The notes beneath the pieces are model-generated. The model ran no database searches and was not told the origin of the DNA. It saw only the letters and a program-made list of their open reading frames with translations. From Ruminococcus sp. AF41-9 (GTDB lineage Bacteria > Bacillota > Clostridia > Lachnospirales > Lachnospiraceae): a stretch of 64,000 bases of DNA. Positions 1 through 64,000 of this stretch are shown one piece after another. Made by a program: the position numbers and the translations under genes. Location: contig NZ_QUDO01000005.1 in the NCBI RefSeq assembly GCF_003477525.1, positions 67,389-131,388 on the forward strand, in the 5' to 3' direction. Position 1 is the stretch's first letter; the number at the start of each line of letters is the position of its first letter.

Positions 1-298
1 TCTTAGCTTCCTTCTCTGCCATTCTGGAGAATACCATCTCATAACCATCGTTTCCATAATTTAATGAACGATTCACACGACTGATCGTTGCAGTGGAAGC
101 TCCGGTCTTTTCTGAAATATCAAGGTATGTTCTTTTGTCCATCAGCATCTTGGCAACCTCAAAACGCTGTGATAAGGAAAGAAGTTCATTGATTGTGCAT
201 ACATCCTCAAAGAAAGTATAGCATTCTTCTTTATCCTTCAGGCAAAGAATCGCTTCAAAAAGCTGATCCACAGCCTCTGTTCTGATCTTTTTACTCAT
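1..298 (-). CDS. yerC: YerC/YecD family TrpR-like regulator (3' end outside window)
   Basis: The frame from ATG at 298 runs off the left edge after about 99 residues, near the family's usual length. The product starts MSKKIRTEAVDQLFEAILCL and has the TrpR-like helix-turn-helix region (LSLSQRFEVAKML, then DISEKTGASTATISRVNRSL, residues about 40-78). The second helix and SRVNR match the YerC/YecD branch of TrpR-related proteins, DNA-binding proteins of uncertain target. The start has a good ribosome site (AAAGGAG, 8 bases upstream). Tryptophan binding is not implied by this branch. The gene reads leftward, and its partners lie outside the window. Confidence 0.85.
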   Translation of the reverse strand, partial: MSKKIRTEAVDQLFEAILCLKDKEECYTFFEDVCTINELLSLSQRFEVAKMLMDKRTYLDISEKTGASTATISRVNRSLNYGNDGYEMVFSRMAEKEAK

Positions 299-453
299 TT
301 TCCTGCTCCTTTAGAACTCTGTTCTTCAATTCTTCACTGGGCGAACATTTGTATTTAGAATGTCCGTATCATATTTCTAACAGTGATATTTTACCACGTT
401 AAAACATGAGAAGCAAGCATTTGAGCAGAAAGAAATCATAAATTTTCAGGTTT

Positions 454-2581
454 TCACAGGAGAATCTCTCCAAGCGTTGAAAATACTACTTTTGCATCGA
501 TCGGTTTCGCGATATAACCATTCATTCCGGCATCATATGCCTTCTTTTTATTCTCATCAAAAGCATTGGCAGTCATCGCCACGATCGGAACTGCGGACCG
601 TGCGTTCTGTATGCAGCGGATTCGTCTTGTCGCCTCATATCCATCCATATTCGGCATCTGAATATCCATCAGGATCACATCGTAATAGTCCTCCGGCATC
701 TTTTTCAAAATATCCAGACATTGCACTCCATCCCTCGCCCACTCTACTTTCAGACCATCTTCCTCCAGTATCGTAACAGCAATCTCCGCATTCAGTTCAT
801 TGTCCTCCGCAAGAAGTACCCGTTTTCCCTTCAGCAGCTCCAGCAGTCTGTCCTTTTCCTCCTGCTTCTGCTTTCCATCCGGCTGCTTTTTCTCAGACGG
901 AGTAAGAGGCAGAAGAATCGTCGTCTTCGTTCCTTCTCCCAGCTTACTGCTGACCTCAATCTTTCCTCCCATCAGGTCAACCAAAGCCTTTACGATCGGA
1001 AGCCCAAGACCGGTTCCCACTACCTTGCTCTCCGTACTGGTACGCTCACGGGTAAACTCTTCAAAAATATGCGGAAGATACTCCTCGCTCATTCCAATCC
1101 CCGTATCCTCAATCACAAATTTATAAACAATCTCCCCGTCTTTCAAAACGCCTGTCCTATCTTCCATCTGCATCCCGGATTCCTCTGAAATCCTTATCTC
1201 AATCCTTCCACCCTCCGGTGTATATTTCACAGAATTACTGATCACATTCAGAAGAATCTCCCTGACCTCGTCTTATCACAGTACACATATTCATGTTCCA
1301 CATCCAGCTCACAATTATAACTCAAATGCTTCTCTTCAACCGAAGGTTCAAAGACATCCTGCAAAGTATCCACCAGCGTTTTCAGGCATCCTGTCTCTGT
1401 TTTCAGGGTTGCCTTACCACTCTCAATCCGAGCCATCTCAAGTACATAATTGATCAGAGACAGCAGAAACGAGCTGGAATGTTGAATCTTACGGATATAA
1501 TCAACCGCTCTCTGCCGGTCATCCAGATGCTTTTCCAGAAGATCCGAAAAACCTATGATCGCATTCATCGGTGTCCGGATATCATGACTCATATTGAAGA
1601 GAAAACGCGTTTTTGCTTCATTTGCCCTCCTCGCTTCCCTCGCAGAGCGTTCCAGTTCTTCTTCATGACGTACATCTTTATAACGCCTCATCTTATACTG
1701 CCAGTAACCGACCGACATCAGCACAGCCACCGACACAGAGAGCACCGCTCCGAAAATCCCCTGAGCAACCGATATCCACCCATTCTCCGGCACAATCTCA
1801 AAATACCAGGTATCATTCGGCACTGTGCAGACAACCTCCAGAGAATTCTTCAGGTCCAGCTTCTCACTCTCATCAATAACAATTTTCTCCCCTGTATACA
1901 GATCCTTTTCCAGATCTGGAAATCATATCCGGCCTCTTCCAGCTTGTTCAGCTCCACTTCCCTGAGAAAATTACCCCAGTTCATAACCAGAATGGAAAAA
2001 CCCCAGAACTTCTTTTCCCCGTTCTCATCCGTCATATAGACCGGGTCAAAAAGAAGAGCTCCCATTTCTCCCTGTATCAGCTCATAAGGTCCTGCAATCG
2101 TATACTGGCCACTCTCCATGGCAAGCCGCGCTTCCTTCTTTCGCGCCGGATTCTCCAGCATATCCAGCCCCATTGCAGCTTCATTTCCCTCCATCGGGTA
2201 AATCTGTGATACCACACCATCCTCAGCCAGCTCCCCGGCCTCTATCACATCCTCATTCTCCTGCATCAGCTCAGCCAGACTGTCAAACCGTTTCTTATCC
2301 AGCGTATAACCCTTTTCCAGCATCCTCTTTACCATATCAGATTCCGCCAGATACTTACTCAACTGAGACTCCACCCGGCTCACCGTCGACTCCGCTGTAT
2401 AAGATGCCTTCAGTTTCTCCCGCTTCACCTGATTCAGATTAATCTCCCAGGTCACTGCCAGTACAACAACAAGCGTGAGCAAAAACACACCCACTGTCTG
2501 CATCTGCATATATTTTCTATTTATTTTTCTTTTCCTGTTCATCAAAAAAGCCCTCACCTTTTTGAGTTTTTTCTCAAACAT
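454..2581 (-). pseudogene. Hybrid sensor histidine kinase/response regulator, broken by two 1-base deletions
   Basis: Three consecutive reading frames together make one protein of about 708 residues. 1850-2581 encodes a membrane segment (about residues 27-47) and an extracytoplasmic CHASE-like sensor region. 1248-1823 encodes the second membrane helix and the HisKA domain (NMSHDIRTPMNAIIGF, with the phospho-His). 454-1245 encodes the HATPase domain (NSVKYTPEGG, DTGIGM, GTGLGL) and a receiver domain (LLAEDNELN, phospho-acceptor in LMDIQMPNMDG, K in YIAKPID). The frame breaks near 1907 (in AAAAGG) and near 1268 (a GG that should be GGG); restoring one base at each gives an uninterrupted product, continuing FQIWK-DLYTGEK and CDKTR-VREILLNVISNS. 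No transmitter-less partner regulator lies nearby, fitting a hybrid kinase. The breaks may be real or sequencing errors; similar small deletions occur in essential genes here. Confidence 0.8.
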
Positions 2582-2608
2582 TCCCCGTTACCGCAAATTT
2601 AATTTCTC

Positions 2609-3331
2609 CTAAAACTTACGATTCACATATTTCCTTATCGCATCCACAGACCGGTTCAGCACCAGCTCCTCCGGAAAATCCAGCTTTGTCAGCAGCTCTC
2701 TCGCCAGATCAAACTCTCCGATCAGCAGGTCAAAATGCGCATCACTGTCCATCACAACCGGAACCTGATATTTCTTACACAGATTCAGCATCACTGTGTC
2801 ATTCTCCACCGCATTCTCACGGGTACACTCCGGCTCCATAGAATGATTGTTCAACTCAAGAACCTTCCCGTATTCCTTCGCCCCCTGAACCAGAGCCTCA
2901 TAATCAATCTCATATCTTCCATCATCCGGATGCCCGATAATATTCACATAAGGATTCTTCATCGCATTCAGATAAGCCTCCGTATTCTCATTTCTGGATG
3001 CAGGCTTCATACAAGGAGTATGCAGACTCGCGATCACCACATCCATACCGGAAAGCGTCTGCTGCCCCAGATCCACAGTTCCCTGCGCATCCAGAATATT
3101 CACCTCAGAACCCAGCAGAAGCTGAATCCCGTACATCTCCCTCGGCACAACCTTAAGATTGTGAAAATAAAACTTATGGCAGGTTCCCGGCATACTCGGT
3201 GCATGTTCCGTAATCCCCAGAAGCTCCAGCCCCTTATCCGCTGCCGCCTTCGCCATCTCCCTCAGAGAGCAATATGCATGACCACTGGCAACTGTATGTG
3301 TATGTAAATCCAATACTGAACTGTATTTCAT
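2609..3331 (-). CDS. PHP-domain phosphoesterase (YcdX-like)
   Basis: A 240-residue PHP-domain metal-dependent phosphoesterase. Metal-binding motifs are visible: DLHTHTVASGHAYCS at residues 7-21, GITEHAP, LGSEVN, ASLHTP, IIGHPDDGRYEID and MDSDAHFD. The set and order match stand-alone YcdX-type PHP phosphatases rather than histidinol phosphatase or PolC. The start at 3331 (MKYSSVLDLH) was chosen because GAGGAG lies 8 bases upstream and the motif block starts at once; a longer frame to 3415 adds 28 unlike residues. The substrate is unknown. It lies 28 bases downstream of the sensor kinase on the same strand reading, separated from the permease remnant by a terminator. Confidence 0.85.
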   Translation of the reverse strand: MKYSSVLDLHTHTVASGHAYCSLREMAKAAADKGLELLGITEHAPSMPGTCHKFYFHNLKVVPREMYGIQLLLGSEVNILDAQGTVDLGQQTLSGMDVVIASLHTPCMKPASRNENTEAYLNAMKNPYVNIIGHPDDGRYEIDYEALVQGAKEYGKVLELNNHSMEPECTRENAVENDTVMLNLCKKYQVPVVMDSDAHFDLLIGEFDLARELLTKLDFPEELVLNRSVDAIRKYVNRKF

Positions 3332-3413
3332 AACTAAATTCTCCTCATTTCGTAAAAATCTTTCCCTCCCATTATACTTCCATCCCCCGCCATTCCACAA
3401 CCCCATTTTACGC

Positions 3414-3447
3414 AAAAAACAGAGCCTGCATTTTCAGCAAGCCCTGT
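3414..3447 (-). terminator. Intrinsic terminator after the sugar permease remnant
   Basis: Leftward-reading stem of 11 pairs (3437-3447 with 3419-3429, two wobble pairs) with a 7-base loop, followed by a run of six T on the minus strand. It lies between the permease 3' end and the PHP gene, so it marks the old end of the sugar transporter operon. Confidence 0.75.
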
Positions 3448-3480
3448 AAAAATTTTTGTTTCAAGGAGGAATACAAATTT

Positions 3481-3679
3481 TTATTTTACGATAAATGATT
3501 TTCTCTTACTTACAACATCAAAGATAACCGCTGCCAGCAAAACAAGACCCTTAACAACCTTCTGAATATTCTGGTCAATACCCATGATACTCATACCTAA
3601 GTTCAGGACACCCATTAAAAGAGCACCAATAATAACTCCCGGAACCGTACCGGTTCCACCATAAGCAGAAGCACCACCA
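3481..3679 (-). pseudogene. C-terminal fragment of sugar ABC permease (XylH/RbsC type)
   Basis: This fragment reads GGASAYGGTGTVPGVIIGALLMGVLNLGMSIMGID and ends QKVVKGLVLLAAVIFDVVSKRK. This is the conserved C-terminal end of the BPD_transp_2 permeases of ribose/xylose/galactose ABC importers. It is cut off from the rest of the gene (5536-5977) by the IS605 element; the frame continues across the junction once the element is removed. It has no start or ribosome site of its own and is presumably not made. The TTG that opens this frame lies inside the inserted element. Confidence 0.85.
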
Positions 3680-3830
3680 GTCAACTACCCATCACCTAAA
3701 GGTAATGGGCTTGTAACTGCCCAGTCGTAGTAACAGCTTACGCCTCCGACCTTTTATCCCCAATAAGCATTGCTGCCTAAAGTGGCGTTACATCATTGGG
3801 TGGTTGACAGCACCCTTTGTAGCAGAGTTT
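3660..3830 (-). ncRNA. Predicted omega-RNA (reRNA) of TnpB, with guide from the flanking permease
   Basis: TnpB elements make a guide RNA from the tnpB 3' end through the right end of the element. Here 149 noncoding bases (3680-3828) separate the tnpB stop from the element edge and contain the right-end hairpin CCCATTACC/GGTGATGGG. The first bases outside (minus strand from 3679) read TGGTGGTGCTTCTGCTTATG and would be the guide, matching the unoccupied permease allele. The 5' end is not defined by sequence; the position is by analogy to characterised TnpB systems. Confidence 0.5.
3688..3709. repeat. Right-end subterminal hairpin of the IS605 element
   Basis: CCCATCACC-TAAA-GGTAATGGG, with one mismatch. 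It shares the TAAA loop flanked by CC/GG with the left-end hairpin at 5483-5502. These are the structures TnpA recognises in single-stranded DNA in this family. Confidence 0.75.
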
Positions 3831-4968
3831 ACTCTGCTACAACTGTATTAGGTACTTGGCTATCAGCAAGATAGTTTATTCCCATACGATACAGATTCAT
3901 AGCTCCAATACGGTCATCATTAGACGTATAACCGCAGTTTTTGCAAGTAAACAAATGTATTTTCTTATTACGATTAGACTTTTCAGTATGTCCACAAGCA
4001 GGACAGCATTGACTGGTATAACGAGGATCCACCTTTATTACAGAAGATTGATTCTGCTTCGCTTTGTAAATCAGCTTCTGTTCAAGGTCATAAAAAGACC
4101 ATGATACAGAAACATAGCGGTCTTTTGTTTTGACACGTTCTGTAGCATTGCGAATACCAGTCAAATCTTCTAATACAAAGAGAGTATGCTTTGGATTACC
4201 GGTGGCGAGTGCCTTCGATACCTGATGGTTAATATCCTGCATCCAACGGTTTTCTCGCTGACCAATAGCTTTTAGTCTTCGCCTTGAGGATGGCGTATGT
4301 CGCATTTGAAGTTCTTTACGAAGCCTGGAATAATTAGCCCGTTTCTGTTTAATAGCTTTACCACTGACAAACCCAGACTTATGTTTGCTGTCATAAGTTG
4401 CAACAACAAAGTTAATACCTCTGTCAATGCCTACAACATTACAAATATCAGAAATATTACTTTCTTCAACCTCATAGGTAACTGGTATATGCAGATAGTA
4501 TTTACCATGTTTATTTACAAGTTTGGCAGTACCAAACTTGTAAATAGAATGGTTAAAATACTTAGACATACCCTCAGCAAAATAAGGAAGTTTCACACGA
4601 CCATTAAGCGTATTGACGGAAAAACAGTTTTGAGTTAAAGAATAATCTCTGTTCCAAACCAGGTCGTACTGAGGTTTTTTAAAAGATGGTTTTATCCATT
4701 CATTCTGATTTTCAAGAATGGTCTTATATCTTGCGATAACCGTTTTAAAAACAGACTGCGCCATTTGTGATTTGAGACTGAACTTTTCTCTTAGAGTAGA
4801 GTACAAAATTTTATTGAGTGAGAACTGCTTTAGGTCATGTGTGCGGAATACATAATCTGAAACATAATTACAGGCATCACAATAAACAGACATTGTTTTA
4901 TTAAGCAAAACTTTATCTGTATCAGTTGCAACTATCTGAACTTTTGCAGTTATAGTTATCTGTTCCAT
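3829..4968 (-). CDS. tnpB: TnpB RNA-guided endonuclease
   Basis: 379-residue TnpB with a full RuvC-like active site: first Asp in VGIDRGINFVVA (about residue 190), Glu in FVLEDLTGIR (about 270), last Asp in SNDDRIGAMNLYRMG (about 355). A four-Cys zinc ribbon (CCPACG and CKNCGYTS) lies between the second and third acids. The helix-turn-helix N-terminal part is present, giving the usual family length. TnpB cuts DNA at sites matching the guide next to the TAM and helps keep the element; it is not needed for transposition itself. Start 4968 has GAGAGGAG 8 bases upstream. Its own -35/-10 (TTGACA, 17 bp, TACACT) lies in the tnpA-tnpB gap. Confidence 0.93.
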   Translation of the reverse strand: MEQITITAKVQIVATDTDKVLLNKTMSVYCDACNYVSDYVFRTHDLKQFSLNKILYSTLREKFSLKSQMAQSVFKTVIARYKTILENQNEWIKPSFKKPQYDLVWNRDYSLTQNCFSVNTLNGRVKLPYFAEGMSKYFNHSIYKFGTAKLVNKHGKYYLHIPVTYEVEESNISDICNVVGIDRGINFVVATYDSKHKSGFVSGKAIKQKRANYSRLRKELQMRHTPSSRRRLKAIGQRENRWMQDINHQVSKALATGNPKHTLFVLEDLTGIRNATERVKTKDRYVSVSWSFYDLEQKLIYKAKQNQSSVIKVDPRYTSQCCPACGHTEKSNRNKKIHLFTCKNCGYTSNDDRIGAMNLYRMGINYLADSQVPNTVVAE

Positions 4969-4985
4969 AAAATTTACTCCTCTCA

Positions 4986-5033
4986 TTGACGCTTCACTAG
5001 CAATAGTGTATACTAATAATTAGTGAATGTCAA
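4986..5033. promoter_or_regulatory. Overlapping divergent promoters of tnpA and tnpB
   Basis: Plus strand: TTGACG at 4986-4991, 17 bp spacer, TATACT at 5009-5014, for tnpA. Minus strand: TTGACA at 5033-5028, 17 bp spacer, TACACT at 5010-5005, for tnpB. The two -10 elements overlap, so the promoters would compete. Confidence 0.7.
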
Positions 5034-5052
5034 TAACTATCAGAGGTGATTT

Positions 5053-5457
5053 ATGGATAATAGATATAATCGTCATAACAGACGAAAATACAGTCTGAAA
5101 GTACATATAGTTCTTGTAACCAAATACCGCAAACAACTACTACAAGGCTCTATTGCTGATGATGTGAAACAAAAGATTCTCGATATAGCTAATACTCGTG
5201 GCTACGAAATAATTGCTATGGAAACAGACAAAGACCATATGCATTTTTTGTTAAGTTATGATGCAACGGATAGAGTATGCGACATTGTTAAAATTGTAAA
5301 GCAGGAAACAACATACTACTTATGGCAAAAGTATAATTCGGTCTTATCAAAACAGTATTGGAAGAAAAAAATATTTTGGTCAGATGTTTATTTTGCTTGT
5401 AGCATTGGAGAAGTGTCATCAGCAACTATACAAAAATATATTGAGAGTCGGGGATAA
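5053..5457 (+). CDS. tnpA: IS200/IS605 Y1 transposase TnpA
   Basis: 134-residue HUH single-strand transposase. The HUH pair is HMHF (about residues 62-64, in DKDHMHFLLSY) and the catalytic Tyr is in ATIQKYIESRG close to the C-terminus. N-terminal HIVLVTKYRKQLL is the standard first strand of Y1 transposases. Length is near the family's usual size and there is no interruption. The ribosome site is AGAGGTG, 6 bases before ATG. It moves the element as a single-stranded circle, cutting 3' of a short target at the left end. It points to the left end and away from tnpB, the order of IS605 proper rather than IS608. Confidence 0.93.
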   Translation: MDNRYNRHNRRKYSLKVHIVLVTKYRKQLLQGSIADDVKQKILDIANTRGYEIIAMETDKDHMHFLLSYDATDRVCDIVKIVKQETTYYLWQKYNSVLSKQYWKKKIFWSDVYFACSIGEVSSATIQKYIESRG

Positions 5458-5482
5458 TAGATAACGATTTACAAAGCTCCTC

Positions 5483-5502
5483 CCACCGCCTAAAGGCAGT
5501 GG
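5483..5502. repeat. Left-end subterminal hairpin of the IS605 element
   Basis: CCACCGCC-TAAA-GGCAGTGG, with one mismatch, 33 bp inside the left boundary and downstream of tnpA. It pairs in design with 3688-3709. Confidence 0.75.
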
Positions 5503-5535
5503 TTTTCCGCCCATGACAAACGAAAGGATTTATTT

Positions 5536-5977
5536 ATGAAACAGGAACCGATCGCATCCATCTCAAAGCTTGTACCGGCCTGTGGATTAGCGGAATTCAG
5601 ACGAGCCATGGTAACCATACCTGCGATAGCTGCCAGAAGCCCTGCCATGCACCGATCGCAATACCTGTAATCAGCATAACCAGCATTGTAAGATAAGGAT
5701 TCATATTATTGAGAACCATCATCTTACCGCCAACAGCAGCCACAAAACATACAACCGAACCAACAGAAAGGTCGATATTACCACCGGTTAAAATACAGAA
5801 CAACATACCGGTTGCAAGAATAAATACACAAGCATTCTGCGCTACAAGGTTATTCACGTTCTGCGGCAGAAGCATAACACCCTTGGTGTTCACTGTAAAC
5901 ATGATGACTACCAGAACCAGTACGATCACCATAGTATATTTCTTTAATACCTCTGAAAAACTAAGCTTTTTCTCCAT
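5536..5977 (-). pseudogene. N-terminal part of sugar ABC permease (XylH/RbsC type), internally deleted
   Basis: From ATG 5977 (MEKKLSFSEVLKKYTMV) the frame shows the typical first helices (FILATGMLFCILTGGNIDLSVGSV, the family signature) to GAWQGF at about 5636. The next bases then encode, in another frame, LLAAIAGMVTMARLNSANPQ and FEMDAIGSCF, a segment that in intact permeases lies about 150 residues later. So roughly 450 bp is missing at about 5636 with loss of frame, before the IS605 insertion at 5535. Full-length relatives are 320-390 residues. The ATP-binding gene expected upstream is absent. The gene is dead twice over. Confidence 0.85.
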
Positions 5978-6049
5978 CTTCCTTACGCTCCTTTTCCTGA
6001 TTTCACGATCTGGACATGGTTGGCAAGAAACAAGACATTTCGGGCAAAA

Positions 6050-6084
6050 CAAAAAATGCCCTGTATGCAACAGGACATTTTTGC
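6050..6084. terminator. Bidirectional intrinsic terminator between binding-protein remnant and permease remnant
   Basis: 11-pair stem (6054-6064 with 6070-6080; loop ATGCA) with A/T runs on both sides, so it can act in both directions. Sugar ABC operons often have such a stem after the binding-protein gene. Confidence 0.7.
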
Positions 6085-6159
6085 GACAAAATTGTGCTAG
6101 TCAGATGTGCTGATGTGCCGGCAGATGATTGTTCCCGGTACATCAGTATAAAGTATATG

Positions 6160-6471
6160 CTAATTATAATCCGCATTCAGATAAACTTCATCCCTGCGGT
6201 GAAATCCTCCGTCTATGATCACCTCATCAATATTTTCCATGGTCACGGCTGTAGGCTCCAGAATCCTTGCCGGAATCTCATAGGTTCCATCGTTTACCTT
6301 CTCTGTGACACCCTCCAGTTCCGAAACCTCTTTTCCACTTCCGATCTCCACCGCATACTTTGCAGCTTCCCTTGCCAGACCCTCATAATAGGACTCTCCC
6401 GTCATATAAAAAACCACCAAAATACATACTGCTGCCAGAAAGACAAACAGATTCGTCCGATTCTTTCTCAT
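6160..6471 (-). pseudogene. Probable remnant of a xylose-type sugar-binding protein (N-terminus joined to C-terminal end)
   Basis: 103 residues from ATG 6471 (MRKNRTNLF; GGAGAG just upstream). An N-terminal hydrophobic helix (about residues 7-25) is followed by EGLAREAAKYAVEIGSGKEV and VNDGTYEIPARILEPTAVTM, then NIDEVIIDGGFHRRDEVYLN. The last 50 residues resemble the C-terminal end of XylF-type sugar-binding proteins (NDG..VP..LL.PV.VT..N..E.VI.DGF). About 250 central residues of such a protein would be missing. The frame is open, so a short membrane-anchored product could be made. With the dead permease downstream, I read it as part of a decaying operon. An unrelated small membrane protein is the alternative. 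Confidence 0.5.
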
Positions 6472-6706
6472 TCTTCTCTCCATATATTATTTACTGTATC
6501 TTTTGCTGCCTCTCTCACTGCCATAGACAATCGTCCATGTCAATCACATCCGGACAGAACAAAATCTCTGCTTCCTGCCCGATTCCGTTACATACCGTAT
6601 CCATTATACAATAAATCGGTATGTTTTGCTTTCTTTTTTTCATATACTATAGCAGAGTGTTACTGTTTACACATACCACTGTTCCTGCCATTTTCCCCCA
6701 GACTTA

Positions 6707-6808
6707 ATTATAGCGATCCTCTAAAATAACGCATCTTAATTCAGTCCATCAGAGGGTGAAATCCTGCTGAACTGTCTTAAATGCATTATTTACGAGGATT
6801 GCTATAAT
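6707..6808. repeat. 102 bp palindromic element (MITE-like) with outward -10 boxes
   Basis: Arms 6707-6739 and 6777-6808 are imperfect inverted repeats (about 26 of 32 positions), with outer ends ATTATAGC and GCTATAAT around a 37 bp centre. The right end supplies TGCTATAAT, an extended -10, 22 bp before the deacetylase start. A degenerate copy of the left arm and centre occurs at 21102-21152. No coding capacity. The rest of the 6472-6829 gap shows nothing else. Confidence 0.65.
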
Positions 6809-6829
6809 ACATAAGGAGTATCTCTTATC

Positions 6830-7627
6830 ATGAATATTATAAAACGAATCCTGATTTTTGCTCTGTCATCCTGCATAATTTTATCCCTCTTTCTCTCAGA
6901 TACAGGCAGACGAACCCGCTTTCTCACCACACTCGCAGGTCCCGGCATGCTCTCACTGGTCAGCCAGTCCCTGAATATCCCTCCGCAAAATACTGCCTTA
7001 CTCCTGAAAAATCCTGCAACCCCCTCATCCACTTCAAAAATCAAAGACATAACAACTATCTCTGCAAAAGAATCGCCCAGGATCGCCCTCACCTTCGATG
7101 ACGGTCCCAACGCAACCTACACGCCTCTCCTTCTGGACGGCCTGCGGGAACGAAACATCCATGCCTCTTTCTTCCTTGTCGGAGAAAACATCGAAGGAAA
7201 TGAAGGCATCCTTCAGCAGATGCAAAAGGACGGCCACCTGATCGGCAATCACACCTGGGATCACGTCCAGCTTGACAAAATCTCTGTCCCAAAGGCCCGC
7301 CTGGAAATCGAAAAAACAAACAACCGCATCTACGAAGTCACTGGCACCTACCCCTCCTACGTCCGTCCACCCTTCGGTGCATGGATCAAAGACATGGAAC
7401 TCTCCGTCACCATGCTCCCCGTCTTCTGGGACGTGGACACCCTGGACTGGAAAAGCAAAAGCATCCCCAGCATCCTCTCCATTGCAGAAAAAGAAGTCCA
7501 CGACGGCTCCATCATCCTGATGCACGACGGCTACCAGACTTCCGTAGATGCAGCCTTGCAGATTGCAGATATTTTTACCCGAAAAGGCTACACCTTCGTT
7601 ACCGCAGACCAGCTCCTGGTCACATAA
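6830..7627 (+). CDS. Polysaccharide deacetylase family protein (NodB domain, membrane-anchored)
   Basis: 265 residues: N-terminal hydrophobic helix (residues 5-22, uncleaved anchor or signal), short linker, then a carbohydrate esterase family 4 domain from about residue 85. All five CE4 motifs are visible: TFDDGP (catalytic and metal Asp), HTWDH (metal His pair), RPPFGA, DVDTLDW and LMHDG. Such enzymes remove acetyl groups from peptidoglycan GlcNAc/MurNAc or similar polymers outside the cell. The ribosome site is ATAAGGAG, 9 bases before the ATG. It appears monocistronic, with the palindromic element's right end likely supplying the -10. Exact substrate not known. Confidence 0.9.
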   Translation: MNIIKRILIFALSSCIILSLFLSDTGRRTRFLTTLAGPGMLSLVSQSLNIPPQNTALLLKNPATPSSTSKIKDITTISAKESPRIALTFDDGPNATYTPLLLDGLRERNIHASFFLVGENIEGNEGILQQMQKDGHLIGNHTWDHVQLDKISVPKARLEIEKTNNRIYEVTGTYPSYVRPPFGAWIKDMELSVTMLPVFWDVDTLDWKSKSIPSILSIAEKEVHDGSIILMHDGYQTSVDAALQIADIFTRKGYTFVTADQLLVT

Positions 7628-7632
7628 AAGAT

Positions 7633-7661
7633 TTGCTTTTTCCTGCCCGATTCGTTATACT
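7633..7661 (+). promoter_or_regulatory. Promoter for the YesL-like gene
   Basis: TTGCTT (7633-7638), 17 bp spacer, TATACT (7656-7661). It implies a leader of about 170 bases before the start at 7840, carrying the hairpin at 7747-7768. Confidence 0.65.
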
Positions 7662-7746
7662 AGTATATAAACCTTGCGCAAATTTTCCGTGACAGGACCG
7701 TTCACAGTTTATATCAGCAATTCACTTTACCATAACAATCCCGGTC

Positions 7747-7768
7747 AAGCGGATAAAAGCATCCGCTT
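7747..7768. repeat. Intergenic hairpin repeat, copy 1
   Basis: AAGCGGAT-AAAAGC-ATCCGCTT, then CGCTGCTTG. The same core, loop included, occurs at 29715-29736. No T-run follows, so it is not an ordinary terminator. Confidence 0.6.
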
Positions 7769-7839
7769 CGCTGCTTGCTCATAACCGAATTACTGCTGCG
7801 CATCAATCACACTATATCTACAAAGGAGTATCCTAACGA

Positions 7840-8625
7840 ATGGACAGATTTTTTAACATGGACAACAAATTCTTCACCGTCATGGGACGCGTGGCTGACC
7901 TCATTATGCTCAATGTGGTCTTTCTGATCTGTTGTCTCCCCATCGTAACTATCGGTGCGTCACTGACCGCACTCCACTATGTCACCCTGAAAATGGCCCG
8001 CAATGAAGAATCCTATATCATCAAAAGTTTTTTCAAGTCCTTTAAACAGAACTTCAAACAGGCAACCATCATCAACCTGATCATGCTTGCAGTCGGAGCT
8101 GTTCTCTACCTTGACCTGAACATCGTCAGCAATATGACAGGTTCCATATCACAGGTACTGTACATTCTTCTCATTGCACTCGGCTTCCTGTACCTGATCA
8201 TTTTCCTTTACATCTATCCGGTACTTGCCAAATTTTATAACCCCATCAAAAATACCTTCCGCAATGCCCTCCTGATGGCAATCCGCCACCTTCCATACAC
8301 CATTCTGATGGCAGTCATCACGATCGCACCTGCAGCCGTATTTCTGATTCAGAGTTTCCGTGTACAGTCAACTGTGATCATGCTGCTGATCCTGATGGGA
8401 TTTGCACTGGAAGCATTTATCAACGGACATTTCCTGGTAAAAATCTTCGATAACTACATCCCGAAAGATGCAGCCACAGAAGAAACCACAGACACTGCAG
8501 CCATAGCTGAAAATAATATTCCTGCATCTGCCGAAACAACAGCCACAGCAGAGGAACCCGGCACACCGGCAGATACCGCAGTCTCAGAAACCGACTCAGA
8601 AACTACTCACAATACCAACGCATAA
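7840..8625 (+). CDS. YesL-like (DUF624) membrane protein
   Basis: 261 residues with about five or six membrane segments (roughly 20-45, 75-95, 103-128, 145-165, 175-195). The start MDRFFNMDNKFFTVMGRVADLIMLN, with LPIVTIGASLTALHYVTLKM, is the signature of the DUF624/YesL family, found near sugar-transport and two-component genes in Firmicutes. Function is not established. The last 50 residues are a Thr/Ala/Glu-rich low-complexity tail (TTDTAAIAENN... TEEPGT type), probably disordered. The ribosome site is AAAGGAG, 10 bases before ATG. Here it stands 19 bases before a radical SAM gene rather than with sugar genes. Confidence 0.85.
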   Translation: MDRFFNMDNKFFTVMGRVADLIMLNVVFLICCLPIVTIGASLTALHYVTLKMARNEESYIIKSFFKSFKQNFKQATIINLIMLAVGAVLYLDLNIVSNMTGSISQVLYILLIALGFLYLIIFLYIYPVLAKFYNPIKNTFRNALLMAIRHLPYTILMAVITIAPAAVFLIQSFRVQSTVIMLLILMGFALEAFINGHFLVKIFDNYIPKDAATEETTDTAAIAENNIPASAETTATAEEPGTPADTAVSETDSETTHNTNA

Positions 8626-8644
8626 CCAGTATGCCAGCAGGCAC

Positions 8645-9601
8645 ATGAGCCTGAAAAATAATATGACACAACCTATAACAAAATGGGGAGAAAAACCCTA
8701 CCACTCTCTCGACTATATGTTAAGAGAACGCTTCGGCGAAAAAGTTTACAAAGTCACACTAAACGGCGGCATGTCCTGTCCCAACCGTGACGGCAGGATC
8801 GGAACCCACGGCTGCATCTTCTGTAGCGCAGGAGGCAGCGGTGACTTCGCCGCAGACGCGGCACTTTCCATCACTGACCAGATTGAAAGCCAGATTGCCA
8901 TTCTCTCACAGAAAAGACCGATACACAAATATATCGCCTATTTTCAGGCATATACAAACACTTACGCTCCGGTCGACTATCTGGAGAAAATTTTCACAGA
9001 AGCAATCTCTCATCCTAAAGTGGTCGCACTTTCCATCGGCACCAGACCCGACTGCCTCAGCCCGGAAATCGTCGAACTTTTGTCCCGCCTGAACAGTCAG
9101 AAACCCGTGTGGGTCGAACTCGGACTCCAGACCATCCACGAATCCACAGCCCGCTACATCCGCAGAGGATACCCTCTCTCATGTTTTCATGAGGCAGTCA
9201 CCAATCTGCGGCGCGAAGGCATAGAAGTGATCGTCCACACTATCCTCGGTCTGCCCGGTGAGAGCAGTGAGGACATCCTTGCGACCATGAAATACCTGAA
9301 CCAGATGGACATCCAGGGAATCAAACTTCAGTTACTCCACGTTCTTCATGGCACCGACCTGGCGACGGATTACAGAAACGGACTGTTCCGCACTTACGAA
9401 AGGGAGGAATATCTTTCCCTTCTCATCGACTGCCTCGAACATCTCCGTCCCGACATTGTGATTCACCGCATCACCGGAGACGGTCCCAAAGACCTGCTGA
9501 TCGCCCCACTCTGGGCCAGCCGCAAACGCGAAGTCCTCAATCTCCTGCACCATCGCATGAAAGAAGGACAACACTATCAGGGAAAGCTTTATACCATATA
9601 A
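8645..9601 (+). CDS. Radical SAM protein, TIGR01212/YhcC family
   Basis: 318 residues. The YhcC-type cluster motif is CPNRDGRIGTHGCIFC (residues about 45-60), with the spaced Cys at the first position and CIFC after it. It continues YFQAYTNTYAP, SIGTRPDCL, WVELGLQT and HTILGLPGES, all family hallmarks. The biochemical role of YhcC is not settled; the family has been linked to tRNA or cofactor modification only by inference. The ATG at 8645 has a weak ribosome site (CAGGCA); a second ATG at 8663 is possible. It probably lies in one transcript with the YesL-like gene. Confidence 0.9.
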   Translation: MSLKNNMTQPITKWGEKPYHSLDYMLRERFGEKVYKVTLNGGMSCPNRDGRIGTHGCIFCSAGGSGDFAADAALSITDQIESQIAILSQKRPIHKYIAYFQAYTNTYAPVDYLEKIFTEAISHPKVVALSIGTRPDCLSPEIVELLSRLNSQKPVWVELGLQTIHESTARYIRRGYPLSCFHEAVTNLRREGIEVIVHTILGLPGESSEDILATMKYLNQMDIQGIKLQLLHVLHGTDLATDYRNGLFRTYEREEYLSLLIDCLEHLRPDIVIHRITGDGPKDLLIAPLWASRKREVLNLLHHRMKEGQHYQGKLYTI

Positions 9602-9656
9602 GCCGTTTTTACCAACGCCTCATCCAACCCTGTTATTTAAAGGAGGGAAAACAACA

Positions 9657-10169
9657 TTGTCAACACCATTCACTATTTACAAATTAATCGTGTTATACAT
9701 GCTTCAGAATACAGAAGATACTCTGACCAATTCACAGATCTCAGAGTTCATCCTGGACCGGGAATACACCAACTATTTTCATCTGCAGCAGGCAATCTCC
9801 GAGCTGGTAGAGGCAGATCTGATCAGTATGGATATCCGTTCCAACACCTCACACTACCGTATCACTGAAGACGGCAGAAAAACCCTCTCCTTTTTCCAGC
9901 AGGATGTTTCTTCTGAAATCAAAAAAGAAGTCAAAGAATACCTGAAATCCACCGGATTCAAAGCCCAGGAGCGAATCGTCACTCCTGCCGACTACTATAT
10001 CACCAAACAGGGAACCTACTCCGTAAGATGCCAGCTCATCGAAAAAGGAAACTCCCTCATCGACCTGAACATCGCCGCTCCCAGCCTGGAAGCGGCACAG
10101 TCCATCTGTAAAAAATGGTCCACCCATTACCAGGAAATCTACGCAAAAATAATGGAGGAGCTTTTATAA
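9657..10169 (+). CDS. DUF4364 family protein (winged-helix type)
   Basis: 170 residues starting at TTG (AAAGGAGGG 7 bases upstream; no ATG fits the homology). FTIYKLIVLYMLQNTEDTLTNSQISEFI is the DUF4364 N-terminal signature, and the region to residue 75 (HYRITEDGRKTLSFF) reads as a winged-helix DNA-binding fold like PadR/MarR. The C-terminal half is a family-specific domain. A transcriptional role is inferred from fold only. It follows the radical SAM gene by 55 bases and is closed by its own terminator. Confidence 0.85.
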   Translation: MSTPFTIYKLIVLYMLQNTEDTLTNSQISEFILDREYTNYFHLQQAISELVEADLISMDIRSNTSHYRITEDGRKTLSFFQQDVSSEIKKEVKEYLKSTGFKAQERIVTPADYYITKQGTYSVRCQLIEKGNSLIDLNIAAPSLEAAQSICKKWSTHYQEIYAKIMEELL

Positions 10170-10182
10170 AGCCCCTCCTTCT
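10154..10182 (+). terminator. Terminator overlapping the DUF4364 stop codon
   Basis: Stem GGAGGAGCTTT (10154-10164) with AAAGCCCCTCC (10168-10178), one mismatch, 3-base loop, then TTCTCT. The T-tract is weak. Confidence 0.55.
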
Positions 10183-10201
10183 CTATACCCTCTGCACAAT
10201 C

Positions 10202-10230
10202 TTTACAAAGATTCCCGGATACGTTATACT
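10202..10230 (+). promoter_or_regulatory. Promoter for rarA
   Basis: TTTACA (10202-10207), 17 bp spacer, TATACT (10225-10230), 58 bp before the rarA start. Confidence 0.7.
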
Positions 10231-10288
10231 AAAACAAATATATGTTCTTATATTTATCACCAGTATTTAATTATTTATGGAGAAAATT

Positions 10289-11611
10289 ATGGATTTATTT
10301 GAATACGCAAAATCAAAAACACTGGATCAGGAGTCCCCTCTTGCATCCAGACTGCGCCCGACCACACTTGACGAAGTCGTAGGCCAGCAGCACATCATCG
10401 GAAAAAACACCTTACTCTACAGAGCTATCAAAGCAGATAAACTGACCTCCGTCATCTTCTACGGACCACCCGGAACAGGAAAAACAACACTCGCCAAAGT
10501 CATTGCCAACACCACAAGCGCAGAATTTACCCAGATCAACGCCACCGTAGCAGGCAAAAAAGACATGGAAGCCGTTGTCAAAGAAGCACAGCAAAACCTC
10601 GGCATGTACGGAAAGAAAACTATTCTCTTCATAGACGAGATTCACCGTTTCAACAAAGGCCAGCAGGACTATCTTCTCCCATTTGTAGAAGACGGAACCA
10701 TCATCCTCATCGGTGCAACCACAGAGAATCCATACTTTGAAGTCAACGCCGCTTTAATCTCCCGCTCCATCATCTTCGAACTGAAATCTCTGGAAATTTC
10801 CGAAGTCAAAGAACTCATCCTCCGCGCAGTCAACGACAAGACAAAAGGAATGGGAAACTACAAAGCAACGATAGACGAAGACGCCCTCGACTTCCTCGCA
10901 GACATGGCAGGCGGTGATGCCAGAAACGCCCTCAATGCAATAGAACTGGGCATCCTCACTACTCCAAGAAGTGAAGACGGACTCATCCATATCACCCTGG
11001 ACGTCGCCTCCCAGTGTATCCAGAAACGCATAGTCCGCTACGATAAAAACGGAGATAACCACTATGACATCATCTCCGCCTTCATCAAAAGCATGCGAGG
11101 CTCTGACCCTGACGCAGCCGTCTACTACCTTGCCAAAATGCTCTACGCCGGAGAAGATGTCAAATTCATTGCCCGAAGAATCATGATCCTCGCCTCCGAA
11201 GATATCGGAAACGCCGATCCCCAGGCCCTCTGCGTAGCAGTCGCTGCCGCCCAGGCAGTCGAACGCGTCGGCATGCCCGAAGCTCAGATCATCCTCTCCC
11301 AGGCAGTCACCTACATGGCATGCGCCCCCAAAAGTAACTCCGCAGTAAACGCCATCTTCGCAGCCATGGACTCCGTCAAACGCACCAAAACCACAGTCCC
11401 TGCACACCTCCAGGATGCCCACTACGGCGGACACGAAAAACTGGGCCACGGCATCGGCTACAAATACGCCCACGACTACCCAAACCACTACGTGGACCAG
11501 CAATATCTCCCATCTGAAATCCAGGGAGAACACTTCTACGAACTAAGCGACATGGGTTATGAAGAAACACTCAAAGAATACCAGAACAAAATCAAAAAAG
11601 GCAGCCTCTAA
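10289..11611 (+). CDS. rarA: Replication-associated recombination protein RarA (MgsA) AAA+ ATPase
   Basis: 440 residues. N-terminal SRLRPTTLDEVVGQQHIIG is followed by Walker A GPPGTGKTTLA (about residue 60), Walker B LFIDEIHRF, sensor 1 GATTENP and the RarA/MGS C-terminal oligomerisation domain (LYAGEDVKFIARRIMILASEDIGNADP, AHLQDAHY). It acts at stalled replication forks with SSB; the mechanism is known in E. coli and B. subtilis. The start at 10289 was preferred over ATG 10277 because GGAGA overlaps the earlier ATG and sits 6 bases before the second. It stands alone between its own promoter and a bidirectional terminator. Confidence 0.95.
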   Translation: MDLFEYAKSKTLDQESPLASRLRPTTLDEVVGQQHIIGKNTLLYRAIKADKLTSVIFYGPPGTGKTTLAKVIANTTSAEFTQINATVAGKKDMEAVVKEAQQNLGMYGKKTILFIDEIHRFNKGQQDYLLPFVEDGTIILIGATTENPYFEVNAALISRSIIFELKSLEISEVKELILRAVNDKTKGMGNYKATIDEDALDFLADMAGGDARNALNAIELGILTTPRSEDGLIHITLDVASQCIQKRIVRYDKNGDNHYDIISAFIKSMRGSDPDAAVYYLAKMLYAGEDVKFIARRIMILASEDIGNADPQALCVAVAAAQAVERVGMPEAQIILSQAVTYMACAPKSNSAVNAIFAAMDSVKRTKTTVPAHLQDAHYGGHEKLGHGIGYKYAHDYPNHYVDQQYLPSEIQGEHFYELSDMGYEETLKEYQNKIKKGSL

Positions 11612-11627
11612 AAAGAGACTGCCTTTC
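11594..11627. terminator. Bidirectional terminator between rarA and the kinase-like gene
   Basis: Stem GGCAGCCTCT (11600-11609) with AGAGACTGCC (11614-11623), one mismatch, overlapping the rarA stop. The A-run on the left serves the converging gene on the minus strand; TTTC follows on the right. Confidence 0.7.
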
Positions 11628-11635
11628 AATATCCA

Positions 11636-12259
11636 CTATTTAATTCCCATAACTTCCATCTGTGCCACAATCGCATCCACACACTTCTCAAATCCCAGCT
11701 TTCCGGCATTCAGACAAAGGTCATAATTCGTCGCATCACTCCAGTCCCCACCGGCAAATTTCCGGTAGTAATCCTGTTTTCGCTTATCATCCTTACGAAG
11801 AAACTTCTCAATCTCCTCATCACTTCCACTGATCTTCGCCCGTGACTGCTCCATACGAAAATCCCACGGCGCATGCACAAACACTCTCAGAGTATTCGGT
11901 CTGTCCTTAAAAACATAATTCACACAACGCCCAACGATCACACAGGGTTCCTTCTCAGCCAGATCCGTCGCAACCTTCGCCTGATAATTAAAAATATTCT
12001 CATCAGAAACAAATCCCTTCTGATCCGGTGCAATCAATTCACCTTTATATAATCCAGTCTTATTAAACAAAGATGTCTTCACACTGGAGCCTTCCTCCAC
12101 CTGTCCAAAAAGCTTCACATCAATTCCACTCTCATCGGAAGCCATCTGGATAATCTGTTTATCATAGAAAGAAACTCCAAGTCTCTCTGCAAGCATTTTT
12201 CCAACGGTACGTCCGCCGCTTCCATACTGTCTCGCAATAGTAATTACAAAATTCTCCAT
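11636..12259 (-). CDS. Cytidylate kinase-like family protein
   Basis: 207 residues. N-terminal ITIARQYGSGGRTVGKMLAERLG is a P-loop-like motif typical of the cytidylate-kinase-like (Cytidylate_kin2) family; IVGRCVNYV and VFVHAP follow. It differs from Cmk and is common in Clostridia as a protein of unsettled substrate. The start at 12259 has AAGGAGGG 7 bases upstream; a longer frame to 12301 runs through a hairpin and is unlikely. It lies downstream of the liv operon on the same strand, separated by the stem-loop at 12291-12320. Confidence 0.85.
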   Translation of the reverse strand: MENFVITIARQYGSGGRTVGKMLAERLGVSFYDKQIIQMASDESGIDVKLFGQVEEGSSVKTSLFNKTGLYKGELIAPDQKGFVSDENIFNYQAKVATDLAEKEPCVIVGRCVNYVFKDRPNTLRVFVHAPWDFRMEQSRAKISGSDEEIEKFLRKDDKRKQDYYRKFAGGDWSDATNYDLCLNAGKLGFEKCVDAIVAQMEVMGIK

Positions 12260-12290
12260 AAAAAATCCCTCCTTACCGGACATATACAGC

Positions 12291-12320
12291 ATCAGGGTCA
12301 AAAAACATTTTGACCCTGAT
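12291..12320. terminator. Perfect 13 bp stem-loop between livF and the kinase-like gene
   Basis: ATCAGGGTCAAAA-AACA-TTTTGACCCTGAT, all 13 pairs perfect. It has no clear T-run on either strand after the stem. It may end the liv transcript inefficiently or protect the 3' end. Confidence 0.45.
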
Positions 12321-12371
12321 ATCTATATCCTTATTTTACCACAAAACACACTCTGTGGCTAAATTCTTTTT

Positions 12372-13082
12372 TTATTCTCCAAGATAAGCCTTCTGCACAG
12401 ACTCATCATGCAGAAGATCACTCGCCTTACCTTCCAGTGTAATCCTTCCGGTCTCCAGAACATAAGCTCTGTCTGCGATAGAAAGAGCCTTCTTCGCATT
12501 CTGCTCAACCAGAAGAACCGTTGTACCACTCTCACTGACCGACTTGATAATATCAAAAATCTCATTCACAAAGATTGGTGAAAGACCCATGGACGGCTCA
12601 TCCATCAGGATGATCTTCGGCTGGCTCATCAGCGCACGTCCCATGGCAAGCATCTGCTGCTCACCACCGCTCAGCGTACCTGCGGTCTGATTCTGACGCT
12701 CCTTCAATCTCGGGAAACGCTTATAGATCATCTCAATGGTGGACTCGATCTCATTCTTATCCGATCTGGTAAACGCACCCATCTTCAGATTCTGCAGAAC
12801 CGTCATATTCGCAAACACACGTCTTCCCTCCGGAACATGTGCCATACCCATGGTTACGATTTTATGTGCCGGAACCTTGGTAATATCCTGACCATCATAA
12901 ATAATATGGCCTGATTTCGCACGAAGAAGACCGGTTACTGTATGCAGGGTAGTTGTTTTACCTGCACCATTGGCACCGATCAGCGCAATAACCTCACCCT
13001 CATTTACAGAGAAAGAAACACCCTTCAATGCCTGAATCATTCCATAATAAACCTGTATGTCCTGTACTTCCAGTAATGCCAT
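12372..13082 (-). CDS. livF: Branched-chain amino acid ABC transporter, ATP-binding protein LivF
   Basis: 236 residues. Walker A GANGAGKTTTLHTVTG (about residues 34-49), signature LSGGEQQMLAMGRALM, Walker B LMDEPSMGLSP, switch His replaced by Gln in LLVEQNAKKAL as is normal for LivF. It hydrolyses ATP to drive LIV-type import at the inner face of the membrane, paired with LivG. The ribosome site is GGAGGAG, 6 bases before ATG. It is the last gene of the livK-H-M-G-F operon, 12 bases after livG. Confidence 0.95.
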   Translation of the reverse strand: MALLEVQDIQVYYGMIQALKGVSFSVNEGEVIALIGANGAGKTTTLHTVTGLLRAKSGHIIYDGQDITKVPAHKIVTMGMAHVPEGRRVFANMTVLQNLKMGAFTRSDKNEIESTIEMIYKRFPRLKERQNQTAGTLSGGEQQMLAMGRALMSQPKIILMDEPSMGLSPIFVNEIFDIIKSVSESGTTVLLVEQNAKKALSIADRAYVLETGRITLEGKASDLLHDESVQKAYLGE

Positions 13083-13094
13083 CTGTCTCTCCTC

Positions 13095-13853
13095 CTATTC
13101 TCCAAGATATGCCTTGATAACTTCCGGATCATGGAGCACATCGGAAGTCTTGCCCTGTCTCAGAACATGACCGAAGTTCAGTACAGTCAGTTCCTCACAG
13201 ATACCTGAAACCAGCTTCATATCATGCTCGATCAGAAGAATGGTCATATCAAAGTTATCACGAACAAAACGGATGGTATCCATCAGTTCCTCTGTTTCAT
13301 TGGGGTTCATACCTGCAGCCGGCTCATCCAGAAGAAGAAGCTTCGGCTTTGTTGCCAGTGCTCTGGCGATCTCCAGTTTTCTCTGTTTACCATAAGGAAG
13401 GTTGGAAGCAAGGATATCTGCCTCTTTGTCCAGATCAAACACTTTAAGAAGCTTCATTGCTTCCTCATTCATGGTTTTCTCAACCTTAAAGTATTTCGGA
13501 GCATGTACAATACTTGTAAAAAGGCTGTATTTATCATGATTGTGAAGTCCTGCCTTTACATTGTCCAGCACACTCATCTGATGGAACAGACGGATATTCT
13601 GGAATGTTCTGGCAATTCCCGCCTTGTTAATATCAATGGTACTCTTTCCGGTGATATCCTGTCCGTCCAGATTGATAATTCCCTCATCCGGCTTATACAC
13701 GCCTGTAAGAAGATTAAAAATTGTAGTCTTACCGGCACCATTCGGACCGATCAGACCATAAAGCTGTCCTTTCTCGATGGAGACATGGAAATCATCCACT
13801 GCATGAAGACCGCCGAATGAAATATTTAAATGATTTACTTCCAGCAATGCCAT
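13095..13853 (-). CDS. livG: Branched-chain amino acid ABC transporter, ATP-binding protein LivG
   Basis: 252 residues. Walker A GPNGAGKTTIFNLLTG, LivG-specific GIARTFQNIRLF, Walker B LLLLDEPAAGMNP and switch HDMKLV. The signature loop is LPYGKQRKLEIARALA, the LivG form of LSGGQ. The start overlaps the end of livM in effect: the AAAGGAGGC in the livM tail lies 7 bases before the ATG. It forms the second ATPase of the importer with LivF. Confidence 0.95.
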   Translation of the reverse strand: MALLEVNHLNISFGGLHAVDDFHVSIEKGQLYGLIGPNGAGKTTIFNLLTGVYKPDEGIINLDGQDITGKSTIDINKAGIARTFQNIRLFHQMSVLDNVKAGLHNHDKYSLFTSIVHAPKYFKVEKTMNEEAMKLLKVFDLDKEADILASNLPYGKQRKLEIARALATKPKLLLLDEPAAGMNPNETEELMDTIRFVRDNFDMTILLIEHDMKLVSGICEELTVLNFGHVLRQGKTSDVLHDPEVIKAYLGE

Positions 13854-13856
13854 AGC

Positions 13857-14912
13857 TTATGCCTCCTTTTTCTTAAATTTACTGAAAAGACGCTCTCTCA
13901 CTTCGATTGCCTTAGGTGCCCAGTTGATCAGCATCATGACGATCAGTACGATTGCATAGAACAGCATACGGTAATCGCTCAGTCCACGAAGCAGCTCCGG
14001 AAGTAAGTTCAGGATGACTGCAGCAATGATAGAACCACGCATGTTTCCGATACCACCGAGAACAACGAATACCAGGAACATGATAGACATATTGTAACCG
14101 AAGTTCTTCGGAAGCGCTGTTAAAGTTGCAAGGTTATGAGCATAAAGCACACCGCCGATACCGGCTAATGCTGCTGAGATTGCGAATGCTTTCAGTTTAT
14201 ATTTTGTAATATCAATACCGATAGATTCTGCCGCAATACGGTTATCACGGATTGCCATGATGGCACGTCCGTCACGGGAATTGATCAGATTCAGAACCAC
14301 AAACAACGTAACAAAGATCAGAACCACACCTATCGTAAACGTAGACTGTCTCGGTGTACCTGTGATACCCATGGCGCCACTGATGATCATCTTTCCGTCA
14401 GGCTCCATTCCAAGAGACATCTGGTCTTTCATGGAAAAATGAATTCCGTTACTGTCGATTCCCACATAAAGAACATTGATGATATTCTTAATGATCTCAC
14501 CAAATGCCAGTGTTACGATGGCAAGGTAGTCACCTTTCAGACGAAGTACAGGAATACCGATCAGGAATCCGAAGATACCTGCACATACAGCTCCAATGAT
14601 CAGAGCGATGAAGAAACGAAGCCCTGCATTTGTAAATGTGTCCATGGTTGCCTTTGTAAATGCTGCGCTGGTGAAAGCACCGATACACATAAATCCGGCA
14701 TGGCCAAGGCTTAACTCACCCAGGATACCAACTGTCAGGTTCAGGGAAAGAGCCAGGATAATATATACACAAAGAGGTACCAGCAGACCCTGCATCAGGT
14801 TGGAAAGCAGATTTCCCGCAATCAGTCCCTGTACGATCAGATATGCTGCAAGAACCATTCCGTATGTAATGAGATTGCTTTTTGTTGTTTTGTTTAATTT
14901 CTTCTTTTCCAT
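13857..14912 (-). CDS. livM: Branched-chain amino acid ABC transporter permease LivM
   Basis: 351 residues from ATG 14912 (MEKKKLNKTTKSN). The LivM hallmark LSLNLTVGILGELSLGHAGFMCIGA is near residue 50, with about eight to ten hydrophobic helices and the EAA-like DNRIAAESIGID loop that meets the ATPases. The longer frame to 14951 overlaps livH and lacks a ribosome site; GTGAGGTGG, overlapping the livH stop, lies 7 bases before 14912. It forms the membrane channel with LivH. Confidence 0.94.
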   Translation of the reverse strand: MEKKKLNKTTKSNLITYGMVLAAYLIVQGLIAGNLLSNLMQGLLVPLCVYIILALSLNLTVGILGELSLGHAGFMCIGAFTSAAFTKATMDTFTNAGLRFFIALIIGAVCAGIFGFLIGIPVLRLKGDYLAIVTLAFGEIIKNIINVLYVGIDSNGIHFSMKDQMSLGMEPDGKMIISGAMGITGTPRQSTFTIGVVLIFVTLFVVLNLINSRDGRAIMAIRDNRIAAESIGIDITKYKLKAFAISAALAGIGGVLYAHNLATLTALPKNFGYNMSIMFLVFVVLGGIGNMRGSIIAAVILNLLPELLRGLSDYRMLFYAIVLIVMMLINWAPKAIEVRERLFSKFKKKEA

Positions 14913-14922
14913 GTCTGCCACC

Positions 14923-15810
14923 TCACACTTTCTCCTGAATGTTCTTACCAAGAATACCGGTAGGTTTCACAACCAGAACCACGATCAGAACACCGAATAC
15001 AATGGCATCTGCCATCTGTGAAGAGATATATGCTTTACCAAAAATCTCCAGGATACCCAGAACAATACCACCGATAAAAGCACCCGGAATAGATCCGATA
15101 CCACCAAATACGGCAGCAACGAATGCCTTGATACCAGGCATGGCACCTGTATATGGTGTCAGGGACGGATATGCGGAACAGAGAAGCACACCTGCGATGG
15201 CTGCAAGTCCGGAACCGATTGCAAAAGTAACGGAAATTGTTTTGTTTACGTTAATACCCATCAACTGGGCAGCACCTTTATCCTCAGATACGGCAAGCAT
15301 TGCCTGTCCTGTCTTTGTTTTGCTGATAAATGCCATCAGTCCAGCCATGATCACAATACCGCCAATGATCGTTACAATGGTCACTCCTGTGATCACAATA
15401 GAGCCGCCTGCCAGTTTCAGAGACGGAAGATTTACGATGTTGCTGAAAGATTTGGTATCTGCTCCCCAGATCAGAAGGGCTACATTCTGAAGCAGGTAGC
15501 TGACACCGATGGCTGTGATCAGAACAGCCAGAGGTGAAGCTGCATTACGCAGTGGTCGATACGCAATGCCTTCAATCACAACGCCCATGAGTGTACAGAT
15601 GATAATGGACAGCAGGATAGCTAAAATAGGATTTAATCCCATGCCGCTGACTGCGACATAAACCACATAAGAGCCGACCATGATAACATCTCCATGAGCG
15701 AAATTCAGCATTTTAGCGATTCCGTATACCATGGTATAACCAAGGGCAATGATCGCATATACACTTCCGAGGCTGATACCACTGATAAGATATGATATAA
15801 AACTACTCAT
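14923..15810 (-). CDS. livH: Branched-chain amino acid ABC transporter permease LivH
   Basis: 295 residues, multi-pass. The LivH start MSSFISYLISGISLGSVYAI, then MLNFAHGDVIMVGSYV, is the family signature. The coupling loop reads SEDKGAAQLMGINVNK. Length matches LivH (about 290-310). The ribosome site is AAAGGAAAG, 8 bases upstream. It is separated from livK by 249 bases containing a stem-loop, and from livM by 10 bases. Confidence 0.94.
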   Translation of the reverse strand: MSSFISYLISGISLGSVYAIIALGYTMVYGIAKMLNFAHGDVIMVGSYVVYVAVSGMGLNPILAILLSIIICTLMGVVIEGIAYRPLRNAASPLAVLITAIGVSYLLQNVALLIWGADTKSFSNIVNLPSLKLAGGSIVITGVTIVTIIGGIVIMAGLMAFISKTKTGQAMLAVSEDKGAAQLMGINVNKTISVTFAIGSGLAAIAGVLLCSAYPSLTPYTGAMPGIKAFVAAVFGGIGSIPGAFIGGIVLGILEIFGKAYISSQMADAIVFGVLIVVLVVKPTGILGKNIQEKV

Positions 15811-15946
15811 AGAAGTCTTTCCTTTCTTATATTTAAATAATTTTATTATGTGTAAAACTGGCAGATTTGCCTTTAGCGAAATCTGTCTTGTTTATTTTGC
15901 CAAAAGTAAATCTGTCATTAACGCATTAATGTAATAACGTATTAGG

Positions 15947-15983
15947 CAACAGGGCTGTCTGCATAATTCAGACAGCCCCGTTG
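15947..15983. terminator. Stem-loop between livK and livH
   Basis: CAACAGGGCTGTCTG (15947-15961) with CAGACAGCCCCGTTG (15969-15983): 15-base arms with one mismatch and a 7-base loop. No T-run follows. Such intercistronic stems often stabilise or partly stop transcripts so that the binding protein is made in excess. The rest of 15811-16059 holds nothing else I can identify. Confidence 0.65.
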
Positions 15984-16059
15984 GCATACAAACCATTGTC
16001 CACTCCAGGAACAATCGCATTTTATTTCTTATGAAATCTTTTCAGTTATTTCAATTTCA

Positions 16060-17214
16060 TTATTCCATTGCTGCGTAAGCACCATCTTTGATTTCTACAG
16101 CTTTCGGAGCTTTGTTCGGCTCACCGTCTTCTGTCCATGTGATCTCGTCACCTGTAACACCTTCAAGTGTGATCTCGGTCATGCCTTTTTCAAGTGCTGC
16201 ACAGATATCTGCAACATCCATGTCTGCTTTTACATCTTCTTTTTCTGCTGCTGCTTTGATTGCGTATACTGCATCATAAGCATCTGCTGCGAACTGGTTT
16301 GGTGTGTCTTTGTAAGCATCTTTGTATGCTTTTACAAAGTTCTGAGTTTTCTCATCTGTGGAATCTGCTGCAAATGGTGTCAGAAGCATAAGTCCTTCTG
16401 CAAGAGATGTATCAAAGTTTTCTACACCAAGAATTCCGTCCATACCATCGCATCCGAAGAATTTAGTTTCAAATCCCATGCTGTCTGCCTGTGCAAGGAT
16501 CAGGGAAGCTTCTGTATAATAAATTGGAAGGAATACTAATTCAGCACCGCCGTCTTTTGCTTTCTGAAGCTGTACGGAGAAGTCTTTATTGTTATCAGCA
16601 GTGAATGCTTCAGAGGATACGATCTCAATACCCTGATTAGCTGCTTCTGCTGTGAAGTTCTGTGTGATACCTGATGAATATACATCAGAGCTGTCATAGA
16701 TAATAGCTACTTTTGTAGCAAGTTTGTTCTCTCCAATGTACTGAGCTGCTGCAGTACCCTGGTTCGGGTCAGAGAAGCATACACGGAATACGTTCGGGTT
16801 TGCAACACACTCTGTTGCTGATCCGGATGGAGTTAACTGGAACATGCTGTCTGCTGCTGTCTCGTTTGCTACAGCTACACAAGGTGTAGAAGTAACAGTA
16901 CCAACCAGAATGTTCATTCCCCAGTCTTTTAATGCATTGTATGCGTTCAGGGATTTCTCAGCATCGTTTTCATCATCTTCGAACTGGAACTCTACCTGAT
17001 ATCCGTTGATTCCGCCGTCTTCGTTTACTTCGTTGATTGCAAGCTCTGTTGCATTCTTTACAGCCTGTCCGTAGATTGCTGCTGCTCCGGTTACAGGTCC
17101 GATTCCACCGATCTTAAATGTCTCATCATCTGCAAATACAGATACAGGTGCAACTGTTGACATTACCATTGCTGCTGCCGCAGTAACACTGATGATTTTT
17201 TTCAGGTTTTTCAT
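16060..17214 (-). CDS. livK: Branched-chain amino acid ABC transporter, substrate-binding protein
   Basis: 384 residues. The signal peptide runs to VSVFADDE (about residue 29), followed by a type I periplasmic binding fold: FKIGGIGPVTGAAAIYGQ, ELAINEVNEDGGING, VGTVTSTPCVAVA, TPSGSATEC, VFRVCFSDPNQG, VAIIYDSSDVYS. These are LivJ/LivK family blocks. There is no lipobox Cys in the signal region, unlike most Firmicutes binding proteins, so it would be secreted or held by an uncleaved signal helix. The ribosome site is AAGGAGG, 8 bases upstream. It is the first gene of the operon, with a leader of about 210 bases carrying a terminator. Confidence 0.94.
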   Translation of the reverse strand: MKNLKKIISVTAAAAMVMSTVAPVSVFADDETFKIGGIGPVTGAAAIYGQAVKNATELAINEVNEDGGINGYQVEFQFEDDENDAEKSLNAYNALKDWGMNILVGTVTSTPCVAVANETAADSMFQLTPSGSATECVANPNVFRVCFSDPNQGTAAAQYIGENKLATKVAIIYDSSDVYSSGITQNFTAEAANQGIEIVSSEAFTADNNKDFSVQLQKAKDGGAELVFLPIYYTEASLILAQADSMGFETKFFGCDGMDGILGVENFDTSLAEGLMLLTPFAADSTDEKTQNFVKAYKDAYKDTPNQFAADAYDAVYAIKAAAEKEDVKADMDVADICAALEKGMTEITLEGVTGDEITWTEDGEPNKAPKAVEIKDGAYAAME

Positions 17215-17365
17215 AATAAAATCCTCCTTATATTTTGTCAGTCCTTTCGTCCCTCTTACGGCTCATAAGGTTAGCTTCCGTTACCATTCATTCCATCTGG
17301 TGCATCATTTTCAATATACTAGTTTCCGCAAGTTCATTTATTATGTAAAGGAACTGAAAAGTAAC

Positions 17366-17400
17366 AAAAAGCCAACTGGGTTCCCAGCCGGCTTTGGCTT
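17366..17400 (-). terminator. Leader terminator (candidate attenuator) of the liv operon
   Basis: On the minus strand AAGCCAA (17400-17394) pairs with TTGGCTT (17375-17369) around the inner stem CTGGG-AA-CCCAG, followed by a T-run (17370-17366). It lies 25-60 bases after the predicted liv start of transcription and about 150 bases before livK, so it would stop most transcripts unless overcome. Confidence 0.65.
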
Positions 17401-17431
17401 CCACTGACACTTTAATATGTTGCTGTTTTAA

Positions 17432-17460
17432 ATTATATCACCATATATTTGACCATGCAA
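17432..17460 (-). promoter_or_regulatory. Promoter of the liv operon
   Basis: Minus strand TTGCAT (17460-17455), 17 bp spacer, TATAAT (17437-17432). Transcription would start near 17425. The rest of the 17215-17691 gap holds the leader terminator and, upstream, the L20 operon terminator. Confidence 0.75.
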
Positions 17461-17598
17461 GAAAAACTTTATGGAAATTTAAGTTTTTTCCGTCTTTCAT
17501 GGACACTTGACCGCACTGTACACGCAATTTTATCTCTTTTTCAGTTTTATGTAAACTACAGCAATCATGCTACATAAATGTCCGCCACTCTTTTTACC

Positions 17599-17641
17599 AA
17601 AAAAGGTACACACAGAAACCGTAACAATTTCTATGTGTACC
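17599..17641 (-). terminator. Terminator of the infC-rpmI-rplT operon
   Basis: 14-base arms (17641-17628 with 17618-17605, one G-T pair), 9-base loop, then TTTTTT on the minus strand, 51 bases after the rplT stop. Confidence 0.85.
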
Positions 17642-17691
17642 TCACATTCTGATTTAATTTATCAAATCTTATTTCTCTCTAAAACCGCCAA

Positions 17692-18048
17692 TTATGCGAT
17701 TGCTTTTTTAGCGATTTCAGCAAGTGCTGCAAATCCTTCTGCATCGTTTACTGCAAGTTCAGCAAGCATCTTTCTGTTGATGTCGATGTTTGCAACTTTC
17801 AGTCCGTGCATCATTTTGCTGTAGGATAATCCGTTCATTCTTGCTGCTGCGTTGATACGAGCGATCCAGAGCTGTCTGAACTGACGTTTTTTCTGTTTTC
17901 TTCCTGCGTAGGAGCTAGCAAGTGCTCTCATTACAGACTGTTTAGCAACTCTATACTGTTTGGAACGGGCTCCTCTGTAGCCTTTTGCCAGTTTTAATGT
18001 ACGATTATGTTTTTTCTTTGCGTTTAATCCGCCTTTAATTCTTGCCAT
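17692..18048 (-). CDS. rplT: 50S ribosomal protein L20
   Basis: 118 residues, the standard length. [33 protein letters not shown] and [27 protein letters not shown] are the diagnostic blocks. It is an early 23S rRNA-binding assembly protein and in Bacillus represses its own operon by binding the leader. It is the last gene of infC-rpmI-rplT, 48 bases after rpmI. The ribosome site GGAGGAAATTTAAGA precedes the ATG. Confidence 0.98.
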
Positions 18049-18096
18049 TTCTTAAATTTCCTCCTGTTCGTCTTCTTCTATCTTCTATGATACTTC

Positions 18097-18294
18097 TTAT
18101 AAATATGGTAATGCTTTCTTCATGCTCTTAACATTAGTAGAATCAACAACAGTAGATTTTCTCAGATTTCTTTTTCTCTTCTGAGATTTCTTTGTTAAGA
18201 TATGGCTCTTATAAGCTTTATTTCTTACTAACTTTCCTGTACCTGTTTTTTTGAAACGCTTTGCTGCTGCTCTACAAGTTTTAATTTTTGGCAT
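18097..18294 (-). CDS. rpmI: 50S ribosomal protein L35
   Basis: 65 residues, full length. [21 protein letters not shown] and [22 protein letters not shown] match L35. It lies between infC and rplT with 35 and 48 base gaps. The ribosome site is AAGGAGG, 8 bases before ATG. Confidence 0.98.
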
Positions 18295-18329
18295 TGTAAT
18301 TTCCTCCTTGATCTGTATCTCTATTATAT

Positions 18330-18836
18330 TTAACGCTTTTCCGTTAAAAACATGGTCATGCTTCTGCCTTCAACCTTCGGTGCCTTCTCCACTGTTGCCA
18401 CGTCAGAAAGATGTTCCGCAAAATCATCCAGAATATGTTTACTGCTTGCCATATGTGCCATTTCTCTTCCACGGAAACGTAAGGTTACTTTTACTCGGTC
18501 ACCCTTGGAGAGGAATTTTCTGGCGGCGTTGACTTTCGTATTCAGGTCATTGGTATCAATGTTTGGTGAAAGTCGCACTTCTTTGACATCGATGGTCTTC
18601 TGCTTTTTCTTGGCTTCTTTTTCTTTTCTTGCAAGCTCATAACGGTATTTACCATAATCGATGATCTTACATACCGGTGGTTTCGCCTGCGGGGCAATTT
18701 TTACCAGGTCAAGCCCTGCCTCCTGAGCTTTGAACATTGCTTCTTTCGCGGACATGATTCCAAGCTGTTCTCCGTCCGAACCGATTAAGCGTACCTCTTT
18801 GTCTCTGATCTGTTCATTAATCATTAAATTGCTAAT
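18330..18836 (-). CDS. infC: Translation initiation factor IF-3 (AUU start)
   Basis: 168 residues starting [22 protein letters not shown]-domain, Lys-rich linker ([15 protein letters not shown]) and C-domain ([20 protein letters not shown]) are complete. The start is chosen at AUU 18836: GGAGGTG lies 7 bases upstream, whereas the in-frame ATG at 18824 is 19 bases from it. AUU is the classical infC start used for self-control, because IF3 rejects non-canonical starts. IF3 splits ribosomes and checks the initiator tRNA. It is the first gene of the operon and has an attenuated leader. Confidence 0.95.
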
Positions 18837-18945
18837 TGTAGTGCACCTCCATACCTGCTAGATAGACTCTAAACTTCTCGTCGCCCTCATAATTTCTTTC
18901 ATATCTCTGCAAAAACCTGCCTGCACAGATTTTTACATCGTGACG

Positions 18946-18972
18946 AAAAAAAAGCGTGGACAGTATCCACAC
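18946..18972 (-). terminator. Attenuator in the infC operon leader
   Basis: Minus-strand stem GTGTGGA-TACTG-TCCACGC followed by eight T, 110 bases before the infC start. A terminator inside the leader fits the L20-controlled leaders (Rfam L20_leader) of Firmicutes infC operons. The alternate fold is not resolved by eye. The rest of 18837-19285 (AT-rich) shows nothing else clear. Confidence 0.7.
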
Positions 18973-19285
18973 CAATATCACACTCATCAATATCTTTCCA
19001 CATCATTCTGCGGTTATAAACAATCCTGATTATAAAGACCATTCCTGATACCAATGATTTCCTGTGTAATATAAACCCAAGACGCTGACTAAAATGCGCT
19101 GAGGTGAGAGTGGAACTCTGCTTTGTTTTCTCACGTACTCATATAAGATATCATCTTTTTCCTCATACGTCAAGTAGTTTTTATTATTTTTCTATATATT
19201 TTTTTCTGTGTTTTTACATATTTTTTTTCAGACCGGGCATTCTATCTCTGAAACCTATTTCAATTTTTTCAGGAGGACAAATATT

Positions 19286-19615
19286 ATGACAATTCTTAAA
19301 TGTTCAGCAGTCAAATGTGTTTACAACAAAGAAGAACTCTGTTCCAAAGGCGGTATTGATGTTGTCGGTGAAAATGCCACTTCTGCAAACGAGACAAGCT
19401 GTGGCAGTTTTCAGGAACGCCAGGAAGGTTCTGTGACAAACAGCTTTACGAATGGATGCGGCTGCGAAAAAATCCAGATTGACTGCAAAGCCCACAACTG
19501 TACCTATAATGATAACTGCAAATGCACGGCTTCTTCCATTCAGGTAGACGGTTCCAACGCCCATGAATCCAGTGACACAAAGTGCGATACTTTCCAGTGC
19601 CATTGTGGTGCCTGA
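19286..19615 (+). CDS. DUF1540 domain protein (two Cys-rich domains)
   Basis: 109 residues from ATG 19286 (AGGAGG, 9 bases upstream). Two similar Cys-rich units: LKCSAVKCVYNKEELCSKGG...CGSF (residues about 4-45) and IDCKAHNCTYNDNCKCTASS...CDTF (about 69-105). The C-x3-C-x2-N/Y pattern ending C-x-x-F is DUF1540, probably metal binding; function unknown. It is common in Clostridia. It stands alone between the divergent infC leader and the terminator shared with ftsZ. Confidence 0.88.
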   Translation: MTILKCSAVKCVYNKEELCSKGGIDVVGENATSANETSCGSFQERQEGSVTNSFTNGCGCEKIQIDCKAHNCTYNDNCKCTASSIQVDGSNAHESSDTKCDTFQCHCGA

Positions 19616-19649
19616 CGCAGACTGTCTGCGGACGGAACTGAGTCAGTCG

Positions 19650-19690
19650 AAAAAAAGAGACATGTCCCCAAAAGGCATGTCTCTTTCACT
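19650..19690. terminator. Bidirectional terminator between the DUF1540 gene and ftsZ
   Basis: Stem AAGAGACATG (19655-19664) with CATGTCTCTT (19676-19685), with A-run on the left and T-rich on the right, serving both converging genes. Confidence 0.8.
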
Positions 19691-19729
19691 TTTAAAATCA
19701 ATCATCTCAATGATCTGTTCTCCGAAAAC

Positions 19730-20923
19730 TTATCTGTTTCTTAAGAAATCCGGGATCTGGATGTCTTTCTTCTGAACTGTGCTGGATGGTGTTTTAGTAG
19801 TTCCGAACGGAGTTGCATTCATGGTCGGAAGGCTGAAGCTAGGCATATTCATGCCGCTTCCTGCTGTGGTTCCGGCTGTTGCCGTGCCTGCTGCTCCAGT
19901 TGCGGAAGAAGGTCTTCTTGCACCAAAGGAAGAAGCTGTGCTTCTTTTTCCGAAAGGGGTCTGCTGAAGGTTATCGTCATTCAGACCTGTAGCGATTACT
20001 GTGATTCTGCAGTAATCTGCAACGGTATCATCATACATGGCACCAAAGATAATGTTTGCTTCCTCTCCTGTCAGTTCCTGTACATAGCTTGCTGCATCGT
20101 TGGCATCCATAAGGGAAATATCACCGGAAATATTGATGATCACATGAGTAGCACCCTTGATGGTTGTCTCGAGAAGCGGTGAAGATACGGCCTGCTGAAC
20201 AGCTTCCATAGCCTTGTCATCTCCTCTTGCCTCACCGATACCGATATGTGCGATGCCCTTATCTGTCATGACAGTCTGAACATCTGCGAAGTCAAGGTTG
20301 ATCAGAGCCGGCAGGTTGATCAGGTCTGTGATTCCCTGTACTGCCTGCTGAAGAACTTCGTCTGCCTTCTTCAGAGCTTCCGGCATGGTTGTTCTGCGGT
20401 CTACCACTTCAAGTAATTTATCATTCGGGATAACGATTAAAGTATCCACTGCTTTCTTCAGATTCTCTATTCCTGCAAGAGCATTGTTCATTCGAGTCTT
20501 GGCTTCAAAACGGAAAGGTTTTGTCACAACACCGACTGTCAGGATTCCCATCTCCTTCGCTGCCGCTGCGATTACAGGTGCAGCACCGGTTCCGGTTCCA
20601 CCGCCCATACCACAGGTAACGAATACCATGTCAGCGCCTTCCATTAACTGTTTGACTTCTTCAATGCTTTCTTCTGCAGCTTTCTGTCCAACCTCAGGCT
20701 GTGCTCCTGCACCAAGACCCTTGGTTATCTTTTCACCAATCTGAAGTACAGTTGGAGCTTTGCAAAGAGTTAAAGCCTGTTTATCAGTATTGACACCCAC
20801 AAACTCTACTCCACCGATGGCTTCTTCCACCATTCTATTTACTGCATTATTTCCAGCTCCACCAACGCCGATCACTATGATCTTCGCTGATGACTCAGCC
20901 TCATTTGACATAATCTCTAACAT
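19730..20923 (-). CDS. ftsZ: Cell division protein FtsZ
   Basis: 397 residues. GTPase motif [10 protein letters not shown] (about residues 107-116), N-terminal [19 protein letters not shown]7 loop [11 protein letters not shown]. The C-terminal GTPase domain ends about residue 320, followed by a Gly/Ala/Thr/Ser linker and the conserved tail [13 protein letters not shown], which binds FtsA/SepF/ZapA-type partners. It polymerises into the division ring. The ribosome site is GAGGAGG, 7 bases before ATG. It is the last gene of the dcw cluster, with its own 301-base upstream gap, so it likely also has its own promoter. Confidence 0.98.
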
Positions 20924-21101
20924 GTACTTCCTCCTCTTATTTCTATCTGATATCCTTCTCAGTAATTTATATCAAAGCTACATATAGATATATCATATAT
21001 TTTTTTCAGTAATTAATCAACCTTTAATTTTATTTTTTTATACTTTTTTCATTCATTTTCGGCAGATTCATCGCATTTCCTTCCATCTTTTCCACTGCTT
21101 A

Positions 21102-21152
21102 CTTATAGTAATTCCATAAAATACTGCAACTAATCCGGCCCATCAGACAGTG
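21102..21152. repeat. Degenerate copy of the 6707-6808 palindromic element
   Basis: About 37 of 51 positions match the left arm and centre of the element at 6707-6808, including TTATAG, ATAAAATA, TAATCC and CCCATCAGA. No right arm is visible. It sits in the 301-base ftsQ-ftsZ gap (20924-21224), which otherwise is AT-rich and holds the ftsZ promoter region. Confidence 0.45.
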
Positions 21153-21224
21153 TGTTTCCTTTCTTTCTCAATAAAGTTCGAATACGATAAGGCTCAAATA
21201 AAGTAAGATTCAATAAGGTAAGAT

Positions 21225-22502
21225 TCAATAAGATTCCTCATTGTCATAATAGCTTTCCCCGTATCCACTGTCGCCACTGTAAGATCCGTCACTATTATAA
21301 TCCTCGCTGCCATCGCTGCTGTATTCCTCATATGCATCCTGTGAACTGTCACTTCCATCCCCGGAGTCCCCGTAAGAATCTCCGTTCCAGTCAGAGCCTG
21401 TCCCATCCTGACTGCCCTGATTTTCCTCACTGCCATCGGCATAAGTACCATCTGAATAAGCACTGTCTGATCCGCTGCCATCCTGATTATCGGAGCTGTC
21501 AGATTCTCCGGCAGCCGCATCCAGAGATTCCTGTGTCGGCTTCGGTCCTACATAGTTTCCGTCCGCATCATATTCTCCCGCGCCCGTATAATCGCCTTCT
21601 TCGTCATAGCCGCCATTCCAGTCTGCGATTGCTTCTTCCAGTGCTGTCATCGGTTTCGCGCCCACATAATTACCGTTTTCATCATACTCTCCGTCTCCGG
21701 TATAGTCCCCGTTCTCATCATAGCCGCCATTCCAGTTCTCCGCTGTGATCTCGACTTCTTCCTGTTCTTCTTCAAATGTGTTCATATCCGAGGATACACT
21801 TTCTATATGAAGGATTCCTTTTTTTCCGGTAAGATTCGGAAGGATTGCCAGTACACGGTTCATCTTTTCTTCCAGATTCTCATCCTTTCCAAGCTGCACA
21901 GTCACGTCCCCGTAGATCAGGCTGATAGAATAACTGCTGCCAAACTGGATATGATCAGGGATCTTATCATTTTTCTGGAAAATAGTAGAAAGGGCAACTG
22001 CCGTATTCAGCACCGTTTCCCCTTTGATATCCAGTTTCTCATCCATAACTACTTTATTTACCTGGATTCCGTCAAAGTACGGAACAGATTCATCCCTTGT
22101 CTTTGAACCTTCCACAAAAATTCCATTTCTGTCAAAATAAATATAACTGTCCAGATAATGAATGCAGCCTACCGGCTTTTTCTCCTTTACACTGATACAG
22201 ATCGTGTTCCGGTTTAGCTGTGTCACCTTAAAGGCATCCACAAACGCCACATCATCCGTGTTTGTCGTGCTGTAAAGCATGGGTGCAAGGACCGAATTTG
22301 ACGCAAGCGGTCCCCGGAGCACCATGGCTTTTACTTCTTCATCCGTGTAGTGGCTGGTTCCCCGGACCTCCACGGAATCTACTTTATAATAAGAAAAAAA
22401 TACGATCATTGCGGTCAGTATCCCGATGCCAATGATATAGCCTGTCATTTTTTTTGCTTTTTTACTCATGGAAGATTTTTTTCCATAACTGTTTTCTTTC
22501 AT
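21225..22502 (-). CDS. ftsQ: Cell division protein FtsQ/DivIB with a long acidic repeat tail
   Basis: 425 residues: short basic cytoplasmic end, membrane helix (about 19-41), POTRA domain (VDSVEVRGTSHYTDEEVKAMV), then the FtsQ beta domain to about residue 255. The remaining 170 residues are not usual: two 29-residue repeats WNGGYDENGDYTGDGEYDEN/WNGGYDEEGDYTGAGEYDAD, each closing with GNYVG-(A/P)-KP, then a Ser/Asp/Gly/Tyr-rich acidic tail. FtsQ links FtsL/FtsB and septal PBP in the divisome; the tail is outside the membrane. The start overlaps the murA stop (ATGA). The equivalent tail on the PBP at 29762 also carries DENGN repeats. Confidence 0.9.
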   Translation of the reverse strand: MKENSYGKKSSMSKKAKKMTGYIIGIGILTAMIVFFSYYKVDSVEVRGTSHYTDEEVKAMVLRGPLASNSVLAPMLYSTTNTDDVAFVDAFKVTQLNRNTICISVKEKKPVGCIHYLDSYIYFDRNGIFVEGSKTRDESVPYFDGIQVNKVVMDEKLDIKGETVLNTAVALSTIFQKNDKIPDHIQFGSSYSISLIYGDVTVQLGKDENLEEKMNRVLAILPNLTGKKGILHIESVSSDMNTFEEEQEEVEITAENWNGGYDENGDYTGDGEYDENGNYVGAKPMTALEEAIADWNGGYDEEGDYTGAGEYDADGNYVGPKPTQESLDAAAGESDSSDNQDGSGSDSAYSDGTYADGSEENQGSQDGTGSDWNGDSYGDSGDGSDSSQDAYEEYSSDGSEDYNSDGSYSGDSGYGESYYDNEESY

Positions 22503-23773
22503 AAATGTTCATTTCCTTTGCTGGATGACTGCCGGATCTGGCAGCCTAAAGCTCTTAAATCTTCACAGATATGCTCATATCCGCGTCCGATCAGCCTGGC
22601 ATCCCTGATACAGGTTTCCCCTTCTGCTGACATTGCTGCCAGGATCAGGGCTGCGCCGCCCCTCAGATCGCCGGCTTTCACCGTACATCCCCGCAGAGGG
22701 CATCCCCCTGTGATCACCGCATCTGCCCCTGAGATTTCTATATGAGCACCCATTTTTTTCATCTGGAAAGCACTACCAAATCTGTCCTCAAATATCTTTT
22801 CGCGTATCACACTTTTCCCCCTGACCCCTGTCAGTACCGCCATCAGCGGTGCCTGTAAGTCTGTGGGAAATCCCGGATACGTTCCTGTCTGTATAAAAGG
22901 AACCGGATGGACTGCCGTCTTTCCATTGACACTTAGTGTACCACTTTTCCATTCATATTGTCCACCCATTTTCCGATATACATCCAGGAAAGCCTTCATT
23001 TCTTCCAGCGGCACCCGCCGCAGTCTGATCTCGCTTTTCGTGACTGCCGCTGCACACATGTAAGTCCCCGCAACGATCCGGTCAGGAGGAATGTGGAAAT
23101 CTCCTGCGCTCAGTTCTCTCACACCTCTGATACGAATTTCCGTTTTCCCCTCCCCGCTGATCTCTGCCCCCATACTTCTGAGGTATCGGCAGAGCCAGAC
23201 AACTTCCGGTTCTCCGGCACAGTTTTTCAGGATGGTTTCTCCTTCTGCCAGAACTGCCGCCAGAATTGCCTGCTGTGTCGCACCCACGCTTGACTTTCCA
23301 AAAACAATTTCCGTTCCCCGAAATCCATTACAACACGCATATATATAGGAAGAATTTTCTTCAATCTCTGCTCCCAGTTCTTTCAGTGCCATCAGATGCA
23401 GGTCGATGGGTCTTTTGCCAATCGTGCATCCTCCCGGGTAACCGATCCGGCAGACTTTATTTCTGCCGAGAACAGCAGCGAGCAGGATCACGGAAGACCG
23501 CATTCTTCCTGTAAAAAGAGCCGACACCTCTGTCTGATCTGCATCTGTACAGTCCAGATACAGGTCGTGGCCTTTCCATCTGGTAACTGCACCAAGACTT
23601 TTCAGAATTTCTTCCATACAAAAGACATCAGAAATCCCCGGACACCCTCTGAGAACGCTGGTTCCTCTGTGCATCAGCGATGCCGCCATCATAGGCAGTG
23701 CCGCATTTTTAGAACCCTGTATCGAAATCTCTCCACTGAGAGAACTGCCGCCCATTACATGGATCTCATCCAA
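22499..23773 (-). CDS. murA: UDP-N-acetylglucosamine 1-carboxyvinyltransferase (MurA)
   Basis: 424 residues from TTG 23773. The first committed peptidoglycan step: enolpyruvyl transfer from PEP to UDP-GlcNAc. Key features: Lys in QGSKNAALP (about 22), catalytic Cys in GGCTIGKRPIDLH (about 115), GATQQAILAAV, PDRIVAGTYM, and Arg in DLRGGAAL. It is more diverged than housekeeping MurA (usual SVGATENIM reads SVGATQQAI), so a second copy elsewhere is possible. The start is uncertain: GTG 23782 overlaps the ribosome site AGGAG, whereas TTG 23773 is 9 bases from it. It sits between ftsW and ftsQ, where Firmicutes dcw clusters carry murG and murA. Confidence 0.9.
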   Translation of the reverse strand: MDEIHVMGGSSLSGEISIQGSKNAALPMMAASLMHRGTSVLRGCPGISDVFCMEEILKSLGAVTRWKGHDLYLDCTDADQTEVSALFTGRMRSSVILLAAVLGRNKVCRIGYPGGCTIGKRPIDLHLMALKELGAEIEENSSYIYACCNGFRGTEIVFGKSSVGATQQAILAAVLAEGETILKNCAGEPEVVWLCRYLRSMGAEISGEGKTEIRIRGVRELSAGDFHIPPDRIVAGTYMCAAAVTKSEIRLRRVPLEEMKAFLDVYRKMGGQYEWKSGTLSVNGKTAVHPVPFIQTGTYPGFPTDLQAPLMAVLTGVRGKSVIREKIFEDRFGSAFQMKKMGAHIEISGADAVITGGCPLRGCTVKAGDLRGGAALILAAMSAEGETCIRDARLIGRGYEHICEDLRALGCQIRQSSSKGNEHL

Positions 23774-23954
23774 AATTTTCACTCCTGAAGGGTATCTTAC
23801 CCTTTATTATATGTATTCATCCCTTTTTCGTTACTTTTTTACCCCAGGCGTTTTTCACCACAGTCTTTCTTTTTCACTGCCATATTTCTTTTCCATCATA
23901 ACATTTCTCATGCCGGAAAACATTTTCCCTGTCATTTCTGCTTTCGCAGTCCGT

Positions 23955-25043
23955 TCAGCACAGTTTCCGTGTTCTGCTGACATTCAGTGCCAGCCCCATC
24001 TCTCCAAGCAGAAATACCACCGAAGTTCCGCCGTAGCTGATAAACGGCAGTGTGATCCCGGTATTGGGAATGGTATTGGTTACTACGGCAATGTTTAAAA
24101 TAACCTGAATCGCCAGATGCCCCATAATACCGCCGCATATCAGTGCCCCCGCCAGATCCCGGGCATGCATGGCTATCACTCCCAGCCGCCACAGAAGCAG
24201 ACCGAATATCAGGATCAGAACAGCGGCACCTGTCAGCCCCAGTTCTTCACAGATAATGGAAAAAATCATATCGTTCTGTGCTTCCGGCACAAAGCCCAGC
24301 TTCTGAAGGCTGCTCCCCAGTCCTCTGCCGAAAATGCCACCGCTTCCGATGGCATACAACCCCTGGATCGTCTGGAAACCTTTTTCATATTTTTCCGGAT
24401 TTCTCCAGATGGCCAGACGCTCCAGCCGGTAACTTTCCGCTGCCAGAAATACTGCAATAAAACTGACTCCCGCACCTCCAAGCCCGATAAACTGCATATA
24501 TTTCGGATTGGATACAAAAATCAGGATTACACCGATTCCCAGAATAATGATCGCTGTGCTGAGGTTGTTTGAGCCTACCAGGCCTACGATCGGCAGTAAC
24601 GTCAGCATGGTCCTGCACATAAACCAGAATCCGTCTGTCCTTTCTTTTGTTCTCTCGATCTGCCATGCCAGAAAAAGGATCACCGCCACTTTCGCAAACT
24701 CCGAAGGCTGGAAAGACAAAGGTCCCAGATTCAGCCACCGCTTCGAGCCATTAATCTCCTGTCCGAACAAAAGCACTGCCGTGGACAAAAGCATGGATAG
24801 CAGATAGGCCGCCGGTGCCAGTTTCAGAAAAAAATGATAGTCCATGACAGTCACCGCATACATAACTCCCATTCCCAGTGCTGTGGCAAATAATTGTTTC
24901 TTAAAATAATAGGCAGAGTCACCGAAGCGTACTCTGCCATTATATTCACTGGTGCTAAGCAGCACTGCAAGGCCAAATACCGCAAGCAGCACGACCAGCA
25001 CCAGCATCGTTTTATCTACTTTTAAAAAATTTTTCTGCGCCAT
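23955..25043 (-). CDS. ftsW: Septal peptidoglycan polymerase FtsW (SEDS family)
   Basis: 362 residues, ten membrane helices. SEDS motifs: NGSKRWLNLGPLSFQPSEFAK (about residues 96-116), KYEKGFQTIQGLYAIGSGGIFGRGLG with the essential acidic region QNDMIFSIICEELG, and the C-terminal NTIPNTGITLPFISYGGTS. It polymerises lipid II with a class B PBP. The family splits into FtsW and SpoVE/RodA; position in the dcw cluster favours FtsW (or SpoVE). GGAGA lies 9 bases before ATG. 172-181 bases without a gene follow before murA; no murG is present. Confidence 0.93.
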   Translation of the reverse strand: MAQKNFLKVDKTMLVLVVLLAVFGLAVLLSTSEYNGRVRFGDSAYYFKKQLFATALGMGVMYAVTVMDYHFFLKLAPAAYLLSMLLSTAVLLFGQEINGSKRWLNLGPLSFQPSEFAKVAVILFLAWQIERTKERTDGFWFMCRTMLTLLPIVGLVGSNNLSTAIIILGIGVILIFVSNPKYMQFIGLGGAGVSFIAVFLAAESYRLERLAIWRNPEKYEKGFQTIQGLYAIGSGGIFGRGLGSSLQKLGFVPEAQNDMIFSIICEELGLTGAAVLILIFGLLLWRLGVIAMHARDLAGALICGGIMGHLAIQVILNIAVVTNTIPNTGITLPFISYGGTSVVFLLGEMGLALNVSRTRKLC

Positions 25044-25083
25044 TTTTCATTCTCCGGAGCAGATGTCTTATCCTATAGATATT

Positions 25084-26439
25084 CTACAGATTTCTCACAT
25101 ATTCCTTGAACATATCTCCACGCTGCTCATAATTGTCAAACTGTCCCCAGCTTGCGCAGGCAGGAGAAAGAAGAACCGCATCACCAGGCTGTGCTTTTTC
25201 TGCACATACCTTTACAGCTTCTTCCAGATTCTCGCAGAGAATGATGTCATGGAAACCATGTTTCTCTGCCGCTTCTTTAATCTTCTCTTTTGTCTGTCCG
25301 ATCAGAACCAGATAACGTACTTTTCCGCCAAAGGCTTCGATCCACTCATCATAGCTGGACTGTTTGTCGTATCCGCCGCCGATCAGCAGGGTCGGACGGT
25401 TCATTGCCTGGATTCCCTTGATTGCTGCATCCGGGTTGGTTCCCTTGGAATCGTTGTAGTATGCAACTCCGTTTTTCTCTGTCACATATTCGATTCTGTG
25501 TGCAACTGCGGTAAACTCACAGATGCTCTTTCTGATGCTTTCCATGGAAACACCGTCATAATATGCCATGGCAACTGCTGCCATAACGTTCTCAAAGTTA
25601 TGTTTTCCAAGCAGTTTCAGGTCTGCGGTATTTACCACTTCGATCTCTTTTGCACCGTCTTTGAGAATGATCTTATTTCCATCCAGATAAATACCTTCTT
25701 CCAGTTTACGTTCACTGGAGAAGTAGACAACTCTCGGAACCAGATGCTCTCCGAATTTACGGAGAACTTCATCCTCATAGTTCAGTACACAGACATCCTC
25801 TGTTCCCTGATTCTTTGTGATCAGTTCTTTTACACGGATATATTCTTCCATTGTATGATGGCGGTTTAAATGATCCTCTGTGATGTTTAAGATTGCAGAT
25901 ACTTTCGGTGCAAATTCCTCGATTGTTTCAAGCTGGAAGCTGCTGATCTCTGCAACAGTCACAGAATTTGGTTTCATTTCCAGTGCCTTGGATGTGTAAG
26001 GAGTTCCGATGTTTCCAACTACAAACACAGACTCTCTCGCATCCTGCATGATTTTTCCAAGAAGTGCTGTTGTGGTGGTTTTTCCATTGGTTCCCGTAAT
26101 GGCAAGAACTTCGCCGTCTCCGACTCTGTATGCCAGTTCCACTTCGCCCCACACAGGAAGACCTTTTTCATAAAAGCTCTTTACAAGCGGGAGGTCTGTC
26201 GGGACACCCGGACTTAGAACCACCAGATCCAGACTGTCCAGAACTTCTTCCGGAAGTTCTCCTGCATAAACACTTACCGGATAGGTTCCGTCTGTTTTAT
26301 GTACCACTGCCTCTTTATCAATCTCTGCGTTTCCGTCAAAAATAACCGGAACCGCACCTACTTTTGCCAGAAGGTCTGATGCACCGATCCCGCTTTTGCC
26401 GGAACCAAATACAAGAACCTTTTTTCCCTCTAATTCCAT
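25084..26439 (-). CDS. murD: UDP-N-acetylmuramoylalanine-D-glutamate ligase (MurD)
   Basis: 451 residues from ATG 26439 (AAGGAGG, 9 bases upstream; the longer frame to 26526 lacks support). N-terminal VLVFGSGKSGIGASDLL, ATP site ITGTNGKTTTTALLGKI, ISSFQLE, NITEDHLNRH, HRIEYV, YNDSKGTNPDA and LIGGGYDK are MurD signatures. It adds D-Glu to UDP-MurNAc-L-Ala in the cytoplasm. Order mraY-murD-ftsW is the standard one. Confidence 0.97.
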   Translation of the reverse strand: MELEGKKVLVFGSGKSGIGASDLLAKVGAVPVIFDGNAEIDKEAVVHKTDGTYPVSVYAGELPEEVLDSLDLVVLSPGVPTDLPLVKSFYEKGLPVWGEVELAYRVGDGEVLAITGTNGKTTTTALLGKIMQDARESVFVVGNIGTPYTSKALEMKPNSVTVAEISSFQLETIEEFAPKVSAILNITEDHLNRHHTMEEYIRVKELITKNQGTEDVCVLNYEDEVLRKFGEHLVPRVVYFSSERKLEEGIYLDGNKIILKDGAKEIEVVNTADLKLLGKHNFENVMAAVAMAYYDGVSMESIRKSICEFTAVAHRIEYVTEKNGVAYYNDSKGTNPDAAIKGIQAMNRPTLLIGGGYDKQSSYDEWIEAFGGKVRYLVLIGQTKEKIKEAAEKHGFHDIILCENLEEAVKVCAEKAQPGDAVLLSPACASWGQFDNYEQRGDMFKEYVRNL

Positions 26440-26550
26440 AATAAATTCCTCCTTATTATCACGGTATCTGTAATCAATACCATGGTACATTGTCTGAAGC
26501 AGAAAATCGTTATTATTCACGGACAATATTCCGCGAGATATTCTCTCTTT

Positions 26551-27507
26551 TTACAGTGCCAGAAGTGCGATCATGCACATAACTGCAGTAATCACAGAGA
26601 ATACTGCCACCACACGTGTCTCGGACCATCCGCACAGCTCAAAATGATGGTGGATCGGTGCCATTTTGAAGATACGTTTTCCATGTGTTGCCTTGAAATA
26701 AGTTACCTGGATGATAACGGAAAGTACCTCGACCAGATAGATCAGACCTACGATCAGGATAAATAACGGCATCTGCATCACATAAGCGGTACCTGCCACA
26801 AAACCGCCCAGTGCCAGGGAACCGGTATCACCCATGAATACTTTCGCAGGATATACGTTAAATAACAAAAATCCCATCAGGCTTCCCACAACCGCACAGG
26901 TGATCGGCTCAATCCCGGATTTCATTCCGATGGAAACCACAGAGAAAAAGACTGCAACGATCAGGGTAACGCTGGAAGCCAGACCATCCAGACCGTCTGT
27001 AAAGTTTACACCGTTTACGGTACCGATCACTGCAAAGAACAGCACAGGATAGGCAAGCCATCCCAGATTCAGGAAATGACCACTCCAGAACGGGATTCTC
27101 ATTGTAAGAGAAATATCTGTATAATTCACAATATAAAATACAAAGATTGCAGTCAGTACGACCTGAAGCAGAAATTTCTGCCACGGAAGCAGACCGTCAG
27201 AGCGTTTCAGCACAACTTTCAGATAATCATCCAGAAATCCGATGATACCGAATCCAAGTGTCAGAAACAGTACCGGGATGATCTTCGGATAGTCGCCCAC
27301 ATAGAACAATGCGGTAACTGCAGTTGCGATCAGAAAGATCACACCGCCCATGGTCGGAGTTCCTGCTTTCTTTAAGTGAGACTGTACGCCTTCTGTTCTT
27401 TCTGTCTGACCCATCTTCAGTTTTCTCAGGAAAGGAATGATGATTGGTCCTAACACAACGCTGATCGCGAAAGAAATCAGCACAGGGATTACTACTTGAA
27501 ATTCCAT
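26551..27507 (-). CDS. mraY: Phospho-N-acetylmuramoyl-pentapeptide transferase (MraY)
   Basis: 318 residues, ten helices. KKAGTPTMGGVIF (about residue 46), FLDDYLKV (catalytic Asp pair), NFTDGLDGLASS, VFMGDTGSLALGG and APIHHHFEL are the MraY motifs. It makes lipid I on the inner face of the membrane. The start at 27507 was chosen because GAGGTGTGAA precedes it; the ATG at 27519 lacks a site. Upstream lies a 323-base gap of palindromic repeats. Confidence 0.97.
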   Translation of the reverse strand: MEFQVVIPVLISFAISVVLGPIIIPFLRKLKMGQTERTEGVQSHLKKAGTPTMGGVIFLIATAVTALFYVGDYPKIIPVLFLTLGFGIIGFLDDYLKVVLKRSDGLLPWQKFLLQVVLTAIFVFYIVNYTDISLTMRIPFWSGHFLNLGWLAYPVLFFAVIGTVNGVNFTDGLDGLASSVTLIVAVFFSVVSIGMKSGIEPITCAVVGSLMGFLLFNVYPAKVFMGDTGSLALGGFVAGTAYVMQMPLFILIVGLIYLVEVLSVIIQVTYFKATHGKRIFKMAPIHHHFELCGWSETRVVAVFSVITAVMCMIALLAL

Positions 27508-27567
27508 TTCACACCTCATTCATTTGTTTTTTTATAACCATTCAGCAGTCCACTATCCCGCGAGGTG

Positions 27568-27676
27568 TTTTGGCATGAAAATGCCAAAATCCCGAGGCAT
27601 ACAAGTCAAAATCCCATCGCCGCAGGCGATTTTCAATGGATTTTGACCCGTAACTGTGAAGGTACTGAACAGTTAC
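27568..27676. repeat. Array of three palindromes between the SpoVD-like gene and mraY
   Basis: Hairpin 1: TTTTGGCAT-GAAA-ATGCCAAAA (27568-27589). Hairpin 2: GTCAAAATCCCAT...ATGGATTTTGAC (27605-27647) enclosing CGCC-GCA-GGCG. Hairpin 3: GTAACTGT...ACAGTTAC (27650-27676). No reading frame. It occupies most of the 27508-27830 gap; the left part of the gap shows nothing more. Similar GTAAC palindromes occur in other gaps of this window. Confidence 0.65.
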
Positions 27677-27830
27677 GTTTTTACTGAAAGTTTTTACAGT
27701 AACTGCTTACTGTCTGTTTCTTTCAGACTGCCTTTAGTATAAGGCTTTTCTGCTTATTTATCAAGACTCTGCGCCTACTGTATTATATTTTTTTGGTTCT
27801 GTGGTCAGGCAGGCTTAAGTAAGCCGCCAC

Positions 27831-29651
27831 TTACTGCACCGGACTGGCTGTATCTGCGTCTTTTTCAGATACGGCAGCACTTTTTTCTATCCCCAGGTAT
27901 GGCAGAATGTTCTCAAAAATGCTTCTGATCACAGGTGCCGCGATCGTTCCTCCGTAATAGATTCCCTGTGGATCGTGAATGATGCACAAACCCAGAACCT
28001 GTGGATTTTCGGCCGGGGCAAATCCAAGAAACGAAGAAATATAGCGGTTGGCACTTCTGGGAAGTGTCTGGGAGGTCGCTGTTTTTCCTCCGACGGAATA
28101 GCCTTCGATCTTCGCATTTTTACCGGAACCCTGAGAGACAACTGTTTCCAGAATTTCCCGGACTTCCCTGGATGTTTTTTCTGAAACAATGCCTTCCTGC
28201 ACGGGGTAGGTCAGTTTCTCTCCTTCTGTTCCGTCCGGATTTAAAACTGCCACTCCAAAATGGGGCGTGATCCGCCTGCCTCCATTGATCAGCGAACTGA
28301 CCGTTGTCGCAAGCTGAATAGGTGTGATCTGAAAGGACTGGCCAAAGGCTACCGTTGCCAGTTCGACTTCTCCCATGTTTTTCATCTGGTGCATGATCGT
28401 TCCGGCTTCTCCCGGAAGGTCTATACCGGTTTTCGTCAGAAGGCCAAACTGTTTAAAGTATTTATAATAACGTTCCACCCCCAGCCGCAGCCCCACTTCA
28501 ATAAACACGGGGTTACAGGAGTTCTGGGCACCCTGCACGAAATTCTGGGCTCCGTGCCCGACTCTTTTCGCACAGTGGATGCGGCGGTCCTCCACGATCT
28601 TATAACCCGGACAGTAGAACTGGTCATTGGGAGAAACGACGCCTTCTTCCAGTCCGGCTGACATGGTGATGATCTTGAATGTGGAGCCCGGTTCGTAGGT
28701 ATCATTAAGGCAGGGATTTCGCCACATCTGATTCAGAAATTCCTGTTTTAACTGTTCTTCTGTTTTTTTCCGGCTGCCTGAGCTGTTTTCTGTCTGCTGC
28801 AGTTCTTCTTTTAATTGTCTCTGCATCTCGTCTGTCAGCGTAAATGGTTCATTCAGATCAAATTCCGGAACGTTTACACAGGCGTAAATTTCTCCGTTCT
28901 GGGGATTCATCAGAAGAATGGAAACTCTCTCTGCCTGTTTCTCTTCCATTACTTTCAGAGCTGCCTGCTGCGCAAATTCCTGAATGTTTGCATCCAGACT
29001 GATCAGAAGACTTTTTCCTTCGACCGGTTCCTGCCTTGTCTCTCCCAGTTTATCAATCTCCACACCTCTTGCATCTGTGGTTGTCAGGATTTTTCCCGGC
29101 TCTCCTTTCAGAATTTCTTCATATTTTACTTCCAGGCCGATGATCCCCTGATTATCACCTCCTGTAAATCCAATCACTTTGGAAGCAAGCGTTCCATAAG
29201 GATAATAGCGTTTATAATCTTCATCCACTTTTACCCCTGCCAGATTACACTCTCTTATGGCATCTCCCACGCTTTTTTCCACATTTGTCTTTACTCTTTC
29301 TATAGAAGAAACTTTTTCCACACGCTTTCGGACGGCAGCTTCCTCCATCCCCAGTTTTTCCGTCAAAAGAGCAATCACTTTTTCCGGCTCTTTGATCTGG
29401 CTGTGGATCACGGAAATGGTACACACAGTCCGGTTTGAGGCCAGTACTTTCCCTTTTGCATCAAGGATCTGACCTCTCGCCGCCTTGATATCTCTTTCTC
29501 TTTCATGGAGATCCTTTGCCTTCTCGTAATAATAATCTGACCGAAAGCACATCAGAAACACCAGTCTTCCGATCAGACCTGCCATCATCAGAATACAGCA
29601 GAGAAAAACCACCCATATCTTTTTCTTATGAAATGTCCTGTTTTTCTTCAT
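27831..29651 (-). CDS. Class B penicillin-binding protein, SpoVD/FtsI-like
   Basis: 606 residues: membrane helix (about 12-34), dimerisation domain (RGQILDAKGKVLASN), transpeptidase domain from about 235. Active-site motifs: STFK (in YEPGSTFKII), SCN (NSCNPVF) and KTA in VGGKTATSQTLPR, where most PBPs have KTG; KTA is seen in SpoVD-type proteins of Clostridia. There is no PASTA domain. It cross-links septal or spore cortex peptidoglycan with an SEDS partner. The start ATG abuts the T-run of a strong terminator whose right arm supplies the only ribosome-site-like sequence (GGGGA). Confidence 0.92.
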   Translation of the reverse strand: MKKNRTFHKKKIWVVFLCCILMMAGLIGRLVFLMCFRSDYYYEKAKDLHERERDIKAARGQILDAKGKVLASNRTVCTISVIHSQIKEPEKVIALLTEKLGMEEAAVRKRVEKVSSIERVKTNVEKSVGDAIRECNLAGVKVDEDYKRYYPYGTLASKVIGFTGGDNQGIIGLEVKYEEILKGEPGKILTTTDARGVEIDKLGETRQEPVEGKSLLISLDANIQEFAQQAALKVMEEKQAERVSILLMNPQNGEIYACVNVPEFDLNEPFTLTDEMQRQLKEELQQTENSSGSRKKTEEQLKQEFLNQMWRNPCLNDTYEPGSTFKIITMSAGLEEGVVSPNDQFYCPGYKIVEDRRIHCAKRVGHGAQNFVQGAQNSCNPVFIEVGLRLGVERYYKYFKQFGLLTKTGIDLPGEAGTIMHQMKNMGEVELATVAFGQSFQITPIQLATTVSSLINGGRRITPHFGVAVLNPDGTEGEKLTYPVQEGIVSEKTSREVREILETVVSQGSGKNAKIEGYSVGGKTATSQTLPRSANRYISSFLGFAPAENPQVLGLCIIHDPQGIYYGGTIAAPVIRSIFENILPYLGIEKSAAVSEKDADTASPVQ

Positions 29652-29703
29652 AAAAAATCCCCGCAGAGATCGTCATATTAATATATGAGTTCTCTCTGCG
29701 GGG
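29652..29703 (-). terminator. Terminator directly before the SpoVD-like start codon
   Basis: Minus-strand stem CCCCGCAGAGA (29703-29693) with TCTCTGCGGGG (29669-29659), 11 perfect pairs, 23-base loop, then ATTTTTT and the start ATG at 29651. It would end the upstream PBP transcript, and its right arm also holds the ribosome-site-like GGGGA. Confidence 0.8.
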
Positions 29704-29714
29704 GTATGTCAGTC

Positions 29715-29736
29715 AGGCGGATAAAAGCATCCGCTT
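29715..29736. repeat. Intergenic hairpin repeat, copy 2
   Basis: AGGCGGAT-AAAAGC-ATCCGCTT followed by CGCTGTCTGCCTGA; the core and the next four bases match 7747-7768. The outer bases TCAGGC/GCCTGA extend the pairing. Confidence 0.6.
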
Positions 29737-29761
29737 CGCTGTCTGCCTGATCTGGTGAAAA

Positions 29762-32005
29762 TTATTCCAGTCCGGCTTCCTCATTGGTGATTCCGTCAGT
29801 CTCTGCGTTGTTGTCCTGTGTTGTCTCTGAATTATCATCTTCCGGAGGGGCCGGCGCATCCGGATTGGAAACTGCGTCTCTGGAACTCTCTGTCTCTGTA
29901 CTTCCCGAAGATGCACTGACCAGATTGGTGGACATTTTATAATTTCCGTTTTCATCCAGCACATGATTTCCGTTCTCGTCCAGAAGATAACCGTTTTCAT
30001 CAATACGGTTTCCTTCCCAGTCAATGAGATTTCCTTCTGCATCCACCAGATTTCCGTCTCCGTCCACTTCACCGCCGGAAGTTGTTTTCAAATGTCCTTT
30101 AAATCCTTCCCACAGTTCTGTTTCCGGAACCGTTCCGTCTTCTGACTCATCTGGTTTTACATTCAGATAAGGAAGCAGTTCTGACAGGATTCCCTGTGCA
30201 ATGTACTGAGGATAGGTACTGTTTGCCTGATCATCCACATTTGGCTCGTCAACAACCACATAAATGACCACAGCCGGATCATCTACAGGTGCAAACCCGA
30301 TAAAGGAAACCAGATATTTACCATTTCCACGGGGATATTTCTCAGCAGTACCGGTCTTACCACCGGAACTGTAACCCTGTACTTTGGAATGACGGCTGGT
30401 ACCCTGCTGTACACTTAACGCCATATAGCTTCGGATATCCGCGGAAATCGCAGAAGAGATCGTCTGTTTCAGAAGAGTTGGTGTCACAGTCTTAACCGTA
30501 CTTCCGCTGCTGTCCAGAATTTTGGTCACAAGATGAGGCTGATAATAATAACCGCCGTTGATCACAGATGACATGGCATTGATTTCCTGGATCATCGTAC
30601 AGGTAAATCCCTGTCCGAATGCGGAACATGCAAGCTCTGTCTCGCCCATGGTATCTTTGGTATGGATGATACCTGCACCTTCATTCGGAAGATCGATACC
30701 GGTTCTGGTTCCGAAATTAAACAGACTCTGTGACTTGATAAACTGGATGGCACCCATCTTTGCGCCGATCTGCATCATCGCATCATTACAGGAGTTGGCA
30801 ATGACTTCTCCCAGTGTCTGCGTTCCGTGTGCATCCGGCCATACCGCACACTTGATCGTGGTATCTCCGAATACCTGCGCACCATCACAGACAAAGGTAT
30901 CTGATTCCTGGATCGCACCTTTCTCCAGTGCTGCGGCCATAACGATCGGTTTGACAACAGATCCCGGTTCATAGGCATCTGTGACTGTAAAATTACTCCA
31001 CATTCCATTGAGTGCTTTCACAGTCTCCACATCGTTCATCGCCTTGATTTCTTCCTCTGAATACACATTGCTCAGATCACGGGGATTATTCAGGTCATAA
31101 CGGTCGCCGCCGTCCATGGCAATGATCTCTCCGGTGGACGGATTCTCTACGATCACACCGATATTTTGGGCACCCATGGCTTCTTTGAAACCATTTACAT
31201 ATTTCTCCACAATCTGCTGCGCACCGATATCAATACTGGTCTGGATGCTCTTTCCGTTTGTTGCGGCAATGATGGTCTGTTCCACATCGGAGTCATTGTT
31301 AATGTATCCATACTGTCTGCCGTCCACACCGGTCAGGGTACTGTTATAATATCCCTCCAGTCCCACATCCGCCACATCACGGTCCAGCGTAAATCCGATC
31401 GTGTCACATGCAGTCTCATTAAACGGATAACCTCTCAGGTAATCCTCCTCAAACCACACACCTTTGACATTGGCACGTTCCGCTGCCTGTGCTTTGGTAA
31501 GCCCGGAATCCACACCTGCGCTCTGGTAATCCTCAAATTCTTTCTTTTTATCCATGGTCGCCTGTTTCATCACAACCTGATACTGGCTCTCATTGGTTCT
31601 GGTATCTGACAGCAGGGAACGGATCTCTTCCTCGTCCAGCCCGAATACTTCATTCAGTGCCTTGATCGTAGGCTCCACATAATCCGTATCAGAATTCGTG
31701 GTCTTACAGTCCAGGATCACATTGTAAACCTTATTACTGGTCGCAAGAATATTTCCGTTTCTGTCATAAATATCGCCTCGTTTGGCCGGCAGAACCTGAC
31801 TGGTATATTTCTGCTGTGCCTGACTGAGCACCTGTTTCTTATATTTCGTACCGCTGGTCGCATTGATATATGTGATTCTCAGCGTTAATATGACTAAAGC
31901 CAGTAACACCATTCCAAACAGCATTACCAGCTTCTTTTTCATGTTATAATTTATTTTTCTCTGAGGTTTTCTTCGTCTCTTTTTTCCTGTATTACTATTG
32001 TTCAA
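29762..32005 (-). CDS. Class B penicillin-binding protein (FtsI/PbpB-like) with DENGN repeat tail
   Basis: 747 residues: basic N-terminus, membrane helix (about 28-48), dimerisation domain (AKRGDIYDRNGNILATS), transpeptidase domain with SVVK (YEPGSVVKPI), SCN (NSCNDAM) and KTGT (SGGKTGTAEK). After about residue 640 there is an unusual tail: six short tandem units GEVDGDGNLVDAEGNLIDWE / GNRIDENGYLLDENGNHVLD / ENGNYKM, then a Ser/Asp/Glu-rich acidic end. This is the likely septal transpeptidase, since it follows ftsL directly. The tail lies outside the cell and resembles the FtsQ tail. No clear lipid or sorting signal. Confidence 0.93.
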   Translation of the reverse strand: MNNSNTGKKRRRKPQRKINYNMKKKLVMLFGMVLLALVILTLRITYINATSGTKYKKQVLSQAQQKYTSQVLPAKRGDIYDRNGNILATSNKVYNVILDCKTTNSDTDYVEPTIKALNEVFGLDEEEIRSLLSDTRTNESQYQVVMKQATMDKKKEFEDYQSAGVDSGLTKAQAAERANVKGVWFEEDYLRGYPFNETACDTIGFTLDRDVADVGLEGYYNSTLTGVDGRQYGYINNDSDVEQTIIAATNGKSIQTSIDIGAQQIVEKYVNGFKEAMGAQNIGVIVENPSTGEIIAMDGGDRYDLNNPRDLSNVYSEEEIKAMNDVETVKALNGMWSNFTVTDAYEPGSVVKPIVMAAALEKGAIQESDTFVCDGAQVFGDTTIKCAVWPDAHGTQTLGEVIANSCNDAMMQIGAKMGAIQFIKSQSLFNFGTRTGIDLPNEGAGIIHTKDTMGETELACSAFGQGFTCTMIQEINAMSSVINGGYYYQPHLVTKILDSSGSTVKTVTPTLLKQTISSAISADIRSYMALSVQQGTSRHSKVQGYSSGGKTGTAEKYPRGNGKYLVSFIGFAPVDDPAVVIYVVVDEPNVDDQANSTYPQYIAQGILSELLPYLNVKPDESEDGTVPETELWEGFKGHLKTTSGGEVDGDGNLVDAEGNLIDWEGNRIDENGYLLDENGNHVLDENGNYKMSTNLVSASSGSTETESSRDAVSNPDAPAPPEDDNSETTQDNNAETDGITNEEAGLE

Positions 32006-32016
32006 TAATCACTCAC

Positions 32017-32607
32017 CTACTTTGAATCTGGTACATCCTGGTACTGTCTCACATAGCTGTTTCCGGATGTAGAATAGGAAACTGTCTGGTCATCGGAAGG
32101 ATACCTCATTCCCAGACGTCCGATCGCTGTTTTCTTGATCTGGTTCAGGTCTACATTAGAAGTCACCTGACTGTAATACGCATCATTATCCTCTTTCAGC
32201 TGCGCCAGTTCTTCCTCAAGATTTGCCACACTTCTCATTCTGGCTGTAATTTCTGATTTGTACCTGAGATAATTTACAGAGCAGAAAAGAATGGCAGTAC
32301 AAACCACTGCCAGAAATACAACGAATCCCCAGTTCATGGCTGTTGCTTTCTGTCTGTTCTTCTGTGCTGCCTCACTTAACTGACGTTTTTGCTTTGGTAC
32401 TGCCGCCGGTGCAGGAGCTGCCTGCACACTTCTGCGGTTTCGGTCGGTCTGTTTTCTTCTGCCCGGTTGCTGTCTTCCTGGCTGTCTTCTTCTGTCCGGA
32501 ACTTCTGCGATACGTCTGACCGTATTTCCCTCGACATACATTCCTCTGTTTACTCTGGCGTTATTTTTTCTCCGTCTGGCTGTCTCAGCCCTGTTTGATC
32601 TCGCCAT
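32017..32607 (-). CDS. ftsL: FtsL-like septum initiator protein
   Basis: 196 residues from ATG 32607 (GAGAGGC, 6 bases upstream). A long basic, Arg/Gln-rich cytoplasmic part (residues 1-95, RRRQPGRQQPGRRKQTDRNRR) precedes one membrane helix (WGFVVFLAVVCTAILFCSV, about 102-122). A short coiled coil (VANLEEELAQLKEDNDAYYSQV) follows, then IKKTAIGRLGMRYPSDDQ, the FtsL/DivIC end. It bridges FtsQ and the septal synthase. The position between rsmH and the first PBP is the standard one. The basic domain is longer than usual for FtsL. Confidence 0.88.
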   Translation of the reverse strand: MARSNRAETARRRKNNARVNRGMYVEGNTVRRIAEVPDRRRQPGRQQPGRRKQTDRNRRSVQAAPAPAAVPKQKRQLSEAAQKNRQKATAMNWGFVVFLAVVCTAILFCSVNYLRYKSEITARMRSVANLEEELAQLKEDNDAYYSQVTSNVDLNQIKKTAIGRLGMRYPSDDQTVSYSTSGNSYVRQYQDVPDSK

Positions 32608-32660
32608 TTCATGCCTCTCTAATGCTCCAGTGTGCCGACAAGTTGATTGTTGCACACTGG

Positions 32661-33596
32661 TTATAATATTCTTTCAAAAATTCTGAGCTTGGCGCTCTTT
32701 GAGCGCGGATTTTCTTCCATCTCCTGTTCGCTGGGAAGGATCGGTTTCCTTGTGATCACTTTTCCCTTGGATTTCTTTCCACATACACATACCGGAAAGT
32801 CAGAAGGACAGGTGCAGGGATTTTCGTTTTTGCGGAAAATCGTCTTTACGATCCTGTCTTCGAGTGAGTGGAAGGTAATAATGCAAAGCCTGCCGCCGTC
32901 ATCAAGCAGATCGATCATTCCGTCCAGAGAATCTCTTAACACATCCAGCTCCCGGTTGAGTTCAATGCGGATTGCCTGAAACGTCCTCTTTGCAGGATGT
33001 CCTGATTTTACCTGCATCTTCATGGGAATGGATTCCCTGATGATCTCAGTCAGCTCTCCTGTTGTGGTGATCGGTTTCACCTGTCTTGCTGCGACAATAT
33101 GCTTTGCGATATTTTTTGCAAATTTATCTTCACCGTAATCACGGATGATACGGTACAGTTCTTTTTCTTCATAATTGTTGACAATGTCACTGGCTGTCAG
33201 CGTCTGGCGCTGATCCATTCTCATATCCAGCGGTGCGTCCACACGATAGGTAAACCCACGTTCTTCATTGTCAAGCTGATAGGAAGATACTCCCAAATCA
33301 AGGAGAATCCCGTCTACTTTAGTGATGCCTCTTGCTGCCAGTTCTGGTACCATGTAACAATAATTGCTGCGAATGATCGTCGCCTGTGGATAGGCGGCTA
33401 ACCTCTCACTCGCAGCAATTATCGCATCCTGGTCTTGATCTATGCCAATAAATCTCCCCTTGGCAGAAAGTTTCTTACATACCTCACGGGCATGTCCTGC
33501 ACCTCCTAAAGTGCCATCCACGTAGATTCCGTCCGGCTTTATATTTAAGCCTTCAATGGTATCTTCCAGCAATACAGATTTGTGTTTAAATTCCAT
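32661..33596 (-). CDS. rsmH: 16S rRNA (cytosine1402-N4)-methyltransferase RsmH
   Basis: 311 residues. [23 protein letters not shown] site [11 protein letters not shown] (about residues 26-36), [39 protein letters not shown] and [12 protein letters not shown] are diagnostic for RsmH/MraW. It methylates C1402 of 16S rRNA. AGGAGACGGAT precedes the ATG. It follows mraZ by 84 bases. Confidence 0.97.
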
Positions 33597-33680
33597 ATCC
33601 GTCTCCTGTCTGGATTTTCCCTGCGAGAATCTTTAACGATCATAGTTTCCGCAGATACAGATATCTGTTTCACTGTCAGG

Positions 33681-34112
33681 TCAGATAACAATTCCCATGT
33701 CCTGCATGCTCTCCGCAATGCTGTCCATATCGTCAAAGTTACAATTCTCGCTCCACTTTTCTTTGCTCCAGACTTCAATTCTGTTCAGGTTACCTGTCAG
33801 AACAACATCCTTTTCCAGGCCGGCAAACTCACGCAGTGTCTGCGGTACAAGAATCCGCCCCTGCCTGTCCAGTTCACATGTGGCAGCTCCGGCTACAAAG
33901 AATCGTGAGAAGGTTCTAGCATTTTTATTTGTAAGTGGTAAAGCTCTGAGTTTCTGTTCAAAAATCTCCCATTCATCCATCGGATAAATGAAAAGGCAAC
34001 CATCAAGCCCTCTTGTCAGAACGAATTCTTCCCCTAAGAGTTCCCTGAATTTCGAAGGAATGATCAGGCGCCCCTTCGCGTCGATCGTATGGTTGTACTC
34101 TCCCATGAACAT
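33681..34112 (-). CDS. mraZ: Transcriptional regulator MraZ
   Basis: 143 residues from ATG 34112 ([22 protein letters not shown]); a GTG start at 34121 would add three residues. Two AbrB-like SpoVT units, each with a DxxGR motif (DAKGRLIIP and DRQGRILVP), make a DNA-binding ring. MraZ represses its own dcw operon; four operator repeats are found at 34191-34226. Confidence 0.96.
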
Positions 34113-34190
34113 CTTACTCACCTACTCTCATGAAGTCCGAATCTCCCCTTCAGGCTTCCTGGGTGGTAATGGTATTCTCTGCCATTGTTC

Positions 34191-34226
34191 CCCCATTTGC
34201 CACCACTATTCACCACTTTCTACCAC
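34191..34226 (-). promoter_or_regulatory. MraZ operator: four direct repeats at 10 bp spacing
   Basis: Minus strand reads GTGGTA, GTGGTG, GTGGTG, ATGGGG starting at 34226, 34216, 34206 and 34196, exactly one helical turn apart, just downstream of the mraZ promoter. This matches the TGG-type repeat boxes known for MraZ. Confidence 0.85.
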
Positions 34227-34236
34227 TTATGTAGTT

Positions 34237-34265
34237 ATTCTAAACTATTTAAGATGAAAAAACAA
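34237..34265 (-). promoter_or_regulatory. Promoter of the dcw operon (mraZ promoter)
   Basis: Minus strand TTGTTT (34265-34260), 17 bp spacer, TAGAAT (34242-34237). The start of transcription would fall at the first MraZ box. Confidence 0.7.
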
Positions 34266-34353
34266 GTGCCAAACCAATATTTTTCAAATTTGAAACTTTT
34301 GAATGCCTTTTAAAATCTGCCCGTTTTTGGGGATTCATATTCAATTTTGCACA

Positions 34354-34392
34354 GAAAAATGGGTCGAAAAACCACTTTCGACCCATTTTCTC
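34354..34392 (-). terminator. Terminator downstream of lgt
   Basis: Stem AAAATGGGTCGA (34389-34378 on the minus strand) with TCGACCCATTTT (34367-34356), 10-base loop, T-rich after it. It separates lgt from the dcw operon. The remainder of 34113-34448 holds the mraZ promoter and operator. Confidence 0.8.
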
Positions 34393-34448
34393 TTTCTTTC
34401 AGGGATAATCTCATTGTTATGTTTTTAACTTTTGGGATGTCCCACCAC

Positions 34449-35762
34449 TTATTTTATCTTCTTTTCTTTTTCCGGTTCTTCCGTTTCTGGGGTCGTTTCT
34501 GTTCTGTGATGTCTCAGATTTTCAGAAATATGAGCATACTCAGAATCTTCCCAGTTGTTCAGTTCTTCGGAAATATTTGATTTTTCTGACGTGTTCTGTG
34601 CAAAAGCCCGGACATCCCGCCTATCTGAAGTACCCTGTTTATCTGAAGTATCTTGCTGATATGAAATACCCAGTTTATCTGAAATCTTCTCTGTGGAAAT
34701 CTCAGCATCCGGTTTCTTATCTGCTTCCGTATTTCGCTCCTGCGTTTCCATCTCCTGCGGGTTCTCTTTGTTTTTCTTCGAATCTGCTGTATGTTCCGGA
34801 TCTCGCTCTGATTCATCTGCATTTTTTCGTCTTCTGCGTTCAAGTGCCAGATGAAATTTCTTTTCCTCCAGATACGCACGTTCCCTGCTGATCCTGCGGA
34901 TATCTGCTCTCTTTTTCGCCATCACCCTCTGTACGATCACAGAAGGAGCAAAGATCAGAAACAGTGCTGCAGATATGACAAGGGAAATCCCGACTTTTGT
35001 CCCCGGAAAGCACAGTTTGTCTGTGCGCATCCATTCAAAGAAAAAACGTCCCAGCCCGTATCCTGCCAGATAGCGCATAAACAGTTCTCCATCGAACCGT
35101 TTTCTCCTGCGGATCGCAAGAATCACCAGCAGCAGGATCAGACACCAGATACTTTCATATAGAAATACCGGCTGAACCTGAATATAAGAAGTTCCATTGA
35201 TCGTCAGCAGGTTATCTCTCATGGTTCCGGATACTTCTCCTGAACGTACTGCTGAAACAGGAATCTGCATGGCAGTGATCCATTCTGTATATTCACCAAA
35301 GGATTCTCTGTTAAAAAAGTTTCCCCACCGTCCGATCACCTGTCCCAGAAGGATTCCCGGTGTCACGTTATCTGCCATCTTCAGAAAAGAAAGATCTGTC
35401 AGTCTGCAAAAAACCGCCGCAGCGATCACCGCAGCCAGAAGTCCTCCGTAAAATACATACCCTCCATTTCTGAGATCAAAGATTCCCTTCAGATTCTCAC
35501 TGTATAATCCCCAGGAAAAAATCACGTAAAACAGCCGGGAACCGAGCACTGAGGCAGCCAGCGAGATCAGCATCATATCCAGATACTTATTGGGATCTTC
35601 CTGATTTCTTCCTGCTTCGAGAAGTACCAGTCTCATCCCCAGAAGTGCCCCGGCTGCGATCAGAACCCCATAAATTGTAAATTCCATTCCGAAAATCCAG
35701 AATGATCTCGGCACATAAGGCAGTACCAGATCAATCCCCGGAAAACGAATTGACATTTCCAT
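34449..35762 (-). CDS. lgt: Prolipoprotein diacylglyceryl transferase with long charged C-terminal tail
   Basis: 437 residues; usual Lgt is 260-330. The membrane part (to about residue 285) has seven helices and the Lgt signature GRWGNFFNRESFGEYTE (about 146-162), with YGVLIAAGALLG and LYESIWCL, and the Arg-rich RTDKLCFPGTKVG loop. It transfers diacylglycerol to lipobox Cys of prelipoproteins. The extra 150 residues are highly charged: a basic helical stretch (VMAKKRADIRRISRERAYLE, FHLALERRRRKN), then an acidic, Glu/Lys/Thr/Ser-rich disordered end. The tail should be cytoplasmic; its role is unknown. It is 70 bases after ychF on the same strand. Confidence 0.93.
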   Translation of the reverse strand: MEMSIRFPGIDLVLPYVPRSFWIFGMEFTIYGVLIAAGALLGMRLVLLEAGRNQEDPNKYLDMMLISLAASVLGSRLFYVIFSWGLYSENLKGIFDLRNGGYVFYGGLLAAVIAAAVFCRLTDLSFLKMADNVTPGILLGQVIGRWGNFFNRESFGEYTEWITAMQIPVSAVRSGEVSGTMRDNLLTINGTSYIQVQPVFLYESIWCLILLLVILAIRRRKRFDGELFMRYLAGYGLGRFFFEWMRTDKLCFPGTKVGISLVISAALFLIFAPSVIVQRVMAKKRADIRRISRERAYLEEKKFHLALERRRRKNADESERDPEHTADSKKNKENPQEMETQERNTEADKKPDAEISTEKISDKLGISYQQDTSDKQGTSDRRDVRAFAQNTSEKSNISEELNNWEDSEYAHISENLRHHRTETTPETEEPEKEKKIK

Positions 35763-35832
35763 AAATCACCTTTTTACATTGTTTCGACCCGCAGTAAATA
35801 TCTTTTGCGGAGTCTGACATGACTGTTGAATT

Positions 35833-36930
35833 TTATACATTGAAGCGGAATAAAATCACATCGCCGTCCTGTACAACGTATTCTTTACCTTCCATTCTTA
35901 CAAGACCTTTTTCTCTGGCACCTGCGTAAGAACCACAGTCCAGAAGATCCTGATAATTTACAACTTCTGCCTTGATAAATCCTCTCTCAAAATCTGTGTG
36001 GATCTTACCTGCTGCCTGAGGAGCCTTGGTACCGATCTTGATAGTCCATGCTCGTGTCTCATCTTCACCGGCTGTCAGGAAGCTCATCAGTCCAAGAAGA
36101 TGGTAGCTTGCTTTTACCAGTTTCTCAAGACCGGACTCTGTCAGTCCCAGATCTTCCAGGAACATTTTCTTTTCATCATCATCCAGCTCGGAAATCTCTT
36201 CTTCGATTTCTGCGCAGATGACAAAGATTTCACTGTTCTGCTCTGCCGCATATTTGCGTACTGCCTGTACATGTTCATTACCTGCTCCGTCATCAGCCAG
36301 ATCATCTTCTGCAACATTTGCTGCGTAGATGACCGGTTTCCAGGTAAGCAGATTATAAACAGCCATCCAGCCTTCTTCGTCTTCATTCTCCAGTTCCATG
36401 GTAATTGCCATTTTACCGTCTTCGAGATGTGCTTTTACTTTCTGGAGGAAATCCAGTTCTTTGGCAGCTTCTTTATCCATACGTGCTGTCTTTGTTACTT
36501 TTGCAATTCTTCTTTCAAGGATCTCAAGGTCAGAGAAGATCAGCTCCAGGTTAATGGTCTCAATGTCACGAAGCGGATCAATGCTTCCATCTACGTGAAT
36601 AACATTGGAATCCTCGAAGCAGCGGACTACATGAACGATCGCATCTACTTCACGGATGTTTGCAAGAAACTGGTTTCCAAGACCTTCACCCTTGGATGCA
36701 CCTTTTACAAGACCTGCGATATCAACAAATTCAATGACCGCCGGTGTCACTTTCTTTGAATGATAAAAATCTCCCAGAAGTTTCAGTCTCTCATCCGGTA
36801 CCGTTACGACACCCACATTCGGGTCGATAGTACAGAATGGATAGTTTGCTGATTCTGCTCCTGCTTTTGTCAGTGAATTGAATAATGTACTTTTTCCAAC
36901 ATTTGGTAATCCAACAATTCCAAGTTTCAT
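35833..36930 (-). CDS. ychF: Redox-regulated ATPase YchF (Obg-like)
   Basis: 365 residues. G1 [34 protein letters not shown] (G3), and N-x-x-E (AANVAEDD) replacing NKxD as in YchF, which prefers ATP. The C-terminal TGS domain ends [15 protein letters not shown]. It binds ribosomes; known roles include stress and translation control. AAAGGATACC lies before the ATG. A 236-base gap upstream (36931-37166) holds nothing clear. Confidence 0.97.
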
Positions 36931-37166
36931 AATGGTATCCTTTCCTTTTGTGCTTTCTCCGGCACTGTTAATTAATATTATAATGTCAGGCTCAGAAGAG
37001 TTTTTTCTTCCGGACCGGCTATCCTGTGTATCCTGCGTATTTTATAAAATCGCCGCAGGTTATTGTCAGTACAACACGTTTTTCATTTTATCATAACGTT
37101 TTCTGTTTCGCAAGCCAGTATCAGTCACCTCAGTTAATGACACTCTGATTCCTACCGGCATTTTTC

Positions 37167-37902
37167 TTAATCCCTGGACATGATCATCAGCAGATTTCCG
37201 GAAGTATATGTCACCTTCGCAGTATCGTCCTTAATCTCATTACTTACAGTCAGTCCACTGTCTGCCACAGTCAGATGATGCCCATGCAGAGGATATTTAA
37301 ATCCCTCCAGCGTCAGTCCCGTCACATCGCCTCCCATGGAAAAGAAGGAGACATATTTTCCAAACTGTTCTTCTTTTTTTAATACAGTTCCGCTGGTGAT
37401 CAGCGTCATGTAATTGTACGCATCCACCAGAGCCACTTCTGTTCCCTGCTCCTGTGCCAGTTTCAGCAGTCCGAAATTTGCCATGAGATGATCTACTCTC
37501 TTTCCGGTTACTCCAAGGATTGCTATTTTTTTGCCCCTCGCCGGATTGCCAGATTCATCGCGGACTGCGTATCGGAATCGTCTTTCTCCGGTTTCAGACG
37601 TATGATTTCCAGATTTGTTTCTGTATGTTTCTCACAGCCTTCGGCCGCGGACGTTTTCGGATCCGTATTCTGCCGCCGTTCTTCCTGCTGTTTCAGAAAC
37701 AATTTTCCCGCTTCAGAAAGACTGTCAAAATCTCCGACTGCCACATCCGGCCGGATCTGATTTTCAGAAAAAATTCCAGTCCTCGATCTGCTGCGATCAG
37801 GCAGATTTTTTCTCTGCCTGTCTTTTCAATTTCTCTTTTTAAAAAATCGAGGGCAAAATCTCTCTGGATATCGCCCCCGCTTACAATTATCGTATCTGTC
37901 AT
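37167..37902 (-). pseudogene. thiN: Thiamine pyrophosphokinase, split by two 1-base deletions
   Basis: Three frames make one 245-residue ThiN. 37693-37902 gives MTDTIIVSGGDIQRDFALDF and CLIAADRGLEFFLK. 37523-37744 gives AVGDFDSLSEAG and LKPEKDDSDTQSAMNLAIRR. 37167-37484 gives MANFGLLKLAQEQ, VSFFSMGGDVTGLTLEGFKYPL and GLTVSNEI. GDFDS and DKDxTD-like (EKDDSDTQ) are the active-site motifs. Adding one A to the run at 37761-37764 and one to 37526-37532 restores LK-NQIRPDV-AVGDFDS and GAKK-IAILGVTGKRVDHLMANFG. Both sites are A/T runs, so sequencing error is likely. The enzyme makes thiamine diphosphate. It is the last gene of the priA-thiN operon, 8 bases after rpe. Confidence 0.88.
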
Positions 37903-37910
37903 GCTGTTCC

Positions 37911-38582
37911 TCAGTCAATTTCTCTGATAATGTCATTCATTCGTTCTTTCGCATGTCTCACATTGGAAACCAGGTCTCCGTTAAAGACATAAGAACCTGC
38001 AACCAGAAGATTAGCACCTGCCTTTAACACAGTTTCCATTGTCTCATCATTAATGCCGCCGTCAACTTCAATGTCCACATCCAGTCCCTCTGCATCAATG
38101 ATTTCTTTGAGTTCTTCAATCTTCTCCGTACATTCTTCTATATATTTCTGTCCGCCGAATCCCGGCTGTACAGTCATAACCAGAACCATGTCCACATCCT
38201 CCAGCATATGGCTGATGTCGTTTACCGGTGTTGCCGGTTTGATGGATACGCCCACGCGCACACCTGCTTCTCTGATCTGTTCGATCGTTCTCTCCAGATC
38301 CTCACAGGCTTCCGCATGAACAGTGATGGAATCTGCTCCGCACTTTACGAAATCCATGATATATCTCTCCGGCTCTGATACCATCAGATGTACATCAAAA
38401 AACAGTTTTGATTCCTTTCGAATGGATTTGATCACCGGCATACCGAAGGAAATACTTGGTACAAAGTCTCCGTCCATAACATCAATATGGAGCCATTCGA
38501 TTCCTTCCGCTTCCAAAGTTTTGATCTGTTCGCCCAAACGGTTAAAATCCGCCGATAAAATAGAAGGGCACAACTGATACAT
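37911..38582 (-). CDS. rpe: Ribulose-phosphate 3-epimerase
   Basis: 223 residues, a TIM barrel. LCPSILSADFNRLGEQI, HIDVMDGDFVPSISFG, DVHLMVSEPERYI, VLVMTVQPGFGGQKYI and VDGGINDET hold the metal and catalytic residues (His and Asp in HIDVMDG, Asp in VDGG). It interconverts Ru5P and Xu5P in the pentose phosphate pathway. It starts 2 bases after rsgA and leads into thiN. Confidence 0.97.
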   Translation of the reverse strand: MYQLCPSILSADFNRLGEQIKTLEAEGIEWLHIDVMDGDFVPSISFGMPVIKSIRKESKLFFDVHLMVSEPERYIMDFVKCGADSITVHAEACEDLERTIEQIREAGVRVGVSIKPATPVNDISHMLEDVDMVLVMTVQPGFGGQKYIEECTEKIEELKEIIDAEGLDVDIEVDGGINDETMETVLKAGANLLVAGSYVFNGDLVSNVRHAKERMNDIIREID

Positions 38583-38584
38583 AA

Positions 38585-39463
38585 TTAGAATCTCCTTTTC
38601 TCTTTAATCTCTTCATGTAATCCCAGATAATCCTCATATCTGAGACTGCTGATTTTATGGTTGCTCAACGCTTCTTTCACTGCACAGCCCGGTTCATGAA
38701 TGTGTCTGCATCCCTGAAATCTGCACTGGTCTTCATACTCCCGGAATTCCGGAAAATAATCTTTGAGTTCCTGTTCCTCAATATCTGTCAGATACAGAGA
38801 AGAAAATCCCGGTGTGTCCATCAGATAGGTATCTTTCCCTACAGGGATCACCTGCGAATGACGGGTGGTATGCTTTCCTCTTTTCAGCTTTTTGCTGATC
38901 TCACCGGTTTCCATCTGCACATTCTCCTGAAGTGCATTGGTGATGGATGACTTGCCGACACCGGAAGGTCCTGCCACCACTGTGGTCTTTCCCTTCAGGA
39001 TCTCTCTGATCTCTTCAAGCCCCTCTCCGTTAAAGGTGCTGGACAGGATCACCTGATATCCACAGCTTTTATACGTTTCATACAGAAACTCCAGTTCTTC
39101 CTCTGTTGCCAGGTCCTTTTTATTGAAACAGATCACTGCCGGAACATTTTCCTTTTCCATCATGATCAGAAAACGGTCCAGAAGCATGAAATTCGGCTTC
39201 GGATTCTCCATTGCAAAAATCACAAAAGCCTGATCCACATTGGCAACTGCCGGCCGTATCAGTGAATTTTTTCTTGGAAGGATGGCAGTCACGCTGCCCT
39301 CCTTCTCCTGTTCATCCAGAACCTCGATCTCCACATTGTCTCCGACCAGAGGTTTCCGGTTATCTTTTCTGAATATTCCTTTTGCCTTGCATTCATAAAC
39401 TTCATCATTCTCTGCGTAGATGTAATAAAATCCTGCAATTCCTTTGATTATCTTTCCCTGCAT
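38585..39463 (-). CDS. rsgA: Ribosome small subunit-dependent GTPase RsgA
   Basis: 292 residues. N-terminal OB fold, then the circularly permuted GTPase: G4 FNKKDL, G1 GPSGVGKSSITNAL, G3 DTPGFSSL. The C-terminal zinc site is CRFQGCRHIHEPGCAV. It acts late in 30S assembly. The frame starts ATG 39463, 3 bases after prkC. The order prpC-prkC-rsgA-rpe-thiN is conserved in Firmicutes. Confidence 0.97.
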   Translation of the reverse strand: MQGKIIKGIAGFYYIYAENDEVYECKAKGIFRKDNRKPLVGDNVEIEVLDEQEKEGSVTAILPRKNSLIRPAVANVDQAFVIFAMENPKPNFMLLDRFLIMMEKENVPAVICFNKKDLATEEELEFLYETYKSCGYQVILSSTFNGEGLEEIREILKGKTTVVAGPSGVGKSSITNALQENVQMETGEISKKLKRGKHTTRHSQVIPVGKDTYLMDTPGFSSLYLTDIEEQELKDYFPEFREYEDQCRFQGCRHIHEPGCAVKEALSNHKISSLRYEDYLGLHEEIKEKRRF

Positions 39464-39466
39464 AGA

Positions 39467-41665
39467 TTACTCTGCCTTGGCAAATGTGATAGAGTAATTT
39501 CCAAGTTCCTGATAGGTACCATTGATCTGCTCGGAAAGATAAAGAGTTCCTTCGCTGACTCCAGGTGCACCTGTGATGTCCAGATCATATGGAAATTCAA
39601 TTGTCTGACCTTCCAGTACTACAGAAGCTGTCGGAGTACCGTTTACATTCTGGATCAGTTCCAGACGGACCGGACCTCCGGAATAACCGGTCGGTGTGTT
39701 CAGAGTCTGTGTACATTTCCAGACTTCTCCATTGGCAATGGCTGCCTGCTGCGTGGCACTGTCGCTGCCTGAAGTCTGTGCTGTAGTGTCACTGCTGTCC
39801 GTACTCTGGTCATCAGTTCCCGGTTCCTGATCTCCTGTGCTTACTGTAAGCACTACATTTACAGTATCCGGATCTTCCCAGTTGCCAGCTTCCGGTTCCT
39901 GAGAAATCACCTCTCCTGCCGGTACATCTGTACTCTTTTCTTCCTGTACTTCTACATTCAGGAATTTACCAAATGTAGTAATAGCATCGTTCTTCGTCAT
40001 TCCCACAACACTCGGAACTTCTACGCTGTCGCCGTAATCAACACCACGGCTGACGATTAGTGTCACTGTGTCTCCGGAAGAAACAGAAGCTCCTGCTGCC
40101 GGTGTGGTATGATCTGCATATCCCGGATCTACCATCGGTGTACCATCATCATTCAGGTCACTGTATTCTTTCTGCACAGTTACTTTCAGTCCCATATCCT
40201 CTAATGTCTGCTGTGCATCCGAACCAGTCTGGCCGTCTACCTCCGGAATGGTGATCTGCTGAGCACCTTTACTGATGTAATATTTAATGGTTGTATACGG
40301 CTCTACTTTGCTGTCTACCGGAATATCCTGAGAAGAAATCTTTCCTTTTTCCTGTGTGGATACTTCCTCGCCCATTGCCTGAACACCAAGGTTGATCTCA
40401 TTGGTGATGGTCTTTGCTTCGTCCTCTGTCTTTCCTACAAGATTCGGTACAGTTACCATTCCGTCTTTATCCACGCCGGAAGACTCTGACTGTTCTGTCT
40501 TCTCAGAACTGTTTCCGCTGTTGCTTCCGATCAGTCCGGAAGCTTTTCCTGCTACAAGGATAATGCCGACAAGGATGATCACACCCATGATCAGCATGGC
40601 TATGGTCATCGCATGACCGCCGCCGTTTTTCTTTTTTTTCTTTTCGGATCTGACGCCCTTTTTCCTGCGGGAGGTTTCTTCCGGTTCGTCATCATAGTCT
40701 GTCTCATTGATCTCCTCTTCCAGTACCTCCGGCTCTGGTTTGGAAACCTGTTTCGGCATATGTTTGATCTCTCCCAGTTCTTTGTCTGAGATCACAACCG
40801 TCTTGGCATCTGTGTCTACGGAAGTAAGTTTTACAAAATCACCCTGTGGATCGATCAGGGAATGTTTCAGATCTGCGATCACGTCTTCCATATTCTGGTA
40901 ACGGCGGTCCACACTCTTCTGTGTACACTTCAGGATGATCTGCTCCAGGCTGTGTGGCAGTTCCGGTGTGTATGCACTTGGCGGAACCATTTCTTCCTGA
41001 AGATGCTTGATGGCGATCGCCACTGTGGTATCTCCGTCAAAAGGAACTTTGCCTGTGACCATTTCATACAAAGTGATACCTAAAGAGTAAATATCGCTCT
41101 TTTCATCACTGTATCCGCCTCTTACCTGTTCCGGTGAACTGTAATGCACAGAGCCCATCACATTCGAGCTGATGGTATTGGAAGAAGCTGCTCTTGCAAT
41201 ACCGAAATCCGTTACTTTTACTTTACCGTCCATGGAAATAATAATGTTCTGCGGCTTCACATCACGATGTACGATTCCATGACTGTGAGCAGCCTCGAGT
41301 CCCATAGATACCTGAATGGCAATACTGGTTGCTTCCTTTACAGAAAGCTTGCCTTTTTTGGAGATATACTCCTTCAGAGTGATCCCTTCGATCAGCTCCA
41401 TTACAATATAGTAGACTCCGTTATCATCGCCTACATCAAATACATTTACAATATTGGGATGTGTCAGAACTGCTGCTGCCTGTGCTTCACTTCTGAATTT
41501 CTTGATAAAGGTTGTGTCCTCCCGAAATTCTGGTTTCAGCACTTTTACTGCAACAAAGCGGTTGAGTTTATGATCTTTCGCCTTGTATACATCCGCCATT
41601 CCGCCGGTTCCGATCTTACCCAATATTTCGTAGCGTTCTGCTACGATCATTCCCGTCTTTAACAT
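39467..41665 (-). CDS. prkC: Ser/Thr protein kinase with three PASTA domains (PrkC/StkP type)
   Basis: 732 residues. Kinase domain residues 12-270: GKIGTGGMADVYKAKD, VAVKVLKPE, catalytic HRDVKPQN, TDFGIARA, then a membrane helix (about 352-375: MTIAMLIMGVIILVGIILVAG). Three PASTA units follow (VTVPNLVGKTEDEA, ITIPEVDGQTGSDA, VEVPSVVGMTKNDA), which bind peptidoglycan or lipid II outside. After a Ser/Thr/Asp linker there is an extra C-terminal domain of about 90 residues (EVWKCTQTLNTPTGYSGGPV to the end) that I do not recognise. It overlaps prpC by 7 bases, so the kinase and its phosphatase are made together. It regulates growth, division and germination. Confidence 0.96.
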   Translation of the reverse strand: MLKTGMIVAERYEILGKIGTGGMADVYKAKDHKLNRFVAVKVLKPEFREDTTFIKKFRSEAQAAAVLTHPNIVNVFDVGDDNGVYYIVMELIEGITLKEYISKKGKLSVKEATSIAIQVSMGLEAAHSHGIVHRDVKPQNIIISMDGKVKVTDFGIARAASSNTISSNVMGSVHYSSPEQVRGGYSDEKSDIYSLGITLYEMVTGKVPFDGDTTVAIAIKHLQEEMVPPSAYTPELPHSLEQIILKCTQKSVDRRYQNMEDVIADLKHSLIDPQGDFVKLTSVDTDAKTVVISDKELGEIKHMPKQVSKPEPEVLEEEINETDYDDEPEETSRRKKGVRSEKKKKKNGGGHAMTIAMLIMGVIILVGIILVAGKASGLIGSNSGNSSEKTEQSESSGVDKDGMVTVPNLVGKTEDEAKTITNEINLGVQAMGEEVSTQEKGKISSQDIPVDSKVEPYTTIKYYISKGAQQITIPEVDGQTGSDAQQTLEDMGLKVTVQKEYSDLNDDGTPMVDPGYADHTTPAAGASVSSGDTVTLIVSRGVDYGDSVEVPSVVGMTKNDAITTFGKFLNVEVQEEKSTDVPAGEVISQEPEAGNWEDPDTVNVVLTVSTGDQEPGTDDQSTDSSDTTAQTSGSDSATQQAAIANGEVWKCTQTLNTPTGYSGGPVRLELIQNVNGTPTASVVLEGQTIEFPYDLDITGAPGVSEGTLYLSEQINGTYQELGNYSITFAKAE

Positions 41666-42405
41666 GTTTCCACCTCATTTGCGAATGGTTCTATCAATAC
41701 AACTGCAATATTATCCTTGCCGCCGTTGCGGTTTGCCTCACTGATCAGAATCTTTCCTTTTTCTTCCAGATTCTTCTCTGTGTCTGAAATAATTTCCCGG
41801 ATCTGACTGTCTTCCACCATATTGCTCAGACCATCAGAGCACATCAGAATTACATTTCCCGGCTCCAGTTTCAGATCAAAGAAATCAATATCCACTGTCC
41901 GTTCCGCTCCCAGCGCTCTTGTGATGATATTTTTATCCGGATGGTTTCTCGCCTGTTCCGCGTTGATCTCTCCCATCCTGACCATCTCCTGCACTAATGA
42001 GTGATCCTTCGTTACCTGCAAAATCTGCTGGTTTACCAGATAGAGTCTGCTGTCACCTACATTTGCCACATAGGCATAATGTCCCACAATCGTGGCAACT
42101 ACCATTGTTGTTCCCATTCCGCGCAGATTCTCATCGTTCTGCGCCTGGGTAATGATCTCGGTATTGGCACTTTCAATGGCATGACGGATGACCTTTATCG
42201 GGTTGAAATCCGCATCCTGACGGATTTCCTCCACTACAGTCCCGACCGCATGAGAAGACGCATAATCACCTGCATTATGTCCTCCCATTCCATCCGCGAC
42301 AACAAACAGATTCGGAAGATTTCCAACCGGGTCCGCAGAGGCGAACACATAATCCTGGTTCATCTTCCGCTTCTGCCCGACATCAGTAGCTGAATATATC
42401 CTCAT
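41659..42405 (-). CDS. prpC: PP2C-type protein phosphatase PrpC/Stp
   Basis: 248 residues. Metal-binding motifs: VGQKRKMNQDYVF, VVADGMGGHNAGDYAS, GTTMVVATI, VANVGDSRLYLV, KDHSLVQEMVRMGEI, MCSDGLSNMV and GGKDNIAVVLI. It removes phosphates placed by PrkC. It starts one base after the rlmN stop (TGACATG). Confidence 0.97.
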   Translation of the reverse strand: MRIYSATDVGQKRKMNQDYVFASADPVGNLPNLFVVADGMGGHNAGDYASSHAVGTVVEEIRQDADFNPIKVIRHAIESANTEIITQAQNDENLRGMGTTMVVATIVGHYAYVANVGDSRLYLVNQQILQVTKDHSLVQEMVRMGEINAEQARNHPDKNIITRALGAERTVDIDFFDLKLEPGNVILMCSDGLSNMVEDSQIREIISDTEKNLEEKGKILISEANRNGGKDNIAVVLIEPFANEVETC

Positions 42406-42406
42406 G

Positions 42407-43447
42407 TCACTTCTCGCTTTCTGTTTTTTCCATATAGCTTTTTCTTAACTGTCCACAGGCACCGTCTATGTCACTGCCCATTTCCCTTCTAATAGTAACA
42501 TTAATTCCACATTTTTCAAGTTTTATTTTAAAATTCTCCACTGCCTGGCGGGTGGAACGCACATAAGAACGCTCCTTGATCGGATTCACCGGGATCAGGT
42601 TTACATGACAGTTGATATCCCTGATCCGTCCTGAAAGTTCCTGCGCATCCTGATCACTGTCATTGACTCCTGCTACCAGACTGTATTCAAATGTGATCCT
42701 TCGTCCTGTCTCTTCGAAATAATGACGACAGGCTGTAAGTATCTCATCCATGCTGTATTTTCTGGCAATCGGCATCAGTTCCTGGCGCTTTACATCGTTC
42801 GGTGCATGAAGGGAAAGTGCCAGAGTCATCTGAAGTTTCTCTTTCGCCAGTTCATAAATCTTCGGTACCAGTCCGCAGGTAGATACCGTCAGGTTTCGCT
42901 GGCTGATATGAAGTCCCCCGTCTTCTGTCAGAATATGTATGAAGCGAAGGAGGTTGTCATAATTGTCCAGTGGTTCCCCGGTTCCCATCACGACTACATT
43001 GGATACCCTTTCCCCTGTAAGTACCTGAATCCGGTAAATCTGATCCAGCATCTCAGAAGGAAGCAGGCATCTGGTCAGTCCCCCGATGGTAGAAGCACAG
43101 AAACGGCAGCCCATACGACAGCCTACCTGAGAGGAAATACAGACCGAGTTTCCATGTTTATAGCGCATCAGAACACTCTCGATCACATTTCCGTCACTGA
43201 GACGGAACAGATATTTCTGTGTTCCGTCCAGCTTCGATGTCTGTACATCCACGACTTCCAGGGCAGTGATCGGATATTCTTTCAGTTTTTCCCGCAGCCC
43301 TTTGGAAAGATTGGTCATCTCGTCATAGGAAGTTACCAGATGCTCATGCAGCCAGCTATAGATCTGCTTCGCACGGAAAGGTTTGTCTCCCAGTTCTGTC
43401 ATCAGTTCCTTTAATTCATCGATCGTCATCGACTTGATATCTGTCAT
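42407..43447 (-). CDS. rlmN: 23S rRNA (adenine2503-C2)-methyltransferase RlmN
   Basis: 346 residues. Radical SAM motif CRMGCRFCAST (C-x3-C-x2-C, about residue 113), GTGEPLDNYDNL, VSTCGLVP, and the acceptor Cys in DIDGACGQLR near the end. The N-terminal helical domain (RAKQIYSWLHEH) is typical. It methylates A2503 and some tRNA A37. It follows rsmB by 3 bases. Confidence 0.97.
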   Translation of the reverse strand: MTDIKSMTIDELKELMTELGDKPFRAKQIYSWLHEHLVTSYDEMTNLSKGLREKLKEYPITALEVVDVQTSKLDGTQKYLFRLSDGNVIESVLMRYKHGNSVCISSQVGCRMGCRFCASTIGGLTRCLLPSEMLDQIYRIQVLTGERVSNVVVMGTGEPLDNYDNLLRFIHILTEDGGLHISQRNLTVSTCGLVPKIYELAKEKLQMTLALSLHAPNDVKRQELMPIARKYSMDEILTACRHYFEETGRRITFEYSLVAGVNDSDQDAQELSGRIRDINCHVNLIPVNPIKERSYVRSTRQAVENFKIKLEKCGINVTIRREMGSDIDGACGQLRKSYMEKTESEK

Positions 43448-43450
43448 GAT

Positions 43451-44803
43451 TTATTTTCTCCTGAATTTCGCAATAAAGAATCCATCTGTCTTATGCACAC
43501 CCGGCAGAAGCTGCAGATAACCCAGTGCTGTACTCTCTGAATGAAGTTCTTCCGGAAGATAAAGATCCAGGCTCTCCAGTTTAAATGGATGGTTGTTCAT
43601 AAACCACAGCATATTTTCCTCGTTTTCTTCCTTTGCAATGGTGCAGGTACTGAATACCAGCACACCGCCCGGTTTCACATATTCGGCAGCCCGGTCCAGA
43701 ATGGTTCTCTGCAGGATCACGATTTCTTCCTGCTTCTGAGGAGTGACTCTGTATTTGATCTCCGGCTTCTTGCCGATGACCCCATAACCGGAGCATGGCA
43801 CATCTGCCAGAACAATGTCTGCCTTTAATTCGGAATCCACATCAAATACCGTGGCATCCATCACTCTTGCCTGCACATTGATGGAATCCGTTCTGTGAAT
43901 GTTTTCTTCGATCAAATCTACCTTGTACTGGCTGATGTCTCTGGCATCCACAGTACCATAATCACCCATTTTGTCGCCCATATGGAGGCTCTTTCCTCCG
44001 GGCGCAGCGCACATGTCGATCACGTAGTCGCCCTTTTTCGGTGCAGCTACTTCGGCAACCAGCATGGAACTTACATCCTGTACCTGAATTTTCCCCTGAA
44101 TAAACGCATCCAGGGCAAGAATATGATTATAATTTGAAATTTCGCAGGCATATGGAAGATATGGTGCCGGTTTTACTTCCACACCCTGATCTGTCAGACT
44201 CTGATAAATCTCTTCCAGAGAATACTTGTGTGTACGGCACCGCACAGTCACCGGTTTCTCTTTCAGAAAATCTGCCAGAATCTTCTCTGTTTTCTCTTCC
44301 CCGTAGTCTTCCAGCCATCTGTTTACCAGTGTTTCCGGCATGGAATACCGCACTGACAGATATCTCACCAGGTTCTTTTCCCTTGATGGAAGCTGCAGGT
44401 TTTTATGCTCCCGGGCAATGGTGCGCAGAACACCGTTGACAAACGGTTTCAGGTTATAAAAGCCTTTTCTCTGTGCCAGTTTCACCGCTTCATTGCAGAC
44501 GGCACTGTCCGGGACACTGTCCATAAATTTAATCTGATATACCGCACTGCGCAGAATCTCTCTGATCACAGGCTTCATCTTATCTACAGTTACTTTGGAA
44601 TAGGAATCAATAATATAGTCGATCAGAATCCGGTATTCCAGTGTTCCTTCGCACACACGGGTAATGAATGCTCTCTCCTGTCTTGGAAGGAACTGATATT
44701 TGGAAAGCGCATTGCGGATTGCAATATGGCTGTGCTTTCCTTCTTCTTCAATTTCCAGTAATATTTCCAGTACCAGTTCTCTGGTATTTATTCCATTAGT
44801 CAC
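43451..44803 (-). CDS. rsmB: 16S rRNA (cytosine967-C5)-methyltransferase RsmB
   Basis: 450 residues starting GTG 44803 (GGAGGAAGAGACC upstream, overlapping the yugP stop by 8 bases). NusB-like N-terminal domain to about residue 140, then a Sun-type methyltransferase: CAAPGGKSLHMGD, LADVPCSGYGVIGKKPE (catalytic Cys) and LVFSTCTIAKEENE (second Cys). Typical length. Confidence 0.96.
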   Translation of the reverse strand: MTNGINTRELVLEILLEIEEEGKHSHIAIRNALSKYQFLPRQERAFITRVCEGTLEYRILIDYIIDSYSKVTVDKMKPVIREILRSAVYQIKFMDSVPDSAVCNEAVKLAQRKGFYNLKPFVNGVLRTIAREHKNLQLPSREKNLVRYLSVRYSMPETLVNRWLEDYGEEKTEKILADFLKEKPVTVRCRTHKYSLEEIYQSLTDQGVEVKPAPYLPYACEISNYNHILALDAFIQGKIQVQDVSSMLVAEVAAPKKGDYVIDMCAAPGGKSLHMGDKMGDYGTVDARDISQYKVDLIEENIHRTDSINVQARVMDATVFDVDSELKADIVLADVPCSGYGVIGKKPEIKYRVTPQKQEEIVILQRTILDRAAEYVKPGGVLVFSTCTIAKEENEENMLWFMNNHPFKLESLDLYLPEELHSESTALGYLQLLPGVHKTDGFFIAKFRRK

Positions 44804-45488
44804 GGTCTCTTCCTCCGGCCAGTATGATCAATCTTAAAAGCTGCAGAATCGAGGATGCCAGTGCTGCCACATAGGTAAGTGCAGCCGCAGTCAGCACCTT
44901 CTTTGCACCTCTGACCTCATCCGTTCCCAGCATTCCGGAACTTCCCAGCATTTTTAATGCTCTGGATGAAGCATTAAATTCCACCGGTAAAGTCACTACC
45001 TGAAAAAGTACAGCCAGTGTAAAAAGCAGGATTCCCAGTGTCAGCAACGGACGGATGGAAAAGATAAGTCCTGCCAGAAACAGCGGCCATGATAAAGTAG
45101 AACCGATATTTGCCGCCGGAACTATGGCGGAGCGGATTGTCAGCGGTGCATAGTTTTGGGCATGCTGGATTGCATGACCACATTCGTGGGCTGCCACACC
45201 GATTGCAGCCACAGAAGTTCTGTCATATACATCCTGGGAAAGAGCCAGTTTCTTTGTGCCTGGATCATAATGATCCGTCAGGCTGCCGGAAATCGGGACC
45301 ACCACAACATCTGTAATTCCTGCCATGCGCAGAATCCTTCTCGCAGCTTCTGCCCCGGTCAGTCCGGAAGCACTGCGTACTCTGCTGTAAATGGCAAAGG
45401 TGCTCTTTACCCTCGCAGACGCAGCCAGAGAAAGGATCATGCCGATGATCAGTAAGATATAAGTTGGATCAAAATAGTATCCGTACAT
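44796..45488 (-). CDS. yugP: Zinc metallopeptidase, YugP family
   Basis: 230 residues from ATG 45488 (AAGGAG, 8 bases upstream). N-terminal MYGYYFDPTYILLIIGMILS helix, then zinc motif HECGHAIQHAQ (about residues 109-119) and three or four further helices (PLFLAGLIF, LGILLFTLAVLFQVV). LPVEFNASSRAL is the family end motif. It is a membrane protease-like protein of unknown substrate. It commonly sits between fmt and rsmB in Clostridia, as here. Confidence 0.92.
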   Translation of the reverse strand: MYGYYFDPTYILLIIGMILSLAASARVKSTFAIYSRVRSASGLTGAEAARRILRMAGITDVVVVPISGSLTDHYDPGTKKLALSQDVYDRTSVAAIGVAAHECGHAIQHAQNYAPLTIRSAIVPAANIGSTLSWPLFLAGLIFSIRPLLTLGILLFTLAVLFQVVTLPVEFNASSRALKMLGSSGMLGTDEVRGAKKVLTAAALTYVAALASSILQLLRLIILAGGRDRD

Positions 45489-45492
45489 ACAA

Positions 45493-46455
45493 TCACTCCT
45501 TATGATCTGTAAAAACAGTTCCCTGCTCCATATGATATCCACGTAAAAATGTCTCTGCATCCATACGTTTCTTACCTTCTAACTGAACCTCTGTCAGAAG
45601 CAGAACGCCCTCTTTGCATGCCACATGGATTCCCGCTTTATCTGTCAGGATCACGGTACCCGGCTGCGCATCAGAAGTTTCCTGGCTCACACTGCTTTTC
45701 CAGACCTTCAGTGTTTTTCCGTTTACAAACGTATAGGCACTTGGCCACGGATTCATTCCTCTGACCAGTCTTTCCAGTGTTTCTGCTGATTTTGTGAAAT
45801 CCAGCAGTCCCATCTGTTTGGTGATCATGGCTGCATAAGGTGTCGGACTTTCTTCCGGCTGTTTCTCTGCCACTGCGGTTCCCTGTTCAATGGACGGCAG
45901 TGTTTTGATCAGAAGCTCTGCGCCTGCCTGTGCCAGTTTTCCGAAAAGACTTCCGCCTGTTTCTTCTTTGTCCAACGGGATCACAATTTGGGAAATCATA
46001 TCTCCGGTATCCAGTCCTTCTCCCATCTGCATGATCGTCACGCCGGATTCTTTTTCCCCGTCAATGACTGCCTGCTGGATCGGAGCTGCACCTCTGTATT
46101 TCGGAAGCAGCGAAGCATGGATATTGATGCATCCAAACTTCGGAAGTTCCAGAATTTCCTTTGGAATGATCTGGCCAAATGCAGCTACGATAATGATATC
46201 CGGATTGATTTCCTTCAGAGTTTCCAGAAATTCTTCATTATTTCTGACTCTTTTCGGCTGGTAAACCGGAATTTCGTGCATCAGTGCTTCTTCCTTTACA
46301 GGAGTCGGCATCAGAGTCTTTCCTCTTCCTTTTGGCTTATCCGGCTGAGTTACCACTGCGGCAACTTCGTATCCGGCTTCCACCAGTGCTTTTAATGGCG
46401 GTACTGCAAAATCAGGAGTACCCATAAATACTGTCTTCATATCCTGTGTCACCAT
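45493..46455 (-). CDS. fmt: Methionyl-tRNA formyltransferase
   Basis: 320 residues; core starts MKTVFMGTPDFAVPPLKAL. FGQIIPKEIL, the folate site region SLLPKYRGAAPIQQAVIDGE, and GVTIMQMGEGLDTGDM are diagnostic. It formylates initiator Met-tRNA. AGGAAAGA favours ATG 46455 (five extra residues); ATG 46440 fits homology but lacks a spaced ribosome site. Its partner def is 56 bases upstream. Confidence 0.96.
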   Translation of the reverse strand: MVTQDMKTVFMGTPDFAVPPLKALVEAGYEVAAVVTQPDKPKGRGKTLMPTPVKEEALMHEIPVYQPKRVRNNEEFLETLKEINPDIIIVAAFGQIIPKEILELPKFGCINIHASLLPKYRGAAPIQQAVIDGEKESGVTIMQMGEGLDTGDMISQIVIPLDKEETGGSLFGKLAQAGAELLIKTLPSIEQGTAVAEKQPEESPTPYAAMITKQMGLLDFTKSAETLERLVRGMNPWPSAYTFVNGKTLKVWKSSVSQETSDAQPGTVILTDKAGIHVACKEGVLLLTEVQLEGKKRMDAETFLRGYHMEQGTVFTDHKE

Positions 46456-46511
46456 TCTTTCCTAATTCTATTCTTCTGTTTCCCCTGCTGGCAATGTACC
46501 GACAGGTTTAT

Positions 46512-46988
46512 TTATTCTTCATCGTCATCATAGGAAACATGATGAAGTTCACCCTCAACCAGTTCTGTATACATATGACCGTCCAGATGATCCAGTTCAT
46601 GGCAGAATGCACGGGCGAGAAGTCCTTCGCCTTCATATTCTACTTCATTCATGTCTTCATCCAGTGCCTTTACTTTTACATAGTTCGGACGTGTTACCTG
46701 ACCTGCCATTCCAGGAACGCTCAAGCATCCTTCATCCCCGGTCTGCTCTCCGGATGTCTCCAGAATCTCCGGATTGATCAGGACGATCGGGCCTTCCCCT
46801 ACATCGATTACCACGATTCGTTTCAGGATTCCAACCTGTGGTGCAGCAAGGCCAACTCCCATCGCATCATACATGGTATCCAGCATATCCTCGATCAGAT
46901 CATGGATACGTGGTGTCATTTTTTCTACAGGTCTGCTGATTTTTGTAAGTACAGAATCGCCTTCTACTCTGATTGTTCTAAGTGCCAT
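46512..46988 (-). CDS. def: Peptide deformylase
   Basis: 158 residues from ATG 46988 (AAAAGGAG upstream). The three metal motifs are GLAAPQVG (about residue 44), EGCLSVPG and HELDHLDGHMY. The length fits a type I-like deformylase. It removes formyl groups from new proteins, following fmt in the pathway. The longer frame to 47045 overlaps priA and was not chosen. Confidence 0.97.
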   Translation of the reverse strand: MALRTIRVEGDSVLTKISRPVEKMTPRIHDLIEDMLDTMYDAMGVGLAAPQVGILKRIVVIDVGEGPIVLINPEILETSGEQTGDEGCLSVPGMAGQVTRPNYVKVKALDEDMNEVEYEGEGLLARAFCHELDHLDGHMYTELVEGELHHVSYDDDEE

Positions 46989-47031
46989 TTTTTCTTCTCC
47001 TTTTCTCATATCCCAGTGTGCCAACCGTACA

Positions 47032-49251
47032 CTAGCTAAAATCAAACTGTATATATAATTTCCGGAAACCGGAATTTATCTCTATGTATTTTTCAAGCTG
47101 ATCCTTAATCCGGACCAGCGTTTCCTGTTTTTCGTGTTTCAAGTAAATCACCTGTCTGTAAATATCTTTTACCTTGCCTACGCTTGCATAGGCAGGACCG
47201 ATCACATGCAGATCCTTTTCCTTATAAACTCTGTGAATGTAAAGTTCCAGATAATGCATGGCCTGTACCAGCAGTTCTTCCTCCGGGCAGGAACCCAGAA
47301 CTGCCATCATATGGGAAGCCGGCGGATAATCCAGAAGCATGCGGTAGCTCATCTCTTCCTGATAAAAAGCTTCATAATCCTGTACTGCCGCAGCCTGAAT
47401 ACTGTAATGATCCGGATGATATGTCTGGATCACTGCTTCTCCGGGCTTGTTTCCTCTCCCGCCGCGTCCCACTGCCTGGCAGAGGAGCTGGAAAGTTCTC
47501 TCACTGCACCGGTAGTCCTCTGCATTCAGAGACAGATCTGCTGCTACAATCCCAACCAGCGTGACATCCGGAAAATCATGTCCTTTTACGATCATCTGCG
47601 TCCCGATCAGAACATCCGCCTCATGTGAAGCAAACGCTGACAGAATCTTTTCGTAACTGCCTTTCGTTCTGGTGGTGTCAAAATCCATCCTAAGTGTCCG
47701 TACTCCCGGAAAAGCTTCTTTTACTACCTTCTCGATCTGCTGCGTTCCTGCCTTAAATCCTCCGATATAAGGAGAACCGCACACCGGACATGCCTGTGGT
47801 TTTACAGTTTCATAGCCACAGTAATGGCAGAGAAGCCTGCCGTTATTATGCTCTGACAGAGACACATCACAGTGCGGACATTTCATTACCTGCCCGCAGG
47901 AGCGGCAGGAAACAAATCCTGCATACCCTCTCCGGTTCAGGAACAGGATGATCTGTTCCCTTTTCTCCAGACGGTCTTTCATCGCTTCTTTCAGCTTTCT
48001 GCTTAAAACAGAACGGTTCCCTGCCTTTAATTCTTCCCTTAAATCCACAACAGATACCTGAGGCATCGGACGATCCTGATATCTGGACTGAAGTTTCACC
48101 AGCCCATAGGTTCCTTCCATTGCCTTATGATAAGCCTCCAGGGAAGGGGTCGCAGAACCCAGAACAACTCTTGCATGTTCCAGTCTCGCCCGTTCTACAG
48201 CAGTTTCCCTTGCATGATAGCGGGGACTGTTCTCACTCTTGTAACTGGATTCATGTTCCTCATCGATCACGATCAGTCCCAGATTGGCAAACGGCGTAAA
48301 CAGTGCCGAGCGTGGTCCCACCATCACCTGCACTTCCCCCCGTCTTGCCCGTTTAAACTGATCATACCGTTCTCCCTGAGACTGTCTGGAATTGATCACA
48401 GATACCTTTTCGCCAAACCGTGCGTAAAACCGCCTCACTGTCTGATATGTCAGTGCGATCTCCGGGATCAGAATGATCGCCTGTTGTCCCTGATCCAGAA
48501 CGGTTTCGATCAGCTTCATATAAACCTGTGTCTTTCCGCTCCCGGTCACGCCTTCGATCAGCACAGGACGCGGCGTTTCTTTTTCCCATTCTCTCAGGAT
48601 TTCCCGGACTGCCGTCTCCTGTTCCGGAGTCAGCGGCAGTTCTTCTTCCAGCCTCAGTTTTTCTGTATCCAGGGAATTGCGCAGAAGTTCTTCATATTCT
48701 ATGGATATGATTCCCTGCTCAGTCATCTTCTTTACCACAGAAGTAGTTGCCCCCAGTTCTTTGGAAGCATAGGAAACATCCAGCCTCGGTTCTTTCAGAA
48801 GTTTCCGAAGAAGTCTGGTCCTTGCCTTAAACCGCGTTTTTTCCAGTTCTTCCAGAAGTTTTTCCGCTTCTTCTCTGGAAATTTTCAGGCAGAGGTAACG
48901 TTTCTCTTTTGCCTTCATCTTCTCCTGAATCGGAAGGACGGTTTTCAACGCCTGGATCATGGTAGAACCATAATTCTCTCTCATCCATGCAGCCAGTGCG
49001 ATCAGACGGGATTCTGTCGTTTCCTCCGCACTGCTGATCCCGCAGATATTTTTTAACCTGGCGGGGTCCACCTTTGGTTCTCTTGTCAGACCGGTCACGT
49101 ATCCTTTACGGAGCTGATTTCCGTTTCCAAAGGGGATGGATACCACCATCCCCACTTTAATCTCTTTTTCCAGTTCTTCCGGTACACGGTATTGAAAACT
49201 TCTGTCCAGCTTCTCACTGGAAATATCTATGATGATATCTGCAAAAATCAT
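47032..49251 (-). CDS. priA: Primosomal protein N' (PriA helicase)
   Basis: 739 residues. N-terminal DNA-binding domain (FADIIIDISSEKLDRSFQYRVP), Walker A GVTGSGKTQVYMK (about residue 230), DEEH, GSATPSLEA, and eight Cys of the zinc sites (CRSCGQVMKCPHCD, CHYCG, CPVCGSP). Motif VI reads QAVGRGGRG, where many have QVAGRAGR. It restarts stalled forks. The ribosome site is GGAGAGACTT before ATG. It is the first gene of the operon down to thiN, 69 bases after murE. Confidence 0.96.
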   Translation of the reverse strand: MIFADIIIDISSEKLDRSFQYRVPEELEKEIKVGMVVSIPFGNGNQLRKGYVTGLTREPKVDPARLKNICGISSAEETTESRLIALAAWMRENYGSTMIQALKTVLPIQEKMKAKEKRYLCLKISREEAEKLLEELEKTRFKARTRLLRKLLKEPRLDVSYASKELGATTSVVKKMTEQGIISIEYEELLRNSLDTEKLRLEEELPLTPEQETAVREILREWEKETPRPVLIEGVTGSGKTQVYMKLIETVLDQGQQAIILIPEIALTYQTVRRFYARFGEKVSVINSRQSQGERYDQFKRARRGEVQVMVGPRSALFTPFANLGLIVIDEEHESSYKSENSPRYHARETAVERARLEHARVVLGSATPSLEAYHKAMEGTYGLVKLQSRYQDRPMPQVSVVDLREELKAGNRSVLSRKLKEAMKDRLEKREQIILFLNRRGYAGFVSCRSCGQVMKCPHCDVSLSEHNNGRLLCHYCGYETVKPQACPVCGSPYIGGFKAGTQQIEKVVKEAFPGVRTLRMDFDTTRTKGSYEKILSAFASHEADVLIGTQMIVKGHDFPDVTLVGIVAADLSLNAEDYRCSERTFQLLCQAVGRGGRGNKPGEAVIQTYHPDHYSIQAAAVQDYEAFYQEEMSYRMLLDYPPASHMMAVLGSCPEEELLVQAMHYLELYIHRVYKEKDLHVIGPAYASVGKVKDIYRQVIYLKHEKQETLVRIKDQLEKYIEINSGFRKLYIQFDFS

Positions 49252-49320
49252 AAGTCTCTCCGTCCTGTCTCATCCGGGAGCTGATGTGTCAGCAAATGCT
49301 CTGCCAACACGAATCCCAGA

Positions 49321-50777
49321 TTATTTACCTGCAAGAATATCTGCGATCAGGACTCTCTCATCCATCGGATATTTCTTACCTTTGATCTCCTGATAATCTT
49401 CATGACCCTTACCCGCAAGTACGATGATATCACCCGGCTCTCCATGATGGATCGCATAGGCAATGGCTTCTTTTCGGTCAATGATCTCTACATATTTACC
49501 GTCTGTTTTCGCCATACCCACTTTGATGTCATCAATGATCGCCTGTGGTTCTTCATTTCTCGGGTTATCGGAAGTGATGATCGTCAGGTCTGCCAGCTTG
49601 CCGGAAACCTCGCCCATCTCATAGCGGCGGATTTTGGAACGGTTTCCTCCGCACCCGAACAGGCATACCAGTCTGTGTGATGATACTCTCTCAGCGTACT
49701 CAGAAGGCTCTCGAGTGCCATGGCATTGTGTGCATAATCGATCATCAGTGTAAAGTCATCAGAAACCTTCACCATCTCGATACGTCCTTTTACCTTTGCC
49801 ACTTTCAGAGCTTTGAGGATATTTTCCTCGGAAACTTTAAAATGACGGCAGATTGCAATGGCTGTCAGGGAATTGTAAATGCTGAATTTACCCGGAATAT
49901 CAATCTCCACATGGAAATCCAGAAGTCCTTTCAGATGATAGGAAATTCCCAGATAACCTTTACCGCCAACCAGCTTCGCATCTTCTGCACGAAGGTCTGC
50001 TTCCGGTGAAAATCCATAAGTTTCCAGACTGCAGGTATGTCCTTCGATGATTCTGTCAAAATGTTCATCATCTCTGTTTACAATGCCCACTTTGCACTGT
50101 TTCAGAAGCAGAGATTTGCATCTGAGATAATCATCAAAATCCTTGTGTTCATTTGGTCCGATATGATCCGGCTCAATGTTGGTAAAAATACCAAAATCAA
50201 AAATAAATCCCTGCGTTCTGTGAAGCATCAGTCCCTGTGAGGAAACTTCCATAACCACACAGTCGCATCCGGCTTCCACCATCTCATGGAAATATTCCTG
50301 GATCACATAAGATTCCGGTGTTGTGTTCTTCGCGGGAATAACCTTGTCACCGATGATCGCCTCGATGGTTCCGATCAGACCTACTTTATATCCGGCATTT
50401 TCCAGAATGGATTTTACCATATAAGTGGTAGTTGTTTTTCCCTTGGTTCCGGTGATACCGATTGTTTTCAGTTTTTCCGCAGGATATCCAAAATATGCAG
50501 CGGAAATAAATGCCATGGCATAGCGGGAATCTTTTACCAGGATAACGGTAACATCTTCCGGTGCTTCCACAGCTTCTTCCACAACCAGAACTTTCGCTCC
50601 TTTTGCAATGACATCCGGAACAAATTTATGCCCGTCTACAACTGCGCCACGGATACAGATAAAAAGAGAACCTTCTTCTACTTTTCTGGAATCGTAGATC
50701 ACATTCTTGACTTCCTGCTCTGTGCTTCCCTGAAGACAGGTATATTCCAGGCGTTCCAATAAGGATATTAATTTCAT
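49321..50777 (-). pseudogene. murE: UDP-MurNAc-tripeptide synthetase MurE, broken by one 1-base deletion (probable sequencing error)
   Basis: Frames 49584-50777 and 49321-49617 together encode a normal MurE. ITGTKGKTTTTYMVKSI (ATP site), NTTPESYVIQEYF, VMEVSSQGL, NIEPDHIGPNEH, the carbamylated Lys in YLRCKSLLLKQ, DYAHNAMALESLL, then after the break MGEVSGKLADLTIITSDNPR and GHEDYQEI. DNPR indicates meso-diaminopimelate addition. Restoring one base near 49673 gives EYHHT-RLVCLFGCGGNRSKIRRYEMGE, the family's conserved block. MurE is essential, so the break is most likely an assembly error. GGAGG precedes ATG 50777. Confidence 0.9.
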
Positions 50778-50783
50778 ATTCAT

Positions 50784-51110
50784 CCTCCATATAACCTAAT
50801 TTTGATATCGTTTTTACAGCAAACGATAACTTTTTTCCCAGCCGTCCCGGGACCAGATATCCGCTTGTTTATCTGTCTTCAGGGGCGGAGGTGTTGCTGA
50901 TTCATATATCAGGGCAGAGTCAAAACCCTGCCGTCGTCTATATCTATATAAGAATAGCACACCTACCCCCTCGTTTCAATGTCGTTTTTCCCTTATTTTT
51001 TCAACTACACTGCTGTTTCATCCGCTCGCCAAAACACCTTACAGGATAGCAGCAGCGAACAGTAACCCGGTTATCACTGATTGCTCTATGTCTGATAACT
51101 TCCGGTTCTT
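50784..51110. other. 327-base gap before murE
   Basis: No gene. A stem-loop at 51067-51105 (CCGGTTATCA with TGATAACTTCCGG) follows the surface-protein stop; no T-run, so it may only protect the 3' end. GGCAG...CTGCC forms a small hairpin near 50911-50930. The right part is T-rich with a CGAACAGTAAC segment like those in other gaps. Confidence 0.5.
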
Positions 51111-53237
51111 TTACAGATTTTTCATGGATTTTCTTTTCAGTAATGCCCCACTGATTCCTGATATGACTGCAAAAATTCCTATAATAAGAAACTTCTCCGT
51201 TTCTGTCTCATCACCGGTCTTTGGTTTTGATGCGGCTGCATAGGCATTTCCGGTTTTTGCACCATAGCCGCTGTCGTAAGACTGATATGCCGGAGTCGGA
51301 GTCAATACCGGAAACATCGTTGGAGTTGGTGTGAGCGTTGTTTCCGGGGCATTTACAGTCAGATTGGACTGAGAACGGATCGTCTCCGAGCCTGTTTCAT
51401 CAGAAATTACAGAAACTTCATTTACCAGTTCCTGGTTTGCAAAATACTGTGGAAGTGTCACTGTCGCATACAGGGCAAACGCTTCTCCCGGTGCGATCTG
51501 AGGAATCAGTGCCTGTGTCCTTGTACTGTTCAGAGTCACACCTTCCTTTTGTACAAACTGTGCCTGAATATTCGCATTCAGAAACCGCTCTGTGCTGAGA
51601 ACCGAATGAAGGGTTCGTTCGCCTGTATTTCGGATGCAGATCTGGTAGGTGATGGTTTCACCCGGATATGTTTCTTTTCTGTCAGCCGTCTTTTCCACCT
51701 CAAATGCTGCCTTCAGTGCCGCTGCTGTAATTTTCGCAGAAGTCTGACACCCGATATTCTCCTCTTTCCCCGGATGTTTCGCCTTCACTGTCACTGTATG
51801 AAGAATGTCACCGGACTGTTCCTCAGTAAGCTGAAGAGTCAGCCGGACTGTTCTTTTTTCTCCCGGGTTCAGTTTCTCAAGAATCCCCTGCATCCCATTC
51901 ACCTGAAATCCCTGTTCGTATTCCCACACTGCTTTTACATCATTCAGAGAAAAAGTACTGGAAATCTCAATGTTTTCCAACGGCAGTTTTCCTGTATTTT
52001 CCATCTGTAATACATATCCGGCTGACTGTCCTGCACGTATCTGTTCCTCATCAGCCTGTAAAGCCGCCGACAATCCCGCTTCAGCCGCCTTCACAGAGAG
52101 CTTCTCAGACGGGCACTCATCCAGAACCGTATCCATTTCCCCCGCAGAACCATAACGCCAGAAGTAAGTTCCCATTCCTGCCCTGTCTTTCTGTAATGGC
52201 TCATCCTGACACACAGGATAAGATACAGATACCGCACAGACCTGATATTCCTCTCTCAGCACAACCGGAAAGGTAACCTGAAAGGAATCTTCTGTCTCTT
52301 CTGAAATCTCCACCGGATAATTCAGCTTTGTCAGTTCTGTTTTCTCACCCTTCTGATTTCGGATCACAACAGTTTCCATCTGTATTCCCGCCGGAACCTG
52401 CGCTTCTTCTATCTGGAAATATTCGGAAAGACAGGCAGTAAGAAAATATTTTTCCGGTTCTCCTTCTGACAGTTCAATCGTTCCTTCAGAAAGTAAACCT
52501 TCCAGTTCTTCCATTCCATCCAGTTCTTCTACCCGATCGTAACCTTCTTCCTGATTTCCGCTGTCTTCCCATTTGAAATCTGTTCTATTTGTATCGCTTG
52601 TATTTATATCTACTGTATCTATATCTGCTGCATTCATATCCACTGTATCTATATCTACTGCATTTGTATCTACTGCATCTATATCTGCCTCATCTATACC
52701 TGCTATATCTATATCCTCGTAGTTTCCATTTTCCAGATTATCGCTGTTTCCGCAGGTGTCCATTTCTTCCATACTTTCCACAGACATGCTCTCACTGAAA
52801 TTTACAGAATCCTCAAAATTTTCCACAGGACTCACAGGTTCCATAGACTCCATCCCCATGTCCCGGCCAGTTCCCATCACCGGATATCCTGTCTCTATAT
52901 GCTCTGCACTTTCTTCTGCCAGTTCCAGAGCCTCCAGTTCTTCCGGCGGGATCATATCTTCTCTCTGGGTTTCATCCCATATATTTCCCGCGCTTTCTAC
53001 CTGCACAGCCTGACGCAGCGTGTGCAGACCGCTGACTTTAATCTGAAGCTGCGCTTTAAAATGCGCCTCATCTGTCCAGACTGTGCTCTGTTCCAGCCTG
53101 ACAGAATCCGAAAATCCATCTGCCAGCTCTGCTGCCCTGATCCCCACACTTTCGTTCCATAAACTGCCAGCCATTCCTGTCACAAGAACTGCTGCCAGAG
53201 TAACCGACTGTAACTGATTCCATATTCTTTTTTTCAT
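51111..53237 (-). CDS. Large surface protein with Asp-rich repeats, DUF11-like domains and a sortase-type tail
   Basis: 708 residues. Signal peptide (MKKRIWNQLQSVTLAAVLVT...), then an acidic Glu/Asp/Met-rich region (residues about 95-250) with tandem units of the form DIDTVDMNAADIDTVDINTS. A domain without a recognised family follows, then two beta-rich repeats resembling DUF11/CARDB adhesin stalk units (AGQSAGYVLQMENTGKLPLE and YPGETITYQICIRNTGERTL). A Thr/Pro spacer (TLTPTPTMFPVLTPTP) leads to the end KPKTGDETETEKFLIIGIFA...LKRKSMKNL. The end has the architecture of a sortase substrate (xPxTG, helix, basic tail) but with K instead of L. Probably wall-anchored; partner unknown. GGGAG precedes the ATG. 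Confidence 0.8.
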   Translation of the reverse strand: MKKRIWNQLQSVTLAAVLVTGMAGSLWNESVGIRAAELADGFSDSVRLEQSTVWTDEAHFKAQLQIKVSGLHTLRQAVQVESAGNIWDETQREDMIPPEELEALELAEESAEHIETGYPVMGTGRDMGMESMEPVSPVENFEDSVNFSESMSVESMEEMDTCGNSDNLENGNYEDIDIAGIDEADIDAVDTNAVDIDTVDMNAADIDTVDINTSDTNRTDFKWEDSGNQEEGYDRVEELDGMEELEGLLSEGTIELSEGEPEKYFLTACLSEYFQIEEAQVPAGIQMETVVIRNQKGEKTELTKLNYPVEISEETEDSFQVTFPVVLREEYQVCAVSVSYPVCQDEPLQKDRAGMGTYFWRYGSAGEMDTVLDECPSEKLSVKAAEAGLSAALQADEEQIRAGQSAGYVLQMENTGKLPLENIEISSTFSLNDVKAVWEYEQGFQVNGMQGILEKLNPGEKRTVRLTLQLTEEQSGDILHTVTVKAKHPGKEENIGCQTSAKITAAALKAAFEVEKTADRKETYPGETITYQICIRNTGERTLHSVLSTERFLNANIQAQFVQKEGVTLNSTRTQALIPQIAPGEAFALYATVTLPQYFANQELVNEVSVISDETGSETIRSQSNLTVNAPETTLTPTPTMFPVLTPTPAYQSYDSGYGAKTGNAYAAASKPKTGDETETEKFLIIGIFAVISGISGALLKRKSMKNL

Positions 53238-53640
53238 ATTCCCGTTCTCCCGAAATAATATTTATGATTTACTCTCTTCCAGCCAGTCTCCTGCCTGTTT
53301 TATCTTCGGAATTTCAGTATTTTCATCTATGGCAATTCCATAAAACAGCTTACACAGCCATACGCATCTCCCCCTTTACAAAAAAGCACTTCTCAAACTT
53401 AAAATTTAAAAATAAAAAATGAAATAGCAGCACCGACCGGTGCATGAAAAGATAACATTTCTACAGAACGCAGAAATGAATGAACAATAAATGTTTACGT
53501 GTTCCACTTTAGCACTTCCCGCTCAGGAAAGCAAGCAGAGTTTATAATTACAGAATTATTTTAAGATTTGTTTATAAATTTTCTGTTTCTTTTAGAATTC
53601 GGACATACTTTCAACATATTTTCCCTATATAATAGGTTTT
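53238..53640. other. AT-rich gap upstream of the surface-protein gene
   Basis: No coding frame of note. CTATGGCAATTCCATAAAAC (53326-53345) faintly resembles the 21102-21152 repeat. The region should hold the promoter of the surface-protein gene; no clear one was fixed. Confidence 0.4.
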
Positions 53641-53722
53641 GGATAGATGAAAAACCACTCTCTATCTCCCCCCTCAAAAAATAAGCAGCCCTCGCAGAAA
53701 TGCGGGGGTTGTTTGTTTTTTA
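53634..53722 (+). ncRNA. Candidate small RNA with two hairpins
   Basis: TATAAT at 53628-53633, then GGATAGA (53641-53647) pairing with TCTATC (53661-53666), and the terminator stem at 53686-53711 with a T-run. There is no gene upstream on the plus strand for this terminator to serve. The -35 element is weak, so this is tentative. Confidence 0.3.
53686..53721. terminator. Strong bidirectional terminator upstream of the carbamate kinase gene
   Basis: Stem CAGCCCTCGCA (53686-53696), GAAA loop, TGCGGGGGTTG (53701-53711), then TTTGTTTTTT; an A-run on the left gives TTTTTT on the other strand. Confidence 0.75.
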
Positions 53723-53725
53723 TTA

Positions 53726-53754
53726 TTGCATTTCTTCTGTCCGTCTTTTATAAT
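53726..53754 (+). promoter_or_regulatory. Promoter of the carbamate kinase gene
   Basis: TTGCAT (53726-53731), 17 bp spacer, TATAAT (53749-53754). The leader of about 100 bases contains a GTAAC...GTTAC palindrome (53787-53827). Confidence 0.8.
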
Positions 53755-53862
53755 GTAAAATATCTTTAAAACTGAAAATTTGTAACTCTTCAGCCATCTA
53801 CATGAAGTTACTGAACCGTTACGAAAATTTGCACAAAATAATAAAAAAGCGAGGTATTTCCC

Positions 53863-54795
53863 ATGAGCGAAAAAATTACAGTAGTTGCATTGGGTCACAG
53901 AGCGTTAGGCACCACTCTCCCTGAACAGAAAATTGCCACAAAAAAAGCTGCCAAGGCTATCGCAGACCTTGTAGAAGCAGGAAACCGTGTGGTAATCTCA
54001 CACAGTAACGGTCCTCAGGTCGGCATGATCCACACAGCCATGAACGAATTTGGAAAAACACACCCGGATTACACATTCGCGCCTATGTCCGTATGTTCTG
54101 CCATGAGCCAGGGCTATATCGGATACGACCTGCAGACTGCCATCCGCGCAGAGCTGATCTCCCGTGGTATTTATAAACCGGTTGCCACCATTCTTACCCA
54201 GGTTGTGATCGATCCATATGATGATGCATTCGCAGAACCTGAGAAGATCATCGGCCGTGTCCTCACAGAAGAAGAGGCAGAAGCAGAAGAAAACAAAGGA
54301 AACTTTGTCACAAAACTCGCAGACGGAACCTATAAGAGAATCGTCGCAGCTCCGAAGCCTCAGAAGATCGTAGAGCTTGAAACCATCCGCACACTTGTTG
54401 ATGCCGGACAGGTAGTTATCGCAGCCGGCGGCGGCGGAATCCCGGTTATGGAGCAGGGAATCGACCTTCACGGCGCAAGTGCCATCATTGAAAAAGACCT
54501 CGCCAGCGGACTTCTCGCACAGGAATTAAACGCAGATACGCTTCTGATCCTTACCAGTGTGGAAAAAGTCAGCCTCAACCTTGGTCAGGACAATGAAGAA
54601 TACCTCGGTACAATTTCCGTAGAAGATGCAAAGAAATACATGGATGACAATCAGTTCGCACCAGGTTCCATGCTTCCGAAATTTGAAGCCGGAATCGACT
54701 TCATTGAAAACGGCGATGGCAGAAGAACTATTATCACCGATATTCCTCATGCAAAAGACGGATATTTTGAAAAGACAGGTACCATCATCAAATAA
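53863..54795 (+). CDS. arcC: Carbamate kinase family protein, divergent
   Basis: 310 residues, the length of carbamate kinase. NGPQVG (in ISHSNGPQVG), SAMSQGYIGYDLQ, VVIAAGGGGIPV and GSMLPKFEAG align with the family. Departures: the N-terminal LGGNAL motif reads LGHRALGTTLPEQ, DKVYINFG reads EKVSLNLG, and MGPK reads MLPK. The family makes ATP from carbamoyl phosphate in fermentative arginine, agmatine or purine use. No carbamoyltransferase or deiminase is near, so the pathway cannot be given; substrate use may differ. GAGGTATTTCCC precedes the ATG. It is monocistronic. Confidence 0.85.
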   Translation: MSEKITVVALGHRALGTTLPEQKIATKKAAKAIADLVEAGNRVVISHSNGPQVGMIHTAMNEFGKTHPDYTFAPMSVCSAMSQGYIGYDLQTAIRAELISRGIYKPVATILTQVVIDPYDDAFAEPEKIIGRVLTEEEAEAEENKGNFVTKLADGTYKRIVAAPKPQKIVELETIRTLVDAGQVVIAAGGGGIPVMEQGIDLHGASAIIEKDLASGLLAQELNADTLLILTSVEKVSLNLGQDNEEYLGTISVEDAKKYMDDNQFAPGSMLPKFEAGIDFIENGDGRRTIITDIPHAKDGYFEKTGTIIK

Positions 54796-54847
54796 AACCA
54801 TTTATCCAGTATCTTCAACAGCAGCATACTGATTCTGAAATAGAAAC

Positions 54848-54883
54848 AAAAAACTCACGCCCGAAAACGACGTGAGTTTTTTT
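54848..54883. terminator. Bidirectional terminator between arcC and nrdD
   Basis: Stem AACTCACG (54852-54859) with CGTGAGTT (54871-54878), flanked by an A-run on the left and a T-run on the right, serving both converging genes. Confidence 0.85.
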
Positions 54884-54937
54884 ATTTCTTTATTTCTGTC
54901 TGACAGATTCATCAATTTTTTATTCCTGCGTAAATTT

Positions 54938-57071
54938 CTACATGGACTTACGTTCCGCGATCTCCGCCATCTTTGCTTCATTCAGGCGGGTATCACCATG
55001 CACACGGCTGTAAGACAGGTATCCATTCATACGGTCAATCTTTGTCAGGTTCTTGGAGCCGCATACCGGGCATACATCCATTTCCAGTTCTTCGTGACCA
55101 CAGTCATCGCAGTAAGCCAGGGAAAGGTTTACACCCTCATAATATCCCAGAGACATCGCTCTGCGGATCAGGGTACGGATTGCTTCACGGTTATAGTCGA
55201 TCGGGTATCTTACATACTGGATCTTACCGCCATTACAAAGTTCCCAGAAACGTCCCTCCAGATCCTGTTTCTCGATCGGAGTCACGTCCTCTGTTACATG
55301 ACAGTGGAAACTGTTGCTTACATACGGACGGTCGGAAACGCCTTTTACGATACCATATTTCTTACGGAACTGCTCCACCTGAAGTCCGCAAAGACTCTCT
55401 GCCGGTGTTCCGTAAATTGCATAAAGGTAACCGTCCTGCTCTTTAAACTCATTGACTTTCTTATTGATATATTTCAGAACTTCCAGAGCAAACTGCCCAT
55501 CCTCGGCAATGGACTTGCCATTATAAAGTTCCTGAAGCTCATTTAAAGCTGTAATTCCAAAAGAAGCAGTCATCGGTTTCAGGATCTTGCCGATCTTTTC
55601 ATTCGGTTTCAGATGTCCGCCATAGAAACCGCCCTCGCAGTATCCCAGCGGGTTCGTGGATGCACGCATCTGTCCCAGATAATCATACGTACGAATATGA
55701 AGATTACGGATCATCTCAAGGTAGAAATCCAGTACCTCATAGAAATCTCTGCTCTCTGCTCTCGCTTTTGCAAGGATCATCGGAAGATGAAGACTTACTG
55801 CACCAATGTTAAATCGTCCTACAAACACTGGCACATCCTTGTCATCTGCCGGATACATACCGCCTCTCTCATACCACGGGCTTAAAAATGCACGGCATCC
55901 CATCGCTGATCACTTTTCCATACTGCTTGTACATACTGGAAATATAACCTTTTCCGGACATGGACAGCCAGTCCGGATACATGGTCTTTGCAGAACAGTC
56001 CACGCCTGCTTCAAACACATCCTCACTGATCTTGCCTTTTCCATGGATATTTTCATCATAAAGAAAAACAATCTTCGGGAAAAGTACCGGTTTCTTACGG
56101 TCTTTCTTGCCCTGTCCGCCTTTGTGTACCTCAAGGAGGGAAATACTTGCCATTTTCTCAAACTGTTTCGTTCCCAGTCCCAGAGTTACCGTTACGAACG
56201 GATAGTCTCCTCTGGAAGAACCTACAGTATTCAGCTTATATTCAATTCCCTGCCATCCCTGATCAAACTCTCTTCTGACTTTATCCAGAGCATATTCAAT
56301 GGCACGTTCCTCGCGTCCGCTCCAGTTCTCATCTGAATATTTCAGGAATTCCTGAATATATTTGTCATAGCTCTTCTGTGCGTACGGTGCAAGGATCTTG
56401 TCCACTTCCGGTACAGTAAAACCGCCATACTGCTGCGCCGCAGTACTCAGAATGATATCGCCCATAACATCAAATGCAGTATCCAGGGTTTTCGGCTCGT
56501 TGTACCATACATTGCCCATCTCAAAACCACCTTTGAGTACAGACGCCACATCAAAAAGACAGCAGTTCATGGTATCCAGACGTGCTGACTGGTCATGGAT
56601 ATAGATATATCCATCCTTACATGCCTGCAGTTCATTACGATTCATGAAAAACTTACGGTAAAGTTCTTTATTCAGCTCATTAAAAATCAGGCTTCGTTTC
56701 GTGGCAACCAGTGCACTGTCTGTATTGGCATTGCTCTTGTCTCCGATGTAACGGATCGCCTGACTCTTGGTGTACACATCATCCATCATATGAATGAAGT
56801 CAAGTTTATAGTTTCTGTAATCACGATAGCTCTTAGCTACAGCCGGGTTTACTCTCTCCAGGGCACCCTCTACGATATTATGCATCTCCTGAATCTGAAT
56901 CTCATTCTTCCCCAGAGACGCTGCATGCTCCTCCGCAAACCGGCAGATAAATTCTTTCTCTTTGTCAGAAAATGTATATAAGATTCTGGCTGCCGACTTA
57001 TTTACTGCTGCTACGATTTTCTGTGAATTAAACTCTTCCCTTGTACCATCTTTCTTGATTACATATATCAT
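54938..57071 (-). pseudogene. nrdD: Anaerobic ribonucleoside-triphosphate reductase NrdD, broken by a 2-base deletion (probable sequencing error)
   Basis: Frames 55869-57071 and 54938-55903 form one class III reductase of about 711 residues. ATP-cone at the N-terminus (MIYVIKKDGTREEFNSQKIV), catalytic barrel (GYIYIHDQSARLDTMNCCLF, TVGSSRGDYPFVTVTLG), glycyl radical site RMNGYLSYSRVHG, and zinc site CDDCG...CPVCGS. At about 55904 the conserved VISPMGCR reads VISDGMP; adding CC restores ISPMGCRAFLSPWYERGG. An anaerobe with no other reductase in view should need it, so an assembly error is likely. The start at 57071 has TAGGAG 9 bases upstream. No nrdG follows within the window's adjacent gene space. 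Confidence 0.9.
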
Positions 57072-57086
57072 ACCATTTGCTCCTAC

Positions 57087-57134
57087 ATACAATATATAGT
57101 ATTATTTCCTTTCGTTGACCACAATTTATTCTAT
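57087..57134 (-). promoter_or_regulatory. Pair of NrdR boxes upstream of nrdD
   Basis: Box 1, 57087-57102, reads ATACTATATATTGTAT on the minus strand, 14 of 16 to the NrdR consensus. Box 2, 57119-57134, CCACAATTTATTCTAT on the plus strand, about 12 of 16. Centres lie 32 bp apart, about three turns, the usual NrdR spacing. Confidence 0.75.
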
Positions 57135-57191
57135 ATGTGGTACGTTTATCAAGTATAGCACAGTCTCTCTCAAAAGGGAAGGGGAAAAAAA

Positions 57192-58040
57192 TTATTCGTC
57201 ATATTGCTGAATTTGATATAACGCCACGTAATTGTACTGCTCATCCAGAGAGACTGCCGTGAGCTCATATCCGGTATGTAATTCAACTCTCTCCTGCTGC
57301 TTCGCTTTGTCAAATTTCACAGTTTCTGTCTTTCCGGAAGGCTCTGTGATTTCCAGTGCAACTGCCTCCCAGCCGGATTCAATGATATATTCTCCCGGAA
57401 TGATCTCATTCTCTCCTGCCACACAGGTTCCTGCATCTGTATCAATATAAAAGCTCTCATACTCCGCCAGTTCTTCCTGACTGAGAGGCAGTCCATAATC
57501 CTCTTTCTTCTCAGAAAATATTCCGGTTATATCAATTCCCAGCTCATCACTGACAAAATTCTCAATCTCATATCCGATACGTTCTGCATACTCCGGAGCA
57601 TACTCGATCAACGCAACCACACCTGCCAGGATCACCCAGAAAATAACCGCTTTTTTGCTTTTTCTTTTCTTCTTTTTTGCCGGAGCAGGGCTTTTTCCCG
57701 CATATGTACGGGCAGTCTGTGCCGCAGCAGTCTGTTTTTTTGCAGTCTGCTTTCTCACATCCTGAGTTTTAATATTCTGCGCTTTTACAGTCTGATTCTT
57801 CGTCTTCCGCGCATTTACATTCTGCGTCTTTGTCGTCCCTGACACAGTCCGGCTTCTGTCCGGCAGCGGAATCTCGCTTTCCCTCATGGCCTTTCTCACC
57901 TTTGCAGACGCATGGCGGTAATGTTCTGACCGGTCCTCATTTAAATGATACAGCTCTGCATCACATCTATACGGCATTCCACAGTATTTACATCTGCCAT
58001 CTACGATCGGCCCGTCACAGACCTGACATCTTTTTCCCAT
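57192..58040 (-). CDS. Zinc-ribbon membrane protein of unknown function
   Basis: 282 residues. N-terminal zinc ribbon CQVCDGPIVDGRCKYCG (residues 5-21), then a long basic, Lys/Gln/Thr-rich linker with near-repeats (TQNVNARKTKNQTVKAQNIK, TQDVRKQTAKKQTAAAQTA). A membrane helix follows (AVIFWVILAGVVALIEYAP, about 130-148) and an outside domain of about 130 residues, LSQEELAEYESFYIDTDAGT to the end, with GENEIIPGEYIIESGWEAVA. The end recalls small beta domains found in Lachnospiraceae lipoprotein-like proteins, but I do not recognise a named family. AAAGGGGG precedes the ATG. It probably has its own transcript between nrdD and asnA. Confidence 0.75.
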   Translation of the reverse strand: MGKRCQVCDGPIVDGRCKYCGMPYRCDAELYHLNEDRSEHYRHASAKVRKAMRESEIPLPDRSRTVSGTTKTQNVNARKTKNQTVKAQNIKTQDVRKQTAKKQTAAAQTARTYAGKSPAPAKKKKRKSKKAVIFWVILAGVVALIEYAPEYAERIGYEIENFVSDELGIDITGIFSEKKEDYGLPLSQEELAEYESFYIDTDAGTCVAGENEIIPGEYIIESGWEAVALEITEPSGKTETVKFDKAKQQERVELHTGYELTAVSLDEQYNYVALYQIQQYDE

Positions 58041-58186
58041 CTCTCGTCCCCCTTTATCAAAAAATCAAACGGATATTTACCGTTTCCTGATAACAGTTTC
58101 CGTTTCCTGTCCCTCAACGGGATATTTTCTCCCATTCTTCGTCTCAATTTATTTTAACATTTTATCCCAATCTTGCAATGTCTAAA
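58041..58186. other. Gap between the divergent zinc-ribbon gene and asnA
   Basis: No gene; AT-rich. It should hold the leftward promoter for the zinc-ribbon gene; none is clear. The asnA promoter and leader follow at 58187. Confidence 0.4.
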
Positions 58187-58215
58187 TTGCCAACCGGGCA
58201 GTTTCCTGTTATAAT
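58187..58215 (+). promoter_or_regulatory. Promoter of asnA
   Basis: TTGCCA (58187-58192), 17 bp spacer, TATAAT (58210-58215). The transcript would begin near 58222, about 200 bases before asnA. Confidence 0.8.
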
Positions 58216-58221
58216 GTCGAA

Positions 58222-58420
58222 GGAAAAGATTGTTACCGTTCATCCACTGTTATCCGAAAAGCAGGCTCCCCGTCGGACTGTACGGGCAGCACAGACAGTA
58301 ACAAAAGATTAATGGATATTCAACACTGGCATCCCACCAAAATACTGCACCGGATGACTGCAATGTTTTCGTGGCCTGCTATCGAATATGCAAGCATAAA
58401 AATGTAGGAGGAATCAAACA
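58222..58420 (+). ncRNA. Long structured leader of asnA (unidentified)
   Basis: TTGTTAC (58230-58236) pairs with GTAACAA (58298-58304), enclosing CCCGT/ACGGG extended by GCT/AGC (58265-58290). ATCCA (58242-58246) can pair with TGGAT (58313-58317) outside that stem, which would make a pseudoknot. CATCC (58330-58334) can pair with GGATG (58352-58356). No T-box AGGGTGG-ACCGCG motif and no T-run terminator were seen. Role unknown. Confidence 0.4.
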
Positions 58421-59428
58421 ATGGAACAGATTAAAATTCCAGATGGTTACCATTCATCTCTGAATCTCCATGACACTCAGATTGCCATCAAGACTGTGAA
58501 AGATTTCTTTCAGCAGACTCTGGCTCAGAAACTGAACCTGCTTCGTGTTTCTGCACCTGTATTTGTCAATCCGTCTTCCGGTCTGAATGATAACTTAAAC
58601 GGCGTAGAACGTCCGGTCAGCTTCGATATCAAAGGACAGCCGGAAAACGCCGAGATCGTACACTCCCTTGCAAAATGGAAAAGATACGCATTAAAGAAAT
58701 ACGGATTCGCACACGGCGAAGGTCTTTACACTGACATGATCGCGATCCGCCGCGACGAAGATCTGGACAACATCCACTCCGTATATGTAGACCAGTGGGA
58801 CTGGGAAAAAATCATCAGCAAAGAAGAAAGAAACATGGACACACTGGTTTCCACAGTGCGTGCAATCTACAGTGTTCTTCGTAAAACAGAGAAATACATG
58901 GCTGTACAGTACGATTACATCGAAGAAATCCTTCCAAGAGAAATCGCATTCGTCAGCACTCAGGAACTGGTTGACATGTATCCGGATCTCACTCCGAAGG
59001 AACGTGAATACAAGATCGTTAAGGAAAAAGGTGCTGTTTTCCTTATGCAGGTAGGTAAAACCTTAAGCAACGGAGAACGCCACGACGGACGTGCCCCGGA
59101 CTATGATGACTGGGAATTAAACGGTGATATCCTCGTTTACTATCCGGTTCTCGACATTGCTCTGGAACTTTCTTCCATGGGTATCCGTGTAGACGAAGAA
59201 TCACTTGACAGCCAGCTTACCATCGCAGGCTGCGACGACAGACGTGAGCTTCCGTTCCAGAAAGCCATCCTCAATCAGGAACTTCCTTACACGATCGGCG
59301 GTGGTATCGGACAGTCCCGTATCTGTATGTTCTTCCTCAGAAAGGCCCACATCGGCGAAGTACACGCTTCCCTGTGGCCGAAAGAAGTTATGGAAGAGGC
59401 AGAGGCAAAGGGCGTACAGCTTCTGTAG
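58421..59428 (+). CDS. asnA: Aspartate-ammonia ligase (AsnA)
   Basis: 335 residues, the usual length. LRVSAPVFVNPSSGLNDNLNGVERPV, EIVHSLAKWKRYAL, DMIAIRRDEDLDNIHSVYVDQWDWE, LPYTIGGGIGQSR and HIGEVHASLWP are signatures of this class II synthetase-like enzyme. It makes asparagine from aspartate, ammonia and ATP. GTAGGAGG lies 7 bases before ATG. A CBS-domain gene follows 135 bases later. Confidence 0.98.
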   Translation: MEQIKIPDGYHSSLNLHDTQIAIKTVKDFFQQTLAQKLNLLRVSAPVFVNPSSGLNDNLNGVERPVSFDIKGQPENAEIVHSLAKWKRYALKKYGFAHGEGLYTDMIAIRRDEDLDNIHSVYVDQWDWEKIISKEERNMDTLVSTVRAIYSVLRKTEKYMAVQYDYIEEILPREIAFVSTQELVDMYPDLTPKEREYKIVKEKGAVFLMQVGKTLSNGERHDGRAPDYDDWELNGDILVYYPVLDIALELSSMGIRVDEESLDSQLTIAGCDDRRELPFQKAILNQELPYTIGGGIGQSRICMFFLRKAHIGEVHASLWPKEVMEEAEAKGVQLL

Positions 59429-59563
59429 CCGACACCTTTCTCCAGGCAGTAAGCGATCTGATCTGCGGTTCACTCAGTGCCCGATATTACACTTTCCGGG
59501 ATTTTATCAGTGAACAGCAGCATCTCTTAACACTATGAACTATGTAATGGGGTAAATACGAAA

Positions 59564-60007
59564 GTGAATATTTTATTTTTCTTAACACCCAAAAGTGAAG
59601 TTGCCTACATTTTTGAAGATGAAACCTTACGTCAGACTGTTGAAAAAATGGAACACAGAAAATTTTCCTGTATTCCCATGCTGAGTCTGGACGGCAAATA
59701 TCTGGGAACCATCTCCGAGGGCGATCTTCTCTGGGGAATGAAAACACTGAACGTCTCAAATCTGAAGTCTGCTGAAGATATTTCCATTATGGCAATCCCG
59801 CGCCGTGCTACCTATAAGGCAGTTCACGCAGATTCCAAAATGGAAGACCTTCTGGACTGCGCCATCAACCAGAACTTTGTTCCGGTCGTAGACGATCAGG
59901 GATTCTTTATCGGTATCATTACCCGTAAAGAAATCATCAAATACTGCTATAAAGAGCTGAAAAAATACGCAGCTTCTGAAGCTTCCGAAAAGCCGGAGCA
60001 GCAGTAA
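59564..60007 (+). CDS. CBS-domain protein
   Basis: 147 residues starting GTG 59564. Two CBS units in tandem (IFEDETLRQTVEKMEHRKFSCIPMLSLDGKYLGTISEGDLL and ADSKMEDLLDCAINQNFVPVVDDQGFFIGIITRKEII), the pattern of AcuB-like sensors of adenine nucleotides. No effector domain is attached. The ribosome site (GGGG) is weak. It may be read through from asnA. Ligand and target unknown. Confidence 0.85.
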   Translation: MNILFFLTPKSEVAYIFEDETLRQTVEKMEHRKFSCIPMLSLDGKYLGTISEGDLLWGMKTLNVSNLKSAEDISIMAIPRRATYKAVHADSKMEDLLDCAINQNFVPVVDDQGFFIGIITRKEIIKYCYKELKKYAASEASEKPEQQ

Positions 60008-60071
60008 TATAAAGCAGCAGGCAGAACCAGACGGCTGCCTGAGAACATCGATGCCTGTCTGTCTGCACAAT

Positions 60072-60115
60072 AAAAAAGCTGTAATGAGTCTTTTTTCACT
60101 CATTGCAGCTTTTTT
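60072..60115. terminator. Bidirectional terminator after the CBS gene
   Basis: AAAAAAGCTGTAATGAGT (60072-60089) with ACTCATTGCAGCTTTTTT (60098-60115), an 18-base arm pair with one mismatch, flanked by A and T runs in its own ends. Confidence 0.85.
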
Positions 60116-60193
60116 CATCATGGTTCTTTACTGACCTTTTTATTATCTTTTATTATCTTTCCTGATCTTTTATGCTGTCTTTTCTGTGTTTTC

Positions 60194-61123
60194 TCACTTC
60201 TGTGCCAGCAGCTTTCCAAACAAAGCCGCCAGAACCTGCTGGAACAGCGTCCCGATCATAACCGGAAAAAGCACCTCTCCCGGAAAATAAGCCGCTGCGA
60301 TCACAGCTCCCGCACTGATATTCCGCATCCCGGTTCCGTACATCATGGAAACTGCGGTTGCGCGGTCCTGCCGGAAAAGATGAGCCACCAGCCATCCCAG
60401 TGCATATCCGCTGGCTGCCAGAACCAGAATCGCACCAGCCACCTTTACCCTCTGTAAATTCATGTTCCGGACATAAGGTGCCACCTTCGAGGAATTGGAA
60501 GTCACCACAAAGATCAGTGCCATTTTCGAAAAAGGAGCCAGCTTTCCCGGCCAGGTTTTCATTACTTTTCCTTTGGTCACTTCGTTCAGTGCCATTGCCA
60601 GAACTGCCGGAAACGCAACCATAAAGACCAGCTCACGCATCATCTTCGAAGTATCCATGGTAACGCTCGAACCAATCAGGATCCGCAGCGTCAGCGGAAT
60701 CAGAAACGGCGCCAGGATCGTATCCAGAATAACCAGTGACAGTGACAATGGACTGTTTCCGTCATAAATCGTCACCCACATCAGCCCGACCACAGCCGTA
60801 GGTACTGCAAACTCCAGCACCATCCCCGTGATCAGCTCCGGATTATCTCCGAAGAAAAGATGTCCTGCCGCACACGCTGCGGAAGGAATTACTGCATGAA
60901 GCAGCACCAGAATGGTCAATAATGCTCCCGGATGTCCGAACACATTCGCCACATCCCGAAAACGCGATTTCAACGCCCCGGTAAATGTCATAAACGCAAA
61001 TACCACTGTCACAAACGGAAGTCCATGCTTCGCAATATCCGGAAAACACACTCCGAACAGCAGGCAGGTGGGTGTCACCAGCGCCATCCATTTTTCTATA
61101 AAACGATTAAATCTGTTCAGCAT
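60194..61123 (-). CDS. Bile acid:sodium symporter family (BASS/SBF) membrane protein
   Basis: 309 residues, about nine or ten helices. PTCLLFGVCFPDIAKHG, FMTFTGALKSRFRDV, PTAVVGLMWVTIYDGN, MRELVFMVAFPAVLA and SMMYGTGMRNISAGAVIAAAYFPGEVLFPVMIGTLFQQ fit the SBF family (the last block holds the cross-over motif). The ATG follows the glnQ-like stop without a gap (TAAATG) and has no ribosome site, so translation would depend on the upstream gene. The substrate is unknown; many bacterial BASS proteins carry organic acids or keto acids, not bile acids. Confidence 0.85.
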   Translation of the reverse strand: MLNRFNRFIEKWMALVTPTCLLFGVCFPDIAKHGLPFVTVVFAFMTFTGALKSRFRDVANVFGHPGALLTILVLLHAVIPSAACAAGHLFFGDNPELITGMVLEFAVPTAVVGLMWVTIYDGNSPLSLSLVILDTILAPFLIPLTLRILIGSSVTMDTSKMMRELVFMVAFPAVLAMALNEVTKGKVMKTWPGKLAPFSKMALIFVVTSNSSKVAPYVRNMNLQRVKVAGAILVLAASGYALGWLVAHLFRQDRATAVSMMYGTGMRNISAGAVIAAAYFPGEVLFPVMIGTLFQQVLAALFGKLLAQK

Positions 61124-61864
61124 TTATAATACTTTTGAAAGGAAATCTTTCAGTCTCTGGTTCTTCGGATTTCCAAAGAACTCCTTCGGAGAATTTTCTT
61201 CCTGAATCTTACCGTCATCAATGAAAAGAACTCTGGTTGCAACCTCTCTCGCAAATCCCATTTCGTGAGTAACCACTACCATGGTCATACCGGACTGTGC
61301 CAGTTCCTTCATCAGCTCCAGAACCTCTCCTACCATCTCAGGGTCAAGCGCGGAAGTCGGCTCATCAAACAGCATGACATCCGGATTCATTGCCAGTGCA
61401 CGTGCAATTGCAATACGCTGTTTCTGACCGCCGGAAAGCATATCCGGGTAGGCATTTGCCTTGTCAGGAAGCCCTACTCGTGCCAGAAGTTCATCCGCTT
61501 TTTTGGATGCTTCCTCTTTTGTCATCAGTTTCAGCTCTACCGGTGCCAGCATAATGTTCTGCTTCACCGTCTTATGCGGGAAAAGATTAAACTGCTGGAA
61601 CACCATGCCGATTTTCTGACGGTGTCTGTTAATATCAACCTTCGGATCTGTAATATCTGTTCCTTCAAAGAGGATCTTGCCCCCTGTCGGAACTTCCAGA
61701 AGATTCAGGGAACGAAGGAAAGTGGATTTACCGGAACCGGAAGGACCGATGATTGCTACTACTTCTCCCTGACAGATATCTGTGGTAATTCCATCCAGAA
61801 CCTGATTGGCACCAAACGCCTTTTTCAGATCCTGCACCTGGATCAGTACATTTTTATCGCTCAC
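61124..61864 (-). CDS. glnQ: Polar amino acid ABC transporter, ATP-binding protein (GlnQ-like)
   Basis: 246 residues. The GTG start at 61864 overlaps the permease gene by 11 bases; AAAGGAG lies about 12 bases upstream. Walker [28 protein letters not shown], signature [16 protein letters not shown], Walker [14 protein letters not shown] and switch His in [10 protein letters not shown]. Matches GlnQ/HisP family. It energises uptake with the adjacent permease and the permuted binding protein. Specificity (Gln, Arg, Cys or other) cannot be read from the ATPase. Confidence 0.95.
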
Positions 61865-62561
61865 TGGTTCTTAATCTCCTTTCCAGTTTATTCATACCCC
61901 ATGTAAGAAGTCCAACGATCACAAGATAGATCGCCGCTGCCGCCATCAACGGCCAGAATGCGTTATAAGTACGGCTCTGGATCAGCATTGCACCTTTGGT
62001 AAGATCCATCATACCGATGTAACCGATAATAGATGTCTCTTTGATCAGCACAATAAACTCATTTACCAGTGCCGGAAGCACATTCTTAAACGCCTGCGGG
62101 ATAATGATCAGACGCATGGTCTGGCTGAAATTCAGTCCCAGGCTTCGTCCTGCTTCTGTCTGTCCCTGGTCAATGGACATGATACCGGAACGCACGATCT
62201 CAGCCACATAAGCACCGGAGTTGATACCGAAGGCAAGACCGCCGACGATAATCTTATTAATGCTCACAGAACCAAAAATTACAAAGTTCATGATCAGTAA
62301 CTGGATCATGGTCGGTGTTCCACGGATCACGGTCAGGTATACTCTGCAGACTGCATTGAGTATCTTAAAAGATCCTGACTTATCATGTGCGGAACGGATG
62401 ATTGCTACCAGAAAACCGATGATCAGTCCGACGATCACTGCGAATACAGTAATGATCAGAGTTGTTTTCAGACCATCCAGAAGCCACAGGTAACGGTCAT
62501 CTTTAATAAAGTTCAGATAAAAATCTTCTTTTACACTCGCTAAAATCATAGGATTATTCAT
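61854..62561 (-). CDS. Polar amino acid ABC transporter permease
   Basis: 235 residues, five helices. The HisMQ-type N-terminus ([26 protein letters not shown]), [18 protein letters not shown] and the EAA loop [30 protein letters not shown] are clear. It forms a homodimeric channel. AGAGGTTTTT precedes the ATG. It is 132 bases after the binding-protein gene, with a stem-loop between. Confidence 0.95.
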
Positions 62562-62582
62562 AAAAACCTCTGTCTCGAAAAG

Positions 62583-62611
62583 AGAGCTGTTGGCAGATTG
62601 TCAACAGCTCT
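62583..62611. terminator. Stem-loop between the binding-protein gene and the permease
   Basis: AGAGCTGTTG (62583-62592) with CAACAGCTCT (62602-62611), 10 perfect pairs, followed on the minus strand by CTTTTC. Likely a partial terminator favouring the binding protein, as at 15947-15983 in the liv operon. Confidence 0.65.
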
Positions 62612-62693
62612 GTTGTTATTTTTTATGTTTTACGGATTGCAGATGTTACTATTCACACCGTGCACAGTAACTTTCAGATACAAAGCTCAGGAA

Positions 62694-63482
62694 TTATTTC
62701 TTTACAATGATAACCTGGCTTGCATTTGCATAAGTATCTGTAAAATCAACGCTTGATTTACGGTCTTCTGTTACAGTCATTCCTGCTGCACCGAAATCAG
62801 CTTTACCGGACTGTACTGCCGGAAGAATGGAGTCAAATTCCATATCTTCAATCTTCAGTTCATATCCAAGTTTGTCACAGATTGCCTGGGCGATATCTGC
62901 GTCGATACCTACGATATCATCACCTTCGTGGTATTCATATGGCTCGAACTCAGCGTTGGTAGCCATTACCAGAGTTCCGTTGGAACGGTCAACGTCTTCC
63001 GGAGATTCATATGGAGTCTTGCCTGCATCATCACCGATATAGTTATCCATGATGCTGTCGATAGTTCCGTCTTCTTTCAGTTCTTCCAAAGCTCCGTTGA
63101 TCTTGTCAAGAAGTTCATCGTTACCCTTCTTTAAGCAGATTGCATACTCTTCTTCTTCGAATGGCTCATCCAGGATCTTAAGGTCGTCGTTATTCTCAGC
63201 AAATTTCGCTGCCGGCTGTGAATCAATGATCACACAGTCGATCTGTCCTGCCTTTAACGCCTGAACTGCTTCGCTTCCTTTATTATAACGCTCAACTGTA
63301 GATCCGTCTTTTTCATAATCAGAAGCGTCAAGGTCGCCTGTGGTACCAAGCTGTACACCGATAGTTGCGCCTGCAAGGTCATCTTTGGATGCTACTTCCT
63401 TCGATGCATATACATTGCCTGCCATAGAAACTACCATGATTGCACTTAATGCAAGAGCTGCAAATCTCTTTTTGTCTTTCAT
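62694..63482 (-). CDS. Amino acid ABC transporter substrate-binding protein, circularly permuted
   Basis: 262 residues from ATG 63482 (GAGGAGG, 7 bases upstream). Signal peptide to about VYASKE. The domain order is reversed compared with GlnH/HisJ: residues about 30-165 (SKDDLAGATIGVQLGTTGDL, ERYNKGSEAVQALKAGQIDC, DDLKILDEPF, LKEDGTIDSIMDNYIGDD) match what is normally the second half. After a short linker (AGKTPYESPEDVDRS) residues about 185-262 (GTLVMATNAEFEPYEYHEGD, IVGIDADIAQAICDKLGY, MEFDSILPAVQSGKADFGAA, GMTVTEDRKSSVDFTDTYAN) match the normal first half and end at VIIVKK, the usual hinge. All parts of a type II binding fold are present once. No lipobox Cys; SMAGN stands where a lipobox SMAGC would be. 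Confidence 0.9.
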   Translation of the reverse strand: MKDKKRFAALALSAIMVVSMAGNVYASKEVASKDDLAGATIGVQLGTTGDLDASDYEKDGSTVERYNKGSEAVQALKAGQIDCVIIDSQPAAKFAENNDDLKILDEPFEEEEYAICLKKGNDELLDKINGALEELKEDGTIDSIMDNYIGDDAGKTPYESPEDVDRSNGTLVMATNAEFEPYEYHEGDDIVGIDADIAQAICDKLGYELKIEDMEFDSILPAVQSGKADFGAAGMTVTEDRKSSVDFTDTYANASQVIIVKK

Positions 63483-63642
63483 GTCTTTTCCTCCTCGCAC
63501 CCGAAAGTAAATAAAAATATCCACCTGTGTCCACATAAGGAGGCGTAAGTATATTTATTCACTCTGGCTGTATATATTTTATATTTTGTCTTTAATTTTA
63601 ACATACTTTTCACAAATTGCAAGCCTTTGTGACAGGTAAAAC

Positions 63643-63671
63643 TTGCATAACAGAATACGTTTTTTTATAAT
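63643..63671 (+). promoter_or_regulatory. Rightward promoter toward the window edge
   Basis: TTGCAT (63643-63648), 17 bp spacer, TATAAT (63666-63671). No gene follows in the remaining 330 bases, so it likely serves a gene beyond the window or a small RNA. The rest of the 63483-64000 gap shows an AT-rich leftward promoter zone and a GTTACTG...CAGTAAC pair (63829-63872). Confidence 0.6.
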
Positions 63672-63913
63672 GTATAATGTTAATATTCCCATAAACGGAA
63701 GATAAAGGAAAAATTTCACTTTTTCATAACATTTATCCTTTATGATAAGAACATATCGGGTAAATCCGCAGGTGATTCCTGATCAGTCAGAGATTTACTG
63801 CCGGAGTATCCCGTGGGGAAAGAACCGTTACTGATATCATTCCTGTTGTCAGAAATGGAGCGGACAGTAACACGAATGTATAAATAATGAAATAGGTAAT
63901 TGCGAAACTCGCG

Positions 63914-63964
63914 GTGCTCGTTCGCAACCTTGAACCAAAACAAGGAAGAATTCGCGAAGAGCAC
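63914..63964. repeat. Nested palindromic element
   Basis: Outer arms GTGCTCGTTCGC (63914-63925) and GCGAAGAGCAC (63954-63964), inner arms CCTTG (63928-63932) and CAAGG (63941-63945), loop AACCAAAA. No T-run follows. Looks like an intergenic repeat sequence of the genome. Confidence 0.55.
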
Positions 63965-64000
63965 GACTTGTGGAATGAAAAATGGATAATCGGACATTTT

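What the first reader, a model, noticed from the sequence alone, without database searches (positions are those of the whole stretch)
62694..63482. Circularly permuted amino acid-binding protein in an ABC importer
Seen: the protein starts, after its signal peptide, with the segment that normally forms the second half of GlnH/HisJ-type proteins (DLAGATIGVQLGTTGD to the C-terminal helix), continues through a linker of about 20 residues, and ends with the normal first half (GTLVMATNAEFEPYE to VIIVKK at the hinge). Each part is present exactly once and the frame is clean. Known: type II binding proteins have one lobe made of both chain ends, so joining the ends and opening the hinge is structurally possible. 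Inference: a working natural permutation, perhaps from a tandem duplication that lost its outer halves. It sits in an operon with intact permease and ATPase, which argues for function.
Basis: partly seen in the sequence, partly recalled or inferred. Interest (0 to 1): 0.75.

Follow-up and report, generated by a model that had tools for sequence, protein, structure and literature searches.

The report
Naturally permuted amino-acid uptake protein
A gut Blautia-type bacterium makes an amino-acid-catching uptake protein whose two halves are in swapped order, and related bacteria carry the same protein family cut open at several different places, so a protein usually described with one chain order has been re-ordered by nature more than once.

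Summary
Window 62694-63482 (minus strand, 262 aa) encodes an SBP_bac_3 amino-acid-binding protein in the order lobe 2, C-terminal lobe-1 tail, linker, lobe-1 N-terminal half; each part occurs once, and no remnant half was found in the flanks held. It is no local artefact: 40 of 51 loci found in genome records have this order, it evolves under purifying selection (dN/dS 0.05-0.10), presumed ligand residues are invariant or nearly so, permease and ATPase genes follow, and AlphaFold gives a confident two-lobe fold (pLDDT 92.9). Beyond the window, the same family in Bacillota shows at least three cut points: type 1 (window; also fused to the permease, and tandem), type 2 (T-N-L2; e.g. Acetivibrio thermocellus) and type 3 (cut inside lobe 2). 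All three put the new termini in lobe 2 or at its border, so the N-terminus leaves lobe 1. Natural permutation of binding proteins is known elsewhere (OpuAC/ProX; TpMglB-2), so this is a new variant of a known kind. Ligand, transport and the advantage of permutation remain inferred.

The parts
62694..63482 (-). Circularly permuted amino-acid-binding protein (SBP_bac_3, type-1 order L2-T-N), 262 aa
63490..63496 (-). Ribosome-binding site GAGGAGG, 7 bases before ATG
   Evidence: read
63405..63482 (-). Signal peptide, about residues 1-26, A-x-A-like end (by eye), no lipobox cysteine
   Evidence: sequence; helix 3-21 in model; pattern scans
63183..63404 (-). Segment L2, lobe 2 (residues 27-100)
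   Evidence: segment profile 122.6 bits; isolated TmArgBP domain 2 aligns to 28-110
63027..63182 (-). Segment T: last lobe-2 strand, hinge strand 2 and C-terminal tail of lobe 1 (residues 101-152)
   Evidence: segment profile 102.1 bits; strand 109-118 and helices 122-148 in model
62991..63026 (-). Linker joining the old C-terminus to the old N-terminus (residues 153-164)
   Evidence: unstructured in model
62697..62990 (-). Segment N: normal first half, ending in hinge strand 1 (residues 165-262)
   Evidence: segment profile 186.4 bits; strand 252-261 in model
62583..62611 (.). Hairpin between binding-protein and permease genes (possible attenuator; function not tested)
61854..62561 (-). Permease (BPD_transp_1; polar-amino-acid type)
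61124..61864 (-). ATPase (nearest GlnQ/TcyN models, below their cut-offs)

Best explanation
The gene encodes the binding protein of a three-gene ABC importer, probably for a polar or cationic amino acid. It is a circular permutant: lobe 2 comes first, then hinge strand 2, then the whole of lobe 1, then hinge strand 1 as the free C-terminal strand. Shown here: order, conservation, selection, operon and predicted fold. Inferred: the two lobes close on an alpha-amino acid as in GlnH and the closed form docks on the permease. Because the chain is cut after hinge strand 1, the lobes are joined covalently by one crossover instead of two, and both ends of the chain lie at the hinge/lobe-2 side. This moves the N-terminal export or anchor point off lobe 1 and lets the C-terminus run straight into the permease, as in 14 fused relatives. 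Most likely origin (inferred): an in-frame tandem of the binding domain, trimmed from both ends.
Against: No ligand or transport measurement. The window protein and its closest kin (L001-L015, L017, L038) lack the lipobox cysteine that 74 of 97 type-1 proteins show by a simple pattern, so how it stays at the membrane of this Gram-positive cell is unclear, and the anchor idea fits it least well. OpuAC aligns at 5.3 A rmsd only, and sequential aligners cannot score a permuted fold fairly (Foldseek TM-scores 0.32-0.49). No tandem remnant was found, with only 518 bases upstream to look at. Trees of the two halves are poorly resolved and differ in detail.
Confidence: 0.88

Rival explanations
1. Assembly artefact: two tandem canonical domains, or two paralogues, collapsed into one apparent permutant.
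For: Metagenome protein sets do hold what look like chimeras of this family: 58 of the 188 proteins kept from two searches read L2-T-N-L2-T and 13 N-L2-T-N. P0060 follows a permuted relative and then switches to a canonical one (by eye). Canonical tandems can mimic a full-span match, as L222 and L224 did.
Against: The plain L2-T-N order is in isolates and MAGs of many species, has diverged under selection, and starts right after a signal peptide, so no N segment precedes it. None of 197 distinct proteins from fetched loci read L2-T-N-L2-T.
Confidence: 0.02
2. A decayed or non-binding leftover of a duplicated gene.
For: Half of the usual covalent hinge is lost; no lipobox in the window's subclade.
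Against: dN/dS 0.05-0.10, conserved ligand residues, intact operon, confident fold.
Confidence: 0.04
3. The permuted protein is a sensor or scavenger acting with another transporter rather than the dedicated binding protein of the adjacent permease.
For: No lipobox; a hairpin separates it from the permease gene, which may uncouple expression.
Against: The neighbour pair is kept in 80 of 83 distinct stand-alone genes, and 14 relatives are fused to a homologous permease.
Confidence: 0.06

Closest known systems
OpuAC versus ProX glycine-betaine binding proteins (type II fold)
   Same: Natural circular permutation among type II binding proteins is reported: 2b4l (OpuAC) versus 1r9l and 1sw1 (PMC2395249, passages read). 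OpuAC is the best full-length PDB match of the window model.
   Different: Another family (betaine ligands; no PF04069 match for the window protein at E 0.001). The halves of the window protein are still about 50-77% identical to canonical SBP_bac_3 paralogues of the same family of bacteria, so its permutation is separate and much younger.
TpMglB-2 / Tp0684, 'Type Ic' sugar-binding protein
   Same: Natural circular permutation of a binding protein; the authors raise anchoring as a possible reason (PMC4990184, passages read).
   Different: Type I fold, glucose, fourth hinge crossover added; here type II fold, amino acid (inferred), one crossover lost.
GlnH/HisJ/ArtI-type amino-acid binding proteins
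   Same: Same Pfam family, ligand residues, operon type.
   Different: Canonical order N-L2-T; here L2-T-N.
GlnPQ (binding domains fused to the permease)
   Same: Relatives of the window protein are fused to, and some stand in tandem before, the permease.
   Different: GlnPQ domains are canonical (6h30); in the fused relatives here the hinge-side end of lobe 1 leads into the permease.

Membership tests
SBP_bac_3 amino-acid binding proteins (PF00497) | Curated sequence match | tested here: met
   127.4 bits against a cut-off of 26.4, in two pieces
SBP_bac_3 amino-acid binding proteins (PF00497) | Canonical chain order N-L2-T (typical; not required by the Pfam cut-off) | tested here: not met
   L2-T-N
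SBP_bac_3 amino-acid binding proteins (PF00497) | Residues that hold the alpha-amino acid (identity recalled from GlnH) | tested here: met
   T47, T48, D87, F179, R241 invariant in 65 rows
SBP_bac_3 amino-acid binding proteins (PF00497) | Operon with amino-acid-type permease and ATPase | tested here: met
SBP_bac_3 amino-acid binding proteins (PF00497) | Lipobox anchor usual in Gram-positives (not a family-defining feature) | tested here: not met
   No Cys in the window protein; by a simple pattern present in 74 of 97 type-1, 27 of 27 type-2 and 3 of 3 type-3 proteins
SBP_bac_3 amino-acid binding proteins (PF00497) | Binds an amino acid and closes | not testable with these tools
   needs purified protein
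Specific equivalog (GlnH, ArtI, HisJ, ...) | NCBIfam cut-off | tested here: not met
   Best TIGR01096 at 151.9 against 256.35 bits; 14 of 14 listed models below cut-off, which the swapped order itself may cause
OpuAC family (PF04069) | Sequence match | tested here: not met
   No PF04069 match at E 0.001
Naturally permuted binding proteins (as a kind) | Segments of a canonical relative in rotated order, in a conserved gene | tested here: met
   expression itself not tested

The most novel reading that the evidence does not exclude
SBP_bac_3 is a recurrently permuted family: in Bacillota it has been re-cut at three or more places, each cut in lobe 2 or at its border with the hinge, because moving the chain ends there re-sites the membrane anchor (and in some lineages the permease fusion) from lobe 1 to the hinge side. 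The order of the chain is thus a trait under selection in tethered uptake proteins.
Probability: 0.35. Interest if true: 0.82.

Novelty: new variant of a known kind. Interest (0 to 1): 0.66.

Why it matters
Amino-acid binding proteins are usually described with one chain order and two hinge strands linking two lobes. Here relatives that share about 50-77% identity per half exist in three rotated orders besides the canonical one, in transporter operons. That gives a natural experiment on whether the number of covalent hinge crossovers sets affinity, closing rate and docking, and a usable series for how circular permutations arise. It also warns annotators: such proteins score as two pieces of a domain, and metagenome assemblies of this family seem to contain many chimeras.

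Tried and rejected
Proteins reading C-N-C (about 390 aa) first looked like living intermediates of permutation. They were set aside as most likely chimeras: 58 of 188 kept proteins, nearly all clusters of one member, and none of 197 distinct proteins from fetched loci. Against this, some lie on several contigs (P0127 on 7, P0035 on 4, P0060 on 3), so a real minority is not excluded; reads were not available.

Half-domain remnants beside the gene: none in 57000-64000, but only 518 bases upstream are held. RNA families, as a clue to the ligand: only two weak chance-like matches in 57000-64000; in 16 relatives (of the loci then held) one T-box about 2.3 kb downstream in L029 and one group II intron piece in L021, no leader common to the operon. 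So the ligand is not fixed.

One origin for each type: the 55-row tree needs 3 changes for type 1 and 4 for type 2, but the AU test does not reject one clade for type 1 (p 0.12) or type 2 (p 0.18); it rejects a single canonical clade (p 0.016). The number of events is therefore given as at least one per cut point. Separate trees of the two halves name B. wexlerae, B. schinkii and L017 as nearest relatives of the window; in the N tree the window clade is one side of a branch, in the C tree it needs 4 changes; in both, about half of the forks are open.

A full-span match of the permuted query is not proof by itself: L222 and L224 turned out to be canonical tandems whose inner part mimics the order. 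For the 32 type-1 genomes the order was therefore read on the loci. The 15 type-2-like genomes were checked in 6 cases only.

The statement that permutation in SBP_bac_3 was not found in print rests on ten searches of an open-licence library only; of their results I saw listings and starts of abstracts. Passages of four papers were read: PMC4990184, PMC2395249, PMC10087775, PMC9815098.

Survey limit: the profiles require an intact N segment, so cuts inside that half would be missed; 'all cuts lie in lobe 2' is open to that bias.

Full report
WHAT IS THERE. Window 62694-63482 on the minus strand encodes 262 aa with a good ribosome-binding site. The protein is made of three segments of an SBP_bac_3 protein in the order L2 (lobe 2, residues 27-100), T (last lobe-2 strand, hinge strand 2 and the C-terminal tail of lobe 1, 101-152), linker, N (normal first half up to hinge strand 1, 165-262) (lobe and hinge names are mine, from the model and recalled GlnH structure). 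Canonical relatives read N-L2-T. Pfam and PDB comparisons give the same swapped order. No further copy of any segment was found in 57000-64000, of which 518 bases lie upstream of the gene. Permease and ATPase genes follow on the same strand, with a hairpin (62583-62611) between the first two genes (the 132-base stretch folds with z -2.9).

IT IS A CONSERVED CLADE. A scan of genome records gave 51 loci; 40 read C-N (permuted) and 11 N-C. They include isolates of Blautia wexlerae, B. glucerasea, B. schinkii, B. parvula, Fusicatenibacter, Oliverpabstia, Drancourtella and Sellimonas, and many MAGs. The nearest in the tree is B. wexlerae (96% over 223 columns), so the window is very likely from a Blautia; its own genome is not held. 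In 150 genomes drawn from the family, 32 have at least one type-1 protein (rows; order confirmed on a fetched locus in 32 of 32). Against seven orthologues from Blautia and MAGs, dN/dS is 0.049-0.100 in 6 pairs and saturated in one.

FUNCTION. Residues that in GlnH hold the alpha-amino and carboxylate groups and line the pocket (equivalence recalled) are invariant or nearly so in 65 permuted sequences: T47, T48, D87, F179, R241 in 65; F216 64; Q44 and G234 63; T236 61; N176 60. The best NCBIfam model is lysine/arginine/ornithine, below its cut-off, so a polar or cationic amino acid is a guess. Of 83 distinct stand-alone type-1 genes in the fetched loci and the window, 80 have permease and ATPase downstream, 2 only the permease near the end of the stretch, 1 neither; 14 more are fused to the permease, 13 of them with the ATPase next.

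MORE THAN ONE PERMUTATION. Segment profiles on the fetched loci and the window show, among 197 distinct proteins, 97 L2-T-N (type 1), 46 N-L2-T plus 10 N-T (canonical), 27 T-N-L2 (type 2), 3 L2-T-N-L2 (type 3), and 14 others, mostly tandems fused to the permease (segment coordinates). These loci were chosen by similarity to permuted queries for the most part, so the proportions are not frequencies. Type 2 begins just before hinge strand 2 and ends after a lobe-2 helix (alignment of 26; model pLDDT 90.2); 24 of 27 have permease and ATPase downstream, 2 the permease only near the end of the stretch, 1 neither. 15 of 150 family genomes show its match pattern (my count of rows); 6 of those 15 were fetched and 6 of 6 read T-N-L2. 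In a protein search with a type-2 query, 120 of the 120 listed proteins (7988 passed the threshold) read T-N-L2, among them Acetivibrio thermocellus, A. clariflavus and Thermoclostridium stercorarium. Type 3 (L219, L221, L230) is cut inside lobe 2, between its first long helix and the next strand; 3 of 3 have permease and ATPase downstream. All three cuts fall in lobe 2 or at its border. In 398 genomes drawn from the phylum, 21 have a match at E 1e-40 or better; those with type-1 proteins are five (G001, G270, G294, G764, G818), type 2 one (G244), type 3 three (G780, G915, G961), the rest canonical, some of them tandem.

HOW MANY EVENTS. On a 55-row tree the three orders need 7 changes in all (3 for type 1, 4 for type 2, 6 for canonical). 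AU tests do not reject a single clade for type 1 (p 0.12) or type 2 (p 0.18) but reject a single canonical clade (p 0.016). Three different cut points need at least three rearrangements whatever the tree. Tandem genes exist in canonical (L201, three domains plus permease; L222, L224) and in permuted order (L114, L163, L164, L167, L168), which fits trimming of tandems as the route; no direct intermediate was established.

ANCHOR. By a simple pattern, type-2 and type-3 proteins all have a lipobox (27 of 27, 3 of 3) and type 1 in 74 of 97; the window protein and its closest kin (L001-L015, L017, L038) have a signal-peptidase-I-like end instead, while other Blautia proteins such as B. parvula (L023) do match the pattern. 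Permutation puts the N-terminus on lobe 2 or the hinge. The idea that anchoring favours permutation was raised for TpMglB-2 (PMC4990184, passages); here it is an inference, and the window's own subclade without a lipobox is the weak point.

KNOWN OR NEW. Natural permutation is on record for glycine-betaine binding proteins (PMC2395249, passages) and TpMglB-2 (PMC4990184, passages). For SBP_bac_3 amino-acid binding proteins ten searches of the held library found none (listed under Tried and rejected). Hence a new variant of a known kind, of more than usual interest because relatives exist in several rotations.

Noticed in passing
L219 1390-2196 -, L221 654-1550 +, L230 1396-2214 -: A third circular permutation of the same family, cut inside lobe 2.
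   Followed up: partly
L116 890-1756 -, L115, L117, L118, L130, L131, L153-L160, L169-L180; P0189-P0308: Type-2 order T-N-L2, including Acetivibrio thermocellus relatives.
   Followed up: partly
L114 2106-5537 +; L062; L164 2203-5190 -: Two or three permuted binding domains in tandem fused to the permease; L114 and L062 (cut at the locus end) also carry ATPase sequence in the same chain.
   Followed up: partly
L162 3183-5030 -: 615-aa protein with a different N-terminal half (by eye a type I sugar-type binding protein, not scanned) followed by a permuted amino-acid-binding domain.
   Followed up: no
window 62583-62611: Hairpin between the binding-protein and permease genes, possibly lowering permease expression.
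   Followed up: no
C-N-C and N-C-N proteins among P0002-P0188: Many metagenome proteins of this family look like assembly chimeras between permuted and canonical paralogues joined at shared motifs; a few lie on several contigs.
   Followed up: partly
[not shown]
   Followed up: no
L120 2936-3724 + and 3896-4687 +: Two permuted binding-protein genes side by side, followed by ORFs of permease and ATPase size.
   Followed up: no
window 58421-60007 and 60194-61123: asnA, a CbpB-like CBS protein (below the model's cut-off) and a bile-acid-symporter-family transporter next to the operon.
   Followed up: no
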